Shown here: one piece after another, positions 1-64,000 of the stretch | How positions within the stretch are numbered: the stretch's first letter is position 1 | How the letters are laid out: each line of letters opens with the position of its first letter | NCBI RefSeq assembly: GCF_000283655.1 | Contig: NC_016585.1 | Coordinates: 819,501 to 883,500, forward strand | Direction of reading: 5' to 3' | DNA: 64,000 nucleotides | Origin: Azospirillum lipoferum 4B | GTDB taxonomy: Bacteria > Pseudomonadota > Alphaproteobacteria > Azospirillales > Azospirillaceae | Notes under the pieces: generated by a model | Databases searched by the model: none | What the model was told of the DNA's origin: nothing | What the model saw: only the letters and a program-made list of their open reading frames with translations | Position numbers and translations under genes: made by a program

Positions 1-2469
1 GCCGTTGACCGAGGCGGACATGTCCTGGTTGTAGCGGGTGATGCTGTCGGGAGCGAGGGTGGTGCGCACCGACACGAGGCTGCGCAGCGGGACCATGTCG
101 CCGGTCTGGCTGCGGACATAGAGCTGGTCGATCTCCCTCACCTGATCGCGATAGCCGGCGGCGTCCTGCACCTTCACCTGAAAGACACGGCCGTACAGGT
201 TGAAATCATTGACGTAGCTGGCGCCGAGATGCGCCTGCAACGTCGTGAAGATGTCGGCCGGCGAGACCCCCAGCAGCGAGGCGCGGGTGCGGTCCACGTC
301 CAGATACAGGTGCGGCACCTCCGCACTGTAGGTGCTGAAAACCGCCTGCAGGTTCGGGTCCTGGTTGGCGGCCACCAGCAGGCCGCGCAGCACCGCACCC
401 AGTTCCTGCGGGGTCTGGCCGCCGGTGGCGAGCACGCGCAGGTCGAAGCCGCCGGTGGCGCCCAGCCCGGGGATGGAGGGCGGGTTGAAGGCGGTCACCG
501 TCGCCTGCGGCATCGCGCCGAAGCGCGGGCGCAAACTGCCGAGGAGGGCGTCGACGGTCTGGTCGCTCCCCCGCTCCTCCCAGGGCTTCAGCGCGACGAT
601 GACGAGACCGACGTTGGAGCCCTGGCCGCTGAGGATGCTGAAGCCGGAAATGGCGATGACGTCGGCGACGCCCGGCTCCTGCCTGATGGTTTCGCTGATG
701 CTGTCCATCACGGTCTGGGTGCGGGTGACCGATGCGGCGCTGGGAAGCTGGACGTTGACGAAGAAATAGCCCTGGTCCTCCGCCGGCAGGAAGGCGGTGG
801 GCAAGGCCCGCAGCAGGGCGAAGGCGCCGGCGGTGATCGCCACGAACAGCAGCAGCCCGACGATCAGCCGCCGCCCCAGCCCATGGACCAGCCGGCCATA
901 GCCGTCGCGCACCCGGTCCAGCCCGCGGTTGAAGGCCGCCAGCGGCCGCCAGGGTGCCGTCGGCGGACGCAGCAGCAGACCGCACAGCGCCGGGCTGAGC
1001 GTGAGCGAATTGATGCCGGAGATGATGAAGGAAGCCGCGATGGTGACGGCGAACTGGCGGTAGAGCTGCCCTGTGATGCCCGGCAGGAAGGCCACCGGCA
1101 CAAACACCGCCGCCAGAACCAGGGTTGAGGAGACGATGGCGCCGCTGACCTGCCCCATCGCCCTGCCCGCCGCCTCCCTTGCGGAAAGCTCGGGATGCTC
1201 CTCCATCACGCGGCGCACATTCTCCACCACGACGATGGCGTCGTCGACGACGAGGCCGATGGCGAGGATCAGCGCGAACAGCGTGATGGTGTTGGCGCTG
1301 TAGCCCATGACCAGCAGCACGGCGAAGACGCCGATGATCGACACCGGGATCGCCAGCGTCGGGATCAGCGTCGCCCGCCAGTCCTGCAGGAAGACGTAGA
1401 TGACCACCACCACCAGCAGGAAGGTGATGCCCAGCGTCAGCACGATCTCCTCGATGGTGGCGTTGACGAAGTTGGTGGTGTTGAAGACGACCGCGTAGTC
1501 CAGCCCCTCGGGGAAGCGCTGCGACAGGCGCTGCAGTTCCGCCTGTACCGAGTTGGCGACGTCCAGCGCGTTGGCGCCCGGCGACTGGTAGACGACCAGC
1601 GTCGCCGCGGGTGCGCCGTTCAGCTTGGACGAGGAGGTGTAGGACTGCGCCCCCAGTTCGACCCGCGCCACGTCGCCGAGGCGGACGACGCCGCCATTCT
1701 CGTTGCTTCGGATGATGATATCGGCAAATTCCTGCGGGTCGTTCAGACGGCCGCGGGCGATGATGGTCAGCTGTTGCTGCTGGTCGCCGCCGATGGGCGG
1801 GGCGCCGATCTGGCCGGCGGGCGCCTGGACATTCTGATTCCGGATGGCGCCGATCACGTCCGACGCGGTGATGCCAAGCGCCGTCATGCGGTCCGGATTC
1901 ATCCAGATGCGCATGCTGTAGTCCAGCGCGCCCAGCACCTGCGCGTCACCGACACCGGGGACGCGGGCAATGGAATCGCGCAGGTTCAGGCTGGCATAGT
2001 TGGAGATGAAGATCGGGTCGAATTTTCCGCCGGGCGAATAGACGTTCACCGCCATCAGCATGTTGGACGACTGCCGGCGCACGGTGACGCCCTGGCGCGT
2101 CACGTCCGACGGCAGGCTGGCTGTCGCCAGCGACATGCGGTTCTGCACGTTGACCGCGGCGATGTCGGGATCGGTGCCGGGGGCGAAGGTGATGGTCAGC
2201 GAATAGCTGCCGGTGTCGGTGCTGGTGGAGGACATGTAGAGCATGCCCTCCACGCCGTTCACCTGCGATTCGATGGGGGCGGCGACGCTGTCGGCCACCA
2301 CCTGGGCATTGGCGCCGGGATATGTCGCCGACACCTGGACGGTGGGCGGGGTGATCGACGGATACTGCGCGACCGGGATTGCGGTCAGCGCCAGGAAGCC
2401 GGCGATCAGGGTGACGACCGCGATGACGATCGCCAGATTCGGGCGGCGGATGAAGAGCGCGGAGAACAT
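1..2469 (-). CDS. RND multidrug efflux pump, inner-membrane subunit (HAE1 family), 3' end outside window
   Basis: This is the proton-driven inner-membrane pump of a tripartite AcrB/MexB-type efflux system. The 823 visible residues begin MFSALFIRRPNLAIVIAVV, the usual N-terminal helix of HAE1 pumps, and continue through the porter domain (QYPSITPPTVQVSATYPGA) to a TM4 helix carrying the paired proton-relay aspartates (GLVVDDAIVVVENV). Family members have about 1040 residues, so roughly the last 220 lie beyond base 1. The ATG is 4 bp past the stop of the adaptor gene, so the two are surely co-transcribed and probably translationally coupled. No outer-membrane factor is visible. Substrates cannot be told from sequence. 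Confidence 0.93.
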   Translation of the reverse strand, partial: MFSALFIRRPNLAIVIAVVTLIAGFLALTAIPVAQYPSITPPTVQVSATYPGANAQVVADSVAAPIESQVNGVEGMLYMSSTSTDTGSYSLTITFAPGTDPDIAAVNVQNRMSLATASLPSDVTRQGVTVRRQSSNMLMAVNVYSPGGKFDPIFISNYASLNLRDSIARVPGVGDAQVLGALDYSMRIWMNPDRMTALGITASDVIGAIRNQNVQAPAGQIGAPPIGGDQQQQLTIIARGRLNDPQEFADIIIRSNENGGVVRLGDVARVELGAQSYTSSSKLNGAPAATLVVYQSPGANALDVANSVQAELQRLSQRFPEGLDYAVVFNTTNFVNATIEEIVLTLGITFLLVVVVIYVFLQDWRATLIPTLAIPVSIIGVFAVLLVMGYSANTITLFALILAIGLVVDDAIVVVENVRRVMEEHPELSAREAAGRAMGQVSGAIVSSTLVLAAVFVPVAFLPGITGQLYRQFAVTIAASFIISGINSLTLSPALCGLLLRPPTAPWRPLAAFNRGLDRVRDGYGRLVHGLGRRLIVGLLLFVAITAGAFALLRALPTAFLPAEDQGYFFVNVQLPSAASVTRTQTVMDSISETIRQEPGVADVIAISGFSILSGQGSNVGLVIVALKPWEERGSDQTVDALLGSLRPRFGAMPQATVTAFNPPSIPGLGATGGFDLRVLATGGQTPQELGAVLRGLLVAANQDPNLQAVFSTYSAEVPHLYLDVDRTRASLLGVSPADIFTTLQAHLGASYVNDFNLYGRVFQVKVQDAAGYRDQVREIDQLYVRSQTGDMVPLRSLVSVRTTLAPDSITRYNQDMSASVNG

Positions 2470-2473
2470 CGCC

Positions 2474-3739
2474 TCACTCCTTCGCCGCACCGGAGCCGGA
2501 GCCGGCACCGTTCGCCGGAGCGGCACCGCTGCTGCCGGCCGCACCCGCGGGAGACGGGGAAGCGCCCGCCTGAGTGCGGTCTGCCATCTGCTCCGCCGGG
2601 GTGGGCTGCACGACCATGCCCGGACGCACCTTCTGCGCGCCGCCGACCACCACGGTCTCGCCGGCGGTCAGGCCCTTTTCCACCACCAGCGACTGGTCGA
2701 CCTGCGCCCCGGTCTCCACCGGGCGGCGCTGCACCCTGTTCTGGTCGTCGAGCACCAGGACGTAGCTGCCCTGCTGGTCCTGCTGGATGGAGGCGACGGG
2801 CACCACCGGGCGCTGTACCGTCTGGTCGCGGCGGAGCTGCACGGTCACATACTGGCCCGGCAGGAGAAGGCGCTGCGGGTTGGCGAAGGTCGCGCGGATG
2901 CTGACGGTGCCGGTCTGCGGATCGACGCGGTTGTTGGCGAACTCGATCTGGCCCTGTTCGGCATACTCGCTGCCGTCGGGCAGGATCAGCGTCGGCACGT
3001 ATTTCTCCGCCGCCTGGGCCGGCCGGCTCACGTCGAACCGCCGCTGGAAGGCCAGCATGTCGCGGTCGGCGACTGAGAAGACGACGCGGATGGGGTCGAG
3101 CTGCACCACCGTCGCCAGCACGCCGGTGGCCGGGTTGACGAGGTTGCCCTGGGTCACCGCCGTGGCGCCGATGCGGCCGTCCACCGGGCTGGCGATGCGG
3201 GTGTAGCCGAGATTGATCTCCGCCGTGCGGACCTGCGCCCGGTTCATCATCACGTCGGCCTGGGCGGCGTCGCGGTCGGCCAGCGCCTGATCCAGCTGCG
3301 CCTGCGAGACGTTGCCGCGCTGCCGCAACTCCTCGGCACGGTTGTAGGCGCGCTCCGCCTCGCGCAGCCTGGCCTCGGCACTGGCGAGCGAGGCCTCGGC
3401 GCTGTCCAACGCCGCCTGATAGGGCGCCGGCTCGATCACATAGAGCAGGTCGCCCTCATGGACCTCCTGCCCCTCCTGGAAGGCGACCTGCTCCACGGTG
3501 CCTTCGATCCGCGGCCTCGCGTCGAAGGAGCGGATGGCCTCGATCCGGCCGATGAACTCCGTCGCCGGGGCCACGTCGCGGTTCTGCACCGGCACGGTGG
3601 TCACCGCAGGCGGCGGCGCAGTCTGGCCGGCCCCCGGCTGACCCTGCCCCCTCGCGGTTCCGGCGGCGAACAACCCTGCGAGCACGGCCGCGCAGAGGGC
3701 GGGAAGGACGCGGGCGCGGCAGGGATGGGCGGCGGGCAT
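2474..3739 (-). CDS. RND efflux periplasmic adaptor (membrane fusion protein)
   Basis: A 421-residue HlyD/AcrA-type adaptor that would bridge the inner-membrane pump and an outer-membrane channel in the periplasm. I start it at MPAAHPCRARVLPALCAAV, which gives a clean signal peptide ending near ATARG; a longer in-frame extension upstream is not signal-like. Order: lipoyl half (VAFQEGQEVHEGDLLYVIE), a coiled-coil hairpin rich in Ala/Glu/Arg around residues 100-165, then the second lipoyl half (YTRIASPVDGRIG) and the beta-barrel and membrane-proximal domains. The C-terminus is a low-complexity Ala/Gly/Ser/Pro tail. First gene of a two-gene operon with the pump. Confidence 0.92.
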   Translation of the reverse strand: MPAAHPCRARVLPALCAAVLAGLFAAGTARGQGQPGAGQTAPPPAVTTVPVQNRDVAPATEFIGRIEAIRSFDARPRIEGTVEQVAFQEGQEVHEGDLLYVIEPAPYQAALDSAEASLASAEARLREAERAYNRAEELRQRGNVSQAQLDQALADRDAAQADVMMNRAQVRTAEINLGYTRIASPVDGRIGATAVTQGNLVNPATGVLATVVQLDPIRVVFSVADRDMLAFQRRFDVSRPAQAAEKYVPTLILPDGSEYAEQGQIEFANNRVDPQTGTVSIRATFANPQRLLLPGQYVTVQLRRDQTVQRPVVPVASIQQDQQGSYVLVLDDQNRVQRRPVETGAQVDQSLVVEKGLTAGETVVVGGAQKVRPGMVVQPTPAEQMADRTQAGASPSPAGAAGSSGAAPANGAGSGSGAAKE

Positions 3740-3936
3740 CACAGTCTCCGGCAAGTTTTCCGACTGGCCCCTATCCGAGTGGATGTCCGATCGGCCATGC
3801 GCGAACAACATCCCAGCGGGCGTTCTGCTCCCTGCCTTTACGGTCAAACGGACTGAAACGTCGCTTTATCGGGAACATCCCGCCGCCCCGGTCATTGGAC
3901 AGGACGGAGAGATCCCGGATTTCGCGAGGCCACGCC
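3740..3936. promoter_or_regulatory. Divergent promoter region between efflux operon and ctaG
   Basis: About 200 bp separate the divergent starts of the adaptor gene and the ctaG-like gene, so promoters for both must lie here. A GAGG ribosome-binding site is visible 7 bp before the ctaG ATG. I see no clear operator palindrome and no adjacent TetR or LysR gene, so regulation of the pump is unknown. Confidence 0.4.
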
Positions 3937-4791
3937 ATGCCGACAGACGCCCTTCCCTTCGTCCCCTACTGCGGCGCGCCACCGGTGCCGGGTGACTTGT
4001 CGACGGCCTGGAACACCGATCCATGGCTGTTGGCCGCCTTCGTCCTGGCAGCGGCCGGGCTGGCGACGGTGACGCGCCGGACGCGGACGGCGGAAGGCGC
4101 TTCAGGGTACAGGCCCTGGTGCCTCGCCGCCGGCTGGCTGGTCCTGGGCATCGCCTTCGTCTCTCCGCTGTGCAACCTCACCTCCGCCCTGTTCTCCGCC
4201 CGCGTCGCCCAGCATCTGCTGACCGTGCAGGTCGCGGCCCCGCTGTTCGTGCTCGGCTGGCCGGCGGGAGCGGTGCGCTGGCCGGGCTGGCTTCGGACGG
4301 CCGTGAGGCCGCTGGAGCGGCCGGAGCTGGCCTGGGGCCTGTTCGGCATCACGCTGTGGGTCTGGCACCTGCCGGGGCCCTACATGGCGGCGCTGGCGAA
4401 CAACGCCGTGCTGTGGTCGATGCACGGCACGCTGTTCGCCGGAGCGGTGGCGGCGTGGCGGAGCGTGCTGGCACCGGCCGGGAACGCCATACGCCTGCGC
4501 GGGCTGCTGGCGGCCTTCGGCACCTCGGTCCATCTGGCGATGCTGGCGGGCCTGCTGATCTTCGCCGGGACGCCGCTGTTCCCCTACCACCTGACCACCA
4601 CCGCGGCCTGGGGCCTGTCGCCGCTGGCCGACCAGCAGCTCGGCGGGCTGATCATGGGGGTCGTCGGGTCGCTGGCCTATGTGGCGCTGGTGCTGGCCGG
4701 TGCGGCGCGCTGGCTGCGGCAGAACGCCGAAGATCGGGTTTGGGACGATCGCATCGAGGACGGCCGGATCTCCGGCGGAAAGGCCGGGTGA
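3937..4791 (+). CDS. ctaG: Caa3-type cytochrome c oxidase assembly factor, CtaG family
   Basis: A 284-residue polytopic membrane protein of the Caa3_CtaG family (not the Cox11-type CtaG). It has about seven hydrophobic segments and the family's intramembrane histidines (SARVAQHLL, WVWHLPGPYMAAL, SMHGTLFAG, SVHLAMLAG). The family is implicated in copper delivery to the CuB/CuA centres of caa3 oxidases, which fits the caa3 oxidase genes 2 kb away on the other strand. I chose the ATG at 3937 because a GAGG motif precedes it by 7 bp. Its stop is 4 bp upstream of the cytochrome gene, indicating an operon. Confidence 0.85.
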   Translation: MPTDALPFVPYCGAPPVPGDLSTAWNTDPWLLAAFVLAAAGLATVTRRTRTAEGASGYRPWCLAAGWLVLGIAFVSPLCNLTSALFSARVAQHLLTVQVAAPLFVLGWPAGAVRWPGWLRTAVRPLERPELAWGLFGITLWVWHLPGPYMAALANNAVLWSMHGTLFAGAVAAWRSVLAPAGNAIRLRGLLAAFGTSVHLAMLAGLLIFAGTPLFPYHLTTTAAWGLSPLADQQLGGLIMGVVGSLAYVALVLAGAARWLRQNAEDRVWDDRIEDGRISGGKAG

Positions 4792-4795
4792 GGGC

Positions 4796-5962
4796 ATGCG
4801 GCGCACCCTGACGACCCTCGCCCTGGCGGCGGTGGCGGCCGGCATCGGCGGACTGCTGTTCGCGTGGTCCGGCCTCTACAGCGTCGCGGCGACCAAGGAG
4901 CACTGGCCCCCCGTCGAGATGTTCTTCGAGATGGCGTTGCGCAGTTCGGTCGAGACGCATGCCGCCTTCGTCGAGGATCCGCCCGACCTGGACGACCCGG
5001 CGCTGATCCGCCGCGGCGCCGGCCATTACGAAAACGGCTGTGCACCCTGCCACGGTGCGCCCGACGCGACGCGCAACCCGATCTCCCGCCACATGATGCC
5101 GGAGCCGCCCTATCTGCCAAGCCAGCTGGCGGACTGGAAGCCGCAGGAGCTGTACTGGATCACCCTGAACGGCATCAAATATGCCGGCATGCCGGCCTGG
5201 CCGGCACAGCAGCGCGAGGACGAACCCTGGGCGGTTGCCGCCTTTCTCCTGCGGCTAAAAGGGATGAGCGCGGAAGAATACCGCAGCCTCGCTTTCGGCG
5301 GGACCCAGCCGGATGGACGTGCCCGCATCGCCGATCTGACCGGCCCCGTCAGCGGCCCGGAAACCGGCCGGCTGGGCGAGACCCTGCAGGACTGCGCCCG
5401 CTGCCACGGCCGGGACGGCAACGGCGGGGCCGACGGCGCCTTCCCGCGGCTCGCCGGGCAGTCGGCGGATTATCTGTACGAGACCTTGCGCGCCTATGCC
5501 CAGGGCAACCGGTTCAGCGGCATCATGCAGCCGGTCGCCGCCGGTCTGGACGAGGAGGCGATCCGTGGGCTGGCCGATCATTTCGCCGCGCAAAAGCCTG
5601 CAACGCCAAGCTTTGCAGCCGCGGAACCGGATCCGAGGCTGCTGGAGCTCGGCCAGCGGATCGCCGAGTCAGGCGATCCGGGACGAGGCGTCGCCGCCTG
5701 CTCCGGCTGTCACGAAAAGCCGGGCGACGGTCGCCATGCCCGCGACCCGCGCTATCCCACGCTGGACGGCCTGCATGCTTCCTACATCGCCGGGCAGCTG
5801 CGGCTGTGGCGCGACGGGGCGCGCGGCAACACGGCGCTGTCCCGAATCATGGAGGCCGCGGTCCGCCGAATGACCGACGAACAGATCGATGCAGCAGCCG
5901 AGTATTACTCCCGCCGCGCTCACGGTGACGCCATGGTGAAGGGCGATGACGGAAAATCCTGA
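4796..5962 (+). CDS. Membrane-anchored tri-heme cytochrome c
   Basis: A 388-residue exported cytochrome with a single N-terminal hydrophobic segment (residues about 4-24) that is either an uncleaved anchor or a signal peptide. Three CxxCH haem c motifs are visible: CAPCH (82-86), CARCH (200-204) and CSGCH (302-306), each in its own class I cytochrome c unit with downstream Met candidates. It follows the ctaG-like gene by 4 bp. Context suggests an electron donor to, or intermediate for, the nearby caa3 oxidase; similar proteins also serve dehydrogenase complexes, so the partner is not certain. Confidence 0.85.
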   Translation: MRRTLTTLALAAVAAGIGGLLFAWSGLYSVAATKEHWPPVEMFFEMALRSSVETHAAFVEDPPDLDDPALIRRGAGHYENGCAPCHGAPDATRNPISRHMMPEPPYLPSQLADWKPQELYWITLNGIKYAGMPAWPAQQREDEPWAVAAFLLRLKGMSAEEYRSLAFGGTQPDGRARIADLTGPVSGPETGRLGETLQDCARCHGRDGNGGADGAFPRLAGQSADYLYETLRAYAQGNRFSGIMQPVAAGLDEEAIRGLADHFAAQKPATPSFAAAEPDPRLLELGQRIAESGDPGRGVAACSGCHEKPGDGRHARDPRYPTLDGLHASYIAGQLRLWRDGARGNTALSRIMEAAVRRMTDEQIDAAAEYYSRRAHGDAMVKGDDGKS

Positions 5963-6103
5963 GACGACGTCAGGGAACAAGAAGGCCCGCTGCTGATTGT
6001 TCATCACATGACCCAGCTGTCGCTTGCCGTGCGGCAGGACAGTACAGGCCGCACCGGGCGGCGGGTCGCCAACATCGAAGCGTAATCGAGAAGGATGGCA
6101 ACC

Positions 6104-6811
6104 ATGCGTGGGATTTCGAAGATCGTCATGACCGCGACGGCAGCCGGCGCCCTGTTCGCGCTCAGCGCCTGCGGCAGCACCGACACTTCGCGGACGGCAA
6201 CCGGCGCGGGCAGCGGTGCCGTGGCCGGCGCCGTGGTCGGCGGACCGGTCGGTGCGGTGGTCGGTGGCGTCGGCGGCGCCGTCGCCGGCAACACCATGGA
6301 CGAGAGCCTGAGCAAGAAGACCGACCGCGTGACCGACCGCGCGACCGCCGAGGTCCGGGAAGAGACGTCGGGCAGCGGTTCCGACCGGTCGTCGGCCCGC
6401 CGCACCGGCGGCATGTCCTCCAGCGGCCTCAGCAGCGAGCAGGTGCGCGAACTCCAGCAGGCGCTGAACGACCGCACCGATGGCCGCGACATCGCCGTGG
6501 ACGGCATGTGGGGCACCAATACCCGCCGCGCCCTGATACAGTTCCAGCGCGAGAACGGCCTGCGCGCCACCGGCCGCGCCGACGAGCAGACCATGGCCGC
6601 GCTGAACCTGAGCGGCAACACCGGCACCAACAACACCGGCACCGCCGGCAGCACGAACACCACCGGCAACACCGGCTCCGGCTCGACCGGGAACGCCAAC
6701 ACGGGCACGGGCAACACCGGCACTGGTAACACCGGCACCATGCCGAGCGATACTCCGCAGAACCAGAACACCCCGCAGGACTCCATGGGCCAGACCGGCA
6801 CCCAGCAGTAA
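6104..6811 (+). CDS. Lipoprotein with glycine-zipper segment and peptidoglycan-binding domain
   Basis: A 235-residue envelope protein. The lipobox LSAC puts the acylated cysteine at residue 23. Residues about 35-70 form a glycine-zipper-like stretch (GAVAGAVVGGPVGAVVGGVG). A PG_binding_1 domain follows at about 110-170 (LQQALNDRTDG, then GMWGTNTRRALIQFQRENGL). The last 65 residues are a low-complexity Asn-Thr-Gly repeat tail. I prefer the ATG at 6104 because AGAAGG lies 9 bp upstream; an in-frame ATG at 6095 has no spacing. Likely outer-membrane-anchored and wall-attached. No catalytic domain is present. Confidence 0.8.
   Translation: MRGISKIVMTATAAGALFALSACGSTDTSRTATGAGSGAVAGAVVGGPVGAVVGGVGGAVAGNTMDESLSKKTDRVTDRATAEVREETSGSGSDRSSARRTGGMSSSGLSSEQVRELQQALNDRTDGRDIAVDGMWGTNTRRALIQFQRENGLRATGRADEQTMAALNLSGNTGTNNTGTAGSTNTTGNTGSGSTGNANTGTGNTGTGNTGTMPSDTPQNQNTPQDSMGQTGTQQ
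6610..6745 (+). repeat. Degenerate short tandem repeat encoding Asn-Thr-Gly tail
   Basis: Imperfect repeats of a unit close to AACACCGGCAC run through the 3' part of the lipoprotein gene and encode NTG/NTGT repeats. Such tracts change length easily by slippage. Confidence 0.75.
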
Positions 6812-6832
6812 CCCGACTCTCCGAGTACCGCA

Positions 6833-6895
6833 TCGCCGGTTTCGAGGCATCCGCGGCGGCCACTCCGGCCGCTGCATGTGCTTCGGAACCGGCGA
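6833..6895. terminator. Large two-stage hairpin between convergent genes
   Basis: Outer arms 6833-6850 and 6877-6895 are nearly complementary, and a second stem (6853-6861 with 6867-6875, 5-base loop) sits inside. It lies between the convergent ends of the lipoprotein gene and the oxidase operon, as expected for a bidirectional terminator. There is no strong U-run. Confidence 0.6.
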
Positions 6896-6917
6896 AGTCG
6901 TTTTCGGGGGTTCGCCG

Positions 6918-7280
6918 TCACCCGCAGGCCGGCACCAGCAGCGCCGGCAGGCCGACCCACAGGATGGCGACCAGCGCCGCGCCCGCCCCGGCGACCACGA
7001 ACCAGCGGGCGAAGCGGCGCGGGTCGGCGGAGGCGACATGGCCGGCCGGACCGCCCCCGCGCAGCGCCATCACCAGCAGCACCGCCACCCAGGCCAAGGC
7101 GAGGACCGTCGCTGCGGCGACCAGGGCCACCGAAAGCGGATAGCCGAACAGCATCGCCCCCTCCGGCGCCCGCGCGCAGACCGCGCCGTTGATGGCATAG
7201 ACCAGGCCGAAATGCCCAGCCCAGATCAGGAAGGGCGCCAGCATCGCGCCGAAGGTAACGGGAAAGCTGCGGCCCGACAT
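6918..7280 (-). CDS. Small membrane protein, last gene of the caa3 oxidase operon
   Basis: A 120-residue hydrophobic protein with three clear membrane segments (about 8-32, 43-75 and 92-115). It starts 11 bp after the end of the oxidase subunit I/III gene, so it belongs to that operon. Position and size suggest an accessory or subunit-IV-like component of the oxidase, but I do not recognise the sequence as CtaF/CoxD. Function is inferred only from context. Confidence 0.7.
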   Translation of the reverse strand: MSGRSFPVTFGAMLAPFLIWAGHFGLVYAINGAVCARAPEGAMLFGYPLSVALVAAATVLALAWVAVLLVMALRGGGPAGHVASADPRRFARWFVVAGAGAALVAILWVGLPALLVPACG

Positions 7281-7291
7281 GACGCCCCCTC

Positions 7292-9847
7292 TCAGATCGC
7301 CAGACGGGGGAACAGGTGCAGGAGCAGCAGAGCGATCGATCCCTGCGCCGCGCTGTACCACCCCATCAGCATGGTGTTGTCGAAGGTCACCCGCCGCTCC
7401 GCATGCAGAAGCCCGGCGGCCGAGCGCGCCAGCGTGTAGGCCAGCATCAGCGTCATCACCGCCACATGGAAGGCCTGCCATGCCACCAGCATGTAGGCGA
7501 TGGCACCATAGGCGCTGGCCGCACCGACGAGGCCGGTTCCGATCTGGGCGTTGGCGTCCAGCAGAATGCCGCCGACCATCGCCGCCCAGGCGACGATCAG
7601 GCCGATGCGGACGCGGCCGTGCCGGTTGTGGTCGACCGCCCTCCGCGCCCAGCCGATGGCCAGCGCCGACAGCCCCCACAGCGCCAGCCCGCCCGCCAGC
7701 CAGGGCAGTCCCGGCAGCCCGTCGCCACCCGCGGGCCAGACGTCGGGGCTGACCGTCCACAGGAACAGATAGGTGAAGATCAGGCAGGCGAAAGCGGTGC
7801 CGTCCACCAGCAGGAGGACCATCACGCCCCACCAGGAATGGTTCTTCGGCCCCTGGATGTAGACCGGCACGTGCCAGCCGCCGCCGACATCCTGCGGCGG
7901 GTGGTCGGCGCCGGTGTCGAGGCCCCAAAGCCACCAGATCACCATGGCGATGGCCAGCACCGCCGGTACCAGCGAGGGATAATACCACTGCACGGTCAGG
8001 CACATGAAATGCAGCGCGGTGAACAGCCCGGCCAGGAACGGCCCCCAATGCGGCCCCGGCAGCGGCATGAGGTATTGCGGCTTGGCCTCGATCGGGCTGG
8101 TGACGATGGTCTCGCGCCGGCCGGTCGGGGCGCCGGGCAGGAAATGGGCGCCCTCGCGCACCTCGCGCGGCAGGTCCGGCTGCTCCCACAGGGGATAGAG
8201 GCCGGTGACGTGAGGGATGCTGCGGGTGGAGTAGAGCTCGTTCGGCAGCCATTCCAGCGTCCCGGCGTTCCACGGGTTGTCGGGCGCCTTCTTCCCGCCG
8301 CCGAAGGCGCTGCGCGCCATGTCGACCAGCACCAGCAGCACGCCCAAGGCCAGCACGAAGGAACCGACCGTGGAGATCATGTTCAGCAGGTTCCAGCCGA
8401 GGTCGCCGGGATAGGTGTAGACCCGGCGGGGCATGCCCAAGAGGCCGCTGATGTGCATGGGGAAGAAGGCGACGTTGAAGCCGATGAACATCAGCCAGAA
8501 GGCCCAGCGCCCCAGCTTCTCCGACAGCAGCCGGCCGTTCAGCGTCGGCCACCAGTGGTACAGCCCGGCGAAGACCGGGAACACCATGCCGCCGATCAGC
8601 ACGTAATGCAGGTGGGCGACGATGAAATAGCTGTCATGGGCCTGCCAGTCGAAGGGCACAACCGCCACCATCACCCCGGTCAGCCCGCCCAGCACGAAGA
8701 TGAACAGGAAGCCGAACAGGAAATGGGTGGCGACCGTCCATTGCACCCGCCCCGCCCCCAGCGTGGCGATCCAGGCGAACACCTGGATGCCGCTGGGCAC
8801 CGCCACCGCCATGCTGGCGGCGGAGAAGAAGCTGAGCGACAGCGACGGGATGCCGGTGGCGAACATGTGGTGGACCCACAGTCCGAAGCTGAAGAACCCG
8901 GTGCCGATCAGCGCCAACACCACCCAGTCGTGCCCCACCAGCGGCCGGCGGGCCAGCGTCGGCACCATCATCGACACCAGCCCGGCCGCCGGCAGGAAGA
9001 TGATGTAGACCTCCGGATGGCCGAAGAACCAGAACAGATGCTGCCACAGCAGCGGGTCGCCGCCGCGCTCGGCGATGAAGAAGGGCCAGTGGAAGGCGCG
9101 CTCGATCTCCAGCAGGGCGGTGGCGACGATGACGGCGGGAAAGGCGAAGATGATCATCCCCGCCATGACCAGCATCGACCAGGCATAGATCGGCAGCTTG
9201 TCCAGCGTCATGCCCGGCGGACGGGTGCGCAGGATGCCGATCACGATCTCGATGGCCCCGGCGATGGCCGAAATCTCGATGAAGCCGATGCCGAGCAGCC
9301 AGAAATCGGTGTTGATGCCGGGCGAATGCTCGTAGCTGGTCAGCGGCGGATACATGAACCAGCCGCCGTCGGGCGCCGCGTCGAAGATCAGCGAGCAGAA
9401 GAAGAAGATGCCGCCGAAGAAATAGGCCCAGAAGGCGAAGGCCGACAACCGGGGAAACGGCAGGTCGCGCGCCGACAGCATGGAGGGAAGCAGAAAGACG
9501 CCGATGGCCTCGACGATCGGCACGGCGAACAGGAACATCATCCCGGTGCCGTGCACCGTGAAGAACTGGTTGTAGGTGCCATGGTCGAGCAGGTCGTTCC
9601 CCGGCACGGCCAGCTGCAACCGCATCGCCAGCGCCAGCATCCCGGCGATCAGGAAGAACAGCAGCGCCGTGCCGATATACCAGACGCCGACCTGGCTGTT
9701 GTTCACCGCCGTCAGGCGCGCGATGCCCGGCGGCAGCCGCCAGACGCGGCGAAGCGCGTCCTCCTCCCCCGGCGGACGGGGAACCGGGCTGGGAGTCGTC
9801 CGGCCGCCGGGGAACTCGTCGCGGGGCTCGTCGGTGCGCAGCGTCAT
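7292..9847 (-). CDS. ctaD: Cytochrome c oxidase subunit I fused to subunit III (CtaD-CtaE)
   Basis: An 851-residue fusion. Residues about 40-560 are subunit I: HGTGMMFLFAVP region, the GHPEVYIIFLP motif with the CuB His and the crosslinking Tyr, the HHMFATG copper pair, and DSYFIVAHLHYVL with the haem a3/a ligands. The C-terminal 200 or so residues form a subunit III-like helical bundle (SWWGVMVLLLVDGTAFACLIF onwards, ending in WQAFHVAVMTLMLAYT). The protein reduces O2 to water and pumps protons. Its ATG overlaps the stop of the subunit II gene in an ATGA arrangement, showing translational coupling. Fused I+III subunits are known for some caa3/ba-type enzymes. Confidence 0.95.
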   Translation of the reverse strand: MTLRTDEPRDEFPGGRTTPSPVPRPPGEEDALRRVWRLPPGIARLTAVNNSQVGVWYIGTALLFFLIAGMLALAMRLQLAVPGNDLLDHGTYNQFFTVHGTGMMFLFAVPIVEAIGVFLLPSMLSARDLPFPRLSAFAFWAYFFGGIFFFCSLIFDAAPDGGWFMYPPLTSYEHSPGINTDFWLLGIGFIEISAIAGAIEIVIGILRTRPPGMTLDKLPIYAWSMLVMAGMIIFAFPAVIVATALLEIERAFHWPFFIAERGGDPLLWQHLFWFFGHPEVYIIFLPAAGLVSMMVPTLARRPLVGHDWVVLALIGTGFFSFGLWVHHMFATGIPSLSLSFFSAASMAVAVPSGIQVFAWIATLGAGRVQWTVATHFLFGFLFIFVLGGLTGVMVAVVPFDWQAHDSYFIVAHLHYVLIGGMVFPVFAGLYHWWPTLNGRLLSEKLGRWAFWLMFIGFNVAFFPMHISGLLGMPRRVYTYPGDLGWNLLNMISTVGSFVLALGVLLVLVDMARSAFGGGKKAPDNPWNAGTLEWLPNELYSTRSIPHVTGLYPLWEQPDLPREVREGAHFLPGAPTGRRETIVTSPIEAKPQYLMPLPGPHWGPFLAGLFTALHFMCLTVQWYYPSLVPAVLAIAMVIWWLWGLDTGADHPPQDVGGGWHVPVYIQGPKNHSWWGVMVLLLVDGTAFACLIFTYLFLWTVSPDVWPAGGDGLPGLPWLAGGLALWGLSALAIGWARRAVDHNRHGRVRIGLIVAWAAMVGGILLDANAQIGTGLVGAASAYGAIAYMLVAWQAFHVAVMTLMLAYTLARSAAGLLHAERRVTFDNTMLMGWYSAAQGSIALLLLHLFPRLAI

Positions 9848-10848
9848 TTCAGGCTCTCCAGCCAGGCGGCCATGGCATGCAGGGTCTCGCCGTCGGTCAC
9901 GTCGAAGGACGGCATGCGGTTCTCGGGCTTGATGTGCTGGGCGCCGGCGATCCAGGCGGCGATGGTCTCCACCCGCGTCGGCAGCGTGCCGGCGGCAAGC
10001 GAGGTACGTGCGCCGATGCGGCTGAGGTCCGGACCGACCAGCCCGTCCGCCACCGTGCCGCGCACCGCGTGGCAGGATTGGCAGCCGAGCGCGAAGAAGG
10101 CATCGCGGCCGCGCGCCAGTTCCGGCGTCGGCGGTTCCGGCACCGGGCGGCGCTGCGCCGCCATCCAGGCGTCGAACTCGTCCGCCGGCAGCACCCGGAC
10201 GTCGAAGGCCATCAGGGCATGCTGCGCCCCGCAATATTCGGCGCATTGGCCGCGGTAGAGCCCCGGCCGCTGCGCCACCAGCGGCAGGCGGTTCACATGG
10301 CCGGGGATCATGTCGATCTTGCCGGCGAGGCTGGGCACCCAGAAGCTGTGGATGACGTCGGCGCTGGCGACCCGCAGCTCCACCGGCCGGCCGGCCGGCA
10401 GCACGATCTCGTTGGCGCCGCGCAACGGCTCCTGCCCCGGCACGAGATAGCGGACGTCCCACCACCACATCAGCCCGGTGACCTCCACCACGAAGGCAGG
10501 CTCCGGCGCCAGCGTCGCCAGTCGGCGGGCCAAGGCGAATTCATGCAGCTGGAGCGCGGTCAGCGTGACCACCGGGAACAGGATGCCGCCGCCGATCACC
10601 CAGGCGCGGCGGCCGGGAAAGCGCTCCGGCCGGACGAAGGCGGCATAGAGCGCCAGCGCCATCACCACCAGGAAGATCACGGCCCCGCCGATGAACAGGA
10701 TCCAGCTGGTGACCAGGATCTCCTGCGCGCTGACCCCGGCCGCATCCAGCGCCGACTGCCGCCCCTCGCACCCGGCAAGCGCCAGAACCGCCGCCGGCAG
10801 GACCGGCCGCAGAGGATTTCGCGCTGTTCGCCGGCTCGGCCCGTCCAT
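9844..10848 (-). CDS. ctaC: Cytochrome c oxidase subunit II with C-terminal cytochrome c domain (caa3 type)
   Basis: A 334-residue lipoprotein subunit II. Lipobox LAGC puts the lipidated cysteine at residue 27; two transmembrane helices follow (about 43-72 and 82-105). The CuA site is complete: His167, Cys202, Glu204, Cys206, His210 and Met213. A fused class I cytochrome c carries CQSCH at 256-260, which defines a caa3 enzyme receiving electrons through its own haem c. I chose the ATG at 10848 because GGAGGAGG precedes it and it starts the lipoprotein signal. First gene of the ctaC-ctaDE-orf operon. Confidence 0.95.
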   Translation of the reverse strand: MDGPSRRTARNPLRPVLPAAVLALAGCEGRQSALDAAGVSAQEILVTSWILFIGGAVIFLVVMALALYAAFVRPERFPGRRAWVIGGGILFPVVTLTALQLHEFALARRLATLAPEPAFVVEVTGLMWWWDVRYLVPGQEPLRGANEIVLPAGRPVELRVASADVIHSFWVPSLAGKIDMIPGHVNRLPLVAQRPGLYRGQCAEYCGAQHALMAFDVRVLPADEFDAWMAAQRRPVPEPPTPELARGRDAFFALGCQSCHAVRGTVADGLVGPDLSRIGARTSLAAGTLPTRVETIAAWIAGAQHIKPENRMPSFDVTDGETLHAMAAWLESLK

Positions 10849-11263
10849 GCCACCTCCTCCCCCATTCTTCGAAAACAGCGCCTTGCTTTCGTGGTCGGCA
10901 AAAGCCCCTCTCCCCCCGCGGGAGAGGGGTTGGGGTGAGGGGGCGCGAACCCGATTTCCGCCGACCTGCCGGCCGGCCGCACCCCTCATCCCAACCCGCG
11001 GGTCGGCAAAACGCCGTTGGCGTTTGGCCGATCCCGCCCCGCAAGGGGAGAAGGGCATTCGACACGGAACATCGCCGCTCCGAACCGAAATGCGATTAGC
11101 CCCGCGCCCCATGGTCCCACCAGGGTCAACACAGCAGAGGCTCAGCGGTTTCCTCGGCACCCTCATCTTCCTTCGGAGAGCGCGGAAACCTATGCGTGGC
11201 CTTGAGTGTTGACCCTGGGAAGCGGGCTGCGACGACCGCGCGGCCGGGTTGGGGAGACGATGC
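10849..11263. other. Divergent intergenic region carrying REP-like palindromes
   Basis: 415 bp without a gene, between the divergent ctaC operon and the TIGR02587 gene. Three structures are visible: a 9-bp stem CCCCTCTCC/GGAGAGGGG (10905-10913 with 10921-10929); a partner pair GGGTTGGGGTGAGGG-like (about 10926-10941) against its near complement at 10982-10997; and a long hairpin at 11003-11031 (5 bp, one mismatch, 7 bp, GTT loop). The phrase GGTCGGCAAAA occurs twice. This looks like a composite of interspersed palindromic elements; promoters must flank it. Confidence 0.6.
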
Positions 11264-12106
11264 ATGACCGCCGATACCGGCCGGCCCGCCTACGAGGACA
11301 ACCGGTCCTTTCTGGTGGGGTTGGCGCGCGCCTTCGCCGGGGCGCTGATCTTCTCGCTGCCGATGCTGATGACGATGGAAATGTGGTGGATCGGCTTCAC
11401 CATGACGCCCTGGCGGCTGGTGCTGCTGCTGGTCCTGCTGATCCCGCTGCTGGTCGGCCTGTCGGTGGTCAGCGGCTTCAAGACCAACGCCAGCCTGCGC
11501 GACGACATCGCCGACGCCTTCGTCGCCATCGCGGTGGCGGTGGTGATGTCGGCGGTCATCCTCGGCATCTTCAAGGTGCTGTCCTTCGACATGCCCGCGC
11601 GCGAGGTGATCGGCAAGATCGCGCTGCAGAGCTTCCCCGCCGCCATCGGCGCCATGCTGGCCCGCGACCAGCTGGGCGAGAAGTCGGCCGAGAGCATGCA
11701 GCGCCAGGACTCCATGACCTACGGGCAGGAGCTGTTCCTGATGGCGGTCGGCGCGCTTTTCCTCGGCCTCAACGTCGCTCCGACGGAGGAGATGGTCCTG
11801 CTGTCCTACATGATGGATCCGTGGCGGGAGATCGCGCTTCTGCTGCTGTCGCTCGTGCTGATGCACGCCTTCGTCTATGCGGTGGAACTGCCCGGCGGGT
11901 CGAAGCCGCCCGGCGGCGTGGGATTCTGGAGCCTGTTCCTGCGCTTCACCGTCGTCGGCTACGTCATCGTGCTGGCGATCTGCCTCTATCTGCTGTGGAC
12001 CTTCGGCCGGACCGACGGCACGGGGCTGGCCGAGATCATCAGCGCCACCGTCGTCCTGGGCTTCCCCTGCGCCATCGGCGCGGCCGCCGCCCGCCTGATC
12101 CTGTGA
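11264..12106 (+). CDS. TIGR02587-family integral membrane protein (DUF2391)
   Basis: A 280-residue polytopic membrane protein with about seven hydrophobic segments. The phrases MTMEMWWIGFTMTPWRL near the start and LFLGLNVAPTEEMVLLSYMM in the middle are typical of the TIGR02587 family. Function is unknown. It is followed 19 bp downstream by the TIGR02588 gene, a pairing known from other proteobacteria. I use the ATG at 11264, which follows GGGGAGA; an out-of-frame ATG lies just before it. Confidence 0.8.
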   Translation: MTADTGRPAYEDNRSFLVGLARAFAGALIFSLPMLMTMEMWWIGFTMTPWRLVLLLVLLIPLLVGLSVVSGFKTNASLRDDIADAFVAIAVAVVMSAVILGIFKVLSFDMPAREVIGKIALQSFPAAIGAMLARDQLGEKSAESMQRQDSMTYGQELFLMAVGALFLGLNVAPTEEMVLLSYMMDPWREIALLLLSLVLMHAFVYAVELPGGSKPPGGVGFWSLFLRFTVVGYVIVLAICLYLLWTFGRTDGTGLAEIISATVVLGFPCAIGAAAARLIL

Positions 12107-12125
12107 CCGGAAGGGAGGCAACCCC

Positions 12126-12578
12126 ATGACCACGCAAGACGCACAGCCATCCCCGCACATGGACGGCGCTGCGAAGCTCCGGGACGGCAGCGAGCGGGCA
12201 TCGCCAACCTCCCCCCTGGAATGGGTGGCGGCGGGGATCGGCGCCCTGCTGATCGCCGCGATGATCGCCTACATGGTGCAGTACGGCCTGCGCGAGCGCG
12301 GCGAGGTGCCCGGCCGGATCGACATCGCCGTGGTGGAGACCCAGGCCGGCGGCCATGGCCATACCGTTCGCTTCCAGATCCGCAACCGCACCACCGCCAC
12401 CGCCGCCACCCTGCGCGTGCGCGGAGAGCTGCGGTCCGGCGACCGCGTCGTCGAGGCGGCGGAGGCGGAGTTCGACTATCTCCCGCCCTACTCCGAACGC
12501 TTCGGCGGCCTGATCTTCCAGCAGGACCCCGCTCGCTTCGAGCTGCGCATCGCCCCCACCGGCTACAGCGAACCGTAG
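12126..12578 (+). CDS. TIGR02588-family single-pass membrane protein
   Basis: 150 residues with one transmembrane helix (about 37-57) followed by an exported beta-rich domain (VRFQIRNRTTATAATLRVRGEL). It matches the TIGR02588 family by size, position and pattern, and directly follows its usual partner TIGR02587. No catalytic residues are recognisable. It presumably forms a complex with the upstream protein; role unknown. Confidence 0.75.
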   Translation: MTTQDAQPSPHMDGAAKLRDGSERASPTSPLEWVAAGIGALLIAAMIAYMVQYGLRERGEVPGRIDIAVVETQAGGHGHTVRFQIRNRTTATAATLRVRGELRSGDRVVEAAEAEFDYLPPYSERFGGLIFQQDPARFELRIAPTGYSEP

Positions 12579-12713
12579 CAAGCGCCGCTCCACCCAGCCA
12601 TGTCCCTCCGGATGATCGACAGCGGCGCGCGTCATGGTTAAATAGCGCCTCTTCAACCAGCCGCACCGCCCGAGTTCGGGCGTGGTGCCGACGCAGGGCG
12701 GGACAGGACGGCC

Positions 12714-13748
12714 ATGGACAAGCTTCACGCGATGCGCGTCTTCGTTCGGGTTGTGGAGGTCAACAGCTTCACCAAGGCGGCCGACACGCTGGGGCTGCCG
12801 CGGGCCTCCGTCACCACCACCATCCAGAATCTGGAGGCGTCGCTGGGCGTCCGGCTTCTGCAGCGGACCACGCGCAAGCTGAACCTGACGCTCGACGGCG
12901 CCGCCTATCTGGAGGGCGCCACCCGCATCCTGCAGGAGTTGGAGGAGGTCGAATCCTCCTTCACCAGCGCGCGCAAGACGCCGCGCGGCCGGCTGCGCGT
13001 GGACATGCCGGGCTCCATCGGCCGGCTGGTCATCATCCCGGCGATCCACGAATTCCACAGCGCCTATCCCGACATCGAACTGATGCTGGGGCTCAGCGAC
13101 CGGCCCATCGACCTGATCCAGGAGGGGGTGGACTGCGTCCTGCGCGTCGGCGAGCTTCAGGATTCCAGCCTGATCGCCCGGCGGGTCGGCGCCTTCCGCT
13201 CGGTGACCTGCGCCAGCCCGTCCTACCTCGCCGCCCACGGCACGCCGAAGACGCTGGAGGAACTGCAAAGCCACGTCGCCGTCAAATACTTCACCCGCAC
13301 CGGCAAGGTCCATGAGCCGAGTTTCGAGCGCGACGGGGTGGAACGCGAGGTGAAGATGGCCGGCACTGTCTCGGTGAACGATGCCGATGCCTACGTCACC
13401 TGCGGGGTGGAAGGGCTGGGCATCATCCAGCCCGCCCGCTTCATGGCCCTGCCCCACCTAAGCAGCGGCGCGCTGGTGGAAATCCTGCCGGATTGGCGCC
13501 CGGCCCTGATGCCGATCTCCGCGCTCTACCCGCAGAACCGCCATCTGTCGCCCAAGGTGCGGGTCTTCGTCGACTGGGTGGCGGAGATCTTCGAGCGCTG
13601 CCCGCTGATGCAGGGAGAGGATCTGCCGGCCGACGCCTGCCGCGGCGAGGCCCACCGGCCCAAAATGCCGGAGAAGGCACAGAAGCTGCCGGTCGCCGTC
13701 GATTCCGTCGCCATGGACCAGGAGGGCGCCTGCCTCTGCGTCGTGTAA
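12714..13748 (+). CDS. LysR-family transcriptional regulator
   Basis: A 344-residue regulator. The N-terminal winged helix (MRVFVRVVEVNSFTKAADTL, then LPRASVTTTIQNLEASLGVR) is typical of the CrgA/DmlR-like LysR subgroup. The effector domain runs from about residue 90 to 300, and an unusual 40-residue tail ends in a Cys pair (CLCVV). The neighbours are not an obvious target operon: the upstream gene runs in the same direction and the downstream gene starts 89 bp after it. Ligand and targets are unknown. Confidence 0.9.
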   Translation: MDKLHAMRVFVRVVEVNSFTKAADTLGLPRASVTTTIQNLEASLGVRLLQRTTRKLNLTLDGAAYLEGATRILQELEEVESSFTSARKTPRGRLRVDMPGSIGRLVIIPAIHEFHSAYPDIELMLGLSDRPIDLIQEGVDCVLRVGELQDSSLIARRVGAFRSVTCASPSYLAAHGTPKTLEELQSHVAVKYFTRTGKVHEPSFERDGVEREVKMAGTVSVNDADAYVTCGVEGLGIIQPARFMALPHLSSGALVEILPDWRPALMPISALYPQNRHLSPKVRVFVDWVAEIFERCPLMQGEDLPADACRGEAHRPKMPEKAQKLPVAVDSVAMDQEGACLCVV

Positions 13749-13837
13749 GCCGGCCCCAACCCGTTTTTTTCATGTCACTTCAAACCCCTTTCCCCATGCG
13801 TTAAGATGTTTGCGCATGGTGTGGCAAGGGGGATGAG

Positions 13838-15025
13838 ATGGACGTTGTTGGTGGCGCGCCGTCGGATGCGCGGCATCTGGACATCGACGAGCGTCTGAGG
13901 AGCGCGCCTCTTCTGAATGGCTTCTCGGACGAAAATATCCGGCAGCTGGCCGCGATCATGGACGGCCCCCGCAAGATTCCCGAGGGCCAGCTTCTGTTCG
14001 AGGAGGGCGATCCCGGCGACGCGCTCTTCTTCATCCTCTCCGGCAGCTTCGAGGTGCTGAAGCGCGAGGAGGGCAGCGACGTCCGCCATCGCCTCGCCCT
14101 GCTGACGGCGGGCCAGTCCATCGGCGAGGTGTCCCTGCTCGACAGCGGCCCGCGTTCCGGCGCCGTCCGCGCCGCCGAGGACAGCGAGGTCATCGCCCTC
14201 CCGCTCGCGCGCCTGCAGGAGCATCCCGACCGCCAGCTCGGCGTCGACGGCCGTCTCAAGATCAATCTGGCCTATGAGCTGGCCGCGCGCCTGCGCCGCA
14301 CCAACGAGGTGACGGTCCAGACCCTGCGCCGCCAGTTGCACGAGGCCGAGAACCGCGTGGAGATGAGCAAATTCATCTTCCGCCTGCTGGTCGGCCTCTG
14401 CTTCTACATGTTCGCCTTGGGCGTCACCACGGCGCTCAGCAAGGTGGTTCCCGACACCTCCCTCATCAGCCTGCCAATCCTGACCGCCTTCGCCTTCGGC
14501 GTGTACCGCACCGTCAAGACCAGCCCCTGGCCGCCCAGCGCCTATGGTTTCACCCTGAAGAACTGGCGGCGCAACGCGCTGGAAGGCGTGGTGCTGTCCA
14601 TCCCCATCGCCCTGCTGATCGTCGCGCTGAAATGGATCGGCGTGACGATGATCCCATCCCTGCAGGGGCAGCCGGTGTTCGATCTCGCCCGCTCCACCGG
14701 CCTGTCGCTCGGCGAAATCCTGATGTACGGCAGCGCCTATTGCGCCTTCACGCCGATCCAGGAGACCATCGCCCGCGGCACCCAGGCATCCTTCCAGCTT
14801 TTCCTGACCAGCAAATACAAGACGGTGGAGGCCATCGTCCTGTCGAACATGCTGTTCAGCGCCACCCACCTGCATGTGTCCATCGCGCTCGCGCTCGCGG
14901 TGTTCCCCATCGGCCTCTATTGGGGCTGGATCTTCGCCCGCCAAGGTTCGCTGGTCGGCAGCAGCGTCTCCCATGCCATCCTCGGCGTCTTCGGACTGCT
15001 GATCGTCGGCATCCCCATCTACTGA
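13838..15025 (+). CDS. Cyclic-nucleotide-binding domain fused to CPBP (CAAX-protease-like) membrane domain
   Basis: 395 residues. Residues about 20-130 form a cNMP-binding domain with a recognisable phosphate-binding cassette (IGEVSLLDSGPRSGAVRA, 95-112). After a helical linker (145-178) comes a polytopic CPBP/Abi-type domain. The metalloprotease motifs are altered: the first Glu of EExxxR is Gln (QETIAR, 308-313); FxxxH is present (FSATH, 340-344); the last motif is SHAILG with Gly in place of Asn/Asp. It may be an impaired or divergent protease gated by a cyclic nucleotide. Its 3' end overlaps the convergent megasynthase gene by 7 bp. Confidence 0.75.
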   Translation: MDVVGGAPSDARHLDIDERLRSAPLLNGFSDENIRQLAAIMDGPRKIPEGQLLFEEGDPGDALFFILSGSFEVLKREEGSDVRHRLALLTAGQSIGEVSLLDSGPRSGAVRAAEDSEVIALPLARLQEHPDRQLGVDGRLKINLAYELAARLRRTNEVTVQTLRRQLHEAENRVEMSKFIFRLLVGLCFYMFALGVTTALSKVVPDTSLISLPILTAFAFGVYRTVKTSPWPPSAYGFTLKNWRRNALEGVVLSIPIALLIVALKWIGVTMIPSLQGQPVFDLARSTGLSLGEILMYGSAYCAFTPIQETIARGTQASFQLFLTSKYKTVEAIVLSNMLFSATHLHVSIALALAVFPIGLYWGWIFARQGSLVGSSVSHAILGVFGLLIVGIPIY

Positions 15026-18000
15026 GTCCGAAACCAGCCGGCCAGGGCGGACAGCCACGGGTCGGCCTCCTCCGCCCCCTCCCCCGCCGCAATGCTGCGG
15101 GCGAGACGGGAGAGCGGGCGGTCGCTTGGGACCGCGTTCGACACCGCCTGCAGGATCGCCGCGCGGGGCAGGCCGAGCCCTTGCGTGGCGGCGATCCGCC
15201 TTGCCGCCTCTTCGGACTCCGGGCGCGGTTCGTTGGGACGTTCGGTGGCCAGCGCGGGGCCGGTCCCGTTGATCGCGTCCAGGACGGCCCTCTTGCGCTC
15301 CGCCAGGGGCAGGCTCGCCAGGTCTTCCGGCCACAGCGGGGCGCCGATATGGATGTCCTGACGGGCGAAGCCCAGCGGGAAATCCAGCCGCTCCGGCGCG
15401 GGATCCACCGGCAGGGCACCGGCGAAGTGGACCGGCACGATGGGAACCTCCAGCTTCGCCGCCAGATCCAGGAACACCCCGGACAGCCGGGACACCGGCG
15501 TCCGGCAGGACAGCGACCGCGTGCCCTCCGCATGCACCATGATCGACATGCTTTGGTGCTTCACCGCCTCGCGCGCCTGCTCCATCAGCCCCAGCATGGC
15601 CGCCGGGTCCTCGCGGTCGAACAGCAGCATCATCTGCGGCAGGCGCGCCCCCGGAGCACTGCCGGACAGAGCCAGCAGGCTGCCCAGCCACGTATTGCGA
15701 TGCTCCGCCTTGGCGACGGTCAGGATCGGCCGGCCGGTCAGGGCAGCAGCCACCAGCGTGAAGGTCAGCGATTCCACCGCAACCTGATGGTTGCCGAGGA
15801 ACAGCGCGCCGCGCTCGCGGATGGGGGCGAGTTGCTCCGGCTCCGCCACGCGCACCTGACCGACGAATTCGCCGGCCAGTGCGGCAAACAAATCCTCGAC
15901 CGGCCAGTCGGCGGCCCCCAGTCGGGAGCGCCAGAAGGTCTTGAGCGGCGCGATGTCGGGACCGGCTGACAGCTCCCCACTTACCACCCAGTCGGAACCG
16001 TCGCGCGTGACCGACAACGGCACCGGGTTGAGCGGCGCACCGGGACAGCGGGCGACATCGCCCTCGACCGTCACCGCCCCCGGATGGACGCCGAACTGCG
16101 CCGCGGCATGCTCCTTCGCCGCAATGGCGCGGGCCATGTCGGATGGGTTCCCCGCCACGCCATAAAGGCTCTCCAGCGTTCCCGGCAGCCAGTTGCTTGC
16201 CGCCACCTCGCGGGCGCTCAGCCGGCTGGCGCCGTTGTCCGCCCGCGACAGGCGCACGCCGGGTGCCGCCTTGCGGTCGCGCAGGAAGGCCTGCCGCGCC
16301 AGGGCGGGAGCCTTCCCGAGAGCCCCCTTGGGGAACAGCACGTCGGCAAGCTCCATCTCGGCCCAGACCCGGCCATCGGCAATCCACTGCAACCGCGACC
16401 GGGCGCGCCCCTGCGGGTCCAGGGGAAGGGCACGCACCTCGATGCGGACCATGCCGTCGCGCGGAGTCGGGCCGAAGAAGCTCAGCCGCTCGATGGTGCT
16501 GGGATAGGCAAGCATCCCCGCCGCCCTGTTCCCCCACCAGAGTTCGGGGGCATGGCGCGGCGTGGCATGGAGACCGGCATCGAGCAGCGCCGGCCCGATC
16601 GGCCCCGGCACCCGCGCCGCCTTGACCGCGTCCAGATCGGCGGACGCGCCGCGGGAGCCGACCTGCAAGCCGCTCAGGATCTGGAAGGCCGGGCCGTGGA
16701 ACAGCTCCGCCGCGGCATAGGGGCATGGCGAGGGCCGGGCGTCCTCCAGGGGGGCGAAGGGCTGCGGCGGGACCGGCCATGCGTCCGCCCGGATCACCCG
16801 GCCGGTCGCCAGGATGCCACCCTCGTCCCGCAGGGTGACGCGCCCATCGGGCTCCACCTCCGGAACCAGCGTCACCGGCACCGTCGCCCAGCGCTGAACC
16901 CTGACATCCTCCAGGGCGACGACGCATGCCCCATGAGCTGCCGCCGCCATGATGTCGGCAAGACAGGTCAGCGGAACCGCGGCTGCGGTATGGGTGGGAC
17001 GATGGTCGCCCAGCCAGGGGGCGCTGTCCAAGTCCAGCCGGACGCCGCCGCCATTACCACCCTCACCGGACACCAGACGCGCCGCCAGCCCGTCCACCTC
17101 GTAGATGCGCAAATCGTCGGCCCACAGGCTGCCGCGGGCGACGGCCAGGATGCCGCGCTCGTCGCGCTCGATCCGCAGAATCTCGATTTCGGTGGTGACG
17201 GTCCGGTTGGTGGGAACCACCTGACCGCGATACTTCCAGCGAAGCGCTACGTCCAGGGCGGCCCCTTCGAAGCGCGGCGCCGGCAGCTCGGTGTCCAGCC
17301 CGGCCAGGACCATGGCGCGCTCCAGCAACTGCAGCAGCGCCTCGACCCCCAGCGAGCCCGGCTGAACCGGGTCCTGGAAGAAATGGGCCTTGAAATACCA
17401 GGATTCCGGATCGACCAGCTGCCGGCCGCGGATCAGCCCCAGCCCGCCGGCCCCGCCCTGCGGCCACCAGCCGGTGACCTCGTCCACCATGCTCAGCATG
17501 CCGTCCGCCAGCTTCGCGCCGCGCGGCTCCACGACGGGCGTGGCGGGAGGAATCCCCCGCGCATCATCGGCCGGCAGGGGCGGCAGGCCGTTCTGCTTCG
17601 CCAGCGCGGCGGACGCGAAGAAGCCGAAAGACGTCTCCAACTCCATCAGCGGCCGGTCATCGACCCAGGCCCGGACCTTGAAGGCGATCAGGGTGATGCC
17701 GCCGGCGCGGGAGAAGCGGGTCAGCGTCGCCTCGGTGCGGATGCGGGCGTCGGCGGGCGTCACCTCGGACATCACGCGGGCGGCGTCGCCGTCCAGGTTG
17801 CGGATCGCCAAATCCTCGGTGGAGGCGAGCGCGAAACCCATATAGGAGGCCAGCCAGCCGCAGGGCTGCAGCAGCACCTCCATCAGCACGCAGAACGGCA
17901 TGACCGGCGCGGCGTTCCGGGCGAAATACCACGCCTCCGGCTCCACCTCGTAATCGACGAGGAGCGTGCCGCCGACGGTCGGCTCCCCGGCCGGACAGTT

Positions 18001-21000
18001 CACCGAGACCACGCTGGTCATGAAGTGATAGGGCAGCCCCGGCAGGCGCGGCACCCGCCCGGCGTCGAAGCGGGCATACATGCTGCCGAAGGCCAGCGAC
18101 GGCGCCCCCCAGGCGCAGGCCAGCAGCGCCTCGTAATCGCCGCGCACATCGCCGCGGGTGCCGACGATGCGCAGCGCCTCCGCCAGCGCCGGAAGGGCAT
18201 GGCGCCCGTGGCCCAGCGGCCAGTCGGGCACCATCCGCACGGCGAAGGCGCGGCAGTGGAAGACCTTGAAGCCGTCGGCACTGCACAGCAGGGCGGCGCG
18301 GACGATGGGCGTCGGGCCGTCCTCGATCTCCTCGACGAACACCTCATAGACCAGATGATGGCTGGCGTCCGGGATCACCTGCCCGCGGCAGACGAAGCGG
18401 GCGGGCTCGTCCGGCACCGGCTCGAACCTCCAGGAATCGCGCCCGATGGTGAAGCCGCCGGCCGCCATGAAGGTCGCCACCGCCTGCACCGCCCCTTCGG
18501 CCATGAGCGTGCCGGGCATGCAGGGGTCGTTCTTGAAATGGCCGGCATAGAACCAGGCGTCGGCCGGGACATGGCTTTCCGCGCGCAGATATCCCCGGCC
18601 CCAGGGGCCGCCCTGCGGTTCGAAGACGCTCACGCTGTCGATCAGGCGCATGCGCCCCTGCGGGATCGCCGGCGTGCGCTGGTGGCTGCCGGCCAGTTCG
18701 AACCCCGCGCCGAAACAGGCGAAGGCCCGGCCGGCGGTCCAGAGGTCGAGCTGCTCTGCGGTGAAGGCGCGATGGCGCGACGGACAGGGCAGCGGGTCAA
18801 GGCGCGCGCCGTCCTTGGGCCGGTCCTCCTCGGCGCTCCACAGCACGCCGCCGGAGTTGGCAAGCTCATGGTCGGTGAAGAAGCCGGCCTGCCCGTTGCG
18901 GACCGACAGCACCAGCCGGTCGCCGATGCGGCAGTCGTAATGGAAGAAGAACAGCCCGACCTCGCCCATGCGGGCATGGCCGTCGATGTGGATGTCGTAG
19001 CGCAGGGTATCGCCAACTTTGGGCAGGCCACCCTCGTGGTAGGTCATCTCGCAACCGAGCAGGCGGTAGACGCGCTCCCCCCTGTTGCGGAAGTCGGCGC
19101 CCAGCCAGGAGACCAGCAGCAGGTCGGCCTGCCCGGATTCGATGGCGAGCCCCACCGGCATGCGGTCGTTGTGCAGATACCAGCTGTCGGGCGTGACGTC
19201 CGTCTCGGTTACGATGGAGCCCAGCCCCATGCTGCCCGGCTCGCCGGTGATGGAGACGACGCGGTCCACCAGCAGCAGCGGCGGCTCCGGCATGCGGACC
19301 TGACGCGCGTAACCGTCCTGCCGCGCGAACAGCGGGCCGAAGATGTCGGATACCTTGCCCGACGCCAGGATTTCCAGCTGGGCGCGGTTCCAGAGCGGAC
19401 GGTCCGGATGGGACAATCCCTTCTCCCCCCCGGGGAGAGGGAGGGCAGGCAGGAGAGGGAGAGCGCCCGGCGTCGGCACGCCGAAGCCTTGCAGATAGGT
19501 CCGGTGCAGCTCCGAAGCGGTCGTCAGGTAGCCGGTGTGAAGCTCCGCCGTGCGGGCGAGGATACGGGCAATTGGGCTGTCGGCCACCGGGGTAGCAAGG
19601 ACCACTTCCGGTTCCGGCACCACCACCGGCTCCGGCGCTTCGTCAAGGGGGCGGCGGGCCGCCAGATCCGGCGGCGGCAGGTCGGCGACCGGCGGCAGGG
19701 GCGGTGCGGGGGGCATCGGCTGTCCGAGAACGACCGCGACGGGTGCCGCATGGGCGGCGAAGGTCAAGGGCTGGGCCGGCGGTGCTGCGGTCCGGCGCTC
19801 CAGGCGGCGGGCGACTTCGGCCATAGCGGGTTCCTGCCCGGCGGCGAACAGCTCGGCCGCAACATGGGCCAGCTGTTCCAGCGGCGCACGGCCGGGATGG
19901 TCCAGGCTGACCGCCAGATGCTCGCGGCCGGCCAGCGTGGCGGCGATGGAGCGGGTCAGGGCGTTGCGCGGACCATGCTCGACGAAGATGCGCAGCCCGT
20001 CATCATGGGCGCGGCGGATCGTACGGGGGAAGTCCACCCGTTCCAGCGCCTGACGGGTCAGCGCCTCGGCGCACAGCTCCATCGACGGCCGGTAGGCTTC
20101 GCCGAAGGCGTTGGCATAGACGGCGATGCCCTCGGGCGGCGTGGTTATCCGGCTGTGGATCCGGCGCCAGACCGGCCCGCAGGGCTCCATCTCCGCGCAA
20201 TGCACCACCATGTCCTGGCCCAGCGGCAGGGCACGGCTTCCACCGATGCGGGCGATCGCCTGACGGCAGGACTCGGCATCGCCGCCGATCACGCAGTCCT
20301 GCGGCGCATTGATGATGGTGATGGAGACGCGGGGCAGGCCCTCCAGCGCCGCCTCCACCTCCCCGACGGGGGCCAGCAGGCGCCAGTTGCGCCAGTCGGC
20401 GGCATGCGCCTGCCCCCAGGATTGCGCGGCCGCAAGGCAGTCGCCGGTCAGGTGGCGGCCATAGATGCCCGACGCGTCGATCTCCGCGAACATGGCGCCC
20501 ATGTCCGACCATACCCCCGCGGCGAACAGCGCATTTGTCTCGCCGGAGGACAGCCCCATCACCGCATCGGGCCGCAGGCCGAGCACGCCGCGGCTGACCT
20601 CCGCATGGGTCTGGCAGATCAGGGCGCATGTCTGCAGCTGCGCCATGGCGTCGAGCGGCTCGGCCGATCCGTAGAGCCGATCCGCCGCATGGGCGAGGAT
20701 GGGGAAGCGCGCCGTCACGCTCCGCCCGACATCGGGCATCGACAGGAAAAGCTCGCGCCCCATCCCCTCATAGGCCGCCGCAGCCCCGGTGAAGATCAGG
20801 GCCAGCCCGCCACCGAGCGGCCGCTCGCCGAAATGGATGCCGTCGGCGGCGGCCTCGCGTCCCTCGGCGAGGGCAAGCGCACGCGACAGGGTTTCGGCCT
20901 CCTTGCCGGCCGGACAGGCGAAGGCCAGCCGCACCGGCCCCTGCCCACCATCCTCGCCGCACCGGATGCGCGCGCACAGCTCCGCCCGGCTGCCGGCGGC

Positions 21001-23307
21001 GAACCAGCGCAGGCGCGTGGCCGGCGGCGGCAGGGCCGGCTCGGCGATGCTTCCGCTATCGACCAGAAGGCCATCGGCCGCCTCGCCCAGCGCCTCGACG
21101 CGCACGCGGGCGCGCAGGCGTCCGGAATCCAGCCAGGGTTGGGCGGCGCCGTCTCCCGGCTTCATCCGCCCGCGGCAGGCGACAATGGCGGCGGCCACAT
21201 GCAGCAGGCCGGATGCCGCATGCGCATGGCCGAAGCGGCGGGTGACGGGGCTCGCACCTTGCGGCCCGGCGATGGTGAACTCACCCTGCGCGGCGGACGA
21301 CAGGTCGAGAATGGCGTAGATCGGCTCGCCAGCGGCCTCGGCGCACTCCACCCGGCGCAGCACCAGGACGACGGCAGCGTCGCCGGGCGTGTCGAGGTCG
21401 GGGCGCAGGGCGGCCAGCGCGCTGCGGTGAACCGGCTCGCAGGACAGGTCGACCGCGCCGACGACCGCCGCGTCCAGCTCGCCCGTCACCAGGGCGCGGG
21501 CAGCGATGCGCAGGCCGGCAAGCCCGGACAGCTCCTCCGCCGACACCGAATAGCTGGGGCCGCGCCAGTCGAACTGGGCATTGAAGCGGTTGGCGACGAT
21601 GTTGGGCATGGTGCCGATGACGCCCGCCGCGTTCAGCGGGGGGCCGAGATCGACACTGGCGTCGGGACCGCAGAGGTCGGCGAGCCGCACCCCCAGGCCG
21701 CGCCGCGCAACCTCGGCGTCGCAGCCCATACCCATCAGAACGCCGGTGGTCGTCGCCGGCAGGGCCGGGGCATCGGCGACGGCGCGGGCCACCGCCTTCA
21801 TCGCCAGAAGCTGCTGCGGCAGGGCATGCTGCAGGTCGGCGGGCGGAAAGCGGGTGGCGGCAAGGTCCAGCGCGATGCTGTCCAGGGCGCGCGGGGCGTC
21901 TCCCGAAGCAGGTGCGGCGGCTAGCGCCGCGGCGAAGTCATCGGCGGCGGTGACGACGGAAAGGCCGACGACGGCCACGCGCAAGGGCGGCGGGGCAACG
22001 GCGACCGGGACGGAGACGGCGGCGGGCCGCCACTCCTCCAGCAGCAGATGCGCGTTGTTGCCGCCGAAGCCGAAGGCGCTGATGCCGGCGCGGCGCGGCC
22101 CCTCCGCCTCCCACGGCTCCGCCCGGTGGAGCAGGCGGAAGGGCGAGGGGCCGATGACGTCCAGCGGTGCCGCATCGGCATGGAGCGTGGGCGGACGGAT
22201 GCCGGCGGCCATCGCCTGGATCACCTTGACCATGCCGGCCAGACCGGCGGCGGCGATAAGGTGGCCCAGGTTGGACTTCAACGACCCGATGGGCACATCC
22301 CGCAGCCCGGCGAAGACGCGGCCCATGCTGGCGATCTCGGTGGCGTCACCCAGCGCCGTCCCGGTGGCGTGACATTCCACCAGCGACACCGAGTCCGGCC
22401 CGAAACCCGCCTGGGCATAGGCGGCGGCCATGGCGCGTTCCTGCCCCCCGGCGTCGGGAACGAGAAAGCCGCGGCTGCGCCCGTCGTTGGACAGGCCGAC
22501 GCCGAGGATGACGCCGAGGATGCGGTTGCCGTCGCGCACCGCGTCGTCCAGCCGCTTCAGCACCGCGCAGGCCGCCCCTTCGGCGGGGATCAGCCCGTCG
22601 GCCTCGCGGTGGAACGGCCGGCTGCGGCCCGTGGGGCTGAGCGCGTTCAGCGCGGTGAAGCCCATATGGAGGAACAGGTCGTCGCCACGGTTGACGCCCG
22701 CCGCGATCATCAGGTCGGCGTGACCGTCATGGAGCTGGTCGCAGGCCAGCTTGACGGCGTAGAGCGAGGACGCGCAGGCGGCATCCAGGCAGAAGGCCGG
22801 CCCCCGCAGGCCAAGGGCACGGGCGGCCAGCTGCGCCGGCAGGCCCGAGGAAAATCGGTTTGCCGGCTTCGGTCTCTCCCGGTCGAGCCAGATCGCCTCG
22901 GCATAGGCGCTGAGGCTGGCGGTCGGGTAGGACAGGTTGCCGGCAATCAGGCCGCAGCGCCCGCGCGGGGCGATGTCCAGCCCGGCCTCGCGCAGCGCCT
23001 CGCGCCCGCAGTGGACCAGCCAGAGCACCAGCGGATCGAGCCCGGCCAACTCATCCGCCGGACAGGCGAAGCCACCGGGATCGAAGACGGCGTCGAAGCC
23101 CTGCACATAGCCGCCCCGGTCGGTCACCGAGCGTTCGGGCGCCTGGGGCGACAGCGCCTTTGCGGTATCGACGCGCCAGACGCCCGGTGGCACCGGTCGC
23201 AGCAAATCCCGCCCCTCGACGACGGCTTGCCAAAGCTCCGCCGGCCCGAGGGCGCCCGGCAGCACGCAGCCATGGCCGACGATGGCGATGGGCGGGAACC
23301 GGCTCAT
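15019..23307 (-). CDS. PUFA-synthase-like megasynthase, PfaC/Pfa3-type: KS-CLF-AT-DH-DH-(PKS-DH)-acyltransferase
   Basis: 2762 residues. Domains: an active ketosynthase (1-440; Cys177 in DAACASSLYA, then ECHATGT); a second KS lacking the active Cys (SVSAEEL near 586), a chain-length factor; an acyltransferase (GLSSGE near 920); four FabA-like hotdog folds (about 1350-2060) alternating degenerate and active forms, the active ones with GHFKNDPCMPG near 1590 and AHFFQDPVQPG near 1975; a PKS-type double-hotdog dehydratase (GDHRPTH near 2096, HGPAFQ and LLDAGLH near 2200-2243); and a PlsC-like acyltransferase (GNHQVAVES near 2507, EGTR near 2592). The ATG overlaps the upstream stop (ATGA). This order resembles myxobacterial Pfa3. 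Product unknown. Confidence 0.88.
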   Translation of the reverse strand: MSRFPPIAIVGHGCVLPGALGPAELWQAVVEGRDLLRPVPPGVWRVDTAKALSPQAPERSVTDRGGYVQGFDAVFDPGGFACPADELAGLDPLVLWLVHCGREALREAGLDIAPRGRCGLIAGNLSYPTASLSAYAEAIWLDRERPKPANRFSSGLPAQLAARALGLRGPAFCLDAACASSLYAVKLACDQLHDGHADLMIAAGVNRGDDLFLHMGFTALNALSPTGRSRPFHREADGLIPAEGAACAVLKRLDDAVRDGNRILGVILGVGLSNDGRSRGFLVPDAGGQERAMAAAYAQAGFGPDSVSLVECHATGTALGDATEIASMGRVFAGLRDVPIGSLKSNLGHLIAAAGLAGMVKVIQAMAAGIRPPTLHADAAPLDVIGPSPFRLLHRAEPWEAEGPRRAGISAFGFGGNNAHLLLEEWRPAAVSVPVAVAPPPLRVAVVGLSVVTAADDFAAALAAAPASGDAPRALDSIALDLAATRFPPADLQHALPQQLLAMKAVARAVADAPALPATTTGVLMGMGCDAEVARRGLGVRLADLCGPDASVDLGPPLNAAGVIGTMPNIVANRFNAQFDWRGPSYSVSAEELSGLAGLRIAARALVTGELDAAVVGAVDLSCEPVHRSALAALRPDLDTPGDAAVVLVLRRVECAEAAGEPIYAILDLSSAAQGEFTIAGPQGASPVTRRFGHAHAASGLLHVAAAIVACRGRMKPGDGAAQPWLDSGRLRARVRVEALGEAADGLLVDSGSIAEPALPPPATRLRWFAAGSRAELCARIRCGEDGGQGPVRLAFACPAGKEAETLSRALALAEGREAAADGIHFGERPLGGGLALIFTGAAAAYEGMGRELFLSMPDVGRSVTARFPILAHAADRLYGSAEPLDAMAQLQTCALICQTHAEVSRGVLGLRPDAVMGLSSGETNALFAAGVWSDMGAMFAEIDASGIYGRHLTGDCLAAAQSWGQAHAADWRNWRLLAPVGEVEAALEGLPRVSITIINAPQDCVIGGDAESCRQAIARIGGSRALPLGQDMVVHCAEMEPCGPVWRRIHSRITTPPEGIAVYANAFGEAYRPSMELCAEALTRQALERVDFPRTIRRAHDDGLRIFVEHGPRNALTRSIAATLAGREHLAVSLDHPGRAPLEQLAHVAAELFAAGQEPAMAEVARRLERRTAAPPAQPLTFAAHAAPVAVVLGQPMPPAPPLPPVADLPPPDLAARRPLDEAPEPVVVPEPEVVLATPVADSPIARILARTAELHTGYLTTASELHRTYLQGFGVPTPGALPLLPALPLPGGEKGLSHPDRPLWNRAQLEILASGKVSDIFGPLFARQDGYARQVRMPEPPLLLVDRVVSITGEPGSMGLGSIVTETDVTPDSWYLHNDRMPVGLAIESGQADLLLVSWLGADFRNRGERVYRLLGCEMTYHEGGLPKVGDTLRYDIHIDGHARMGEVGLFFFHYDCRIGDRLVLSVRNGQAGFFTDHELANSGGVLWSAEEDRPKDGARLDPLPCPSRHRAFTAEQLDLWTAGRAFACFGAGFELAGSHQRTPAIPQGRMRLIDSVSVFEPQGGPWGRGYLRAESHVPADAWFYAGHFKNDPCMPGTLMAEGAVQAVATFMAAGGFTIGRDSWRFEPVPDEPARFVCRGQVIPDASHHLVYEVFVEEIEDGPTPIVRAALLCSADGFKVFHCRAFAVRMVPDWPLGHGRHALPALAEALRIVGTRGDVRGDYEALLACAWGAPSLAFGSMYARFDAGRVPRLPGLPYHFMTSVVSVNCPAGEPTVGGTLLVDYEVEPEAWYFARNAAPVMPFCVLMEVLLQPCGWLASYMGFALASTEDLAIRNLDGDAARVMSEVTPADARIRTEATLTRFSRAGGITLIAFKVRAWVDDRPLMELETSFGFFASAALAKQNGLPPLPADDARGIPPATPVVEPRGAKLADGMLSMVDEVTGWWPQGGAGGLGLIRGRQLVDPESWYFKAHFFQDPVQPGSLGVEALLQLLERAMVLAGLDTELPAPRFEGAALDVALRWKYRGQVVPTNRTVTTEIEILRIERDERGILAVARGSLWADDLRIYEVDGLAARLVSGEGGNGGGVRLDLDSAPWLGDHRPTHTAAAVPLTCLADIMAAAAHGACVVALEDVRVQRWATVPVTLVPEVEPDGRVTLRDEGGILATGRVIRADAWPVPPQPFAPLEDARPSPCPYAAAELFHGPAFQILSGLQVGSRGASADLDAVKAARVPGPIGPALLDAGLHATPRHAPELWWGNRAAGMLAYPSTIERLSFFGPTPRDGMVRIEVRALPLDPQGRARSRLQWIADGRVWAEMELADVLFPKGALGKAPALARQAFLRDRKAAPGVRLSRADNGASRLSAREVAASNWLPGTLESLYGVAGNPSDMARAIAAKEHAAAQFGVHPGAVTVEGDVARCPGAPLNPVPLSVTRDGSDWVVSGELSAGPDIAPLKTFWRSRLGAADWPVEDLFAALAGEFVGQVRVAEPEQLAPIRERGALFLGNHQVAVESLTFTLVAAALTGRPILTVAKAEHRNTWLGSLLALSGSAPGARLPQMMLLFDREDPAAMLGLMEQAREAVKHQSMSIMVHAEGTRSLSCRTPVSRLSGVFLDLAAKLEVPIVPVHFAGALPVDPAPERLDFPLGFARQDIHIGAPLWPEDLASLPLAERKRAVLDAINGTGPALATERPNEPRPESEEAARRIAATQGLGLPRAAILQAVSNAVPSDRPLSRLARSIAAGEGAEEADPWLSALAGWFRTQ
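19414..19470 (-). repeat. REP-like palindrome inside the megasynthase coding sequence
   Basis: A CTCTCCCC/GGGGAGAG palindrome with purine/pyrimidine flanks, of the same type as the intergenic elements near 10.9 and 38.6 kb, lies in frame in the linker between the AT and first dehydratase. It encodes a Pro/Leu/Gly-rich stretch (LLPALPLPGGEKGL) unlike its surroundings. Confidence 0.55.
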
Positions 23308-26300
23308 GCCTGACGCCCGATGCAGGAGACGACCGCATCGCCGGCCGGCGGCTGGGCCAGTTCGCGCAGCATGAAGTCGGCGCCGTCCGCAGGCGCGATC
23401 AGCTCGACCGACATGCGGCGGAAATGCTGCTTCAGCGCCGGTCCGACCATGCCGCCGTCCCACGGACCCCAGGCGATGGCCTTGACCGTGCAGTTCGGCC
23501 GGCGCGCCGCCTCCGCCCGCGCCACGGCGTTCAGAACGCCGTTGGCCATGGCGTAGTCGCACTGCCCGGCATTGCCGTGCAGCGACGCGATGGAGGAGAA
23601 CAGGCAGATGACGCGCAGCGGATCCGCGCGGGTGGCGGCCAGCAGATTGGCGATGCCCTCCACCTTGGTGCCGAAGACGGCATCGAACTGGTCGCGCGTC
23701 TTGTCGCCGATGCGCTTGTCGGCCAGCACGCCGGCGCCATGGACGATGCCGGAAATCGGCCCGGCCTCGGCACGGACCGCCGCCAGCGCCTGTGCGACCG
23801 ACGCCGCGTCACGCACGTCGGCGCGGCAGTAGCGGACGCGCGCACCCGCCGCTTCCAACCGGCGGATGGTGGCGCGGGCCTCGTTGGCGGACAGGATGGC
23901 CTTGACCATCGCCTCGATCTCGCGCGGCTGCTTGCCGGCACCGGGGCCAGCGATCACCGCCCGGCGGACGGTGGCCTCGTCGGCATCCTCGGGCATGCCC
24001 GGCAGGGCTGGTGCCGCGTTGGGGTCGCTGCGCCCCAGGATGACCAGGGTCGGACGGATGCGGCGGGACAGCTGCTCCAGCGCCACGGCGGTCACGCCGC
24101 GGGCCCCGCCGGAAACGACGATCACCGCGCCCTGGTCCAGCGGCAGCGGACCGTCGGCCACCTCCCCCTGGCGCAGTGTCCGCACGAGGCGCTTGCCGTC
24201 GGCCGCCAGCCGGACCTCCGCATCGCCGTCCCCAGTGGCGATCTCGGCGGCGAGAGCGCGGGCGAGGTCGGCGGCGGAGCGGCTTCCCGGCTCCAACTCG
24301 ATGGCCTTCACCCGCGCCGCCGGCCATTCATGCGCCGCCGTCAGGACGAGGCCGCCAAGCCCCAGCCACGACTCGCCGCCCTTCTCGACGGTGACGAAGG
24401 CCCCGCCGCTCTTGCCCAAGCGGGCGTCGGCGGCCTTGGCCGCGGCAAGCGCGCGCCAGTGCAGGTCGGCGGTCGAAGCGGCATCGGCACCGTCGAGCCC
24501 GGCCAGGAACAGAACCGCGTCGTCCTGCTCGCCCGGCAGCTCGGCAATCCGGGCGGCAATGCCCTTGGCCGACAGCAGCGCCACCAGTTCGGCGGCGACA
24601 CCCGACGAATCCGGCACGACGGCGACGCTGGTCAGGCCGCGCAGCATATCGGCACCGCCCGCCTTCCGCTCTTCCAGGACGGAGCAGGTGCGGAGGGTGC
24701 CTGCCGATAACGCGGGCAGTGCCTGGGTCTGCGGCGCCAGTGTCTGCTGGGCGGCCGTGGCGTCGCCCTTGATGCGGGCGATCACCGCGCCGACGGTCTT
24801 CAGCGCGGTGAACTCGCGCATCTCGACCGACGCCAGTTCCGGCAGGCGTTCGACCAGGGCGGAGAAGATCTCCACCTGCTTGATGGAATCGATGCCCAGA
24901 CCGGCCTCAAGCTCCATCTCCGGGCTCAGCATGTCGATGGGATAACCGGTCTTTTCGGCCACCAGCCCCATGAACAGCGCGCCGACATCGACGGACGGAG
25001 CCGCGGGCTTCACCGCCGGAACCGCTGCCGCCATCTGGGCCGGTGCGGGTACCGGTGCGGGGGCGCCGCCACTGCGGCTGTCGGCCATGGCGAGGATCTG
25101 GCCGATGGTCTTCAGCGCGTTCAGTTCGCGCATGTCGGCACCGCCCAGCGCCGGGATGCGCTCCTGCAGGGTCGAGAAGATCTCCACCTGCTTGATGGAA
25201 TCGATGCCTAGGCCGGCTTCCAGTTCCATCTCCGCCGTCAGCATCTCCACCGGGTATCCGGTCTTGTCGGCGATCACCGCCAGCACGATGTCCCGGGCGT
25301 TGACCGCTGGCGGAGCGGCAACGGGGGCGGGAACCGGTGTGGGCGCGGCGGGTGCCGCCACCGGCTGGGGTCTGGCTGTAGCGACGGGCTGCGGAGCCAC
25401 CGGAGCGGGCGCCTGCCTCTGCGCCGGCATGACCGGCGCGGCCGGCATGATCGGTGCGGCCGGTGCGGTCACCGCAATCTGTTGCGCCGGCACACCGCTG
25501 AGGCTCTGGATCGCCTGACCGGCAACCGCCAGAAAGGCTTGGTGGCTTTCGGCGATGGCGCGCTGGAAGGCGGCGTGGGCGTCGGCGACATGGTGATAGA
25601 TCGTCTCAACCGACGCGGTCGCGACGGGAATGGGCGCCGGCTGCGGAGCGGGAGAGTTCGTGACCATGATCGGAGCTTCTTCGATGGACGTGGAGTAGAC
25701 CGGGGCGGATTTAGCCGGTGCCAGGGGAATCGGCGCGGGCGACGCAACGGCGGGGCGCGGCGGGTTGGGCTTCGGCAATGCTGCGGCCCCGCCCGGCGGC
25801 GGGTAGATCTTGCCGAAATTGGCGCCGCTGATCCGGACAGCGGCGGGCGAGGCTGGCTTGGGCTTGCGTTCTTCGGCGAAGCCCGCCCACAGCGCCGCGA
25901 AATCCACGCGCACGCCATGCACCGCCAGCGCGCCCAAGCCCTCCAGCAGGCAGGCGACGCCGTTGGAGCCGCGCCGGTCCAGTGCCACCGCCAGATGCGG
26001 ACGGTCACCCAGGCATTGCGCCACCAGACCGCTCAGCACCGCACCCGGTCCCACCTCCACGAAGTTGCGGACGCCATCGGCATAGAGCGCCTCGACCGTT
26101 TCGCGGAAGCGGACGGTGCCGGCGATCTGTCCGGCCAGCAGGCCACGGACCTCGGCGGCGTCATAGGGTGCAGCGGTGAGATTGGCATAGACCGGAACCG
26201 CGAAGGACCCGAACTCCATGCCGTCGAGGACGGTGCGGAAGGTTTCTGCGGCGTGCGCCACCACCGGCGAATGGAAGGCGCTGGCAACCTTCAGCCGGAC

Positions 26301-28571
26301 CACCCGCAGCCCCTCGGCCTCCAGCCGGGTTGCGGCACCGTCTATTGCTGCCCGCGCACCGGACAGGACCACCTGCTCCGGCCCGTTGTCATTGGCCAGC
26401 ACCACCTCCAGTCCCTGCAGAAGCGGCTCCACCCGCTCGCGTCCGGCAGCGACCGCGATCATGGCGCCGTCGCTGCCGGCTGCGGCCTCTTCCATGCAGC
26501 GGGCACGCTCGGCGGCCAAAGACAGTGCGGTGTCGCGGTCGAGAACACCGGCTGCGCACAGCGCCGTGATCTCGCCGAAGGAATGGCCGGCGACGGCATC
26601 GGCGCGGATGCCCGCGCGTTCCAGCACCGCCAGCAGGGCGAGGCTCGCCGTCCCGATGGCGGGCTGGGCATGGATCATGCGGGTGAGGGATGCCTCCTGC
26701 GCCTCCGCCTCCTCGCGGGTGAAGGCGGGCGGCGGGAAGACCACTCGATGCAGCGGCGGTTGCCCAGAGGCCGCCGGAAGGGCCGCTTGGCCGTCCCAAA
26801 CCGCGCGGGCCTCGTCGAAGGCGACGGCCAGATCGGCGCCCATGCTCACATACTGGCTGCCCTGGCCGGGGAACAGGAAGGCGACCTTGCCGCCGCGCTC
26901 ATCCCCCACTGCCAGATGGATGCCGGGAGTGCTGAAGGCGCCCGTCTGCTTCAGCGCGGTCGCCAGACGCGCCTCGAACTGCCGGGCATCGGCGGCGACG
27001 ATGGCGAGGCGGTGGCGCGACCGTGGATCGAAGGCGATCTGGCTGTCGCGGGCGACCGCCTCCAGCCCCTCCGTCTCCACGCGGGCACCGAGGTCGCGCG
27101 CCGCGTCGGCCAGGGACCGCGCATCGGCGCCCCCCACCAGCAGCAGCGCGCCGCCCGCCCACAGGCGGGACGCGGCTCGCGGTCCGGTATATTCCTCCAG
27201 CGCCACGTGATAGTTGCTGCCGCCGAAGCCGAAGGAGCTGACGGAGGCGCGGCGCGGCCCATCCGCCTTCACCCAGGGCCGCGCGCGGGTGTTCAGGTAG
27301 AAGGGGCTGCTGCCCAGATTCAGGCGGCTGTCCGGCCGCTCGACCTTGATGGTGGGTGGCAGCACTTTCTGATGCAGGGACAGCGCCGCCTTCAGCAACC
27401 CGGCGGAACCGGCGGCGGCCTTGGTGTGGCCGATCTGCGACTTGATCGAGCCGACGGCGCACCACGCGCCAGCTTCCGCGTCGGCTTCCCGGAACACCTG
27501 GGTCAGCGCGGTGAATTCGGCGAGGTCGCCGGCGCGGGTGCCGGTGCCGTGGGCCTCGACCAGCTCGACGCTGCGCGGCCCGTATCCGGCATCGGCATAG
27601 GCACGGCGCAAGGCCACCGCCTGCCCCTCCGGCCGCGGGGCATAGACGCTGGTGGCGCGGCCGTCCGACGACGACCCGATCCCGCGGATGACAGCATAGA
27701 TGCGGTTTCCGTCACGCTCGGCATCCTCCAGCCGACGCAGGGCGAACAGGCCCAGCCCCTCGCCGACGATGGTGCCGTCCGACGCGTCGGAGAAGGGCCG
27801 GCAGTCGCCGCTCTTGGACAGGGCCGGCGTCTTGCTGAAGCACATGTACATGAAGATGTCGTTCAGGGCGTCGACGCCGCCGCTGATGACCATGTCGGAA
27901 TGGCCCAGCTCCAGCTCGTTCATCGCCATCAGCAGCGCCGACAGCGAACTGGCGCAGGCGGCATCCACCACGCAGTTGGTGCCACCCAGGTCGAGCCGGT
28001 TGGCGATGCGCCCCGCCACCACATTGCCGAGCACGCCGGGGAAGCTGCTTTCCTGCCATTCCACATACTGCGAGGAGATGCGGTCGCAGATGGCCGTCAC
28101 CTCATCCTCCGGCAGGCCGGCCTCGCGCAGGGCCTTGACCCAGACCGGGCGCTGCAGCCGCGCCCCCATGGTGCCCACCAGTTCGGTGGCGGACGCCACG
28201 CCCAGGACGATGCTGGTCCGGCTGCGGTCGATGTCGCGGAACTGGGTGCGGCAGGCCTCGTCCAGCGTCTCCTTGGCGACGATCAGCGCCAGCAGTTGCG
28301 CGGTGTCGGTGGCAGTCAGCGCCTGCGGCGGGATGCCGAACTCCAGCGGATCCAGCGTGGCCGGCGGCAGGAAGGCGCCGCGGCGGCAATAGGTCTTGTC
28401 CCGCGCCGTCGGGTCCGGGTCGTAGAAATCCTCCACCAGCCAATGGGTGGCGGGCACGTCGCCGACGCAATCCCGGCCGGCGAGGATGTCGCGCCAGAAG
28501 CCGTGCGTGGTGCCGGAACCCGGAAACATGGCGCCGATGCCGACGATCGCGATTGGGTGGCGGTTCTTCAA
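23304..28571 (-). CDS. PUFA-synthase-like megasynthase, PfaA/Pfa2-type: KS-AT-ACP-ACP-KR
   Basis: 1755 residues. A ketosynthase occupies about 1-450, with active Cys near 205 (DAACASSLSA) and the histidine motifs EAHGTGT and GHTKAAAG. An acyltransferase spans about 560-870 (GHSFGE near 662). Two near-identical acyl carrier domains follow, each with LGIDSIKQVEIFS; their phosphopantetheine serines are near 1124 and 1228. A ketoreductase fills about 1440-1740 (VVSGGARGVT; FSSIASLHGN; YAMAN). There is no dehydratase at its C-terminus. It starts 54 bp after the enoyl reductase gene and its stop overlaps the next ATG. Ala/Pro-rich linkers surround the ACPs. No phosphopantetheinyl transferase gene is in the window. 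Confidence 0.9.
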   Translation of the reverse strand: MKNRHPIAIVGIGAMFPGSGTTHGFWRDILAGRDCVGDVPATHWLVEDFYDPDPTARDKTYCRRGAFLPPATLDPLEFGIPPQALTATDTAQLLALIVAKETLDEACRTQFRDIDRSRTSIVLGVASATELVGTMGARLQRPVWVKALREAGLPEDEVTAICDRISSQYVEWQESSFPGVLGNVVAGRIANRLDLGGTNCVVDAACASSLSALLMAMNELELGHSDMVISGGVDALNDIFMYMCFSKTPALSKSGDCRPFSDASDGTIVGEGLGLFALRRLEDAERDGNRIYAVIRGIGSSSDGRATSVYAPRPEGQAVALRRAYADAGYGPRSVELVEAHGTGTRAGDLAEFTALTQVFREADAEAGAWCAVGSIKSQIGHTKAAAGSAGLLKAALSLHQKVLPPTIKVERPDSRLNLGSSPFYLNTRARPWVKADGPRRASVSSFGFGGSNYHVALEEYTGPRAASRLWAGGALLLVGGADARSLADAARDLGARVETEGLEAVARDSQIAFDPRSRHRLAIVAADARQFEARLATALKQTGAFSTPGIHLAVGDERGGKVAFLFPGQGSQYVSMGADLAVAFDEARAVWDGQAALPAASGQPPLHRVVFPPPAFTREEAEAQEASLTRMIHAQPAIGTASLALLAVLERAGIRADAVAGHSFGEITALCAAGVLDRDTALSLAAERARCMEEAAAGSDGAMIAVAAGRERVEPLLQGLEVVLANDNGPEQVVLSGARAAIDGAATRLEAEGLRVVRLKVASAFHSPVVAHAAETFRTVLDGMEFGSFAVPVYANLTAAPYDAAEVRGLLAGQIAGTVRFRETVEALYADGVRNFVEVGPGAVLSGLVAQCLGDRPHLAVALDRRGSNGVACLLEGLGALAVHGVRVDFAALWAGFAEERKPKPASPAAVRISGANFGKIYPPPGGAAALPKPNPPRPAVASPAPIPLAPAKSAPVYSTSIEEAPIMVTNSPAPQPAPIPVATASVETIYHHVADAHAAFQRAIAESHQAFLAVAGQAIQSLSGVPAQQIAVTAPAAPIMPAAPVMPAQRQAPAPVAPQPVATARPQPVAAPAAPTPVPAPVAAPPAVNARDIVLAVIADKTGYPVEMLTAEMELEAGLGIDSIKQVEIFSTLQERIPALGGADMRELNALKTIGQILAMADSRSGGAPAPVPAPAQMAAAVPAVKPAAPSVDVGALFMGLVAEKTGYPIDMLSPEMELEAGLGIDSIKQVEIFSALVERLPELASVEMREFTALKTVGAVIARIKGDATAAQQTLAPQTQALPALSAGTLRTCSVLEERKAGGADMLRGLTSVAVVPDSSGVAAELVALLSAKGIAARIAELPGEQDDAVLFLAGLDGADAASTADLHWRALAAAKAADARLGKSGGAFVTVEKGGESWLGLGGLVLTAAHEWPAARVKAIELEPGSRSAADLARALAAEIATGDGDAEVRLAADGKRLVRTLRQGEVADGPLPLDQGAVIVVSGGARGVTAVALEQLSRRIRPTLVILGRSDPNAAPALPGMPEDADEATVRRAVIAGPGAGKQPREIEAMVKAILSANEARATIRRLEAAGARVRYCRADVRDAASVAQALAAVRAEAGPISGIVHGAGVLADKRIGDKTRDQFDAVFGTKVEGIANLLAATRADPLRVICLFSSIASLHGNAGQCDYAMANGVLNAVARAEAARRPNCTVKAIAWGPWDGGMVGPALKQHFRRMSVELIAPADGADFMLRELAQPPAGDAVVSCIGRQA

Positions 28572-28625
28572 GGCGGTCTCGGAGGTTCGGAGGGGGATTG
28601 GAGCGGAAGTGCGCTTAAGGCCGGA

Positions 28626-30233
28626 TCAGGCGAGCCGGCGCGGCACCCAGGTGAAGGCCGCGGCCGGAACCGGCAGGCCCGCGCTGCGCATCTGCTGCGC
28701 GCGGGTCACCACGGCGGCCCCCTCCAGCAGGTTGCGGGCGATCTGCTCGACCGTGCGTTTGTCCGCCGCCTCCAGGAAGCTGCCCTTCACCCAGTCGTTG
28801 AAGGCGCCCATCGCCGGGCCGCACCAGACCTGAAAGTCATGGCGCCGGGTGGCATCGTCCAGCATCGGCCAGCGGGCGGCGTTGAACAGGTACCAGCGGA
28901 AGACCAGCGCCATGCGGTGGCGGGGATCGGCCTCGGCGCGCGCCAGCTCCGCCGGGTCGCGGACGGCGAAATGCTCTCGGGTCTGGCGCCAGATCTCCTC
29001 CAGCGGTGCCTGGAAAATGTCCTTCTCCAAGGTCGCGCGCTCTGCCGCGGAAAGGTCGTCCAGGCCGGAATGGCGGCAGTACAGATCGTACAGGCGCTGG
29101 GCGCGGAAGGGGAACATGGTGCCCCGCTTCATCACCTGGACCTTCACGCCCATCTCGAACATGTCGGCGGCGGGCGCCATCGTCACGTCGGTGCTGGACA
29201 GGTCGGCCAGCATGCGGCGGACCGACCGCGGCTGCCCCGCCTCCGCCGCCGACTGGTTCACCGAACCGATGACGACATAGGCCGCTCCCATGGCGAAGGC
29301 ACCGGCCAGCGCTGCGGGGGTGCCCAGTCCACCGGCGGCGCCGACGCGGATGTTGCGGCCATAGCCATGGGCAGCGACCATCTCGTCGCGCAGGCGCTGG
29401 ATGATCGGGAACAGGACGGTAAGCGGGCGATTGTCGGTGTGGCCGCCGGAATCCGCCTCCACCGTGATGTCCTCGGCCACCGGAATGGCGGCGGCAAGTT
29501 CGGCTTCCTCGGCGGTGAGGATGCCCTGCGCCACCAGATCGGCCAGCATGCGCCGCGGGGCCGGCGCCATGAACTGGCGGGCGACCTCGGCGCGCGAGAC
29601 CTTGGCGAAGATGTGGGTCAGCCGGCGAACCGCGCCGGTGGCCGGATCGCGGCTCAACCCCTTGGCGGCCAGTTCCACCACCGACGGGGTCAGCGCCATG
29701 AAGGCGGAGGCCGAGACGCGCCGCACCCCCTGCTGCTGGAACAGGCGGCAGATCGCGGTTTCCAGGGCCGGATCGTTGGGGCTGTGGATCAGGTTGGCGC
29801 CCCAGCCCGACGCCTGCGGCCCAAGCGCCGCACGGATTTCGGCAATGCCCTCCTGCACCCGCTGCGGCGGCAGGCCGGCGCTGCCATAGAAGCCGAGCAG
29901 ACCGGCGCGGGCGGCGGCGACCGCCATGGCCGGCGTGGCGATGCCCCGCGCCATCTCCCCCGCCACATAGGCGAAGCGGCAGCCGTGGGCTTCCTGGAAA
30001 CCGCGATCGCCCAGCCATTCCGGATAAAGCGGCGGCAAGGTGGCGACAGGCTCAAGCCCCTCCGCGATGAAATCCGGCGGCCGTGTCGAAGCCCCAAGAC
30101 GGCCTTCCCGGTTCCTGACGATGTAAAGCGGCTCCCGGCATTTCTGGGCCATTTCCAGAATCAGGGACGGATCGCACCCTGCCGTCGCCGATGCAAGCGG
30201 CGGCACCGCCGTCTCCCGGTAATTCATGTCCAC
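28626..30233 (-). CDS. pfaD: PfaD-family enoyl reductase (FMN-dependent, PUFA/polyketide type)
   Basis: A 535-residue trans-acting enoyl reductase of the PfaD/2-nitropropane-dioxygenase-like TIM-barrel family. The FMN/catalytic signature EADSGGHTDNRP is at 259-270, followed by the phosphate-binding GAAGGLGTPAALAGAFAMGA. In PUFA synthases PfaD reduces the enoyl intermediate on the ACP. First gene of a three-gene operon with the two megasynthases. The start could be Met1 or Met3 (6 bp later). The combination of all three genes is what identifies the pathway class. Confidence 0.93.
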   Translation of the reverse strand: MDMNYRETAVPPLASATAGCDPSLILEMAQKCREPLYIVRNREGRLGASTRPPDFIAEGLEPVATLPPLYPEWLGDRGFQEAHGCRFAYVAGEMARGIATPAMAVAAARAGLLGFYGSAGLPPQRVQEGIAEIRAALGPQASGWGANLIHSPNDPALETAICRLFQQQGVRRVSASAFMALTPSVVELAAKGLSRDPATGAVRRLTHIFAKVSRAEVARQFMAPAPRRMLADLVAQGILTAEEAELAAAIPVAEDITVEADSGGHTDNRPLTVLFPIIQRLRDEMVAAHGYGRNIRVGAAGGLGTPAALAGAFAMGAAYVVIGSVNQSAAEAGQPRSVRRMLADLSSTDVTMAPAADMFEMGVKVQVMKRGTMFPFRAQRLYDLYCRHSGLDDLSAAERATLEKDIFQAPLEEIWRQTREHFAVRDPAELARAEADPRHRMALVFRWYLFNAARWPMLDDATRRHDFQVWCGPAMGAFNDWVKGSFLEAADKRTVEQIARNLLEGAAVVTRAQQMRSAGLPVPAAAFTWVPRRLA

Positions 30234-30571
30234 ATCGACACCCGACTATTGCCTTCACCCATCCCCCAGGGCGGGAGATCCGAACATCAGCCTTCCGAGC
30301 CGTCGTCCCCACACCCGGCACGGCATCAGGGAGCCCTAATCAAAGAACTCCCCATCAGAAGTTTTATTACTTACCACTCTTGAGGTGTGGCAAGCATGAA
30401 TTGGGTTTCATGAAGGATAAAGTTTATTTCACTCTCGAAATATCTTTACCCGCCTTAAACGATTCCGGCGAAGCGTTGCTGCGGCCAGCAGGCGGACAAA
30501 GCTTGGCGCGTATTTGGAAAGCCGCTCCGCACAGGCTTGGATTGCGGAACACCACAACCATATGGCTGGGC
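30234..30571. promoter_or_regulatory. AT-rich divergent promoter region of the megasynthase operon
   Basis: 338 bp without a gene, between the divergent pfaD operon and the serine hydrolase gene. The segment around 30340-30460 is far richer in A/T than anything nearby. It contains an 18-bp inverted repeat CATGAA-N6-TTCATG at 30395-30412, a plausible operator. Promoters for both directions are expected here. I see no convincing small gene. Confidence 0.5.
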
Positions 30572-31642
30572 ATGGAGCCGACACCCCGACCCGCGCCGGA
30601 CCGGCGCACCATCCTCGCCGCCGCGGCTGCCGCCTCCGTCGGCTTTCTGCTGCCACGCCCCGTCCACGCCGCGGCTTCCGCGATGCCGGCCGCCGGCAAG
30701 TCGCTGAATCAGGCACTGCTGACCCGCGCGCTCGACCGTGCCTCGGGCCTGGAACAGCTCCACGCGCTGGTGATCGGACGGCACGGCACCGTGGTTGCCG
30801 CGGAGGCTTTCCGGGGACCGCCGGTCGGGCGCGCGGTGAATGTCAAATCGGTGTCCAAGACCATCGTGGCCTCGCTGGCCGGCATCGCGCTCGACCGTGG
30901 GCTGCTGGGCGGTGTCGATGCGACGCTGCGCGAGGTGGCGCCGGGGCTGATCCCCAAGGGTGCGGATCCGCGGGTGGGCGGGATCACCATCGCGCAGCTT
31001 CTCACCATGCAGGCCGGACTCGAGCCGACCTCCGGGCCGGGTTACGGCCGCTGGATCGAAAGCCGCAACTGGGTCGCCGACGCGCTCGGCCGCCCCTTCG
31101 TCGCCGAGCCGGGCGAGCGGATGATCTATTCCACCGGCAGCTATCATGTTCTGGGCGCGGTGCTGGCGCGCGTCTCCGGACGCAGCCTGCTGGCCCTGGC
31201 GCGGGAATGGTTGGGCCGGCCGCTCGGCATCGAGCTGGCGGGCTGGACGCGCGATCCGCAGGGCCTCTATCTGGGCGGCAACAACATGGCCCTGTCGCCG
31301 CTGGACCTGCTCCGCTTCGGCGAAATGTGGAGCCGCGGCGGGGTCTGGGACGGGCGCCCGGTGGTCAGCGCGGCCTGGGCGCAGGAATCCTGGGTACCGC
31401 GCACCCGGTCGCCCTATTCCGGCGACGACTACGGCTATGGCTGGTTCCTGGCGGAATCGAACGGCCACCGCATCGCCTATGCCCGCGGCTATGGCGGGCA
31501 AATGCTGTATCTGGTGCCGTCGCTCGGGCTGACCGTCGTCGTCACCTCCGATCCCGGCCGACCGGCCCGCTCCGACGGCTATGTCGGCGAGTTGGACGCC
31601 CTGCTGACCGGCCACATCATGCCGGCGGCGGAGCAGGCCTGA
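30572..31642 (+). CDS. Exported serine hydrolase of the beta-lactamase/penicillin-binding-protein-like family
   Basis: 356 residues with a twin-arginine-type signal (DRRTILAAAAAASVGFLL). The serine hydrolase motif SxxK is SVSK, in NVKSVSKTIVASLAG near residues 90-104; the Tyr motif is YSTGSYH; RGYGGQMLYLVPSLG stands at the KTG-equivalent position. This is the beta-lactamase class C/esterase superfamily (Pfam Beta-lactamase), which includes esterases and peptidases, so antibiotic hydrolysis should not be assumed. It is divergent from the megasynthase operon and could act on its product, but nothing in the sequence proves a link. The ATG at 30572 gives the proper signal peptide. Confidence 0.82.
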   Translation: MEPTPRPAPDRRTILAAAAAASVGFLLPRPVHAAASAMPAAGKSLNQALLTRALDRASGLEQLHALVIGRHGTVVAAEAFRGPPVGRAVNVKSVSKTIVASLAGIALDRGLLGGVDATLREVAPGLIPKGADPRVGGITIAQLLTMQAGLEPTSGPGYGRWIESRNWVADALGRPFVAEPGERMIYSTGSYHVLGAVLARVSGRSLLALAREWLGRPLGIELAGWTRDPQGLYLGGNNMALSPLDLLRFGEMWSRGGVWDGRPVVSAAWAQESWVPRTRSPYSGDDYGYGWFLAESNGHRIAYARGYGGQMLYLVPSLGLTVVVTSDPGRPARSDGYVGELDALLTGHIMPAAEQA

Positions 31643-31679
31643 CCGGCGCCGCCTGCCCACTGGAAGAAGGAATGGCGAC

Positions 31680-32135
31680 TTGGGGACCGACGATCCGAAC
31701 GACCTCCGGCGCTTTTTGAGCGCGCAGGAGCCTGTCTTCGCGACTGCGCTCGACGAGTTGCGGAGCGGACGAAAGCGCAGCCACTGGATGTGGTTCGTCT
31801 TCCCGCAGCAGCGCGGGCTCGGCCGCTCCCCCACCGCCGTGTTCTACGGCATTGCCTCCCTCGACGAGGCGAAGGCCTATCTGGCCCATCCCACGCTCGG
31901 GCCCCGGCTGGAACAGGCGACGCGCGCGGTGCAGGGGGTACAGGGGCGGACGCTGCACGAGATCTTCGGCTCGCCCGACGACATGAAGTTCCGCTCCTCC
32001 ATGACGCTCTTCGCGCTCGCCACCGGGCAGGCGGAGTCGCCGTACCACGAGGCGCTGGCCCGCTGGTGCGACGGCCGGATGGACGATGCGACCGTGAGGC
32101 TGGCGGGGGCGCCGCCCCCTCCCCCACGCGAATGA
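31680..32135 (+). CDS. DUF1810 family protein
   Basis: A 151-residue protein matching DUF1810 (NDLRRFLSAQEPVF; RKRSHWMWFVFPQQRGLG; DDMKFRSSMTLFA). It appears to start at a TTG codon: AGAAGG lies 9 bp upstream, and the nearby ATG at 31672 is out of frame and leads to an early stop. Function of the family is unknown. Confidence 0.85.
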   Translation: MGTDDPNDLRRFLSAQEPVFATALDELRSGRKRSHWMWFVFPQQRGLGRSPTAVFYGIASLDEAKAYLAHPTLGPRLEQATRAVQGVQGRTLHEIFGSPDDMKFRSSMTLFALATGQAESPYHEALARWCDGRMDDATVRLAGAPPPPPRE

Positions 32136-32163
32136 GCGAAGGGACGGCGCCCAAGCGTCAAGC

Positions 32164-32179
32164 CGCCTGCCGTCAGGCG
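32164..32179. terminator. Short hairpin between convergent genes
   Basis: Stem CGCCTG/CAGGCG with a CCGT loop lies in the 51-bp gap between the convergent DUF1810 and TerB-like genes. A possible bidirectional terminator; weak, with no T-run. Confidence 0.35.
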
Positions 32180-32186
32180 CCTTCCG

Positions 32187-33026
32187 TCAGGCCGCCTGAT
32201 TCATCCGCTGGACGCGCTGCGGGTCGAGCTTCAGCCGGGACGCCAGATATTGCAGGTAGGAGCGTTCCGCCTCCGACTGCTCGTTCACGGCCATCCGCGA
32301 GGCCAGATAGACCTGCTCCGCCGTCTGCTGATCCTTCACCGACTGGAGCAGCGAGTCCAGCGGCTGCGGCCGGTCGAGCTCCTGTTCGACGATGCGCCGT
32401 TCCTCCGCCCCGGCACCGGCCTCGTCCAGGGTATCCAGGATGTGCCGGCGCTCGTCCGGCGTGATCTCCCCATCGGCATTGGCCGCGGCGATCATCGCGC
32501 GGATCAGCAGCAGCGCCTGCTGGTCCTCCATGGCGACGGCCGGATAGGCGCCGTCGTCACGGTCTTCCGCCTGCGGCGTGCTGCGGGACTGGAAGACCTG
32601 GGACAGACGGTCGGACAGAGTTCCACCCCCTTGGCCACTCCCCTGACTGCCCGCCTGACTGCTTCCGGAAGAACCCGTGGAACCGGCTGCACCGCCGCCG
32701 AACAGGCTGCCCAGGATGCCGCCGGCATCGCCCCACGGGCTGCCTCCCGGCCGGCCGGCGGGTTGAGTGCCCTGGCCCGCGGCCCCCTGGTTGCGCTGGC
32801 GTTCCTGGTAGGCCTTGAAGGCGAGGTAGCCCAGCGCCCCCAGCCCGGCGACCGAGCCGGCGCCCATGCCGCGGTTGCCGGACGCGGCGCCGAGGGCGCC
32901 ACCCGGCGCACCGGTCCCGAAGCCGCTGTTGCCGAGAACGGATCCCATGGCGTTCATGCCGCCATGGCTGCGCCCTCCCATCCCGCTCGCCAGCATGGTG
33001 CCGAGGATACGTTGAAGATCGGCCAT
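32187..33026 (-). CDS. TerB-like / DUF533 protein
   Basis: 279 residues. The N-terminal half is Gly/Ser/Ala/Gln-rich with one hydrophobic stretch (AGLGALGYLAFKAY). The C-terminal 120 residues are an all-helical TerB-like domain with an acidic loop (AAANADGEITPDERRHILD) typical of the DUF533/TerB superfamily. It starts at 33026 after GGGAGA. The role is unknown; the tellurite-resistance link of the name is by homology only. Confidence 0.85.
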   Translation of the reverse strand: MADLQRILGTMLASGMGGRSHGGMNAMGSVLGNSGFGTGAPGGALGAASGNRGMGAGSVAGLGALGYLAFKAYQERQRNQGAAGQGTQPAGRPGGSPWGDAGGILGSLFGGGAAGSTGSSGSSQAGSQGSGQGGGTLSDRLSQVFQSRSTPQAEDRDDGAYPAVAMEDQQALLLIRAMIAAANADGEITPDERRHILDTLDEAGAGAEERRIVEQELDRPQPLDSLLQSVKDQQTAEQVYLASRMAVNEQSEAERSYLQYLASRLKLDPQRVQRMNQAA

Positions 33027-33211
33027 GTCGCTCTCCCACTGGAATTCCGTCGATGGTCCGTCAACAGCGCAGGCGGCATTCCGTTCGGGCGGCGGGGCGC
33101 AGTCGGAGTTTTGAAAATTCCACACTCCGAACTTTTCCCTACCGAATGCGGCATATCGGGGGACCGGATGCGACCATGGCTGTTACCCAGTCCGACCACA
33201 GGGAGACAGAC

Positions 33212-33631
33212 ATGGCCGAAGCCAACATCAACGATCGGGCGAGCATCGAACGCCTCTACGACCGAACCACCTTCGAGCAGGACGCGGCGTCGAACGCGCG
33301 CAGCAAGGCGACGGTCGTTCATGGCCTGAAGATCCTCTCCGCCCCCGACGCCGACGGGCGGGTCGAGATCTCCCGCGCCTCCCATCATGTGGCGGAAGGT
33401 AATCCGGAGGGAGACACCATCTTCGTTCCCGCCTTCCGGCTTCACGATTCCACCGCAGCCGACGGCGACACCTATGCCGGTTCCGTCGAGCCCGTGGCGG
33501 AGGCACCGGGCGGGGCCGCCGACGAATACCGGAGCTTCATCGACGATGTCCTGGACGCCGCGAAGCAGGGACACTTCAAGCCGGACATCGGCCTCGGCGA
33601 GGAGCGGCTGAAGGGCTTCCACGGCGGGTGA
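33212..33631 (+). CDS. Hypothetical protein, 139 aa
   Basis: I do not recognise this family. The protein is soluble, acidic at the C-terminus, and has no signal or membrane segment. A GGGAGA ribosome-binding site 5 bp before the ATG at 33212, and GC bias typical of coding sequence, support it. It is divergent from the TerB-like gene and convergent with the CLC gene. Confidence 0.6.
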   Translation: MAEANINDRASIERLYDRTTFEQDAASNARSKATVVHGLKILSAPDADGRVEISRASHHVAEGNPEGDTIFVPAFRLHDSTAADGDTYAGSVEPVAEAPGGAADEYRSFIDDVLDAAKQGHFKPDIGLGEERLKGFHGG

Positions 33632-33653
33632 CCGGCCATCCGGGCGGCGGGGG

Positions 33654-35495
33654 CTAATCGCGCCCCCAAATCCCGCGCTCGCCCAGATCCTCGCCGCGCT
33701 GGCGCTCCAACGCCTGGGAATAGCGGCGTAGCGCGAAGGACTCCGTCACATAGCCGATGATGCGCCGGTCGGTGGGGGAGGACAGGACCGGCAGCGCCTC
33801 CACCTCCGCCGTGCCGAAGCGGTTCAGCACGGTGCGGGCATCGTCGCCGGGCATCAGAACGGCGTCCGCCTTGCTGGCGAGCGTGCCGACGCGGGTTTCG
33901 GTGGCCTCCGTATCCTGATCGGGGTCGTGGACCTGCGACATGTCGATCAGTCCGGCATATCTGCCCGATTCATCGACCGCGAACACCGTCTTGGTGGAGC
34001 CCAGCGGATAGAGCCGGCGCAGCGCCTCCACCGTCAGGGTGGCGGGCACCGTCTTGGCATCGCGCCGCATCAGCCGGAAGGCCGTCAGTTCCGACAGCCA
34101 GCCGATGTCGTAGGCGCCGCGGATCGGCACACCGCGCAGATGGAAACGCCAGGTGGCGAAGGAATAGCCGAAGGCCTGCCGCACGACGGTGGTGGACAGC
34201 ACCACGCCGATCAGCACGCCCGACGCCGCCCAGAGATCCTGCGTCGTCTCCAGAACCAGCAGCACCATGGTGACCGGCGCACCGACGACGCCGGCGGCGA
34301 CCGACCCCATCCCGACCAGCAGCAGAAGCCCGCCGTCGATTCCCAATTCCGGCAGCAAGCTGGCCGTCGCGACGCTCAGCAGACCGCCGAACAGCCCGCC
34401 GATGAACAGGGAGGCGCTGAACAGGCCACCGCGGAAACCCGATCCCAGCGACACGGCCGAGGCCAGGATCTTCGCCACCAGCGTCAGGGCCAGCGCCAGC
34501 GCGCCGCCCGCCAGTTCCGGCGGCACGGCGCCGGGGCCGCTGCCCATCACCGCCGGCACCGCCAGCGCCAGCCCGCCGACCATCAGCCCGCCCACCGCCG
34601 GGCGCATCCATCGCGGGACCGGCAGGCGCTTGAACCCGCGCTCCGCCACCGTCACCGCCTGCATGGCGAGGATGCTGAGCCAGCCGGCCAGGAAGCCGAC
34701 GACGCCGCAGGCGGCATAGTCCCAGCCGGCGATCTCCACCGGCCGGCCGAGCGCCAGCGGTGCCTCGCCGCCGGTCAGCAGGGCCGATGCCGCCACCCCC
34801 AGCGCCGCCGCCGCACCCACCGGGGCCAGCGCCGCCAGCGTATAGCCGCCCAGCACCAGCTCGAAGGCATAGAAGGCGCCGGCCAGCGGCGCATGGTAGG
34901 CCGCGGCGATGGCCGCCGCCGCTCCACAGCCGACCATCATGCGCAGATCGGCCCGGCGCAGCCGCAGCCGCTGCCCGAGGGAGGAGGCGAGACCGGCGCC
35001 CGCCTGGGTATAGGCCGCCTCCATGCCCACCGACGCGCCCGACGCGTTGGACAGCGCGGTGGTCACCGTCAGGCGCAGGCTGTCGATCAGCGACATCTTC
35101 CCGCCATAGAGCGCGTTCGCCTCCACCGCGTCGACGATGTCGTTGGGCCGCCAGCGCCGGAACAGCATCGACAGGATGCCCAGCAGCAGCCCGCCCGCCA
35201 CCGGCACGCCCAGCGTCCGCAGCAGGTCGGGCACGCCCTGCCCCAGCTTCTCCCCGTGCGGCAGGTCGAAGGCCAGCGCCTGGAGAAGCAGGACCGCCTC
35301 GTGCAGCGATCCGACCGCCAGCCCGACGGCGCCGCCGACCAGGCCGGCAAGCACCACCACGGCCAGAGCGCTGTCGCGCACGCTCCAGCGGTCGGACAGC
35401 GTGGTCGCGGCCGACGCGTCGAGCGCCGCATAAGGGTCGTTGCCGGCGCGGGCGTTTTCGCCCACGCCGTCGATGGAGGCGGAATTGTCCGGCAT
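33654..35495 (-). CDS. CLC-family chloride channel/transporter with C-terminal CBS pair
   Basis: About 613 residues: a CLC membrane domain (about 40-430) and two CBS domains (about 450-600; LIDMSQVHD, and GTAEVEALPVLSSPTDRRIIGYV). The third selectivity motif is clear (GSGFRGGLFSASLFIGG). The usual GREGPxxQ motif reads GMEAAYTQ, and no GSGIP is recognisable, so this belongs to a divergent subgroup whose ion specificity is uncertain. The start may be the ATG at 35495 or a GTG 6 bp earlier. No operon partner. Confidence 0.88.
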   Translation of the reverse strand: MPDNSASIDGVGENARAGNDPYAALDASAATTLSDRWSVRDSALAVVVLAGLVGGAVGLAVGSLHEAVLLLQALAFDLPHGEKLGQGVPDLLRTLGVPVAGGLLLGILSMLFRRWRPNDIVDAVEANALYGGKMSLIDSLRLTVTTALSNASGASVGMEAAYTQAGAGLASSLGQRLRLRRADLRMMVGCGAAAAIAAAYHAPLAGAFYAFELVLGGYTLAALAPVGAAAALGVAASALLTGGEAPLALGRPVEIAGWDYAACGVVGFLAGWLSILAMQAVTVAERGFKRLPVPRWMRPAVGGLMVGGLALAVPAVMGSGPGAVPPELAGGALALALTLVAKILASAVSLGSGFRGGLFSASLFIGGLFGGLLSVATASLLPELGIDGGLLLLVGMGSVAAGVVGAPVTMVLLVLETTQDLWAASGVLIGVVLSTTVVRQAFGYSFATWRFHLRGVPIRGAYDIGWLSELTAFRLMRRDAKTVPATLTVEALRRLYPLGSTKTVFAVDESGRYAGLIDMSQVHDPDQDTEATETRVGTLASKADAVLMPGDDARTVLNRFGTAEVEALPVLSSPTDRRIIGYVTESFALRRYSQALERQRGEDLGERGIWGRD

Positions 35496-35673
35496 GATCA
35501 CACGAGCGATGGAAACGATGCAGCTTGGATACGTTCAGCTATATCATCGGGTTCCCGTCGCGCCGGATATATGATTCGGGACGGTGGAATTCGCATGTCA
35601 CATACCGCATCGTCGCCTTGAGGTCCGAATGCGGCCCGTCGCCTCGTGAAAACGGACTTGCCTCACCCCAGGA

Positions 35674-35964
35674 TCAGGCCGAGACCCGCTGCCAGCCCAG
35701 GCGCTTGTAGCGGGCTTCCAGAATGGTCGGCGTCGCGCAGGCGTAGCCGAACCAGAGCCCCAGCAGCATCAGGGCTCCGCTGGGCCAAAGCAGCAGGGCG
35801 ACGACGGTCAGAACCGCGTGGATCGCGCTGTGCATCCACTCGCCCTTGGCGGCGAAATAGAATGGACCGCCCAGGAACGCCTGGACACCGGACCTGTTGG
35901 ACACCGCTTCCGTCTGACCGGTCGCGGGGTTCTGGAAGATCGTGGCCGATGACGGCTGTGCCAT
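35674..35964 (-). CDS. Small membrane protein, 96 aa
   Basis: A soluble N-terminal third (SSATIFQNPATGQTEAV), then one or two adjacent hydrophobic helices (AIHAVLTVVALLLWPSGALM and following), ending with ILEARYKRLGWQRV. The last motif is reminiscent of DUF2628-type inner-membrane proteins, but the match is weak. Coding strand and start (35964, after GGAGACGAAC) look sound. Function unknown. Confidence 0.55.
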   Translation of the reverse strand: MAQPSSATIFQNPATGQTEAVSNRSGVQAFLGGPFYFAAKGEWMHSAIHAVLTVVALLLWPSGALMLLGLWFGYACATPTILEARYKRLGWQRVSA

Positions 35965-36100
35965 GTTCGTCTCCTTGGCTTGCCGGAACCCGTGGCTTGC
36001 CGGACCCAGTCTGGACGACGGCCGCCGCACCCGTCGCTTCCGCCAAGCCGCTTTCCCGCATGGTGGACAATCCGGCGGTGGGACGGCCGCCCGCAGGCTG

Positions 36101-37024
36101 TCACTCCGCGCCCGCGCCTTCGCCGTTTCCGGTTCCGCGCAGGACGTCGAGGAACCGCTCCAGCACCAGATTCGGCTGTGCGCCCTTCTTCGTCACCACC
36201 TGGAATTTCAGGGCATGATGATAGGTGTCGGGCATCAGCGCCCGCATCATCCCACGCTCGACCCATTGCCGCGCGTAGTGGATGGGCAGAAAACCGACAT
36301 AGCATCCGGTGAGGATCAGGAAGGCCACCCCCTCGCGGTCGGTCGCCGTCGCGGTGTTGTTCAGCTCGTGGGGAAGCTGCGCCTGGGTCGGCGCCACGGC
36401 GTCGGCGGCCTCGACCGCCTCCCGCGTCACCTCGGCGTCGGCGCGGTCGAACAGCGGATGGCCGTCACCGCAGTAGAGCAGGGACTCTTCCTGGTAAAGC
36501 GGAAGACCGGCCAGCCCCGGCAAACCACGGCGGACCGGCACGACGCCGACATGCAGCTGCCCGTCCAGAACCCCCCGCTCGATCTCGTTGGGCGGGATCA
36601 TGCGGATGTTGACGCGAACCTCCGGCGCCAGCTGTTTCAGGCTGCGCAGGGCGTGGGTCACCCGCATCTGCGGCATGGTGACGAGGTTGTCGGTGATGCC
36701 GATGTTCAATTCACCGCGCAGACGGCCATGGACGGTGGCGATCTCGCTGCGGAAGCTCTCGGTGCTGGCCAGCAGGCGCAAGCTCGCCTCATAGGCCAGA
36801 TGCCCTTCGTCGGTCAGCCGGAAGCCCGCCCGCCCGCGCCGGCAGAGGGTAAGCCCGAGCCGCCGTTCAAGATCCGCCATGTGCTGGCTGATCGCCGCCC
36901 GGCTGATGTTCAACTCCACCTCGGCAGCGGAAAAGCCGCCGCACTCCACCACCGTCCGGAAGACACGCAGCAGCCGGATGTCGGCATCGCCGATGGGGGC
37001 CAGGGGCCGGGCGGGCTTGCTCAT
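36101..37024 (-). CDS. LysR-family regulator, probable regulator of the beta-alanine genes
   Basis: 307 residues: an N-terminal HTH (LRVFRTVVECGGFSAAEVEL; ISRAAISQHMADLERRLGL) and an effector domain. It is divergent from the omega-transaminase gene with 138 bp between starts, the classical arrangement of a LysR activator and its target. The analogous P. aeruginosa bau cluster also has a LysR regulator (BauR) by its transaminase gene. Inducer is inferred to be beta-alanine or a related omega-amino acid. Confidence 0.88.
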   Translation of the reverse strand: MSKPARPLAPIGDADIRLLRVFRTVVECGGFSAAEVELNISRAAISQHMADLERRLGLTLCRRGRAGFRLTDEGHLAYEASLRLLASTESFRSEIATVHGRLRGELNIGITDNLVTMPQMRVTHALRSLKQLAPEVRVNIRMIPPNEIERGVLDGQLHVGVVPVRRGLPGLAGLPLYQEESLLYCGDGHPLFDRADAEVTREAVEAADAVAPTQAQLPHELNNTATATDREGVAFLILTGCYVGFLPIHYARQWVERGMMRALMPDTYHHALKFQVVTKKGAQPNLVLERFLDVLRGTGNGEGAGAE

Positions 37025-37162
37025 GCTGGCACCATGGAGAGTGGGGCAAGAAAGTTAAGCGTATGGTTATGTGAAGTTCTTATAGTTTGGATTTAATCGC
37101 AACCGGGAAGCGCGCACACTCGCCTCCGACAGCACATCCAACAAGATGCGGGAGAACAGCGG
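37025..37162. promoter_or_regulatory. Divergent control region, LysR gene / transaminase gene
   Basis: 138 bp, notably AT-rich near 37050-37100 (AAGTTAAGCGTATGGTTATG and on). It must hold the promoters of both genes and probably the LysR sites. A T-N11-A-like motif is suggested around 37080-37095 but is not certain. GGGAGA lies before the transaminase ATG. Confidence 0.4.
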
Positions 37163-38524
37163 ATGGCCCCCCTGGACAACGATCATGCCAGCGCCCTCGG
37201 CAAGGCTGCCGGACTGACGCGCGAGGAACTCGACGCCTATTGGATGCCCTTCAGCGGCAACCGTCAGTTCAAGAACAACCCGCGCATGATCGTAAAGGCG
37301 GAGGGGACCTGGTACTGGGACGCCGAAGGCCGCAAGATCTACGACAGCCTGTCCGGCCTGTGGTGCAGCGGCGCCGGCCATTGCCGCCGCGAGATTTCCG
37401 AAGCGGTGGCCCGCCAGATCGCGGAGCTTGATTACAGCCCGGCCTTCCAGCACGGCCACCCGGCCGCCTTCAAGCTGGCGCACAAGCTGGCATCGATGAC
37501 CCCGGCCGGCCTCGACCATGTCTTCTTCGTCGGTTCGGGCTCGGAAGCCGCCGACACCTCGCTGAAGATGGCGCGGGCCTATTGGCGGATGAAGGGCCAG
37601 CCGGCCAAGACCAAGCTGATCGGCCGGTCCAAGGGCTATCACGGCGTCAATTTCGGCGGCACCAGCCTGGGCGGCATCGGCGGCAACCGCAAGCTGTTCG
37701 GCACCGGCGTCGATGCCGACCACCTGCCCCACACCCTGCTGCCGCAGAACCTGTTCGTGAAGGGCATGCCGGACGAAGGCGCCTTCCTGGCCGACGCGCT
37801 GGAGGAGCTGGTGGTGCTGCACGACGCCTCCAACATCGCCGCCGTGATCGTCGAACCGCTGGCCGGCTCGGCCGGCGTGCTGCCGCCGCCGAAGGGCTAC
37901 CTGCAGCGGCTGCGCGAGATCTGCGACAAGCATTCCATCCTGCTGATCTTCGACGAGGTCATCACCGGCTTCGGCCGCATGGGCGCCCCCTTCGGCGCCG
38001 ATGCCTTCGGCGTGGTCCCTGACATCATGAACGTCGCCAAGGGCCTGACCAACGGTGCGGTCCCGATGGGGGCCGTGGTGGCGAAGCGCGACATCTACCG
38101 GGCCTTCATGGACAATGGCGGGCCGGACTACATGGTGGAGTTCCCGCACGGCTACACCTATTCGGCCCATCCGGTCGCCTGCGCCGCCGGTCTTGCCGCG
38201 CTCGACATCTTCGAGCGGGAGAAGCTGTGGGAAAAGGCCGCGGCGCTGGCTCCGCATTTCGAAAACCTGATCCACGGGCTGAAGGGGCTGAAGAACGTCG
38301 CCGACATCCGCAACTATGGCCTGACCGGCGCCGTCACCATCGCCCCGCTTCCGGGCGAGCCGGCCCGCCGGCCCTACGAGATCGGCGAGAAGTGCTGGAA
38401 GGCCGGCTACTATGTGCGCTTCGGCGGCGACACGCTGCAATTCGGCCCGCATTTCTACAGCGAGCCCGCCGATCTCGACCGCCTGTTCGACGTCGTCGCC
38501 GACGCCATCCAGGCGACGGCGTAA
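37163..38524 (+). CDS. Omega-amino acid (beta-alanine):pyruvate aminotransferase
   Basis: 453 residues, class III PLP-dependent aminotransferase. The PLP lysine lies in NVAKGLTNGAVPMGAV (near residue 293), with FDEVITGFGRMG upstream. The N-terminal YWMPFSGNRQFK and SGLWCSGAGH are typical of omega-amino acid:pyruvate transaminases. It would convert beta-alanine to malonate semialdehyde, the substrate of the dehydrogenase encoded next. Divergent LysR regulator upstream; REP-like elements separate it from mmsA. Confidence 0.9.
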   Translation: MAPLDNDHASALGKAAGLTREELDAYWMPFSGNRQFKNNPRMIVKAEGTWYWDAEGRKIYDSLSGLWCSGAGHCRREISEAVARQIAELDYSPAFQHGHPAAFKLAHKLASMTPAGLDHVFFVGSGSEAADTSLKMARAYWRMKGQPAKTKLIGRSKGYHGVNFGGTSLGGIGGNRKLFGTGVDADHLPHTLLPQNLFVKGMPDEGAFLADALEELVVLHDASNIAAVIVEPLAGSAGVLPPPKGYLQRLREICDKHSILLIFDEVITGFGRMGAPFGADAFGVVPDIMNVAKGLTNGAVPMGAVVAKRDIYRAFMDNGGPDYMVEFPHGYTYSAHPVACAAGLAALDIFEREKLWEKAAALAPHFENLIHGLKGLKNVADIRNYGLTGAVTIAPLPGEPARRPYEIGEKCWKAGYYVRFGGDTLQFGPHFYSEPADLDRLFDVVADAIQATA

Positions 38525-38536
38525 GGGCGCCACGGA

Positions 38537-38680
38537 CGAAGCCCCCTCCCTCCCACGGCTTCGCCGCGGGTCCCTCCCTCCCCCGCTTCGCGGGAGAGGG
38601 GGGATTCGCATAACGGCGGCAGTTCCCTCTCCCACCGCAGGTGGGGGAGGGTTAGGGAGGGGGCACTCGCACTCCACAAT
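38537..38680. repeat. Cluster of REP-like palindromes between transaminase gene and mmsA
   Basis: At least two palindromes of the CCCTC-GCGGGAGAGGG type (about 38568-38600) and CCCTCTCCCACC-GGTGGGGGAGGG type (about 38628-38652) fill the 177-bp gap. Similar elements are near 10.9 kb and inside the megasynthase gene. They may modulate expression of mmsA relative to the upstream gene. Confidence 0.6.
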
Positions 38681-38701
38681 CTCCCCCAGGAAAGCCCGAC
38701 C

Positions 38702-40201
38702 ATGACCATCGTTGCCCACCTGATCGGCGGCAAGACTGATGCGCCCGCCGGCACCCGCACCGCCGACATCGTCAATCCCGCCACCGGCGACGTGGCGGGT
38801 CAGGTCGCCCTGGCGTCGCGTGCCACGGTGGAAGAGGCCATCGCCGCTGCCGAGGCCGCGTTTCCGGCTTGGCGCGCCACGCCGCCGGCCAAGCGCGCCC
38901 GCGTCATGTACCGCTTCAAGCAGCTGCTGGAGGAGAATGCCGACCGCATCTGCGCGCTGATCACGGCGGAGCACGGAAAGGTCCTGGACGATGCCTTCGG
39001 CGAGCTGACCCGCGGCATCGAAAATGTCGAGTATGCCTGCGGCGTGCCGGAGCTGCTGAAAGGCGAGTTTTCCAAGAATGTCGGGCCGGCCATCGACAGC
39101 TGGTCGGAATTCCAGCCGCTGGGCGTCGTCGCCGGCATCACCCCGTTCAATTTCCCGGCGATGGTTCCGCTGTGGATGTACCCCATCGCCATCGCCTGCG
39201 GGAACACCTTCGTCCTCAAGCCGTCGGAACGCGATCCCAGCTCCGCCCTCTACATTGCCCAACTGGCGCTGGAGGCCGGGCTGCCGCCGGGCGTGCTGAA
39301 CGTCGTCAACGGCGACAAGGAGGCGGTGGACACGCTGCTGACCGATCCGCGGGTGCAGGGCGTCAGCTTCGTGGGATCCACCCCCATCGCCGAATACGTC
39401 TATTCGACGGCCAGCGCCCACGGCAAGCGGGTGCAGGCGCTGGGCGGGGCCAAGAACCACGCCATCGTCATGCCCGACGCCGACCTGGACAACGCCGTCA
39501 GCGCGCTGATGGGGGCGGCCTACGGCTCCTGCGGCGAGCGCTGCATGGCGATCTCCGTCGTGGTGGCGGTGGGCGACGAGGTGGCCGAGCGGCTGAAAGA
39601 CAAGCTGTCGGCGGCGCTGCGCGACCTGAAGGTCGGCGCCGGCACCTCTGCCGGCTGCGAGATGGGACCGCTGGTCACCCGCGCCCATTACGAAAAGGTG
39701 AAGGCCTATGTCGACCAGGGCGTCGCCGAAGGGGCGGAGCTGGTGGTGGACGGCCGCGGGCTGGTCGTGCCGGGGCATGAGAACGGCAACTTCCTGGGCG
39801 GCTGCCTGTTCGACCGCGTCACCCCGGACATGACCATCTATCGGGAGGAGATTTTCGGCCCGGTCCTCTGCCTCGTCCGGGTCAAGTCGATGCAGGAGGG
39901 CATGGATCTGATCGATGCCCACGAGTACGGCAACGGCACCTGCCTGTTCACCCGCGACGGCGAGGCCGCCCGTTACTTCAGCGACATGATCAAGGTCGGC
40001 ATGGTCGGCATCAACGTGCCGCTGCCGGTGCCGGTCGCCTATCACAGCTTCGGCGGCTGGAAACGGTCGCTGTTCGGCGATCTGTCGGCCTATGGTCCCG
40101 ACGGCGTGCGCTTCTACACCCGCCGCAAGACCATCACCCAACGCTGGCCGACCGGCGGGGTCCGCGAAGGTGCCCAGTTCGCCTTCCCGTCGATGAAGTA
40201 A
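38702..40201 (+). CDS. mmsA: CoA-acylating methylmalonate/malonate-semialdehyde dehydrogenase
   Basis: 499 residues, aldehyde dehydrogenase superfamily, MmsA type. [30 protein letters not shown] and the catalytic Cys in [11 protein letters not shown] (near residue 281) are typical; the extra Arg/Cys pattern separates CoA-acylating MmsA from hydrolytic ALDHs. Following the transaminase it would turn malonate semialdehyde into acetyl-CoA with CO2 release; it can also act in valine degradation. Confidence 0.94.
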
Positions 40202-40219
40202 AGAAGCACTGGCTTTGGC

Positions 40220-40249
40220 GGCTCCGGCGCCCACAAACGCGCCGGAGTC
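40220..40249. terminator. Strong hairpin between convergent mmsA and sdaA
   Basis: Arms of 11 bp (GGCTCCGGCGC with GCGCCGGAGTC, one G-U pair) enclose an 8-base loop. It sits 18 bp after the mmsA stop and before the convergent sdaA stop, so it is likely a transcription terminator despite a weak T-run. Confidence 0.6.
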
Positions 40250-40304
40250 TCCCGCCTTTCCCGCCGAACCTGTGCAGACACGAACTCCGTATCTGCGAAG
40301 GACG

Positions 40305-41699
40305 TCAGCACTCCGGCAGGTTGACCGCAAGCCCGCCCAGGCTGGTTTCCTTGAACTTGGTGCTCATTTCCTCGCCGGTCTGCCGCATCGCCTGGATGCA
40401 GTTGTCCAGCGGCATGAAGTGCTGGCCGTCGCCGCGCAGCGCCAGGGAGGCGGCGGCCACCGCCTTGGTCGCGCCGATGGCGTTGCGTTCGATGCACGGC
40501 ACCTGAACAAGACCGGCGACCGGGTCGCAGGTCATGCCGAGGTGATGCTCCAGCGCGATTTCCGCCGCATTCTCCACCTGCTCCGGCGTTCCGCCGAGCA
40601 CGGCGCACAGTCCGGCCGCGGCCATGGCGGCTGCGGATCCCACCTCGCCCTGGCAACCGGCCTCCGCGCCGGAAATCGACGCATTGTGCTTGATCAGGCC
40701 GCCGATGGCCGCGGCGGTCAGCAGGAAATCGCCGACCTTTGCCGGTTCGGCCCCCGCACAATGGTCCAGGTAATAGCGGAGCACCGCCGGCACGACGCCA
40801 GCCGCTCCGTTGGTGGGCGCGGTCACCACCTTGCCGCCGGCCGCATTCTCCTCGTTGACCGCCATCGCATAGACGCTGAGCCAATCGGAGGTGACATGCG
40901 GCTGGCTGGAATTCGCCCCGCGTTCGCGAAGAAGCTGCTGGTGAATGGCCTTGGCCCGCCGCTTCACCTTCAGGCTGCCCGGCAGCTGACCATCCAGGCT
41001 CAACCCGCGTTCGATGCAGCCGTTCATCACCGCCCAGATGTCGCCGAGCTTCTCCTCCACCTCGGCGGCGGAGCGGACGACGAGTTCGTTGGCGCGCTTC
41101 ATCTCGGCGATGGACGCGCCGCTTTCCCGCGCCATCTGCAGCATTGCCGCCGCGTTGTGGAAGGGATAGGGCCAGCCGGCGGCCTCGTTCCCGGTCTCCA
41201 CGGGCGGAGACTCCCGTTCCGCCGCCGTCACGACGAAGCCGCCGCCGATGGAATAGAAGATTTCCGAAAACACCACCTTGCCGGCCCTGTCCAATGCCTG
41301 GAAGATCAGTCCGTTGGCGTGGCCCGGCAGCGGCGGCCCGAAATCGAAGACCAGATCGGCTTCCGGATCGAAATCCAGCGCCGGCAGGCCGGCGGGATGC
41401 AGCCTCCGCGTCCGCCAAAGCTCGGCGATGCGCCCTTCGGCCTCGTCGACGTTGAGATTGTCCGGCCGGTAATCGAGAAGCCCGAGCACCACGGCCCGAT
41501 CCGTCGCATGCCCCTTGCCGGTGAAGGCGAGCGAGCCGTGCAGCCGAACCTTGAGCGCCGCCGGGAACGCCGCGGACGCGGTTTCCGCCTGCGCCCGCAG
41601 CATGTCGAGGAACCGCACGGCAGCGGTCATCGGCCCCATCGTGTGCGACGAAGACGGGCCGATGCCGATCTTGAACACATCGAAAACGCTGAGAAACAT
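40305..41699 (-). CDS. sdaA: L-serine ammonia-lyase (4Fe-4S type)
   Basis: 464 residues, single-chain serine dehydratase with an N-terminal beta domain ([20 protein letters not shown]) and C-terminal alpha domain. Iron-sulfur Cys residues are recognisable in [20 protein letters not shown] and [16 protein letters not shown]. It deaminates L-serine to pyruvate and ammonia. It lies downstream of glyA on the same strand, completing glycine-to-pyruvate conversion in the betaine pathway. The 394-bp gap to glyA is filled with palindromic repeats. Confidence 0.95.
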
Positions 41700-42093
41700 C
41701 GGGCGCCTCGTCAGGATTCGTGAGTTTTTGAAAGCTGTTATCGGCCGTCATCCCCGCCTTCGCGCATAGGCGCTAACTTTGAGGACTTTGCCCGTTTCCC
41801 AAGGAGTAGGCACTTCTTTCAGCGTCATCCCCGCGAAGGCGGGGATCCAGGCTTGCCCATTGGTTCTGCTTGGAAAACCCTGGATCCCCGCTTTCGCGGG
41901 GATGACGGTCGATAAGGGATGGGCTTGGCTTCGACAGCAATTCGACCAGTGAGTTAGCGCCTATGCGCGAAGGCGGGGATCCAGGCGGCTCCGCGTCAAA
42001 GCTCTTGGAACGGTTGGATTCCCGCCTTCGCGGGAATGACGGCCGAGAGAAGTGCATGATCTCTCGGCGGAACCTGCAAAAACTCACAAATTC
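41700..42093. repeat. Nested palindromic repeat array between glyA and sdaA
   Basis: 394 bp without a gene. A 28-bp perfect inverted repeat (41750-41777 and 41953-41980) encloses a second, near-perfect one (41824-41850 and 41880-41906, core GTCATCCCCGCG). A third related palindrome (ATTCCCGCCTTCGCGGGAAT type) lies at about 42014-42040. These belong to the widespread TCCCCGCGAAGGCGGGGA family of proteobacterial repeats. The nesting could form a large cruciform or mRNA structure. Confidence 0.8.
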
Positions 42094-43368
42094 TCACCCA
42101 TAGATCGGGAAGCGCTCGCACAATTCCCGAACCTCGCCATGCACGCGCTTCTCGACCTCGGCGTTGCCGTCGGGGCCGGCTACGGCGAGCGCATCGACGA
42201 CCATCAGGATCAACTCGCCGATGCGGGCGAACTCGGCCTCGCCGAAACCGCGGGTGGTGCCCGCTGCGGTGCCGAGCCGCACGCCGGAGGTCACTGCCGG
42301 CTTTTCCGGGTCGAACGGAATCGCGTTCTTGTTGCAGGTCAGGCCGGCGCGCTCCAGCGCTCGTTCCGCATCACGGCCCTTGACACCCTTCGGCCGCAGA
42401 TCGACCAGCACCATGTGGCAGTCGGTGCCGCCGGAGACGATGTCCAGCCCGCCCTTCACCAGCGTGTCGGACAACACTTTGGCGTTGGTCACAACCTGGG
42501 CGGCATAGGCCTTGAACTCCGGCGTCAGCGCCTCACCGAAGGCGACCGCCTTGGCGGCGATGACATGCATCAGCGGACCGCCCTGGTTGCCCGGGAACAC
42601 CGCGGAGTTGAACTTCTTCGCCAGCGCCTCGTCATTGGTCAGGATCATGCCGCCGCGCGGACCGCGCAGGGTCTTGTGCGTGGTGGTGGTGACCACATGG
42701 GCATGCGGCAGCGGGTCCGGATAATGGCCGGTGGCGACCAGACCGGCGTAATGGGCCATGTCCACCATCAGATAGGCGCCGATCTCGTCGGCGATGCGGC
42801 GGAACTCGGCGAAGTCGATCACCCGCGGATAGGCCGACGCCCCGGCGACGATCAGCTTCGGCCTGGTCTCCAGCGCCTTGGCCCGCAGCGCCGCATAATC
42901 GATCCGCTGGTCGGTCTCGCTCACCTCATAGCTGACGATGTCGAACCACTTGCCCGACATCGTCACCGGCGAACCATGGGTCAGATGGCCGCCATGGGCC
43001 AGCGACATGCCCATCACCCGGTCGCCCGGCTGCAGCAGGGCCAGGAACACCGCCTGATTGGCCTGGGCACCCGAATGCGGCTGGACGTTGACGAAGCCGG
43101 CGCCGAACAGCTGCTTGGCGCGCTCGATGGCGATGGTCTCCACCTCGTCCACGAACTCGCACCCGCCGTAATAGCGGCGGCCCGGATAGCCTTCGGCATA
43201 TTTGTTGGTGAGGATCGAGCCCTGGGCGGCCAGCACGTCCGCCGACACGATGTTTTCCGAGGCGATCAGCTCGATCTCGTACTTCTGGCGGTTCAGTTCG
43301 CGCCCGATGGCCGCGGCAATGGCGTCATCGGTGAGATCGGGCTTCGGCAGAGACTGATGACGGTTCAT
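42094..43368 (-). CDS. glyA: Serine hydroxymethyltransferase
   Basis: 424 residues, PLP enzyme interconverting glycine and serine with 5,10-methylene-tetrahydrofolate. The PLP lysine motif [16 protein letters not shown] is intact, as are [17 protein letters not shown] and the C-terminal [13 protein letters not shown]. It begins 18 bp after the soxG stop on the same strand, so it belongs to a soxBDAG-glyA operon. There it uses the glycine and methylene-THF made by sarcosine oxidase. It may be a second, catabolic glyA; the rest of the genome is not visible. Confidence 0.96.
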
Positions 43369-43386
43369 GTGCAGTCCTCTCTCAAA

Positions 43387-43941
43387 TCAGATGCCGAGCG
43401 CGATTTCGCGGCTGACGGCTTGCAGCAGGCCCCAGACATGGTCGGCGAAGGAGCGCCAGACCTCGATCCGGAAGCGGTTCTTGTCCTCGCGGATCAGGAC
43501 GATCTGCGCCTTGTCGAAGATGGTGCGGCAACCGGTGCCGACCGCCATCGCCTCGACGTCGAAGGCGATGGCCGAGCGCAGGGCGAGCGCCGCGGCCTCC
43601 CCCTCCACCAGGATGCCGACCTCGCGATGGCCGACATCGACCAGACTGTGCGGCTCCTGCAGGGCGGCGAAGGCGTCGGCGATGCCGTCGCTCTCGCCAA
43701 CCGGCGCCAGCAGAACCCATTCGTCGGGTCCAAGCTGCAGAGCGGTCCGTCCACCGGCCTCCACCAACCCGCCGATGCGGGTGGGAAGCGGCGCGCCGAA
43801 GGCGGCCCCGGCCGCCTGGACGGCGGCGGGGTCGATGCGCAGGCTGAAGCGGGCGGTGTCCTCGGCGGCACGGATGCTCAGCCGGCTTGCGGTATCGCCG
43901 GGAATCGTCTTGCCCAGCAACGGGTGATTGGCCAGAAGCAC
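43387..43941 (-). CDS. soxG: Sarcosine oxidase gamma subunit
   Basis: 184 residues, matching SoxG of heterotetrameric sarcosine oxidase (PTRIGGLVEAGGRTALQLGPDEWVLLAP; SLVDVGHREVGILVEG; CRTIFDKAQIVLIRE; VWRSFADHVWGLL). A structural subunit, cytoplasmic. It starts 11 bp after soxA. Confidence 0.92.
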   Translation of the reverse strand: MLLANHPLLGKTIPGDTASRLSIRAAEDTARFSLRIDPAAVQAAGAAFGAPLPTRIGGLVEAGGRTALQLGPDEWVLLAPVGESDGIADAFAALQEPHSLVDVGHREVGILVEGEAAALALRSAIAFDVEAMAVGTGCRTIFDKAQIVLIREDKNRFRIEVWRSFADHVWGLLQAVSREIALGI

Positions 43942-43952
43942 GGTTAGGCCTC

Positions 43953-46952
43953 CTATGCGCTGAGACGCTTGTTCTCGGGGTCGACGAACACCATGCCGGC
44001 GATCGTCGCGGAATGGACCTTGTCCGGCATCGGAACATGCACGGTCTGGCCCTGCAGGGAGCGCCCGCCCTGGATCACCGCAAAGGCGATGGACCGCCCC
44101 AGCTCGGCACTCCAGTAGGACGAGGTCACATGGCCGACCATCTCCATCGGAACCGGCTGGTTGGGGTCGAGGACGATCTGCGCCCCTTCCTCCAGCACGG
44201 TCTTCGGATCAGCGGTCAGCAGGCCGACCAGTTGCTTGCGGTTCGGCGCCAGCATGTCCGGGCGCGACAGGGACCGCTTGCCGACGAAGTCCGGCTTGGT
44301 CTTGCCGACGGCCCAGGACAGGCCGGCATCGTCCGGCGTCAGGGTGCCGTCCGTGTCCTGGCCGACGATGATGTAGCCCTTCTCGGCGCGCAGGACATGC
44401 ATCGTCTCGGTGCCGTAGGGGGTGATGCCGAAGCGCTGCCCGGCCTCGAACAGCTTCTCCCACACCGCGCGGCCGTAGCGGGCCGGCACATTGATCTCGA
44501 AGCCGAGTTCGCCGGTGAAGGAGACGCGGAACAGCCGGGTCGGCACGCCGAAGATCTTGCCGATGGCGACCGCCATGTGCGGGAAGGCGCCGTCCGACAG
44601 GTCGATGCCCTCGACGAAGGGCTCGATCAGCTTGCGGGCGTTCGGACCTTGCAGCGCGATCACCGACCATTGCTCGGTGGTCGAGGTCAGCCAGACCTTC
44701 AGGTCCGGCCATTCGGTCTGGAGGTAATCCTCCATCATGTTCAGGACGCGCGCCGCGCCGCCGGTGGTGGTGGTGACGTGGAAGCGGTCATTGGCCAGAC
44801 GCCCGATCACGCCGTCGTCGCGGATGAAGCCGTCCTCGCCCAGCAGCAGGCCGTAGCGGCAGCGTCCGGGCGCCAGCTTGGTCCAGGCGTTGGTGTACAT
44901 GCGGTTCATGAACTCGGCGGCGTCGGGGCCGACGACCTCGATCTTGCCGAGGGTGGAGGCGTCGAACATGCCCACCGAGGTCCGCACCGCCTTGCATTCG
45001 CGCGCCACCGCCGTGTGCATGTCCTCGCCGACCTGCGGGAAGTACCAGGCGCGCCGCCACAGCGACACCGGTTCGAACACCGCGCCGTTTTCCTCGGCCC
45101 AGCCGTCGATCGGCGTCTTGCGCGTCACGTCGAACAGCTCGCCCTTGTTGTAGCCGGCGAAGGTGCCGAAGGTGGTCGGCGTGTAGGGCGGGCGGAAGGT
45201 GGTGAGGCCCACCGCCGGGACCGGCCGCTTCAGCGCATCCGACGCGACGGCCAGACCGTTGATGTTGGACGTCTTGCCCTGGTCCGTCGCCATGCCGTTG
45301 GTGGTGTAGCGCTTGATGTGCTCGATGGACTTGAAGCCTTCGCGCACCGCCAGCCGGATGTCCTTGGCCATCACGTCGTTCTGGAAATCGACGAAGGCCT
45401 TGGCATGGCCCGGATCGCGGTCGGTCGGCAGCTCGCGGCCGGTCACGCCGGTGAAGGACAGCTCGCCCTCCACATGGTAGGCGGCCGGTTCCGCGCCGAA
45501 CCCGGCATCCGCCGCAGCGGCGGCACCGGCAGCGGCACCGTCCTCGAAGGCGGTCTTCAGCCCGAAGCGGCCCTTGCCGGCACCGGCCAGACGGCATTCC
45601 TCCTTGCCGCGGCCGGGCAGGAACATATGGCCGTCCTCGTTCCAGGTCAGCGAACCCTGGGTGTGCGAGAACAGATGGACGCTGGGGGTCCAGCCGCCCG
45701 ACATCAGCAGCGCGTCGCAGGCGATGGTCTCGGCACCGCCGACCTTGCCGCCGCCGGTCACCGGATTGACCCGCACCGACGAGACCCGCAGGCGGCCCTT
45801 GGTATCGGTGACGGTCCAGCCGATCAGCGTCCTGATGCGCAGTGCATCGGCCGCCGCCGCCAGCTGGGTCGGCACGGTGCCGCGGACATCGACGATGGCC
45901 GCGACCTCGACCCCCGCCTTGGCGAGATCGAAGGCGGCATGCCAAGCGCTGTCATGGGTGGTGACGACGACCACCCGGTTGCCGACCTTGACGCCGTAGC
46001 GGTTCAGGTAGGTGCGGGCGGCACCGGCCAGCATCACGCCCGGCCGGTCGTTGCCGGCGAACACCAGCGGCTTCTCGATGGCGCCCTGCGCCAGCACCAC
46101 CTGCTTGGCCCGCACCTTCCACATCCGCTCGCGCGGCGCGCCTTCCGGCACGATGGCGAGATGGTCGGTCAGACGCTGGCAGAGGCCGACAAAATTCTGG
46201 TGGTAGTAGCCGATGGCCGTCGTACGCGGCAGCACCGTGACGTTCGGCATCCCCGCCAGCGCCGCGGCGGTGTCCTCCAGCCAATCCCAGGCCAGCTGGC
46301 CGTTGATCTCGGCGGACGGCTCGGACAGCAGCGAACCGCCGATTTCCGACTGCTCGTCGCACAGGATGACCGACGCGCCGCTGCGCCCGGCTTCCAGCGC
46401 GGCAGCGAGACCGGCCGCACCGCCACCGACGACCAGCACATCGCAATGGGCGAAGCGGCTGGCGTAGATGTCGGGATCGGGGGCGGTCGGTGCCTTGCCC
46501 AGGCCGGCGGCGTTGCGGATGACCGGCTCGTAGACCTTGTCCCAGAAGCTCTTCGGCCACATGAAGGTCTTGTAGTAGAAACCGGCCGAGAACAGCATGT
46601 AGAGCGCGTCGTTCACCGCGCCGATGTCGCGGCTCAGCGACGGCCAGCGGTTCTGGCTCTCGGTTTTCAGACCTTCGAAGACCTCCAGCACCGTCGCCCG
46701 CGTGTTCGGCTCGAACCGCCCGTTGCCGCGGTCGGTGCCGACCAGCGCGTTCGGCTCCTCCGACCCGGCGGACAGGAAGCCGCGCGGCCGGTGATACTTG
46801 AAGGACCGCCCGACGAGGTGGACACCGTTCGCCAGGAGTGCGGATGCCAGGGTGTCGCCCTCGAAGCCGGTGTAGTCCACGCCGTCGAACGTGAAGCGGA
46901 CCGACCGGCTGCGGTTGACCCTGCCCTTGCCGGCAATGCGGAAGTTGCTCAT
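43953..46952 (-). CDS. soxA: Sarcosine oxidase alpha subunit
   Basis: 999 residues. The N-terminal part has a 2Fe-2S-ferredoxin-like fold (YTGFEGDTLASALLANGVHLV) and an FAD/NAD-binding Rossmann domain (DVLVVGGGAAGLAAALEAGR near 165-185). The C-terminal 400 residues form a GcvT-like tetrahydrofolate-binding domain (GMFDASTLGKIEVVGPDAAEF; GELGFEINVPARYG). In the complex it transfers the oxidised methyl of sarcosine to THF as 5,10-methylene-THF. Its ATG overlaps the soxD stop (ATGA). Confidence 0.95.
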   Translation of the reverse strand: MSNFRIAGKGRVNRSRSVRFTFDGVDYTGFEGDTLASALLANGVHLVGRSFKYHRPRGFLSAGSEEPNALVGTDRGNGRFEPNTRATVLEVFEGLKTESQNRWPSLSRDIGAVNDALYMLFSAGFYYKTFMWPKSFWDKVYEPVIRNAAGLGKAPTAPDPDIYASRFAHCDVLVVGGGAAGLAAALEAGRSGASVILCDEQSEIGGSLLSEPSAEINGQLAWDWLEDTAAALAGMPNVTVLPRTTAIGYYHQNFVGLCQRLTDHLAIVPEGAPRERMWKVRAKQVVLAQGAIEKPLVFAGNDRPGVMLAGAARTYLNRYGVKVGNRVVVVTTHDSAWHAAFDLAKAGVEVAAIVDVRGTVPTQLAAAADALRIRTLIGWTVTDTKGRLRVSSVRVNPVTGGGKVGGAETIACDALLMSGGWTPSVHLFSHTQGSLTWNEDGHMFLPGRGKEECRLAGAGKGRFGLKTAFEDGAAAGAAAAADAGFGAEPAAYHVEGELSFTGVTGRELPTDRDPGHAKAFVDFQNDVMAKDIRLAVREGFKSIEHIKRYTTNGMATDQGKTSNINGLAVASDALKRPVPAVGLTTFRPPYTPTTFGTFAGYNKGELFDVTRKTPIDGWAEENGAVFEPVSLWRRAWYFPQVGEDMHTAVARECKAVRTSVGMFDASTLGKIEVVGPDAAEFMNRMYTNAWTKLAPGRCRYGLLLGEDGFIRDDGVIGRLANDRFHVTTTTGGAARVLNMMEDYLQTEWPDLKVWLTSTTEQWSVIALQGPNARKLIEPFVEGIDLSDGAFPHMAVAIGKIFGVPTRLFRVSFTGELGFEINVPARYGRAVWEKLFEAGQRFGITPYGTETMHVLRAEKGYIIVGQDTDGTLTPDDAGLSWAVGKTKPDFVGKRSLSRPDMLAPNRKQLVGLLTADPKTVLEEGAQIVLDPNQPVPMEMVGHVTSSYWSAELGRSIAFAVIQGGRSLQGQTVHVPMPDKVHSATIAGMVFVDPENKRLSA

Positions 46953-47317
46953 GGACGTGCATCCTTGGAGCTGGAAGCGGCCCCGGTGGAGGCCCCGGTG
47001 GCGGTGGCGCTGGTGCCGGCGGCGGCAAGCGCGATCTCCTCGTCGCTCGGACGCGGGGCCCCGGACTTGTAGGTCATCGCGAATTTGTCGGTCACGGTGT
47101 CACGCACCGCGTTGAAGAAGCGGCCGCAACCGTGCATGTGGCGCCAGCGTTCGAAATGCCGGCCGCGCGGGTTGGTGCGGATGAAGAGGAAGTCGCGCCA
47201 TTCGTCGTCGGACAGGGCGGAGGGATCGACCGGTCGCGCGATGTGCGCCTCGCCGGCATAGGTGAACTCCACCTCGGGGCGCTCTGCTTCGCAATAAGGG
47301 CAGCGGATCAGCAGCAT
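46949..47317 (-). CDS. soxD: Sarcosine oxidase delta subunit
   Basis: 122 residues. Zn-binding pattern CPYC (6-9) near the N-terminus with HMHGC later, plus GEAHIARPVDPSALSDDEWRDFLF, are characteristic. The C-terminal 25 residues are a low-complexity Ala/Thr/Ser tail. Gene order soxB-D-A-G is canonical. Confidence 0.93.
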   Translation of the reverse strand: MLLIRCPYCEAERPEVEFTYAGEAHIARPVDPSALSDDEWRDFLFIRTNPRGRHFERWRHMHGCGRFFNAVRDTVTDKFAMTYKSGAPRPSDEEIALAAAGTSATATGASTGAASSSKDARP

Positions 47318-47327
47318 GGTCGTTTCC

Positions 47328-48581
47328 TCAATGCGCGACGGCGGCGGCGGCGGCCTCGTCGATCAGCCGGCCGGTCTTGAAGCGCTCCAGCGTGAAGGGC
47401 GCGTTGATCGGGTGCGGCTCGTCGCGGGCGATGGTGTGGGCGAAGACGTTGGCCGACCCCGGCGTCGCCTTGAAGCCGCCGGTTCCCCAGCCGCAATTGA
47501 CGTACAGCCCCGGCACCGGCGTCTTGCCGATGATCGGCGAGCGGTCGGGCGTGACGTCGACGATGCCGCCCCATTTGCGCAGCATGCGCATGCGGTTGAA
47601 GATCGGGAACACCTCGCAGATCGCGGCGACGGTATGCTCGATCAGCGGCAGGCCGCCGCGCTGGCTGTAGGAGGTGTACTGGTCGGTGCCCGACCCGATG
47701 ACCAGCTCGCCCTTGTCGGACTGGCTGATATAGGCGTGCACCGTGTTGGACATCACCACGCAGGGGAAGGCCGGCTTGATCGGTTCCGACACCAGCGCCT
47801 GCAGCGGATAGCTTTCCAGCGGCAGCCGGACGCCGGCGGTGTCCATCACCACCGAGGTGTTGCCGGCGGCCGAAACCGCGACCTTTTTCGCCTTGATGAA
47901 GCCGCGCGCCGTCTCCACACCCGTGACGCGCCCGGAGGCGTCGCGGCGGATCGCGGTCACCGGGCAGTTCTGGATGATGTCGACGCCGCGCGCCGAGGCG
48001 GCCCGCGCATAGCCCCAGGCCACCGCATCGTGGCGGGCGGTGCCGCCGCGCCGCTGCAGCGCGGCCCCCATCACCGGATAGCGGGCGTTGGCGGCGATGT
48101 TCAGCGGCGGGCAGTATTCCTTGGCCTGTTCCGGCGTCAGCCACTCGTTGTCGATGCCGTTCAGGCGGTTGGAATGGATGTGGCGCTTGAAGCTCTGGAT
48201 GTCATGGACCGTGTGCGCCAGCATCATCACGCCGCGCTGCGAGAACATGACGTTGTAATTCAGCTCATGGCTCAGCCCTTCCCACAGCTTCACCGCATGC
48301 TCGTACAGACGGGCACTTTCGTCGTAGAGATAGTTGGAGCGGATGATGGTGGTGTTGCGGCCGGTGTTGCCGCCGCCGAGCCATCCCTTTTCCACCACCG
48401 CGACATTGGTGATGCCGTGTTCCTTGGCGAGATAATAGGCCGCACCCAGACCATGCCCGCCCGCGCCGACGATCACGACGTCATATTCGGATTTCGGTTC
48501 GGCATCGGGCCATTGAGGCTGCCAGTTCTTGTTGCCGGTCAGCGCGTTGGTCAACAGCGAGGTAAGTGAGAAGCGGGTCAT
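47328..48581 (-). CDS. soxB: Sarcosine oxidase beta subunit
   Basis: 417 residues, DadA/GlyOX-type flavoprotein. The FAD dinucleotide fold [20 protein letters not shown] is at about 35-54; the covalent-FMN histidine region and [14 protein letters not shown]-like end ([16 protein letters not shown]) are present. It oxidises sarcosine. First gene of the soxBDAG-glyA operon; divergent from an AraC/GlxA regulator. Confidence 0.95.
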
Positions 48582-48695
48582 GGCAGCACCGCGAAGTTCA
48601 ATGTGCTGACAGTATCGTGACGCGCCCCTTTGTTGGACAGAATGAATGCGTCAGTTTAATGTCACGGGTGCGACGATGCATCCGCCGGAGATCAC
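48582..48695. promoter_or_regulatory. Divergent control region, soxB / GlxA-type regulator
   Basis: 114 bp between divergent starts. An inverted pair TGACGC (48618-48623) and GCGTCA (48648-48653) with a 24-bp spacer is a candidate operator for the adjacent AraC-type regulator. A TGTCAC follows at about 48660. Confidence 0.45.
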
Positions 48696-49724
48696 ATGAC
48701 GAACAACATCGCGGCAGGCAACGCCAGGGCGAACGCCGCCAGGGGCGGCCGTTTCCCGGATCGTCCTGCGGCCCCGCGCCTGTCCGTCGGCTTCATCCTC
48801 GCCCATCGCTTCACCCTGTGCGCCTTCGCGAATTTCGTCGACGTGCTGCGGCTTGCCGCCGACGAGGGCGACCGCAGCCGGCCGATCCTGTGCGACTGGG
48901 CGGTTCTGTCGGACCAGATGCGGCCGGTGGCGTCGAGTTGCGGCATGCTGGTCCAGCCGACCGAGCGGCTGGGCGACCCCTTGAAGTTCGACTACATCGT
49001 CGTGATCGGCGGGCTGATCGACGAGATCTCCAACCTCAGCCCCGAATACACCCGCTATCTGCGTCAGGCGGCGGCAGCGAAGATCCCGCTGGTGGGGGTT
49101 TGTACCGGCGCGTTCATCCTGCAGCGTGCGGGGCTGATGGACGGATACCGCTGCTGCATCAGCTGGTTCCACCATGCCGATTTCCTGGAGCAGTTCGACG
49201 GCATCACGCCCGTGTCCGACCAGATCTTCATCGTCGACCGCGACCGGCTGACCTGCTCGGGCGGGACCAGTTCGGCCCATCTCGCGGCCTATCTCGTCGA
49301 AAAGCATGTCGGCCGCGCCCAGGCCCGCAAGAGCCTGCACATCATGATCATCGACGATGCGCTGCGCGGGGAGAAGCCGCAGCCCGGCATCCCGCTCGAT
49401 TTCTCCACCAACGACGAGGTGGTGCGGAAGGCGCTGCTGCTGATGCAGCAGAACATCGACGTGCCCTTGTCGGTGGCGGAGATGGCGCGCCGGCTTGGGG
49501 CCGCCCGGCGCCAGATGGAGCGGCATTTCCAGAACGCGCTGGGCATGACGCCGACCGAGGCCTACCGCATCATGCGCCTGGAACATGCGGAATTCCTGCT
49601 GCGCAACACCGAACAGTCGGTGACGGAGATCGCCGCCGCCGTCGGCTTCTGCGATTCGTCGCACTTCGTCCGCGCCTTCAAGGAACGCCGCGGCATGACC
49701 CCGTCCGTCTTCCGCATGGGCTGA
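48696..49724 (+). CDS. GlxA/GbdR-family AraC-type regulator (first of two)
   Basis: 342 residues: an N-terminal DJ-1/PfpI-like glutamine-amidotransferase fold (about 28-215) with the nucleophile-elbow Cys retained (VGVCTGAFIL, near residue 134), and a C-terminal AraC double HTH (about 235-342; LSVAEMARRLGAARRQMERHFQ; SVTEIAAAVGFCDSSHFVRAFK). This is the architecture of Pseudomonas GbdR and SouR, which activate betaine and sarcosine catabolism. Its place divergent to soxBDAG suggests it senses sarcosine or dimethylglycine. Which of the two regulators here is the GbdR counterpart cannot be decided from sequence. Confidence 0.9.
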   Translation: MTNNIAAGNARANAARGGRFPDRPAAPRLSVGFILAHRFTLCAFANFVDVLRLAADEGDRSRPILCDWAVLSDQMRPVASSCGMLVQPTERLGDPLKFDYIVVIGGLIDEISNLSPEYTRYLRQAAAAKIPLVGVCTGAFILQRAGLMDGYRCCISWFHHADFLEQFDGITPVSDQIFIVDRDRLTCSGGTSSAHLAAYLVEKHVGRAQARKSLHIMIIDDALRGEKPQPGIPLDFSTNDEVVRKALLLMQQNIDVPLSVAEMARRLGAARRQMERHFQNALGMTPTEAYRIMRLEHAEFLLRNTEQSVTEIAAAVGFCDSSHFVRAFKERRGMTPSVFRMG

Positions 49725-49945
49725 GGCCTGGGTGGCGCTGTTTCATTCAACGCCGGTGACGTACCCGTACAATCGACGGCTGGATCCTTCCGCCATGCTG
49801 CGGTCGACGAAACGGTAAGGACTGCGGAGCCCGGCGCAAGGCCGCCGCCCGCAACGCCCGTGAGCGCAGAGCCTCCACCGTGACAGCGACCCGCCCTTCG
49901 GCAATCCGCCTTCCATGGCTTGCCGGACAGACAAGGATGGCGAAC

Positions 49946-50476
49946 ATGCTCGACGACAACGACACCATGCAGATGCACTGGCGTGAAGCCGGCATTCCCG
50001 AGGAACTGTGCCGGGAACTCGCCCTCGCGTCGACCCCGATGCGGTTGCACGCCCATCCGCCGGTGCGCACCGTCGCCGATGCCGAAGAGCACTGGCGCAG
50101 CGTTCCCGGCGTGCATACCAAGAACCTGCTGCTGAAGGATGCCAAGGGCGTTCTGTGGCTGGTCGTGCTGCCGCACGACCGGTCGGTGAACATGAAGGAA
50201 CTGGCCCCGGTCATCGGTTCGGCCAAGCTGTCCTTCGCCTCGCCGGTCACGCTGGAGCAGGTGCTGTCCATCGAGCCGGGCGGGGTGAGCCCGCTGGCCC
50301 TGGTGGCGGACAAGGAGCGCCGCGTCCGTCTGGTGCTGGAGCGCCGCGTTCTCGCCGGCGAGGTCGTCAATTTCCACCCGATGACGAACCGCGCGACGCT
50401 GTCGATGCATCCCGATGAACTGTCGGCGTTCCTGCGCCGGCTCGGGTACGAGCCGACAATCGTCGATCTCGCCTGA
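49946..50476 (+). CDS. YbaK/ProXp-ala-type aminoacyl-tRNA deacylase (prolyl-tRNA editing domain)
   Basis: About 176 residues, a single YbaK/EbsC editing domain, closest in pattern to the free-standing ProXp-ala/PrdX group (PMRLHAHPPVRTVADAEEH; VHTKNLLLKDAKGVLWLVVLP; ASPVTLEQVLSIEPGGVSPLAL). It would hydrolyse mischarged Ala-tRNA(Pro). I favour the ATG at 49946, because AAGG lies 9 bp upstream; in-frame starts exist at 49937 and 49880. It precedes purU by 38 bp and may be co-transcribed with it. Confidence 0.85.
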   Translation: MLDDNDTMQMHWREAGIPEELCRELALASTPMRLHAHPPVRTVADAEEHWRSVPGVHTKNLLLKDAKGVLWLVVLPHDRSVNMKELAPVIGSAKLSFASPVTLEQVLSIEPGGVSPLALVADKERRVRLVLERRVLAGEVVNFHPMTNRATLSMHPDELSAFLRRLGYEPTIVDLA

Positions 50477-50514
50477 CCTCATCCCCGGCCATTTCCTGCG
50501 GCGCGAGACCTGCG

Positions 50515-51378
50515 ATGCGTTCCAATCGAAACCACTTCTACATGAACGTCAGCTGCCTGAGCCGGCCGGGGATCATCTCCGCCATTTCGACCCACCTGTC
50601 GGACCGCAACTGCGACATCATCGAAAGCGCGCAGTTCGTCGATCACGACGGCGAGCATTTCTTCCTGCGGATGGCCTTCAATGCTCCGGAAACGATCCGA
50701 AGCGACGCCGTTCTTCTGGAGGACCTGCAGCCCGTCGCGACGCGTTTCGGGATGACCCTGACGGTGCGGGATGCCCGGCGGCTGCCGAAAATTCTCATCA
50801 TGGTGTCGAAGTTCGGCCATTGCCTGAACGACCTGCTCTACCGCCACAGCATCGGGGCGCTGCCCGTCGACATCGTCGGCGTCGTCTCCAACCATGACGA
50901 CTTCAAGTCGCTGGTCGAGTCGCACGGCATTCGCTTCCACCATCTTCCGGTCTCTTCCGGCACCAAGCTGGAGCAGGAAAACCGGCTGATGGAGATCGTG
51001 GAGACGAATGACGTCGAGCTCGTCGTGCTCGCCCGCTACATGCAGGTGCTCTCGCAGGATCTGTGCACGCGGATGGCCGGTCGGATCATCAACATCCATC
51101 ACAGCTTCCTGCCCAGTTTCAAGGGCGCCAAGCCCTATCATCAGGCCTACAAGCGCGGCGTGAAGCTGATCGGCGCCACGGCCCACTACGTCACCGACGA
51201 TCTGGACGAAGGGCCGATCATCGAGCAGGAGGTGGCCCGCGTCGATCATTCCATGTCGCCCGACGATCTGGTCGCCATCGGCCGCGATGTCGAAAGCGTC
51301 GTCCTGGCCCGCGCCATCCGCCTGCACATCGAGGCACGCGTCATGCTGCACAACCATCGGGCGATTGTGTTGCGGTAA
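50515..51378 (+). CDS. purU: Formyltetrahydrofolate deformylase
   Basis: 287 residues: an N-terminal ACT-like domain (YMNVSCLSRPGIISAISTHL) and a formyltransferase fold with the catalytic Asn/His/Asp set (INIHHSFLPSFKGAKPYHQA; GATAHYVTDDLDEGPII). It hydrolyses 10-formyl-THF to formate and THF. In the betaine pathway this regenerates free THF for sarcosine oxidase; purU also accompanies sox genes in Pseudomonas. Confidence 0.95.
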   Translation: MRSNRNHFYMNVSCLSRPGIISAISTHLSDRNCDIIESAQFVDHDGEHFFLRMAFNAPETIRSDAVLLEDLQPVATRFGMTLTVRDARRLPKILIMVSKFGHCLNDLLYRHSIGALPVDIVGVVSNHDDFKSLVESHGIRFHHLPVSSGTKLEQENRLMEIVETNDVELVVLARYMQVLSQDLCTRMAGRIINIHHSFLPSFKGAKPYHQAYKRGVKLIGATAHYVTDDLDEGPIIEQEVARVDHSMSPDDLVAIGRDVESVVLARAIRLHIEARVMLHNHRAIVLR

Positions 51379-51456
51379 CCCGGCGGCCGGTTTGCAGCGT
51401 CGCACCGCCGGCCGGCGGCCAGTCGGCCGGGTCTCATCCGAAGGAGTCCAGGGATC

Positions 51457-51642
51457 ATGCAACTCATTGACGAAAAAGCCACGCAGGCGATTCGGCGGGC
51501 CTTCGCAGCGGGCGGTCTTGCCGCGGCGGTGCAGGAATTGCGCCGGCATGTCGTGATCGAGGATGAGCGTATGGCGCTCGCCACCGTCGAAGCGTTCCTG
51601 GCCAGCGACCGCAACGGCGCTGCCAACACGCAGAACCGCTGA
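51457..51642 (+). CDS. Small hypothetical protein, 61 aa
   Basis: A short reading frame with AAGGAG 10 bp before the ATG, 78 bp after purU on the same strand. The predicted protein is helical and charged, with no signal or membrane segment and no family I recognise. The ribosome-binding site and coding-like composition make it plausible but unproven. Confidence 0.45.
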   Translation: MQLIDEKATQAIRRAFAAGGLAAAVQELRRHVVIEDERMALATVEAFLASDRNGAANTQNR

Positions 51643-51828
51643 AGGGGCGAACGCCGGTCGCATGATCGGCAGAGCGGCCTGTTGCGGGCGCCATGATGTC
51701 GCACGCCCCGAGCCACCGCATGTCGATATGGACGCCGGCACCGCCCGGCCTTCAAATAGCCAGCTTCTGCCCGGCCAGGAACCTCACCCCTCCACGCGGG
51801 CGTCTGCCCTCCTCCTTCGGATCACGCG

Positions 51829-53100
51829 ATGTCCCTCATCCAACCCATCGTGCCGTTGCTGGTCGCAGTGTTTCTGACGATGGGGGGGATGGGAGCGCTG
51901 ACGACCATCGTCAGCGTCCGCCTGGATGCGGCGGGCGCCTCGCCCATCCTGCTCGGCGCCCTGACCGGCGCCTATTATCTCGGCGTCACCATCGGATCGA
52001 CGCAGGCATACCGTCTCATCGGGCAGGTCGGCCATATCCGCGCCTTCAGCGCCTCCGCAACGGTTCTCGTCGCCGCAACCCTCGGGCACACTCTGGGGTC
52101 CGATGCCCCGGCCTGGATCGCACTCCGCCTCGTCGAGGGCTGCTGCATGGCCGGCCTGTTCGTCTGCATCGAAAGCTGGCTGAACCAAAGCGCCACCTCC
52201 GCCACGCGCGGGCAGATCCTGGCTCTCTACATGATCGCCCTCTATGGCGCACAAGGGGCGGGCCAATATCTGATCGTCGTCGAGGATCCCCACGGGTTCA
52301 CACAGTTCGTCCTGGTGTCGATCCTGGTTTCCCTGGCCGTTCTGCCGGTTGCGCTGAGCCGCAAGGCCCCGCCGCTACTGCAGACGCTGGCGCCCATCCG
52401 CATCCTTCATCTTTACCGCTCCAGTCCGCTGGGCTTCGCCGGCACGGTGATCAGCGGATTGGTGGTCGGCGCCTTCTATGGGTTGGGTCCGGTCTATGTC
52501 CGGCATCTGGATTACGATCTCGGCCAGTCGGCGAGCTTCATCAGTGCCGCCATCATCGGCGGCATGATCCTTCAGTGGCCAATCGGGAAGCTGTCGGACC
52601 TTATCGACCGGCGGCTGGTCCTGGTCGGCCTGTTCGCCGCCCTGGTGATCGTCAGCATCGGCATGACCATACTTCCGCAGGGTGGGTTCGGTCTCCTGAT
52701 CGCCGGGATCGCCCTGTTCGGCGGGATCATCTTCGCGATCTATCCGATCTGCGTCTCGCACACCAACGACTTCCTGACCCCGGCCGAGATGGTGCCGGCG
52801 AGCGGCGGCATGGTCCTGGGCTTCTCGATGGGCGCCATCGCCGGCCCCTTCCTGGCCTCTCTGGTGATGTCGAGGTTCGAGCAGGATGGGCTGTTCCTGT
52901 TCTCGGCGCTGGTGGCGGCGGTCGCCCTGTCGTTCGCGCTCTGGCGGATGACGGTCCGCCCCCCGGTCCCGTTCGACCAGCGCCTGCCCTTCCTCCCCCA
53001 GGCACCGATTCCGGGGCCGTTGGACGGCGTGGAGCCGGGTGGAGAGGAGTCTGGGGAGCGTCCGCAAACCGCTACCGCCGAAGGCCGTGCCTGCCCATAG
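51829..53100 (+). CDS. Major facilitator superfamily transporter (YcaD-like)
   Basis: 423 residues with 12 predicted membrane helices. The sequence (ALTGAYYLGVTIGSTQAYRL; ALRLVEGCCMAGLFVCIESW; AFYGLGPVYVRHL) resembles the YcaD/YbfB-like MFS group of unknown substrate. The cytoplasmic C-terminal 40 residues are Pro/Gly-rich. It sits within the betaine region, but its substrate cannot be inferred; a betaine or choline role is only a possibility. Confidence 0.85.
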   Translation: MSLIQPIVPLLVAVFLTMGGMGALTTIVSVRLDAAGASPILLGALTGAYYLGVTIGSTQAYRLIGQVGHIRAFSASATVLVAATLGHTLGSDAPAWIALRLVEGCCMAGLFVCIESWLNQSATSATRGQILALYMIALYGAQGAGQYLIVVEDPHGFTQFVLVSILVSLAVLPVALSRKAPPLLQTLAPIRILHLYRSSPLGFAGTVISGLVVGAFYGLGPVYVRHLDYDLGQSASFISAAIIGGMILQWPIGKLSDLIDRRLVLVGLFAALVIVSIGMTILPQGGFGLLIAGIALFGGIIFAIYPICVSHTNDFLTPAEMVPASGGMVLGFSMGAIAGPFLASLVMSRFEQDGLFLFSALVAAVALSFALWRMTVRPPVPFDQRLPFLPQAPIPGPLDGVEPGGEESGERPQTATAEGRACP

Positions 53101-53105
53101 AAGAA

Positions 53106-53139
53106 GAGCGTAAAGCCCGATGTTTCAAGCCTTACGCTC
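53106..53139. terminator. Hairpin between convergent MFS and fae-like genes
   Basis: GAGCGTAA (53106-53113) pairs with TTACGCTC (53132-53139) across an 18-base loop, in the 48-bp gap between convergent genes. It is AT-flanked on both sides and probably a bidirectional terminator. Confidence 0.55.
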
Positions 53140-53148
53140 ATTAGAAAA

Positions 53149-53682
53149 TTACTCCTGCGTATCCAACATGAAGTGTCGAACCTTGTGCCGGTTTTCGATC
53201 AGTTCTTCGATGCTGGGTTCATCGCGCATGGCCCGGCCGATGGCGATCTTGGTGGCTTCGTAATTGGTGCGATAGAGATCGGCGCGATCGAGGTTCGGAT
53301 CGGTGGGGCAGCGCGGGTCGATCCAGACCATCACCAGAATGCACAGGTCATTGACCCGATCGCGCGGCAGCACGCCGTCGATGACGCAGTCCAGCACCGC
53401 GTCGGCCGTGGCGGCCTGGACGATGCCGCCGAACAGATCGACATAGGCGCTGGACTTCATCGTCACCTTGGACACCATCATGGTGGCCGGGCGAACCATC
53501 TGGTTGCAATCCCGCACCGCAAACATGCGGGTATGACCGGCGGTCTGCCCCATCATGGTGGCAAAGGCATGGCCGGCCGGACCGTCGACCGTGCCGATCA
53601 CGATCTCCGGCATGGCATCGGTGAACTGGCCTTCCTTGGCGAACACGGTGGCCTCGCCGACGCGAAACAGATGATTGCTCAT
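53149..53682 (-). CDS. Formaldehyde-activating enzyme (Fae)-like protein
   Basis: 177 residues with the Fae fold: VGEATV near the start, MMVSKVTMKSSAYVDLFGG, the AVLDCVIDGVLPRDRVNDLCILVMVWIDP core, and NYEATKIAIGRAM. In methylotrophs Fae condenses formaldehyde with tetrahydromethanopterin. No other pterin-pathway gene is in the window. Residues where I expect the catalytic His (about 18-27, DAMPEIVIG) lack a histidine, so the activity may differ. Start is Met at 53682; an alternative Met at 53727 overlaps the upstream stop as ATGA. Context (betaine demethylation) suggests handling released formaldehyde. Confidence 0.8.
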   Translation of the reverse strand: MSNHLFRVGEATVFAKEGQFTDAMPEIVIGTVDGPAGHAFATMMGQTAGHTRMFAVRDCNQMVRPATMMVSKVTMKSSAYVDLFGGIVQAATADAVLDCVIDGVLPRDRVNDLCILVMVWIDPRCPTDPNLDRADLYRTNYEATKIAIGRAMRDEPSIEELIENRHKVRHFMLDTQE

Positions 53683-53723
53683 GGGATCGTTGCTCTCTTT
53701 TTTACAAAGGGTGATAGTGCCGG

Positions 53724-55439
53724 TCATGCGGCACGGATGCCGTCCAGCAACCGTTCGATGCTGCGGCGCAGCAATTCGGTTTGGCCGGCCAGATCCGCCG
53801 CAGCGGTCAGTACGTGCCGTGTCGCGCTTTCGGTGTCGCGGGCACCGCTGGTGACATGCCGGGCGTTGCGGGCGACCACGCCCGCCCCGGATGCCGCCTG
53901 GTCGATGCTGGCGTGAATGGTGGCCGAGGCGGCGGCTTGCGCCTCCATCGACCGGGCGATGGCGAGCGAGATGGTGCTGATCTCCTCGATCACCGCGGTA
54001 ATGCTCTGCAGGGCCAGGGCGGCGTTGCCGGTTGCGTCCTGCATCGCCTGGATTCTGAACGAGACGTCCTGCGTCGCCTTTGCGGTCTGGCTGGCCAGCT
54101 GGCGCACCTCCTGCGCCACCACCGCGAAGCCTTTGCCGGCCTCGCCCGCGCGCGCGGCTTCGATGGTTGCATTCAGGGCCAGCAGATTGGTCTGTCCGGT
54201 GATCTCATCGATGATGCGGACGACGTTGCCGATGTCCTGGGCCGACTCCCGCAGGCTGTGCACCGACTCGTCCGCCTTGCGGGCCTGCTCGACCGCCGAC
54301 AAGGCGATGCGGGCGGAATCGTCGATGCGCAGGCGGATCTCGTCCAGCGACCGAAAGGTGTCGTCGGCCAATGCGGAGACGGACTGGACATTGCTTGCGA
54401 TCTGCTCGGCGGCCACGACGGTCGATGACGCCTGCTCGTTGGTGCGGTCAATGATGCCAGTCAACTGGCGCGCAGTGCCGTCGAGCGCTCCAGCCGACGA
54501 ATCCACCGTGTCCAGTCCCTCCATCGCCGTCCGTTCGAAATGGGAAATCAATTCCTCAAGGTGGGCCGCACGCAGGCGCTGGCGCCGACTGGCCGCAATG
54601 TCCTGGAAGGCCGCCCGGACATGCTCATTCGCAGGGGATTCGAGGATTTCATCAGGGGTGCCGATCTGCGTGATGCGCCCCGCTTCCATGAAGGCGATAT
54701 GGTCCGCCAGCCGCACCGCTTCGTCCGGCTCCTGGGTGGAAAGCAGCACCGTCGCACGATGCGACCGCTGCCATTCGAGGAACTCGGCCTCCAGCTCCTG
54801 CCGCAGGACAGGATCGACTCCGGCAAAGGGCACATCCATCAGCAAGATCGACGGATCGCCGATCAGGGTCCGCGCCAGACCGATCCGCAGCCGAACCTCG
54901 AACGGAACCTCGTGCGGGAGTTGGGCGGCGACATGGGCCAGCCCGATGCGTGTCAGCACGGCAAGCGCCCGGTCCCGACGGTCGCGCCGGCGCAGCCCGG
55001 CAACCTCAAGTCCGAAGGCGACATTGTCCAGAAGACTGCGATTCGGCATCAACGCCGCGGTGCCGAACGTCATCGCCATGGTGTCGCGGCGGACAGCCAC
55101 CAGATCGGCCGGCGTCATCGCCCCCATGTCGCGCCCGTTCAGGAACACGGTCCCGCCGGTGGGTTCGACCAGACGGTTCACCATGCGGATCAGGGTCGAC
55201 TTGCCGGAATTGGACCGGCCCAGCAACGCCAGTATCTTGCCGGCCGACAGGTCGAAGGAGACGCCGGCCACGGCCACCGTCGCGCCGGTTTCCCGCCGGA
55301 TGTCGGCGCGGTCCGCACCGGCCTGCAGCATGGCCAGAGCCTGTGCGGGATTGCCGCCATACAGCTTGCATAATCCCTCAGCCGACAAGATCACGCTGGC
55401 GGTCGACGCGATGTCCTGCATGTGTGCTGACGAATCCAT
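53724..55439 (-). CDS. Chimeric ProV-like pseudo-ATPase fused to methyl-accepting chemotaxis signalling domain
   Basis: 571 residues in one frame, no membrane segment. Residues 20-282 align with the betaine ABC ATPase ProV/OpuAA, including its N-terminal extension ([17 protein letters not shown]) and closing [18 protein letters not shown]. Catalytic motifs are ruined: Walker A GRSNSGKS (74-81) keeps Lys80; Q-loop Gln is Gly126; LSGGM is VPFEV (178-182); the Glu after Walker B is Val203 (MDVPF); the switch His is Gln236. ProV's CBS pair is replaced by an MCP domain (about 300-565) with hairpin tip [20 protein letters not shown] (409-428). It follows the betaine-binding-protein gene and precedes the fae-like gene. 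Inferred role: cytosolic chemoreceptor. Confidence 0.93.
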
Positions 55440-55608
55440 CGGCGATCCCGATCATCGAGTGGCTAGGGAGTGGCTGGGAGTGGCTGAAGGCGGGAATGGC
55501 TGGAGACGGCCATCCCACACGCATACGCGTTCAGAACGGACCGCCTCCACGAACTGCACAGGAAAGGGTAAGCGGCCACCGCGCCGACGGTGGTGGCTCG
55601 CCCGCGGA
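55440..55608. other. Gap between binding-protein and chemoreceptor genes, with short repeats
   Basis: 169 bp. Three copies of GAGTGGCT start at 55457, 55468 and 55478 (10-11 bp period, plus strand), just upstream of the chimeric gene in its reading direction. They could be a regulatory site or leader element, or slippage debris. No gene is visible. Confidence 0.4.
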
Positions 55609-56499
55609 TCAAAGCTTGCCGGTGACCCAGTAATCGATCCGGGCCTTGTTGTTCTTGATGTAATTGTCGACCGCCTTCTCATAGCTGGACTGGCGGGCTT
55701 CCTGCATCATCGCCTCCAGATCGCCAATCGGCAGGACCATGCGATTCAGGAACTCGTAGACTTCCGGATGATCCTGGTAGAAACCCTTCCGGACGATGGC
55801 GTTCACGCTCTCCAGCCCGCCCAGAGCGCCCTTCGGATCGTCGATGTAGCGCAGCTTCCAGTTGGCGAACATCCAGTGCGGGCTCCAGCTCGTCACGACG
55901 ATCCACTCGTTGCGCTTCATGGCGCGCTCCAGAGCGGCGAGCATCGCGGCATCGCTGGCCGACACCAGCTGCATTCCCTTCAGATCATAGGTCTTCAGCG
56001 CCTTCTCCGACGCCTGCATCAGCCCCGAACCCGGATCGATGCCCTGGATCTTGCCGCCCAGCTGCTTCTGCACCTCGGGCTTCTTCAGGTCTTCGATGGA
56101 TTTGACCTGGTCGACGGGAATATAGTCCGGCACCACCCAGCCCAGACGGGCGCGGGTGTAGAGCGGGCCGAGGTCGACGATGTCCTTGCCGACCTTGTCG
56201 AGATAGGGCTTGTGGGTCAGCGGCTGCCAGGACATCAGCATGGCATCCAGCTTGCCGCTGGCGATGCCCTGATACTGGATGCCGATATCGGCCATGGTCA
56301 GCTCGACCTTGTAGCCGAACCGCTCCTCGATCACATGCTTGGCCAGCTTCGTCACCGCCTCGGCGTCCGACCAGGCGGTCCAGCCGATGTTGATGGACTT
56401 CTCCGCCGCCTGCGCCTTATTGGCGATCGCACCGGCCCCAACACCGACGGTCATGGCCGCCGACAGCAGAATGCCCAAGGCTTTACCGAAGATTTTCAT
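55609..56499 (-). CDS. Glycine betaine/proline-betaine periplasmic binding protein (ProX/OpuAC type)
   Basis: 296 residues with a signal peptide (about 1-31, ending KAQAAE). The mature protein carries Trp residues expected for the aromatic cage that binds quaternary amines (IGWTAWSDAEAV; MLMSWQPLTHKPYLD; TSWSPHWMFANWKL). AGAGGAGG precedes the ATG. It would bind betaine-like ligands in the periplasm. No ProW-type permease is next to it; the next gene in its direction is the ProV-like/chemoreceptor chimera. It is divergent from gbcA with 635 bp between. Confidence 0.9.
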   Translation of the reverse strand: MKIFGKALGILLSAAMTVGVGAGAIANKAQAAEKSINIGWTAWSDAEAVTKLAKHVIEERFGYKVELTMADIGIQYQGIASGKLDAMLMSWQPLTHKPYLDKVGKDIVDLGPLYTRARLGWVVPDYIPVDQVKSIEDLKKPEVQKQLGGKIQGIDPGSGLMQASEKALKTYDLKGMQLVSASDAAMLAALERAMKRNEWIVVTSWSPHWMFANWKLRYIDDPKGALGGLESVNAIVRKGFYQDHPEVYEFLNRMVLPIGDLEAMMQEARQSSYEKAVDNYIKNNKARIDYWVTGKL

Positions 56500-57134
56500 C
56501 AAGAAGCCTCCTCTTATCGTTTGTTTGTTTGGATCGGCTGATTCGCCATGCGGAGACGCTTGTACCGGACGTGTGCAAGTGCCCCGGCAGATCACCCCCG
56601 TCTTGCCGATGGCCGTGACCGGGCGAAGGACCCGCATTCAGCTTGCGGATGGTCGATCACCGTCGCGGATGAAGGCGGAAAGCCGATTCCAACTGATGCG
56701 AACCGTTGCGGACATCAGTATCGATTGAGGAAGAATGCCGGGCCTGAAAGCAAAAAACCTTCATCAGAGCGGCAATTCGTATCGGATTTGCGACAGCCTC
56801 GCACGAACCCCGCCCGGCCTGCGAATTCTGCACAGCCTGCAAGCCGATACCTTGAAAAGGTCTGCGGCGGACAAACCTTCACCACCGCTCGACGAAGCGG
56901 CCATCGCCGTTGAACAATCGCGTCATGTCGCAAACCGACCATTGCCGAAGTCCGGCTGGCGCAAAAAGACCGGACTGGCTGTCGGCCTTTTTAAAGTTGA
57001 TGTCGCAATCCAGAACGCGGCGCGCTCCGGCGAGCGGCACGCTGTGCTCCGTGGAATCGAGAAAAGCACAGCCCGGTCAAGGTTGAGACGGTTCCGCGAA
57101 CACACGGCCCCACTCCCGCAGAAGGTCAACCGTC
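56500..57134. promoter_or_regulatory. Long divergent control region between binding-protein operon and gbcA
   Basis: 635 bp without a convincing gene. A shared motif TGTCGCAA-(A/T)-(C)C occurs three times: minus strand at 56784-56795, plus strand at 56926-56936 and 57001-57011. A fourth TGTCGCAAA is upstream of dgcA (60987). These are candidate sites for the GbdR-type regulators. The composition is less GC-rich than the flanking genes. Confidence 0.5.
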
Positions 57135-58415
57135 ATGTCGTCCGAGATCTCCATAGAAACCCTGCTGACGCGCCGCAAGAAGGGGTACAGCCTGGAAGCC
57201 CCGTTCTACACAAGCGAGGAAATTTTCAAGCTGGACATGGAGATCATCTTCGGCCGCCACTGGCTGCATGTGGGCGTCGAACCGGACGTGCCGGAGCCGG
57301 GCGACGTGATGGTGGTGGATATCGGCAAGACGTCCGTCATCGTCATGCGCGACGACGACATGGAACTGCGCGCCTATCACAATGTCTGCCGCCATCGCGG
57401 CGCGCGCATCATCCTCAAGGAAAAGACCTCGGTCGGCAATCTGGTGTGCAGCTATCACCAGTGGACCTACGGCCAGGACGGCGAGCTTCTGTTCGCCGAG
57501 CATATGGGCAACGATTTCGACCGCAAGTGCCGGAACCTGAAAAAGGTGCACATCCGGTCCGTCGGCGGCCTGATCTTCATCTGCCTGGCGGAGGAGGCTC
57601 CGGACGACATCGACCGCATGGCGGCGGCCATCGAGCCCTACATCCTTCCGCACGACCTGAAGAACTGCAAGGTCGCCAAGACGGTGGACCTGATCGAGAA
57701 GGGCAACTGGAAGCTCACGATGGAAAACAATCGTGAATGCTACCACTGCGTCGGCAACCATCCGGAACTGACCATCCCGCTGTTCGAATACGGCTTCGGC
57801 TTCGCCCCCGACGGCACCAACCCGAAGCGGATGGAGCACGCCGCGAAGTACGAGGCGCTGGTGCAGTCCTGCCACCTCGGCTGGGAGGCGGCCGGCTTCC
57901 CCAGCCGCGAGGTCGAGCGCCTGACCGACGTCACCGGCTTCCGCACCGAACGCCTGCCGCTGGACGGCGCCGGCGAGGCCCACACCAAGGACACCCGCAG
58001 CGCGTCGCAGAAGCTGCTGGGGTCGATCACCGAGCGCAAGCTGGGCGCCCTGTCCTTCTGGACCCAGCCGAACTCGTGGAACCACTTCATGAGCGACCAC
58101 ATCGTGACCTTCTCGGTGTTCCCGCTCGGTCCCGACCGCAACCTGCTGCGCACCCGCTGGCTGGTCCACAAGGACGCGGTCGAGGGCGTCGACTACGACC
58201 TGAACCGCCTGACCGAGGTGTGGGAGGCGACCAACCAGCAGGATGCCGATCTGGTCGAGATCTCGCACAACGGCGCCATCAGCCCCGCCTACGAGCCCGG
58301 CCCCTATTCGCCCTACACCGAGCCGCTCGTCGAGAAGTTCACGGATTGGTATGTCAGCCGCATGTCCGAGCATCTGCTGGGCAAGCAGGCCGCGGTGGGC
58401 GTCGCCGCCGAGTAA
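57135..58415 (+). CDS. gbcA: Glycine betaine monooxygenase, Rieske oxygenase subunit
   Basis: 426 residues. The Rieske centre ligands are Cys85, His87, Cys105 and His108 (CRHRG; CSYHQW). The mononuclear iron site is in ENNRECYHCVGNH, with His204 and His209; the bridging acid is Glu201 rather than the usual Asp, as in other quaternary-ammonium Rieske enzymes. It demethylates glycine betaine to dimethylglycine with release of formaldehyde, using electrons from the reductase encoded next. It could in principle take a related betaine; the neighbours strongly favour glycine betaine. Confidence 0.93.
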   Translation: MSSEISIETLLTRRKKGYSLEAPFYTSEEIFKLDMEIIFGRHWLHVGVEPDVPEPGDVMVVDIGKTSVIVMRDDDMELRAYHNVCRHRGARIILKEKTSVGNLVCSYHQWTYGQDGELLFAEHMGNDFDRKCRNLKKVHIRSVGGLIFICLAEEAPDDIDRMAAAIEPYILPHDLKNCKVAKTVDLIEKGNWKLTMENNRECYHCVGNHPELTIPLFEYGFGFAPDGTNPKRMEHAAKYEALVQSCHLGWEAAGFPSREVERLTDVTGFRTERLPLDGAGEAHTKDTRSASQKLLGSITERKLGALSFWTQPNSWNHFMSDHIVTFSVFPLGPDRNLLRTRWLVHKDAVEGVDYDLNRLTEVWEATNQQDADLVEISHNGAISPAYEPGPYSPYTEPLVEKFTDWYVSRMSEHLLGKQAAVGVAAE

Positions 58416-58425
58416 CGCGATGCCA

Positions 58426-58460
58426 GGGCGGTCCCGGCCGGCAAGCCGCCGGGATCGCCC
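58426..58460 (+). other. Stable intercistronic hairpin between gbcA and gbcB
   Basis: Arms of 15 bases (58426-58440 and 58446-58460) pair at 14 positions, including one G-U, around a 5-base loop. There is no T-run. In the 69-bp gap between co-directional genes it may attenuate gbcB or protect the gbcA message from decay. Confidence 0.65.
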
Positions 58461-58484
58461 GTTGTTCACGGCTGAAGGAGAGAG

Positions 58485-59621
58485 ATGACGATGCAGCAGG
58501 ATGCGGCTCCGGCTCCGGTCAGGGACTGGGATCCCGAAATCGACGACACGCTGGTGTGCCGGGCGGTGCGGGACGAAACGCATGACGTGAAGACCTTCGT
58601 CTTCGCACCGAAGCGCCCCTGCCTGTTCCGGTTCAAGCCGGGCCAGTTCATCACGCTGGAATTGCCCATCGGCGGTGAAACCGTTCAGCGCAGCTACACC
58701 GTCTCCTCTTCCGCCGCGCGGCCGCACCGGCTTTCCATCACCGTCAAGCGCGTGCCCGGCGGCCCGGTGTCGAACTGGCTGCACGACACTCTGAAGCCCG
58801 GCGACACGATCCGCGCGGTCGGTCCGCTCGGCGAGTTCACGCCCGGCGAGTCCGAGAAGCCGCGCAAGTTCCTGTTCCTGTCAGGCGGCAGCGGCGTCAC
58901 GCCCCTGATGTCGATGACCCGGACCTTCGACGATCTGGGCGAGGATCATGATATCGTCTTCGTCCACGCCGCCCGCACGCCGGCCGACATCGTCTTTCGC
59001 CGCGAACTGGACGCGCTGACCGGTCCCGGCCGCCGCCTGCGCGTCGCGCATGTCTGCGAGGGCATCGGCACCGAGGCCCATTGGGCCGGTTTCACCGGCC
59101 GGCTGTCTCTGCCGATGCTGGGACTGATCGCTCCGGATTTCATGGAGCGCGAGGTCTATGTCTGCGGTCCCGGACCCTTCATGAAGGCGGTGCGCAGCTT
59201 CCTGGAAGGGGGTGGCTTCGATATGAGCCGCTACCACCAGGAAAGTTTCAACTTCGAGGAAATGGCCGCGGAACTCGCAGCCGGACATGCCGCGGAAGAC
59301 CTGTCGGCCCAGGCGGCAGCGATCCAGGCCGCACCGGCCGGGGAAGCGCCGGCCTCGGCCGGGTTCCGCATCGAATTCACGAAGACCGGCAAGGTCTTCA
59401 CCTGCCCGCCCGACATGGCGGTGGCGGATGCCGCATCGGCCGCCGACATCCGGGTTCCGACCTCCTGCTCGCGCGGGTTGTGCGGAACCTGCAAGACGAA
59501 ATTGATCTCCGGCACCGTGGAAATGAACCACACCGGCGGCATTCGCAAACGCGAAATCGACCAGGGGTTGATTCTGCTTTGCTGCAGCCGCCCGACCAGC
59601 GATCTGGTGATAGAACGCTAG
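58485..59621 (+). CDS. gbcB: Glycine betaine monooxygenase, ferredoxin-reductase subunit
   Basis: 378 residues: FAD domain (RSYT at 69-72), NAD domain (FLSGGSGVTP; CGPGPFM at 227-233) and a C-terminal plant-type 2Fe-2S ferredoxin (Cys328, Cys333 and Cys336 in CSRGLCGTC, and Cys366 in LLCCSRP). It passes electrons from NAD(P)H to GbcA. GGAGAGAG precedes the ATG; an in-frame ATG two codons later is an alternative. Confidence 0.93.
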   Translation: MTMQQDAAPAPVRDWDPEIDDTLVCRAVRDETHDVKTFVFAPKRPCLFRFKPGQFITLELPIGGETVQRSYTVSSSAARPHRLSITVKRVPGGPVSNWLHDTLKPGDTIRAVGPLGEFTPGESEKPRKFLFLSGGSGVTPLMSMTRTFDDLGEDHDIVFVHAARTPADIVFRRELDALTGPGRRLRVAHVCEGIGTEAHWAGFTGRLSLPMLGLIAPDFMEREVYVCGPGPFMKAVRSFLEGGGFDMSRYHQESFNFEEMAAELAAGHAAEDLSAQAAAIQAAPAGEAPASAGFRIEFTKTGKVFTCPPDMAVADAASAADIRVPTSCSRGLCGTCKTKLISGTVEMNHTGGIRKREIDQGLILLCCSRPTSDLVIER

Positions 59622-59690
59622 GATCGTTGCCATTGAATTGTCTTCCGGGCGCAGGCCAGTGAGGCTAGCATCCGGAATGACGGATCGAAA

Positions 59691-59732
59691 GCGATCAGAC
59701 CGGGGCGATCAGACTGGGGCGATCAGCTCTGG
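59691..59732 (+). repeat. Three 14-bp direct repeats upstream of the GbdR-like gene
   Basis: GCGATCAGACYGGG is repeated at 59691 and 59705, with a partial copy at 59719 (GCGATCAGCTCTGG). The exact 14-bp period just before the gene suggests stacked regulator sites or a leader element. Confidence 0.55.
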
Positions 59733-59758
59733 GGCCGTCGGACTGGGAGGATGTCCTG

Positions 59759-60913
59759 GTGGGGAAGACAGTGGAATATCGCCGTTTCGGCGGTAGCGGT
59801 CCCGCACCCCGGCAGGAGGAACGCGCGCTTTTGTCGGTCGGGTTCATCCTGACCAACAACTTTACGCTGACGGCGCTCGCCCCCTTCATCGACGCCCTGC
59901 GGCTGGCCGCCGACGAAGGCGACAGATCGCGACAGATCCGCTGCCGCTGGACCATCATGGGGTCGCGGCCGGAACCGGTGATGTCCAGTTGCGGCATCGG
60001 CGTCGCCCGCTGGGAGCCGCTGACCGATCCCCGCCGCTTCGACTATCTGGTCGTGGTGGGCGGGCTGCTGCACGCCGGCCCGCAACTCGACGACGAGACG
60101 CTGGCCTATCTGCGCGCCGCGGCATCCTATGGCGTGACCCTGGTCGGCGTGTGCACCGGCAGCTTCGTGCTGAGCCGCATCGGCCTGATGAAGAACCGGC
60201 GCTGCTGCGTCAGCTGGTACCATCACAGCGATTTCATCGAGGAATTTCCCGATCTGGTGCCGGTGGCCGACCAACTCTACGTGGTGGACCGCGACCGCAT
60301 CACCTGCTCGGGCGGCGCCGGGGTGGCGGATCTGGCCGCCTTCCTGATCGAGCGCCATCTGGGCCGCGCCACGGCGCAGAAAACCATGCATATCCTGCTG
60401 ATCGACAAGGCCCGTCCGGCCAGCCAGTCGCAACCGCAGCCGCCGACGGTCATGGAGATCACCAACGACCGGGTCCGCCGCGCCCTGCTGCTGATGGAGC
60501 AGCACATCAGCGATCCCCTGTCGGTGGAAGAGATCGTCGGTCGCCTGAACGTCAGCACCCGGCAGTTCGAACGGCTGTTCCGGCTGGCCGTGGGCACCAG
60601 CCCGGCCACCTATTACCGCAGCCTGCGCCTGCGCTATGGCCACTGGCTGCTGCGCAACACCAAGCTCTCGGTCACCGCCATCGCGAACGAGGCCGGCTTC
60701 GCCGACTGCGCGCATTTCTCCCGCCAGTTCCGGGAGTTGTTCGGCGTCCCGCCATCGGAGGTGCGGCGCACCGCCGGACCGGATGTGGAGGCCGACCCGC
60801 ATTTTTCGCCTCTTGCCGCTTTCCGGCGTGCCGACGGCGATACCCTCCTGCCCGACCGCCGCCTGTTCGAGGATCCCGCGCCGATTGTCCAGGATGGCGC
60901 ACCGGTGGAATGA
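59759..60913 (+). CDS. GlxA/GbdR-family AraC-type regulator (second of two)
   Basis: 384 residues, same architecture as the regulator at 48.7 kb: a PfpI-like domain with retained Cys (VGVCTGSFVL) and an AraC HTH pair (LSVEEIVGRLNVSTRQFERLFR; VTAIANEAGFADCAHFSRQFRE). A GTG start is likely: GGGAGG lies 8 bp upstream, while an ATG at 59751 is out of frame. It has a 50-residue C-terminal extension absent from the first copy. It sits between gbcAB and dgcAB, the usual place of the betaine/dimethylglycine activator. Confidence 0.9.
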   Translation: MGKTVEYRRFGGSGPAPRQEERALLSVGFILTNNFTLTALAPFIDALRLAADEGDRSRQIRCRWTIMGSRPEPVMSSCGIGVARWEPLTDPRRFDYLVVVGGLLHAGPQLDDETLAYLRAAASYGVTLVGVCTGSFVLSRIGLMKNRRCCVSWYHHSDFIEEFPDLVPVADQLYVVDRDRITCSGGAGVADLAAFLIERHLGRATAQKTMHILLIDKARPASQSQPQPPTVMEITNDRVRRALLLMEQHISDPLSVEEIVGRLNVSTRQFERLFRLAVGTSPATYYRSLRLRYGHWLLRNTKLSVTAIANEAGFADCAHFSRQFRELFGVPPSEVRRTAGPDVEADPHFSPLAAFRRADGDTLLPDRRLFEDPAPIVQDGAPVE

Positions 60914-60986
60914 CGGGCGACAGTTGCCGCAAATTTTCTCCGAAAATTCAAATACTTGATCGAGCCGTACCGCTCCACTCCGCCCC

Positions 60987-61029
60987 TGTCGCAAAAAGGT
61001 AATTCCCGGTCGCGGGGGGCAACGCGACA
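60987..61029. promoter_or_regulatory. Candidate regulator site upstream of dgcA
   Basis: TGTCGC (60987-60992) and its complement GCGACA (61024-61029) flank a GC-rich spacer about 55 bp before the dgcA ATG. The left half continues as TGTCGCAAA, like the motif found three times upstream of gbcA. Confidence 0.4.
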
Positions 61030-61082
61030 ATGGCCGCGATGGTGAATTCTTGGCAGGCTCAATACTGGGGATCGTTCCTGCC

Positions 61083-63128
61083 ATGTCCTCACCCGCCGAA
61101 GCCCTTCTGAAGCCTCTTCAGATCAAGCATCTGACGATCCGTAACCGCGTGATGAGCACAAGCCATGCGCCGGGCTACGGATCCGAAGGCAAGCCAAAGG
61201 AACGCTATCAGCTCTACCACGAGGAGAAGGCCAAAGGCGGCATCGGGCTGACGATGTTCGGCGGCTCCTCCTCCGTCGCGGTGGACAGCCCGGCGGCCCC
61301 GTGGAACCAGATTTCCGTCGCCGACGACAGCGTCATTCCCTTCTTCCGCGAGTTCTCCGACCGGGTGCACCGCCATGGCGCGGCGCTGATGATCCAGCTG
61401 ACCCACATGGGCCGGCGCACCCGCTGGGACACCGAGAACTGGCTTCCCACCGTCTCCGCATCCGCCGCCCGCGAACCGGCGCACCGCAACACGCCGAAGG
61501 AGATGGAGGATTTCGATTTCAAGCGGATCATCGCCGGCTATGCCGCCGCTGCCCGCCGCTGCAAGGAAGGCGGACTGGACGGGTTCGAGCTGTCGGCCGC
61601 CCACGGGCATCTGATCGACCAGTTCTGGAGCCCCTCGGTCAACCGGCGCACCGACAAGTATGGCGGCAGCCTGGAAAACCGCATGCGCTTCGGCATCGAG
61701 GTGTTCGAGGCGATCCGTGCCGAGGTCGGCGACGATTACGTCATCGGCATGCGCATGTCGGGCGACGAGCTGATCGACGACGGCCTCAGCCACGAGGACT
61801 GCATCGCCATCGCCCGGACCTATGCCGAACGCGGGTTGATCGATTTCGTCAATGTCCTGGGCGGTCAGGCGCGCGATCATCTGGCGCATGCCATATCGCT
61901 GCCCAACATGTCCTTCCCGGTCGCCCCTTTCCTGCATCTGGCCAGCGGCATCAAGCGCGAAGCCGGCATTCCCGTCTTCCATGCCCAGCGCGTGACCGAC
62001 CTCGCCACCGCCGCCCGCGCGGTGGAGGAAGGCCATGTCGACATGGTCGCCATGACCCGCGCCCACATCGCCGATCCGCATCTGGTGCGCAAGCTGATGG
62101 AAGGCCGGCTGGACGATGTGCGCCAGTGCGTCGGCGCCGGCTATTGCATCGACCGCATCTATGTCGGCGGCGACGCGCTGTGCATCCAGAACGCCGCGAC
62201 GGGCCGCGAGCGCAGCATGCCGCATGTGATCCCGAAGGCGGAGCGCAAGCGCCGCGTCGTCGTGGTCGGCGGCGGCCCCGGCGGCCTGGAAGCCGCCCGC
62301 GTCTGCGCCGAGCGCGGCCATTCGGTCGTGCTGCTGGAACGCAACGCCACCCCCGGCGGCCAGATCGGCATCGCCGCCAAGGCGACCTGGCGCGAGGCGA
62401 TGAGCGGCATCACCCGCTGGCTGTCCCAGCAGGTCACCAAGCTGGGCGTCGATGTCCGCCTTGGGGTCGAGGCCGACCGCGCCGCGATCGAGGCCGAGAA
62501 GCCCGACGTCGTGATCCTCGCCACCGGCGGCCGTCCCAACCGCGGCGACTTCAAGGGCGCCGATCTGGCGGTGTCGACCTGGGATGTCCTGACGGGGGCG
62601 GTGGAACCGACCGGAACCGTGCTGATGTATGACGGCACGGGCCAGCATCACGGCGCGTCCTGCGCCGAGTTCATGGCCAAGCGCGGCGCGCTGGTGGAGA
62701 TCGCCACCCCCGACCGCATGGTCGCGGAGGAGGTCGGCACCACCAACCAGCCGATCCACCTGCGCGAGCTTTACAAGCTGAACGTGGTGATGACCACCAA
62801 CCACCAGCTCGTGGAAATCTACCAGGAGGGCAACCGCCGCGTCGCCGTCCTGCGCAATGAATACACCCACGAGGAGGAGGAGCGGCTGGTCGACCAGATC
62901 GTGGTGGAATTGGGCACCCTGCCCAACGACGGCCTCTATTTCGATCTCAAGGACCGGTCGCTGAACCGCGGCGAAACCGATCTCGACAGCCTGATCGCCG
63001 GCCGGCCGCAACCGGTGCAGGCCAACGGTCATGGCGGCTACACGCTGCATCGCATCGGCGATGCGGTGGCCGGCCGCAACATCCACGCCGCGATCTACGA
63101 CGCCGCACGTCTCTGCAAGGACATCTGA
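61083..63128 (+). CDS. dgcA: Dimethylglycine demethylase subunit DgcA
   Basis: 681 residues, old-yellow-enzyme/trimethylamine-dehydrogenase architecture: an FMN TIM barrel (IQLTHMGRRTRWDTENW; ELSAAHGHLIDQFWSPSVN), a 4Fe-4S cysteine cluster (QCVGAGYCIDR and ALCIQNA, about 348-368), and FAD/NAD Rossmann domains (VVVVGGGPGGLEAARV). It closely resembles Pseudomonas DgcA along its length. It oxidises dimethylglycine to sarcosine. I use the ATG at 61083; an 11-residue N-terminal extension is possible. Confidence 0.92.
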   Translation: MSSPAEALLKPLQIKHLTIRNRVMSTSHAPGYGSEGKPKERYQLYHEEKAKGGIGLTMFGGSSSVAVDSPAAPWNQISVADDSVIPFFREFSDRVHRHGAALMIQLTHMGRRTRWDTENWLPTVSASAAREPAHRNTPKEMEDFDFKRIIAGYAAAARRCKEGGLDGFELSAAHGHLIDQFWSPSVNRRTDKYGGSLENRMRFGIEVFEAIRAEVGDDYVIGMRMSGDELIDDGLSHEDCIAIARTYAERGLIDFVNVLGGQARDHLAHAISLPNMSFPVAPFLHLASGIKREAGIPVFHAQRVTDLATAARAVEEGHVDMVAMTRAHIADPHLVRKLMEGRLDDVRQCVGAGYCIDRIYVGGDALCIQNAATGRERSMPHVIPKAERKRRVVVVGGGPGGLEAARVCAERGHSVVLLERNATPGGQIGIAAKATWREAMSGITRWLSQQVTKLGVDVRLGVEADRAAIEAEKPDVVILATGGRPNRGDFKGADLAVSTWDVLTGAVEPTGTVLMYDGTGQHHGASCAEFMAKRGALVEIATPDRMVAEEVGTTNQPIHLRELYKLNVVMTTNHQLVEIYQEGNRRVAVLRNEYTHEEEERLVDQIVVELGTLPNDGLYFDLKDRSLNRGETDLDSLIAGRPQPVQANGHGGYTLHRIGDAVAGRNIHAAIYDAARLCKDI

Positions 63129-63165
63129 AACCTCTGCCCCCGCCAAGCGACAGGAGCCGTTCGAC

Positions 63166-64000
63166 GTGATCGCCACCGCTCTTTCAACCGTCGTCCTTGC
63201 CGTGCTCGTCATCGGCGCGGCATTGGCCGCCTGGCAGTCGCGTCGTTGGCTGGCCGGCCGGCCGGCCGCGGTCGGTGTGGTCGCCGGACTGCGCGCCCTG
63301 CCCGGCCGCTATCTGGTGGATGTCCATCATGTGGTGGGGCGGACGCCGTTCAACGCCCGCTTCCACGCTTTGGCCGCCGGCGGATTCCTCGCTGCGGTCC
63401 TGCTGCTGGTGGCGATGGCTGTCGGTGTCGCCGGCTGGTCCGTCGTCTGGCTGCTTCTGGCGGTCGTGCTGGCGGCGATGCTGGCGGGTTCCCTGATGGT
63501 CTGGCATCGCCGCCGGGTCGTCCGCCCGCGTGAGCTGTCGCAGGGCCGCTTCGCCCGCCTCCCCGTCTCGCTTCTGGGATTTTCCGGCTCCCTGCTGGCG
63601 GTGTCCCTCGATCAGGCGCTGGGCGGCGTCATGCCGGAGGCCCTGGCCCTGGTCCTCGTCGCGATTGCCGGGCTGGCGATGGCCGATCTGGTGTGGGGCG
63701 TGTGGAAGGGGCCGCTGAAGCACGCGGTGCATGGGGCGCTGCATCTGGCCTTTCACCCGCGTCCGGCCCGCTTCCACGATGGCAAGGGCCGCGACACCGG
63801 GCTGAAGCCGCTGCCGCTCGCTCCGCAAGAGGATGCAGGCACCGTCGAGCCGGGCGCGCTGGGTGTGGAACGCCCCGTCGATTTCGCATGGAACCGTCTG
63901 CTCGGCTTCGATGCCTGCGTCCAGTGCGGGCGTTGCGAGACCGCCTGCCCGGCCTATGCCGCTGGCCTGCCGCTGAACCCGAAGAAGCTGGTGCAGGATC
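63166..64000 (+). CDS. dgcB: Dimethylglycine demethylase subunit DgcB, 3' end outside window
   Basis: The first 278 residues of a membrane iron-sulfur protein. Four hydrophobic segments (about 2-20, 65-108, 120-145 and 150-175) precede a ferredoxin motif CVQCGRCETACPAY near residue 250. It probably carries electrons from DgcA to the respiratory chain. It starts at GTG with CAGGAG 9 bp upstream, 37 bp after dgcA. The remaining part, including any heterodisulfide-reductase-like domain, is cut off. Confidence 0.88.
   Translation, partial: MIATALSTVVLAVLVIGAALAAWQSRRWLAGRPAAVGVVAGLRALPGRYLVDVHHVVGRTPFNARFHALAAGGFLAAVLLLVAMAVGVAGWSVVWLLLAVVLAAMLAGSLMVWHRRRVVRPRELSQGRFARLPVSLLGFSGSLLAVSLDQALGGVMPEALALVLVAIAGLAMADLVWGVWKGPLKHAVHGALHLAFHPRPARFHDGKGRDTGLKPLPLAPQEDAGTVEPGALGVERPVDFAWNRLLGFDACVQCGRCETACPAYAAGLPLNPKKLVQD

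Follow-up and report, generated by a model that had tools for sequence, protein, structure and literature searches.

Azospirillum lipoferum 4B encodes a chemoreceptor whose input domain is of a new kind: a single open frame joins a ProV/OpuAA-type nucleotide-binding domain (NBD) to the signalling hairpin of a methyl-accepting chemotaxis protein (MCP). The gene lies among betaine-degradation genes in the 64,000-nucleotide stretch of DNA that we analysed (the window), and in the lineage of the window the catalytic motifs of the NBD are replaced. The explanation we favour, tentatively, is that of a soluble, HAMP-less chemoreceptor whose ProV-type NBD, enzymatically retired in the window lineage, would dock on ProW and read betaine import. 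The features of the gene are as follows.

53724..55439, minus strand: NBD-MCP fusion gene, a single open frame of 571 aa with ABC_tran and MCPsignal
54579..55391, minus strand: ProV/OpuAA-type nucleotide-binding domain, residues 17-287 (ungapped match to the OpuA ATPase 7ahd, 8.2e-65; best Foldseek matches are OpuA)
55194..55220, minus strand: Walker A, residues 74-82, with G74, G79, K80, S81 and T82 kept and G77 replaced by Asn (residue check, clade alignment)
55062..55064, minus strand: Q-loop position 126, Gln replaced by Gly in 10 of 10 window-clade sequences (residue check, clade alignment)
54966..54995, minus strand: Arg-rich stretch 149-158 of the helical subdomain (clade alignment), putative equivalent of the OpuA cationic motif
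54894..54908, minus strand: signature position 178-182, VPFEV instead of LSGGM (residue check, clade alignment)
54831..54848, minus strand: Walker B, residues 198-203, Asp202 kept and catalytic Glu203 replaced by Val (residue check, clade alignment)
54732..54734, minus strand: switch (H-loop) position 236, His replaced by Gln in 10 of 10 window-clade sequences (residue check, clade alignment)
53736..54566, minus strand: MCP signalling hairpin, residues about 292-568 (MCPsignal at 379-533; full-length alignment with other MCPs of the genus)
54108..54197, minus strand: canonical hairpin tip, residues 415-444 (agreement with 46 non-fusion MCPs)

Both halves of the protein were recognised by Pfam above their gathering scores, ABC_tran at residues 59-205 (E 2.8e-19) and MCPsignal at residues 379-533 (E 5.7e-30; 104.9 bits against a cut-off of 34.6), which bears out the initial annotation in its claim that a full-length ProV/OpuAA-like domain and an MCP hairpin share one uninterrupted frame. 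The best NCBIfam model of the window protein is proV (TIGR01186), at 243.4 bits and thus below the cut-off of 326.6. Its NBD aligns without a gap over 271 residues (17-287) with the OpuA ATPase 7ahd, the nearest solved structure, and OpuA chains were the top Foldseek matches of an AlphaFold model built from 19 sequences (mean pLDDT 78.8); by alignment, model and Foldseek alike, the ProV/OpuAA fold is present. In the AlphaFold model an uninterrupted helix runs from residue 272 onward and the hairpin is drawn as one straight helix, which we take as an artefact of single-chain modelling; a model built from the single sequence was of low quality (mean pLDDT 56.8) and had the helix broken at 432-436. 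The CBS pair is gone, as had been annotated: neither a CBS nor a HAMP match was found in the fusion (Pfam, E up to 0.01), and the hairpin occupies the place of the CBS pair. There is no strongly hydrophobic segment in the protein (the 19-residue hydropathy maximum is 1.71) and no transmembrane segment was found in it. With its four defining motifs and the CBS pair tested and absent, the window protein is not a ProV. A promoter and terminator scan gave 0 and 1 sites, respectively, not above shuffles.

Among 45 Azospirillum genomes, 13 hold the fusion, 12 of them in an open frame and one in a broken one. Nine fusions are 81-84% identical to that of the window (genomes G008, G010, G015, G016, G022, G025, G026, G064 and G065), and more divergent full-length copies are found in G028 (47% identity) and in G030 and G032 (40-41%). 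The named records with a fusion at 81-84% are A. lipoferum Sp59b, A. endophyticum, Azospirillum sp. TSH64, A. oryzae COC8, A. oryzae A2P, A. melinis and Azospirillum sp. 412522; A. oryzae KACC 14407 also holds a fusion, which RefSeq labels merely 'methyl-accepting chemotaxis protein'. The broken copy is that of the nearest genome, G001, whose fusion pieces are 94-96% identical to the window gene and whose frame is interrupted at the hairpin tip by a net loss of 71 bases (L044 4837-6486), a break that could also be an assembly fault. For the architecture itself, an assembly or sequencing artefact is ruled out by the open full-length copies in 12 genomes. The annotation had envisaged, as grounds for such an error, that homologues might always have intact ABC motifs and a stop codon between the domains; as it turned out, only the G028 copy is motif-intact, and in none of the 12 open copies does a stop interrupt the match.

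To look beyond the genus we used a junction query of 136 aa from the G028 fusion, run on 385 genomes of the class, 398 of the phylum and 82 of the family (37 of the last outside the genus; E up to 1e-21). Among the matches listed with an open frame of at least 540 aa, none of the 18 outside the genus carried an MCP hairpin, and both of two true fusions were recognised as controls; frames below 540 aa are too short for both domains. In the samples searched, and among the matches listed, the fusion family is thus restricted to the genus. A search of 5000 plasmid records returned at least five that covered at least 80% of the query. One (H1) is a real fusion, that of A. oryzae KACC 14407; H5 was rejected as a separate ABC gene adjoining an MCP gene, and H2 and H4 as MCP frames with an UrtA-like part and no ABC domain. 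Two scans of viral contigs gave 16 ABC relatives in one, 10 of which were used in the structure alignment, and none in the other.

The residues that the annotation had listed as kept or replaced (K80, G126, VPFEV at 178-182, D202, V203 and Q236) were all verified, with the amendments that Gly77 has also become Asn and that the D-loop Asp209 is kept. The window fusion thus retains the Walker A GxxxxGKST pattern, apart from the change at Gly77, and the Walker B Asp202, and has lost the signature, the catalytic Glu, the switch His and the Q-loop Gln. Conservation of the substituted residues, which it had been proposed to check, holds in so far as the replacements are common to all 10 window-clade sequences compared: Gly stands at the Q-loop Gln, Ala, Phe, Ser or Val and then Asp or Glu at the two signature glycines, Ala, Gly, Met or Val at the catalytic Glu, and Gln at the switch His. 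As a reference we took the 93 positions with a conservation of at least 95% across 28 ProVs (24 genome loci and 4 viral-contig loci). The window clade retains 52 of them, distributed unevenly: seven of seven in the stretch 129-148 after the Q-loop, 7/9 in Walker A and 3/3 in Walker B are kept, as against 0/4 in the H-loop, 2/7 around the catalytic Glu and D-loop, 2/5 in the Q-loop and 6/13 around the signature. By this pattern the clade has lost catalysis and kept the fold, together with the stretch 129-148, which, going by ABC importer structures, probably faces the permease beside its coupling helix. Within the window clade, invariant sites are weakly enriched in that stretch (15/20, compared with 141/264 over the NBD; p 0.036, uncorrected, for one of 8 stretches tried).

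Next to this stretch lies the Arg-rich segment 149-158, and the closest solved relative of the fusion NBD, OpuA, senses ionic strength through a cationic helix-turn-helix of its own NBD (PMC11065425). One could accordingly picture an osmotic or ionic-strength receptor, in which the NBD keeps the membrane-binding cationic sensing surface of OpuA and passes its signal to CheA. The mean net charge over residues 146-161 is indeed higher in the window clade than in the 28 ProVs (3.4 vs 2.1), but the ranges overlap (3 to 4 and -1 to 4) and the neighbouring genes, described below, are catabolic rather than osmoprotective; we regard this explanation as improbable.

The fusion family appears, from its motifs, to span live to retired ATPases. 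All catalytic ABC motifs are intact in the G028 fusion, which has 89 of the 93 ProV-conserved positions and, at 357.4 bits, passes the NCBIfam proV cut-off (TIGR01186). G030 and G032, with 48/93, have all of the Q-loop Gln, the signature, the catalytic Glu and the switch His replaced, by Ala, Ala-Ala (at the signature glycines), Asp and Arg, respectively. The term 'pseudo-ATPase', which the initial annotation applied to the fusion, therefore fits the window clade and G030/G032, but not the architecture as a whole. In both dead clades the Lys-Ser-Thr of Walker A and the Asp of Walker B are retained, and position 27, presumably the A-loop, is still aromatic, with Tyr in place of Phe. This is what a non-hydrolysing nucleotide binder would look like, and the receptor might be an energy sensor, whose NBD binds ATP or ADP without turnover and reports their ratio, so that energy taxis would be independent of any importer. 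Such a sensor seems unlikely to us, since the window clade has Asn for Gly77 of Walker A, cellular ATP is usually above the affinity of such sites, and the tie to betaine genes would be left unexplained.

In the NBD tree all nine fusions form one group (98/95), as do the fusions in a 38-row MCP tree (94/92). In a 53-row MCP tree, which has seven fusions and adds the 18 MCPs nearest to the G028 hairpin, they split in two; a single group appears in 42% of bootstraps, and the AU test does not reject a single fusion clade (p 0.364). All these trees were built without short rows, duplicates and near-copies, and the larger MCP tree is also without two fusions and one long-branch MCP of the smaller set. 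The MCP trees pair G028 with G030/G032 (98/99 in the larger), an arrangement that the NBD tree does not have; forced on the NBD, it is not rejected, although near the line (AU p 0.068). The different replacements in the two dead clades and the pairing of G028 with G030/G032 in the MCP trees favour, without proving, two separate losses of catalysis. Another genome, G037, has a ProV-type ATPase gene and, 57 bases upstream of it and in the same direction, a dCache_3-HAMP MCP gene (L046 7734-11237, minus strand); an MCP gene adjoining a ProV-type gene in this way may have been a source of the fusion.

Fourteen positions of the hairpin tip were checked, 11 of which are invariant in 46 non-fusion MCPs; the window matches 11 of these 11, and G028 and G030 match 10. 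Hairpin length is about that of the genus's other receptors, with 287 of 290 columns retained in an alignment of 53 rows (most rows have at most 9 gaps, the worst 32). A scan of the window fusion for the methylation consensus gave no strict match and relaxed matches in the hairpin at 291 and 481. The tips of G028 (L041 8981-10684) and G030 (L043 4753-6498) have Lys and Arg, respectively, at position 418, where 46/46 other MCPs have Asn, and both have Arg at position 416 (window numbering), where 45/46 have Gln; judging from these residues, the coupling of their hairpins to CheA may differ from that of other MCPs.

The surroundings of the gene connect it with betaine. The relevant neighbours in the window are:

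55609..56637, minus strand: OpuAC-type betaine/choline substrate-binding protein (SBP), upstream of the fusion and in the same direction (PF04069, 2.5e-71)
53149..53727, minus strand: fae, formaldehyde-activating enzyme, downstream of the fusion and in the same direction (TIGR03126, 132.9 bits, above the cut-off of 118.05)
57135..58415, plus strand: gbcA, glycine betaine monooxygenase oxygenase subunit, as best match (NF058607, 453.8 bits, below the cut-off of 670)
58485..59621, plus strand: gbcB, glycine betaine monooxygenase reductase subunit, as best match (NF058606, 379.6 bits, below the cut-off of 500)
59759..60913, plus strand: GbdR-like AraC regulator (NF052371, 211.2 bits, below the cut-off of 480)
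43953..48581, minus strand: sarcosine oxidase genes soxB, soxD and soxA (TIGR01373, TIGR01374 and TIGR01372, all above cut-off)

On the minus strand the order is SBP, fusion, fae, and divergent from these run gbcA, gbcB and the genes of the GbdR-like regulator and of a large flavin oxidoreductase. Relatives have the divergent run continued by an Fe-S protein, etfAB, proV and proW, a part that for the window would lie past its end. Elsewhere in the window are soxBDA, glyA, a serine ammonia-lyase gene and purU, all above their cut-offs; no model identified a dimethylglycine enzyme in the window. This gene set reads as a route that starts at betaine and leads towards glycine, serine and pyruvate, the one-carbon load falling to fae and purU. 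Fae scores above its NCBIfam cut-off inside the betaine island (window 53149-53727), which suggests that formaldehyde handling is tied to betaine demethylation.

As for the importer, no SBP gene follows proVW in G001, G010 or A. oryzae KACC 14407. In G067 an SBP 87% identical to that of the window (over residues 80-341) comes after proW, and in G030/G032 one of 75% identity stands one gene beyond proW. Together, these arrangements indicate that the window-lineage SBP and the ProVW importer probably belong together and that the SBP probably feeds ProVW. The fusion of G030/G032 adjoins a GbdR-like regulator, in the same region as proVW. Around the G028 fusion the neighbours are unrelated (purT-like, DUF2325 and CoA transferase genes), with no betaine gene found in the surrounding 20 kb, although the G028 genome has gbcA. 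Overall, the link to betaine that had been surmised from the sequence is upheld by gene context, which ties the fusion to betaine import and breakdown genes (SBP, gbcA and gbcB, and proVW in relatives).

The same link is seen across genomes. A gbcA of at least 69% identity is present in 17 of the 45 genomes of the genus (the search matched 18, and G007, at 46% identity, was counted as lacking it), and 13 of these 17 have the fusion, compared with none of the 28 that lack gbcA (Fisher p 3e-8, with a lower real weight because the genomes are related). The gbcA-bearing genomes without a fusion are G005, G037, G066 and G067. In G066 the fusion gene is still recognisable between SBP and fae by 36 bases at either end, with the middle gone (L157 12073-12281), which shows that the gene was lost. 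At the G005 locus there is at most a 19-base trace of it (not significant, E 0.36) and no fae match. Trees of gbcA and of the SBP place G005 and G066 apart, with G066 grouped with fusion-bearing A. oryzae (81/90 and 94/98). The gene is dispensable, being deleted in G066, missing at the G005 locus and broken in G001, yet the receptor is useful enough to be retained under selection.

That selection was estimated within the window clade, on 10 sequences; the copy of G001, being broken, and both divergent clades were excluded. Over 45 pairs the NBD has a median Ka/Ks of 0.22 and the MCP hairpin one of 0.11, i.e., purifying selection acts on both. In a same-genome comparison of 8 genomes (G065, the window, whose ProV is outside it, and G001, which has no intact fusion, were left out), Ka/Ks is 0.029 for the NBD of the true ProV, 0.093 for the CBS part of ProV and 0.217 for the fusion NBD, which is thus constrained, though about seven times less than the NBD of the working ATPase.

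Two explanations that give the NBD little or no part in sensing bear on these figures. The domain could be a mere handle for dimerisation or localisation, the receptor being constitutive or a co-signalling member of the array, as might be expected from the looser constraint on the NBD than on the hairpin and from the loss of the gene in relatives. We find this rather implausible given an NBD Ka/Ks of about 0.22, the retention of Walker A and of 129-148, and the co-occurrence with gbcA. Alternatively, the gene could be decaying or artefactual, a chance fusion without function, for which its deletion, absence and breakage in the three genomes just named would speak. This possibility is largely refuted, and we consider it very remote: 10 window-clade sequences have an open frame on which purifying selection acts, and two more divergent clades have the fusion.

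The analysis shows the architecture, its conservation, the selection on it, the loss of motifs and the gene context, whereas docking on ProW, the nucleotide state of the domain, signalling and its sign are what we infer. The retired NBD would dock, through its retained ProV-like surface, on the ProW of a betaine importer made up of ProV, ProW and the SBP encoded by the adjoining gene. The docked form would probably be a homodimer, the form that MCP hairpins take, with the hairpin pointing away from the membrane. Betaine-driven transport would change the conformation of ProW and move the NBD pair, and this movement could pass along the continuous helix to the hairpin and alter CheA activity, so that betaine import would guide the movement of the cell and a periplasmic sensor domain would not be needed. 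MCP hairpins function in dimeric form, and the two NBDs of an importer lie side by side beneath the permease, C-termini facing the cytoplasm; given this geometry and a hairpin about as long as those of other receptors, a fusion pair under ProW could reach the array. A mixed pair of fusion and ProV would probably be a poor motor, since one site would lack its Glu, His and Gln and the other its signature, which argues for a sensor role of the fusion. Counting against docking are the weak enrichment in 129-148, the G028 fusion without betaine neighbours, the looser constraint on the NBD than on that of ProV, and the dispensability of the gene.

A more far-reaching version, which we consider possible although doubtful, takes the family as a record of a transport motor turning into a chemoreceptor. 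The live form, the G028 protein, would be ATPase of a betaine-type importer and CheA-driving receptor in one chain, its hydrolysis cycle gating chemotaxis, and the dead forms would have kept the permease plug and shed the motor, possibly twice independently, leaving the importer as the transmembrane, ligand-binding half. If docking on ProW is true, bacteria can use an importer as the sensing part of a chemoreceptor, and their taxis could track transport, not concentration; the cell may steer by the performance of its importer instead of sensing betaine directly. It would also exemplify an ABC ATPase retained for sensing once catalysis had been lost, and transport-dependent taxis would be testable with one gene and its natural variants (live, dead, deleted and frameshifted).

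The initial annotation knew of no described chemoreceptor with an ABC ATPase as sensor domain, and this is nearly right. Our literature search, most subscription papers being outside its scope, found neither such a chemoreceptor nor a functional description of one. In the part of a 2021 census of plant-associated bacteria that was available, Table 3 contains a ligand-binding-domain row 'ABC_tran' with one cluster and one sequence, among other single-sequence rows such as Usher and Porin_4 (PMC8547431). That row is the same Pfam combination, counted once, a bare count with no protein named or discussed in the part available.

The genus has another, different fusion between a chemoreceptor and part of a transporter: in A. 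argentinense Az39 (L160 2299-4668, plus strand) and A. brasilense MTCC4039 (L162 2283-4838, plus strand), one frame has an MCP hairpin and then an UrtA-type substrate-binding domain, with provisional start codons. Peripla_BP_5 is found in both frames, and that of L160, which lies downstream of two ABC ATPase genes, reaches 499.5 bits with TIGR03407 (cut-off 492.75).

Among known systems, the quaternary-ammonium chemoreceptors of the McpX type likely overlap with the fusion in chemoeffector; unlike the fusion, they bind their ligand directly in a periplasmic domain. The ProV/OpuAA proteins of type I betaine importers (OpuA, PDB 7ahc/7ahd) resemble the fusion NBD over 271 ungapped residues and as best Foldseek match; they differ from it in that the window clade is without the catalytic motifs and has the MCP hairpin in place of the CBS pair. 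Soluble chemoreceptors such as TlpD (PMC6978683) share with the fusion a canonical tip and the lack of a detectable transmembrane segment, but their inputs are CZB (TlpD), PAS, PilZ or similar domains, whereas that of the fusion is an ABC ATPase domain. Finally, in BceAB-BceS and PstSCAB-PhoU-PhoR a signalling protein reads the activity of an ABC transporter (PMC6978683). These systems employ a separate kinase or PhoU, whereas the fusion has ATPase domain and receptor in one chain, and its output would be chemotaxis.
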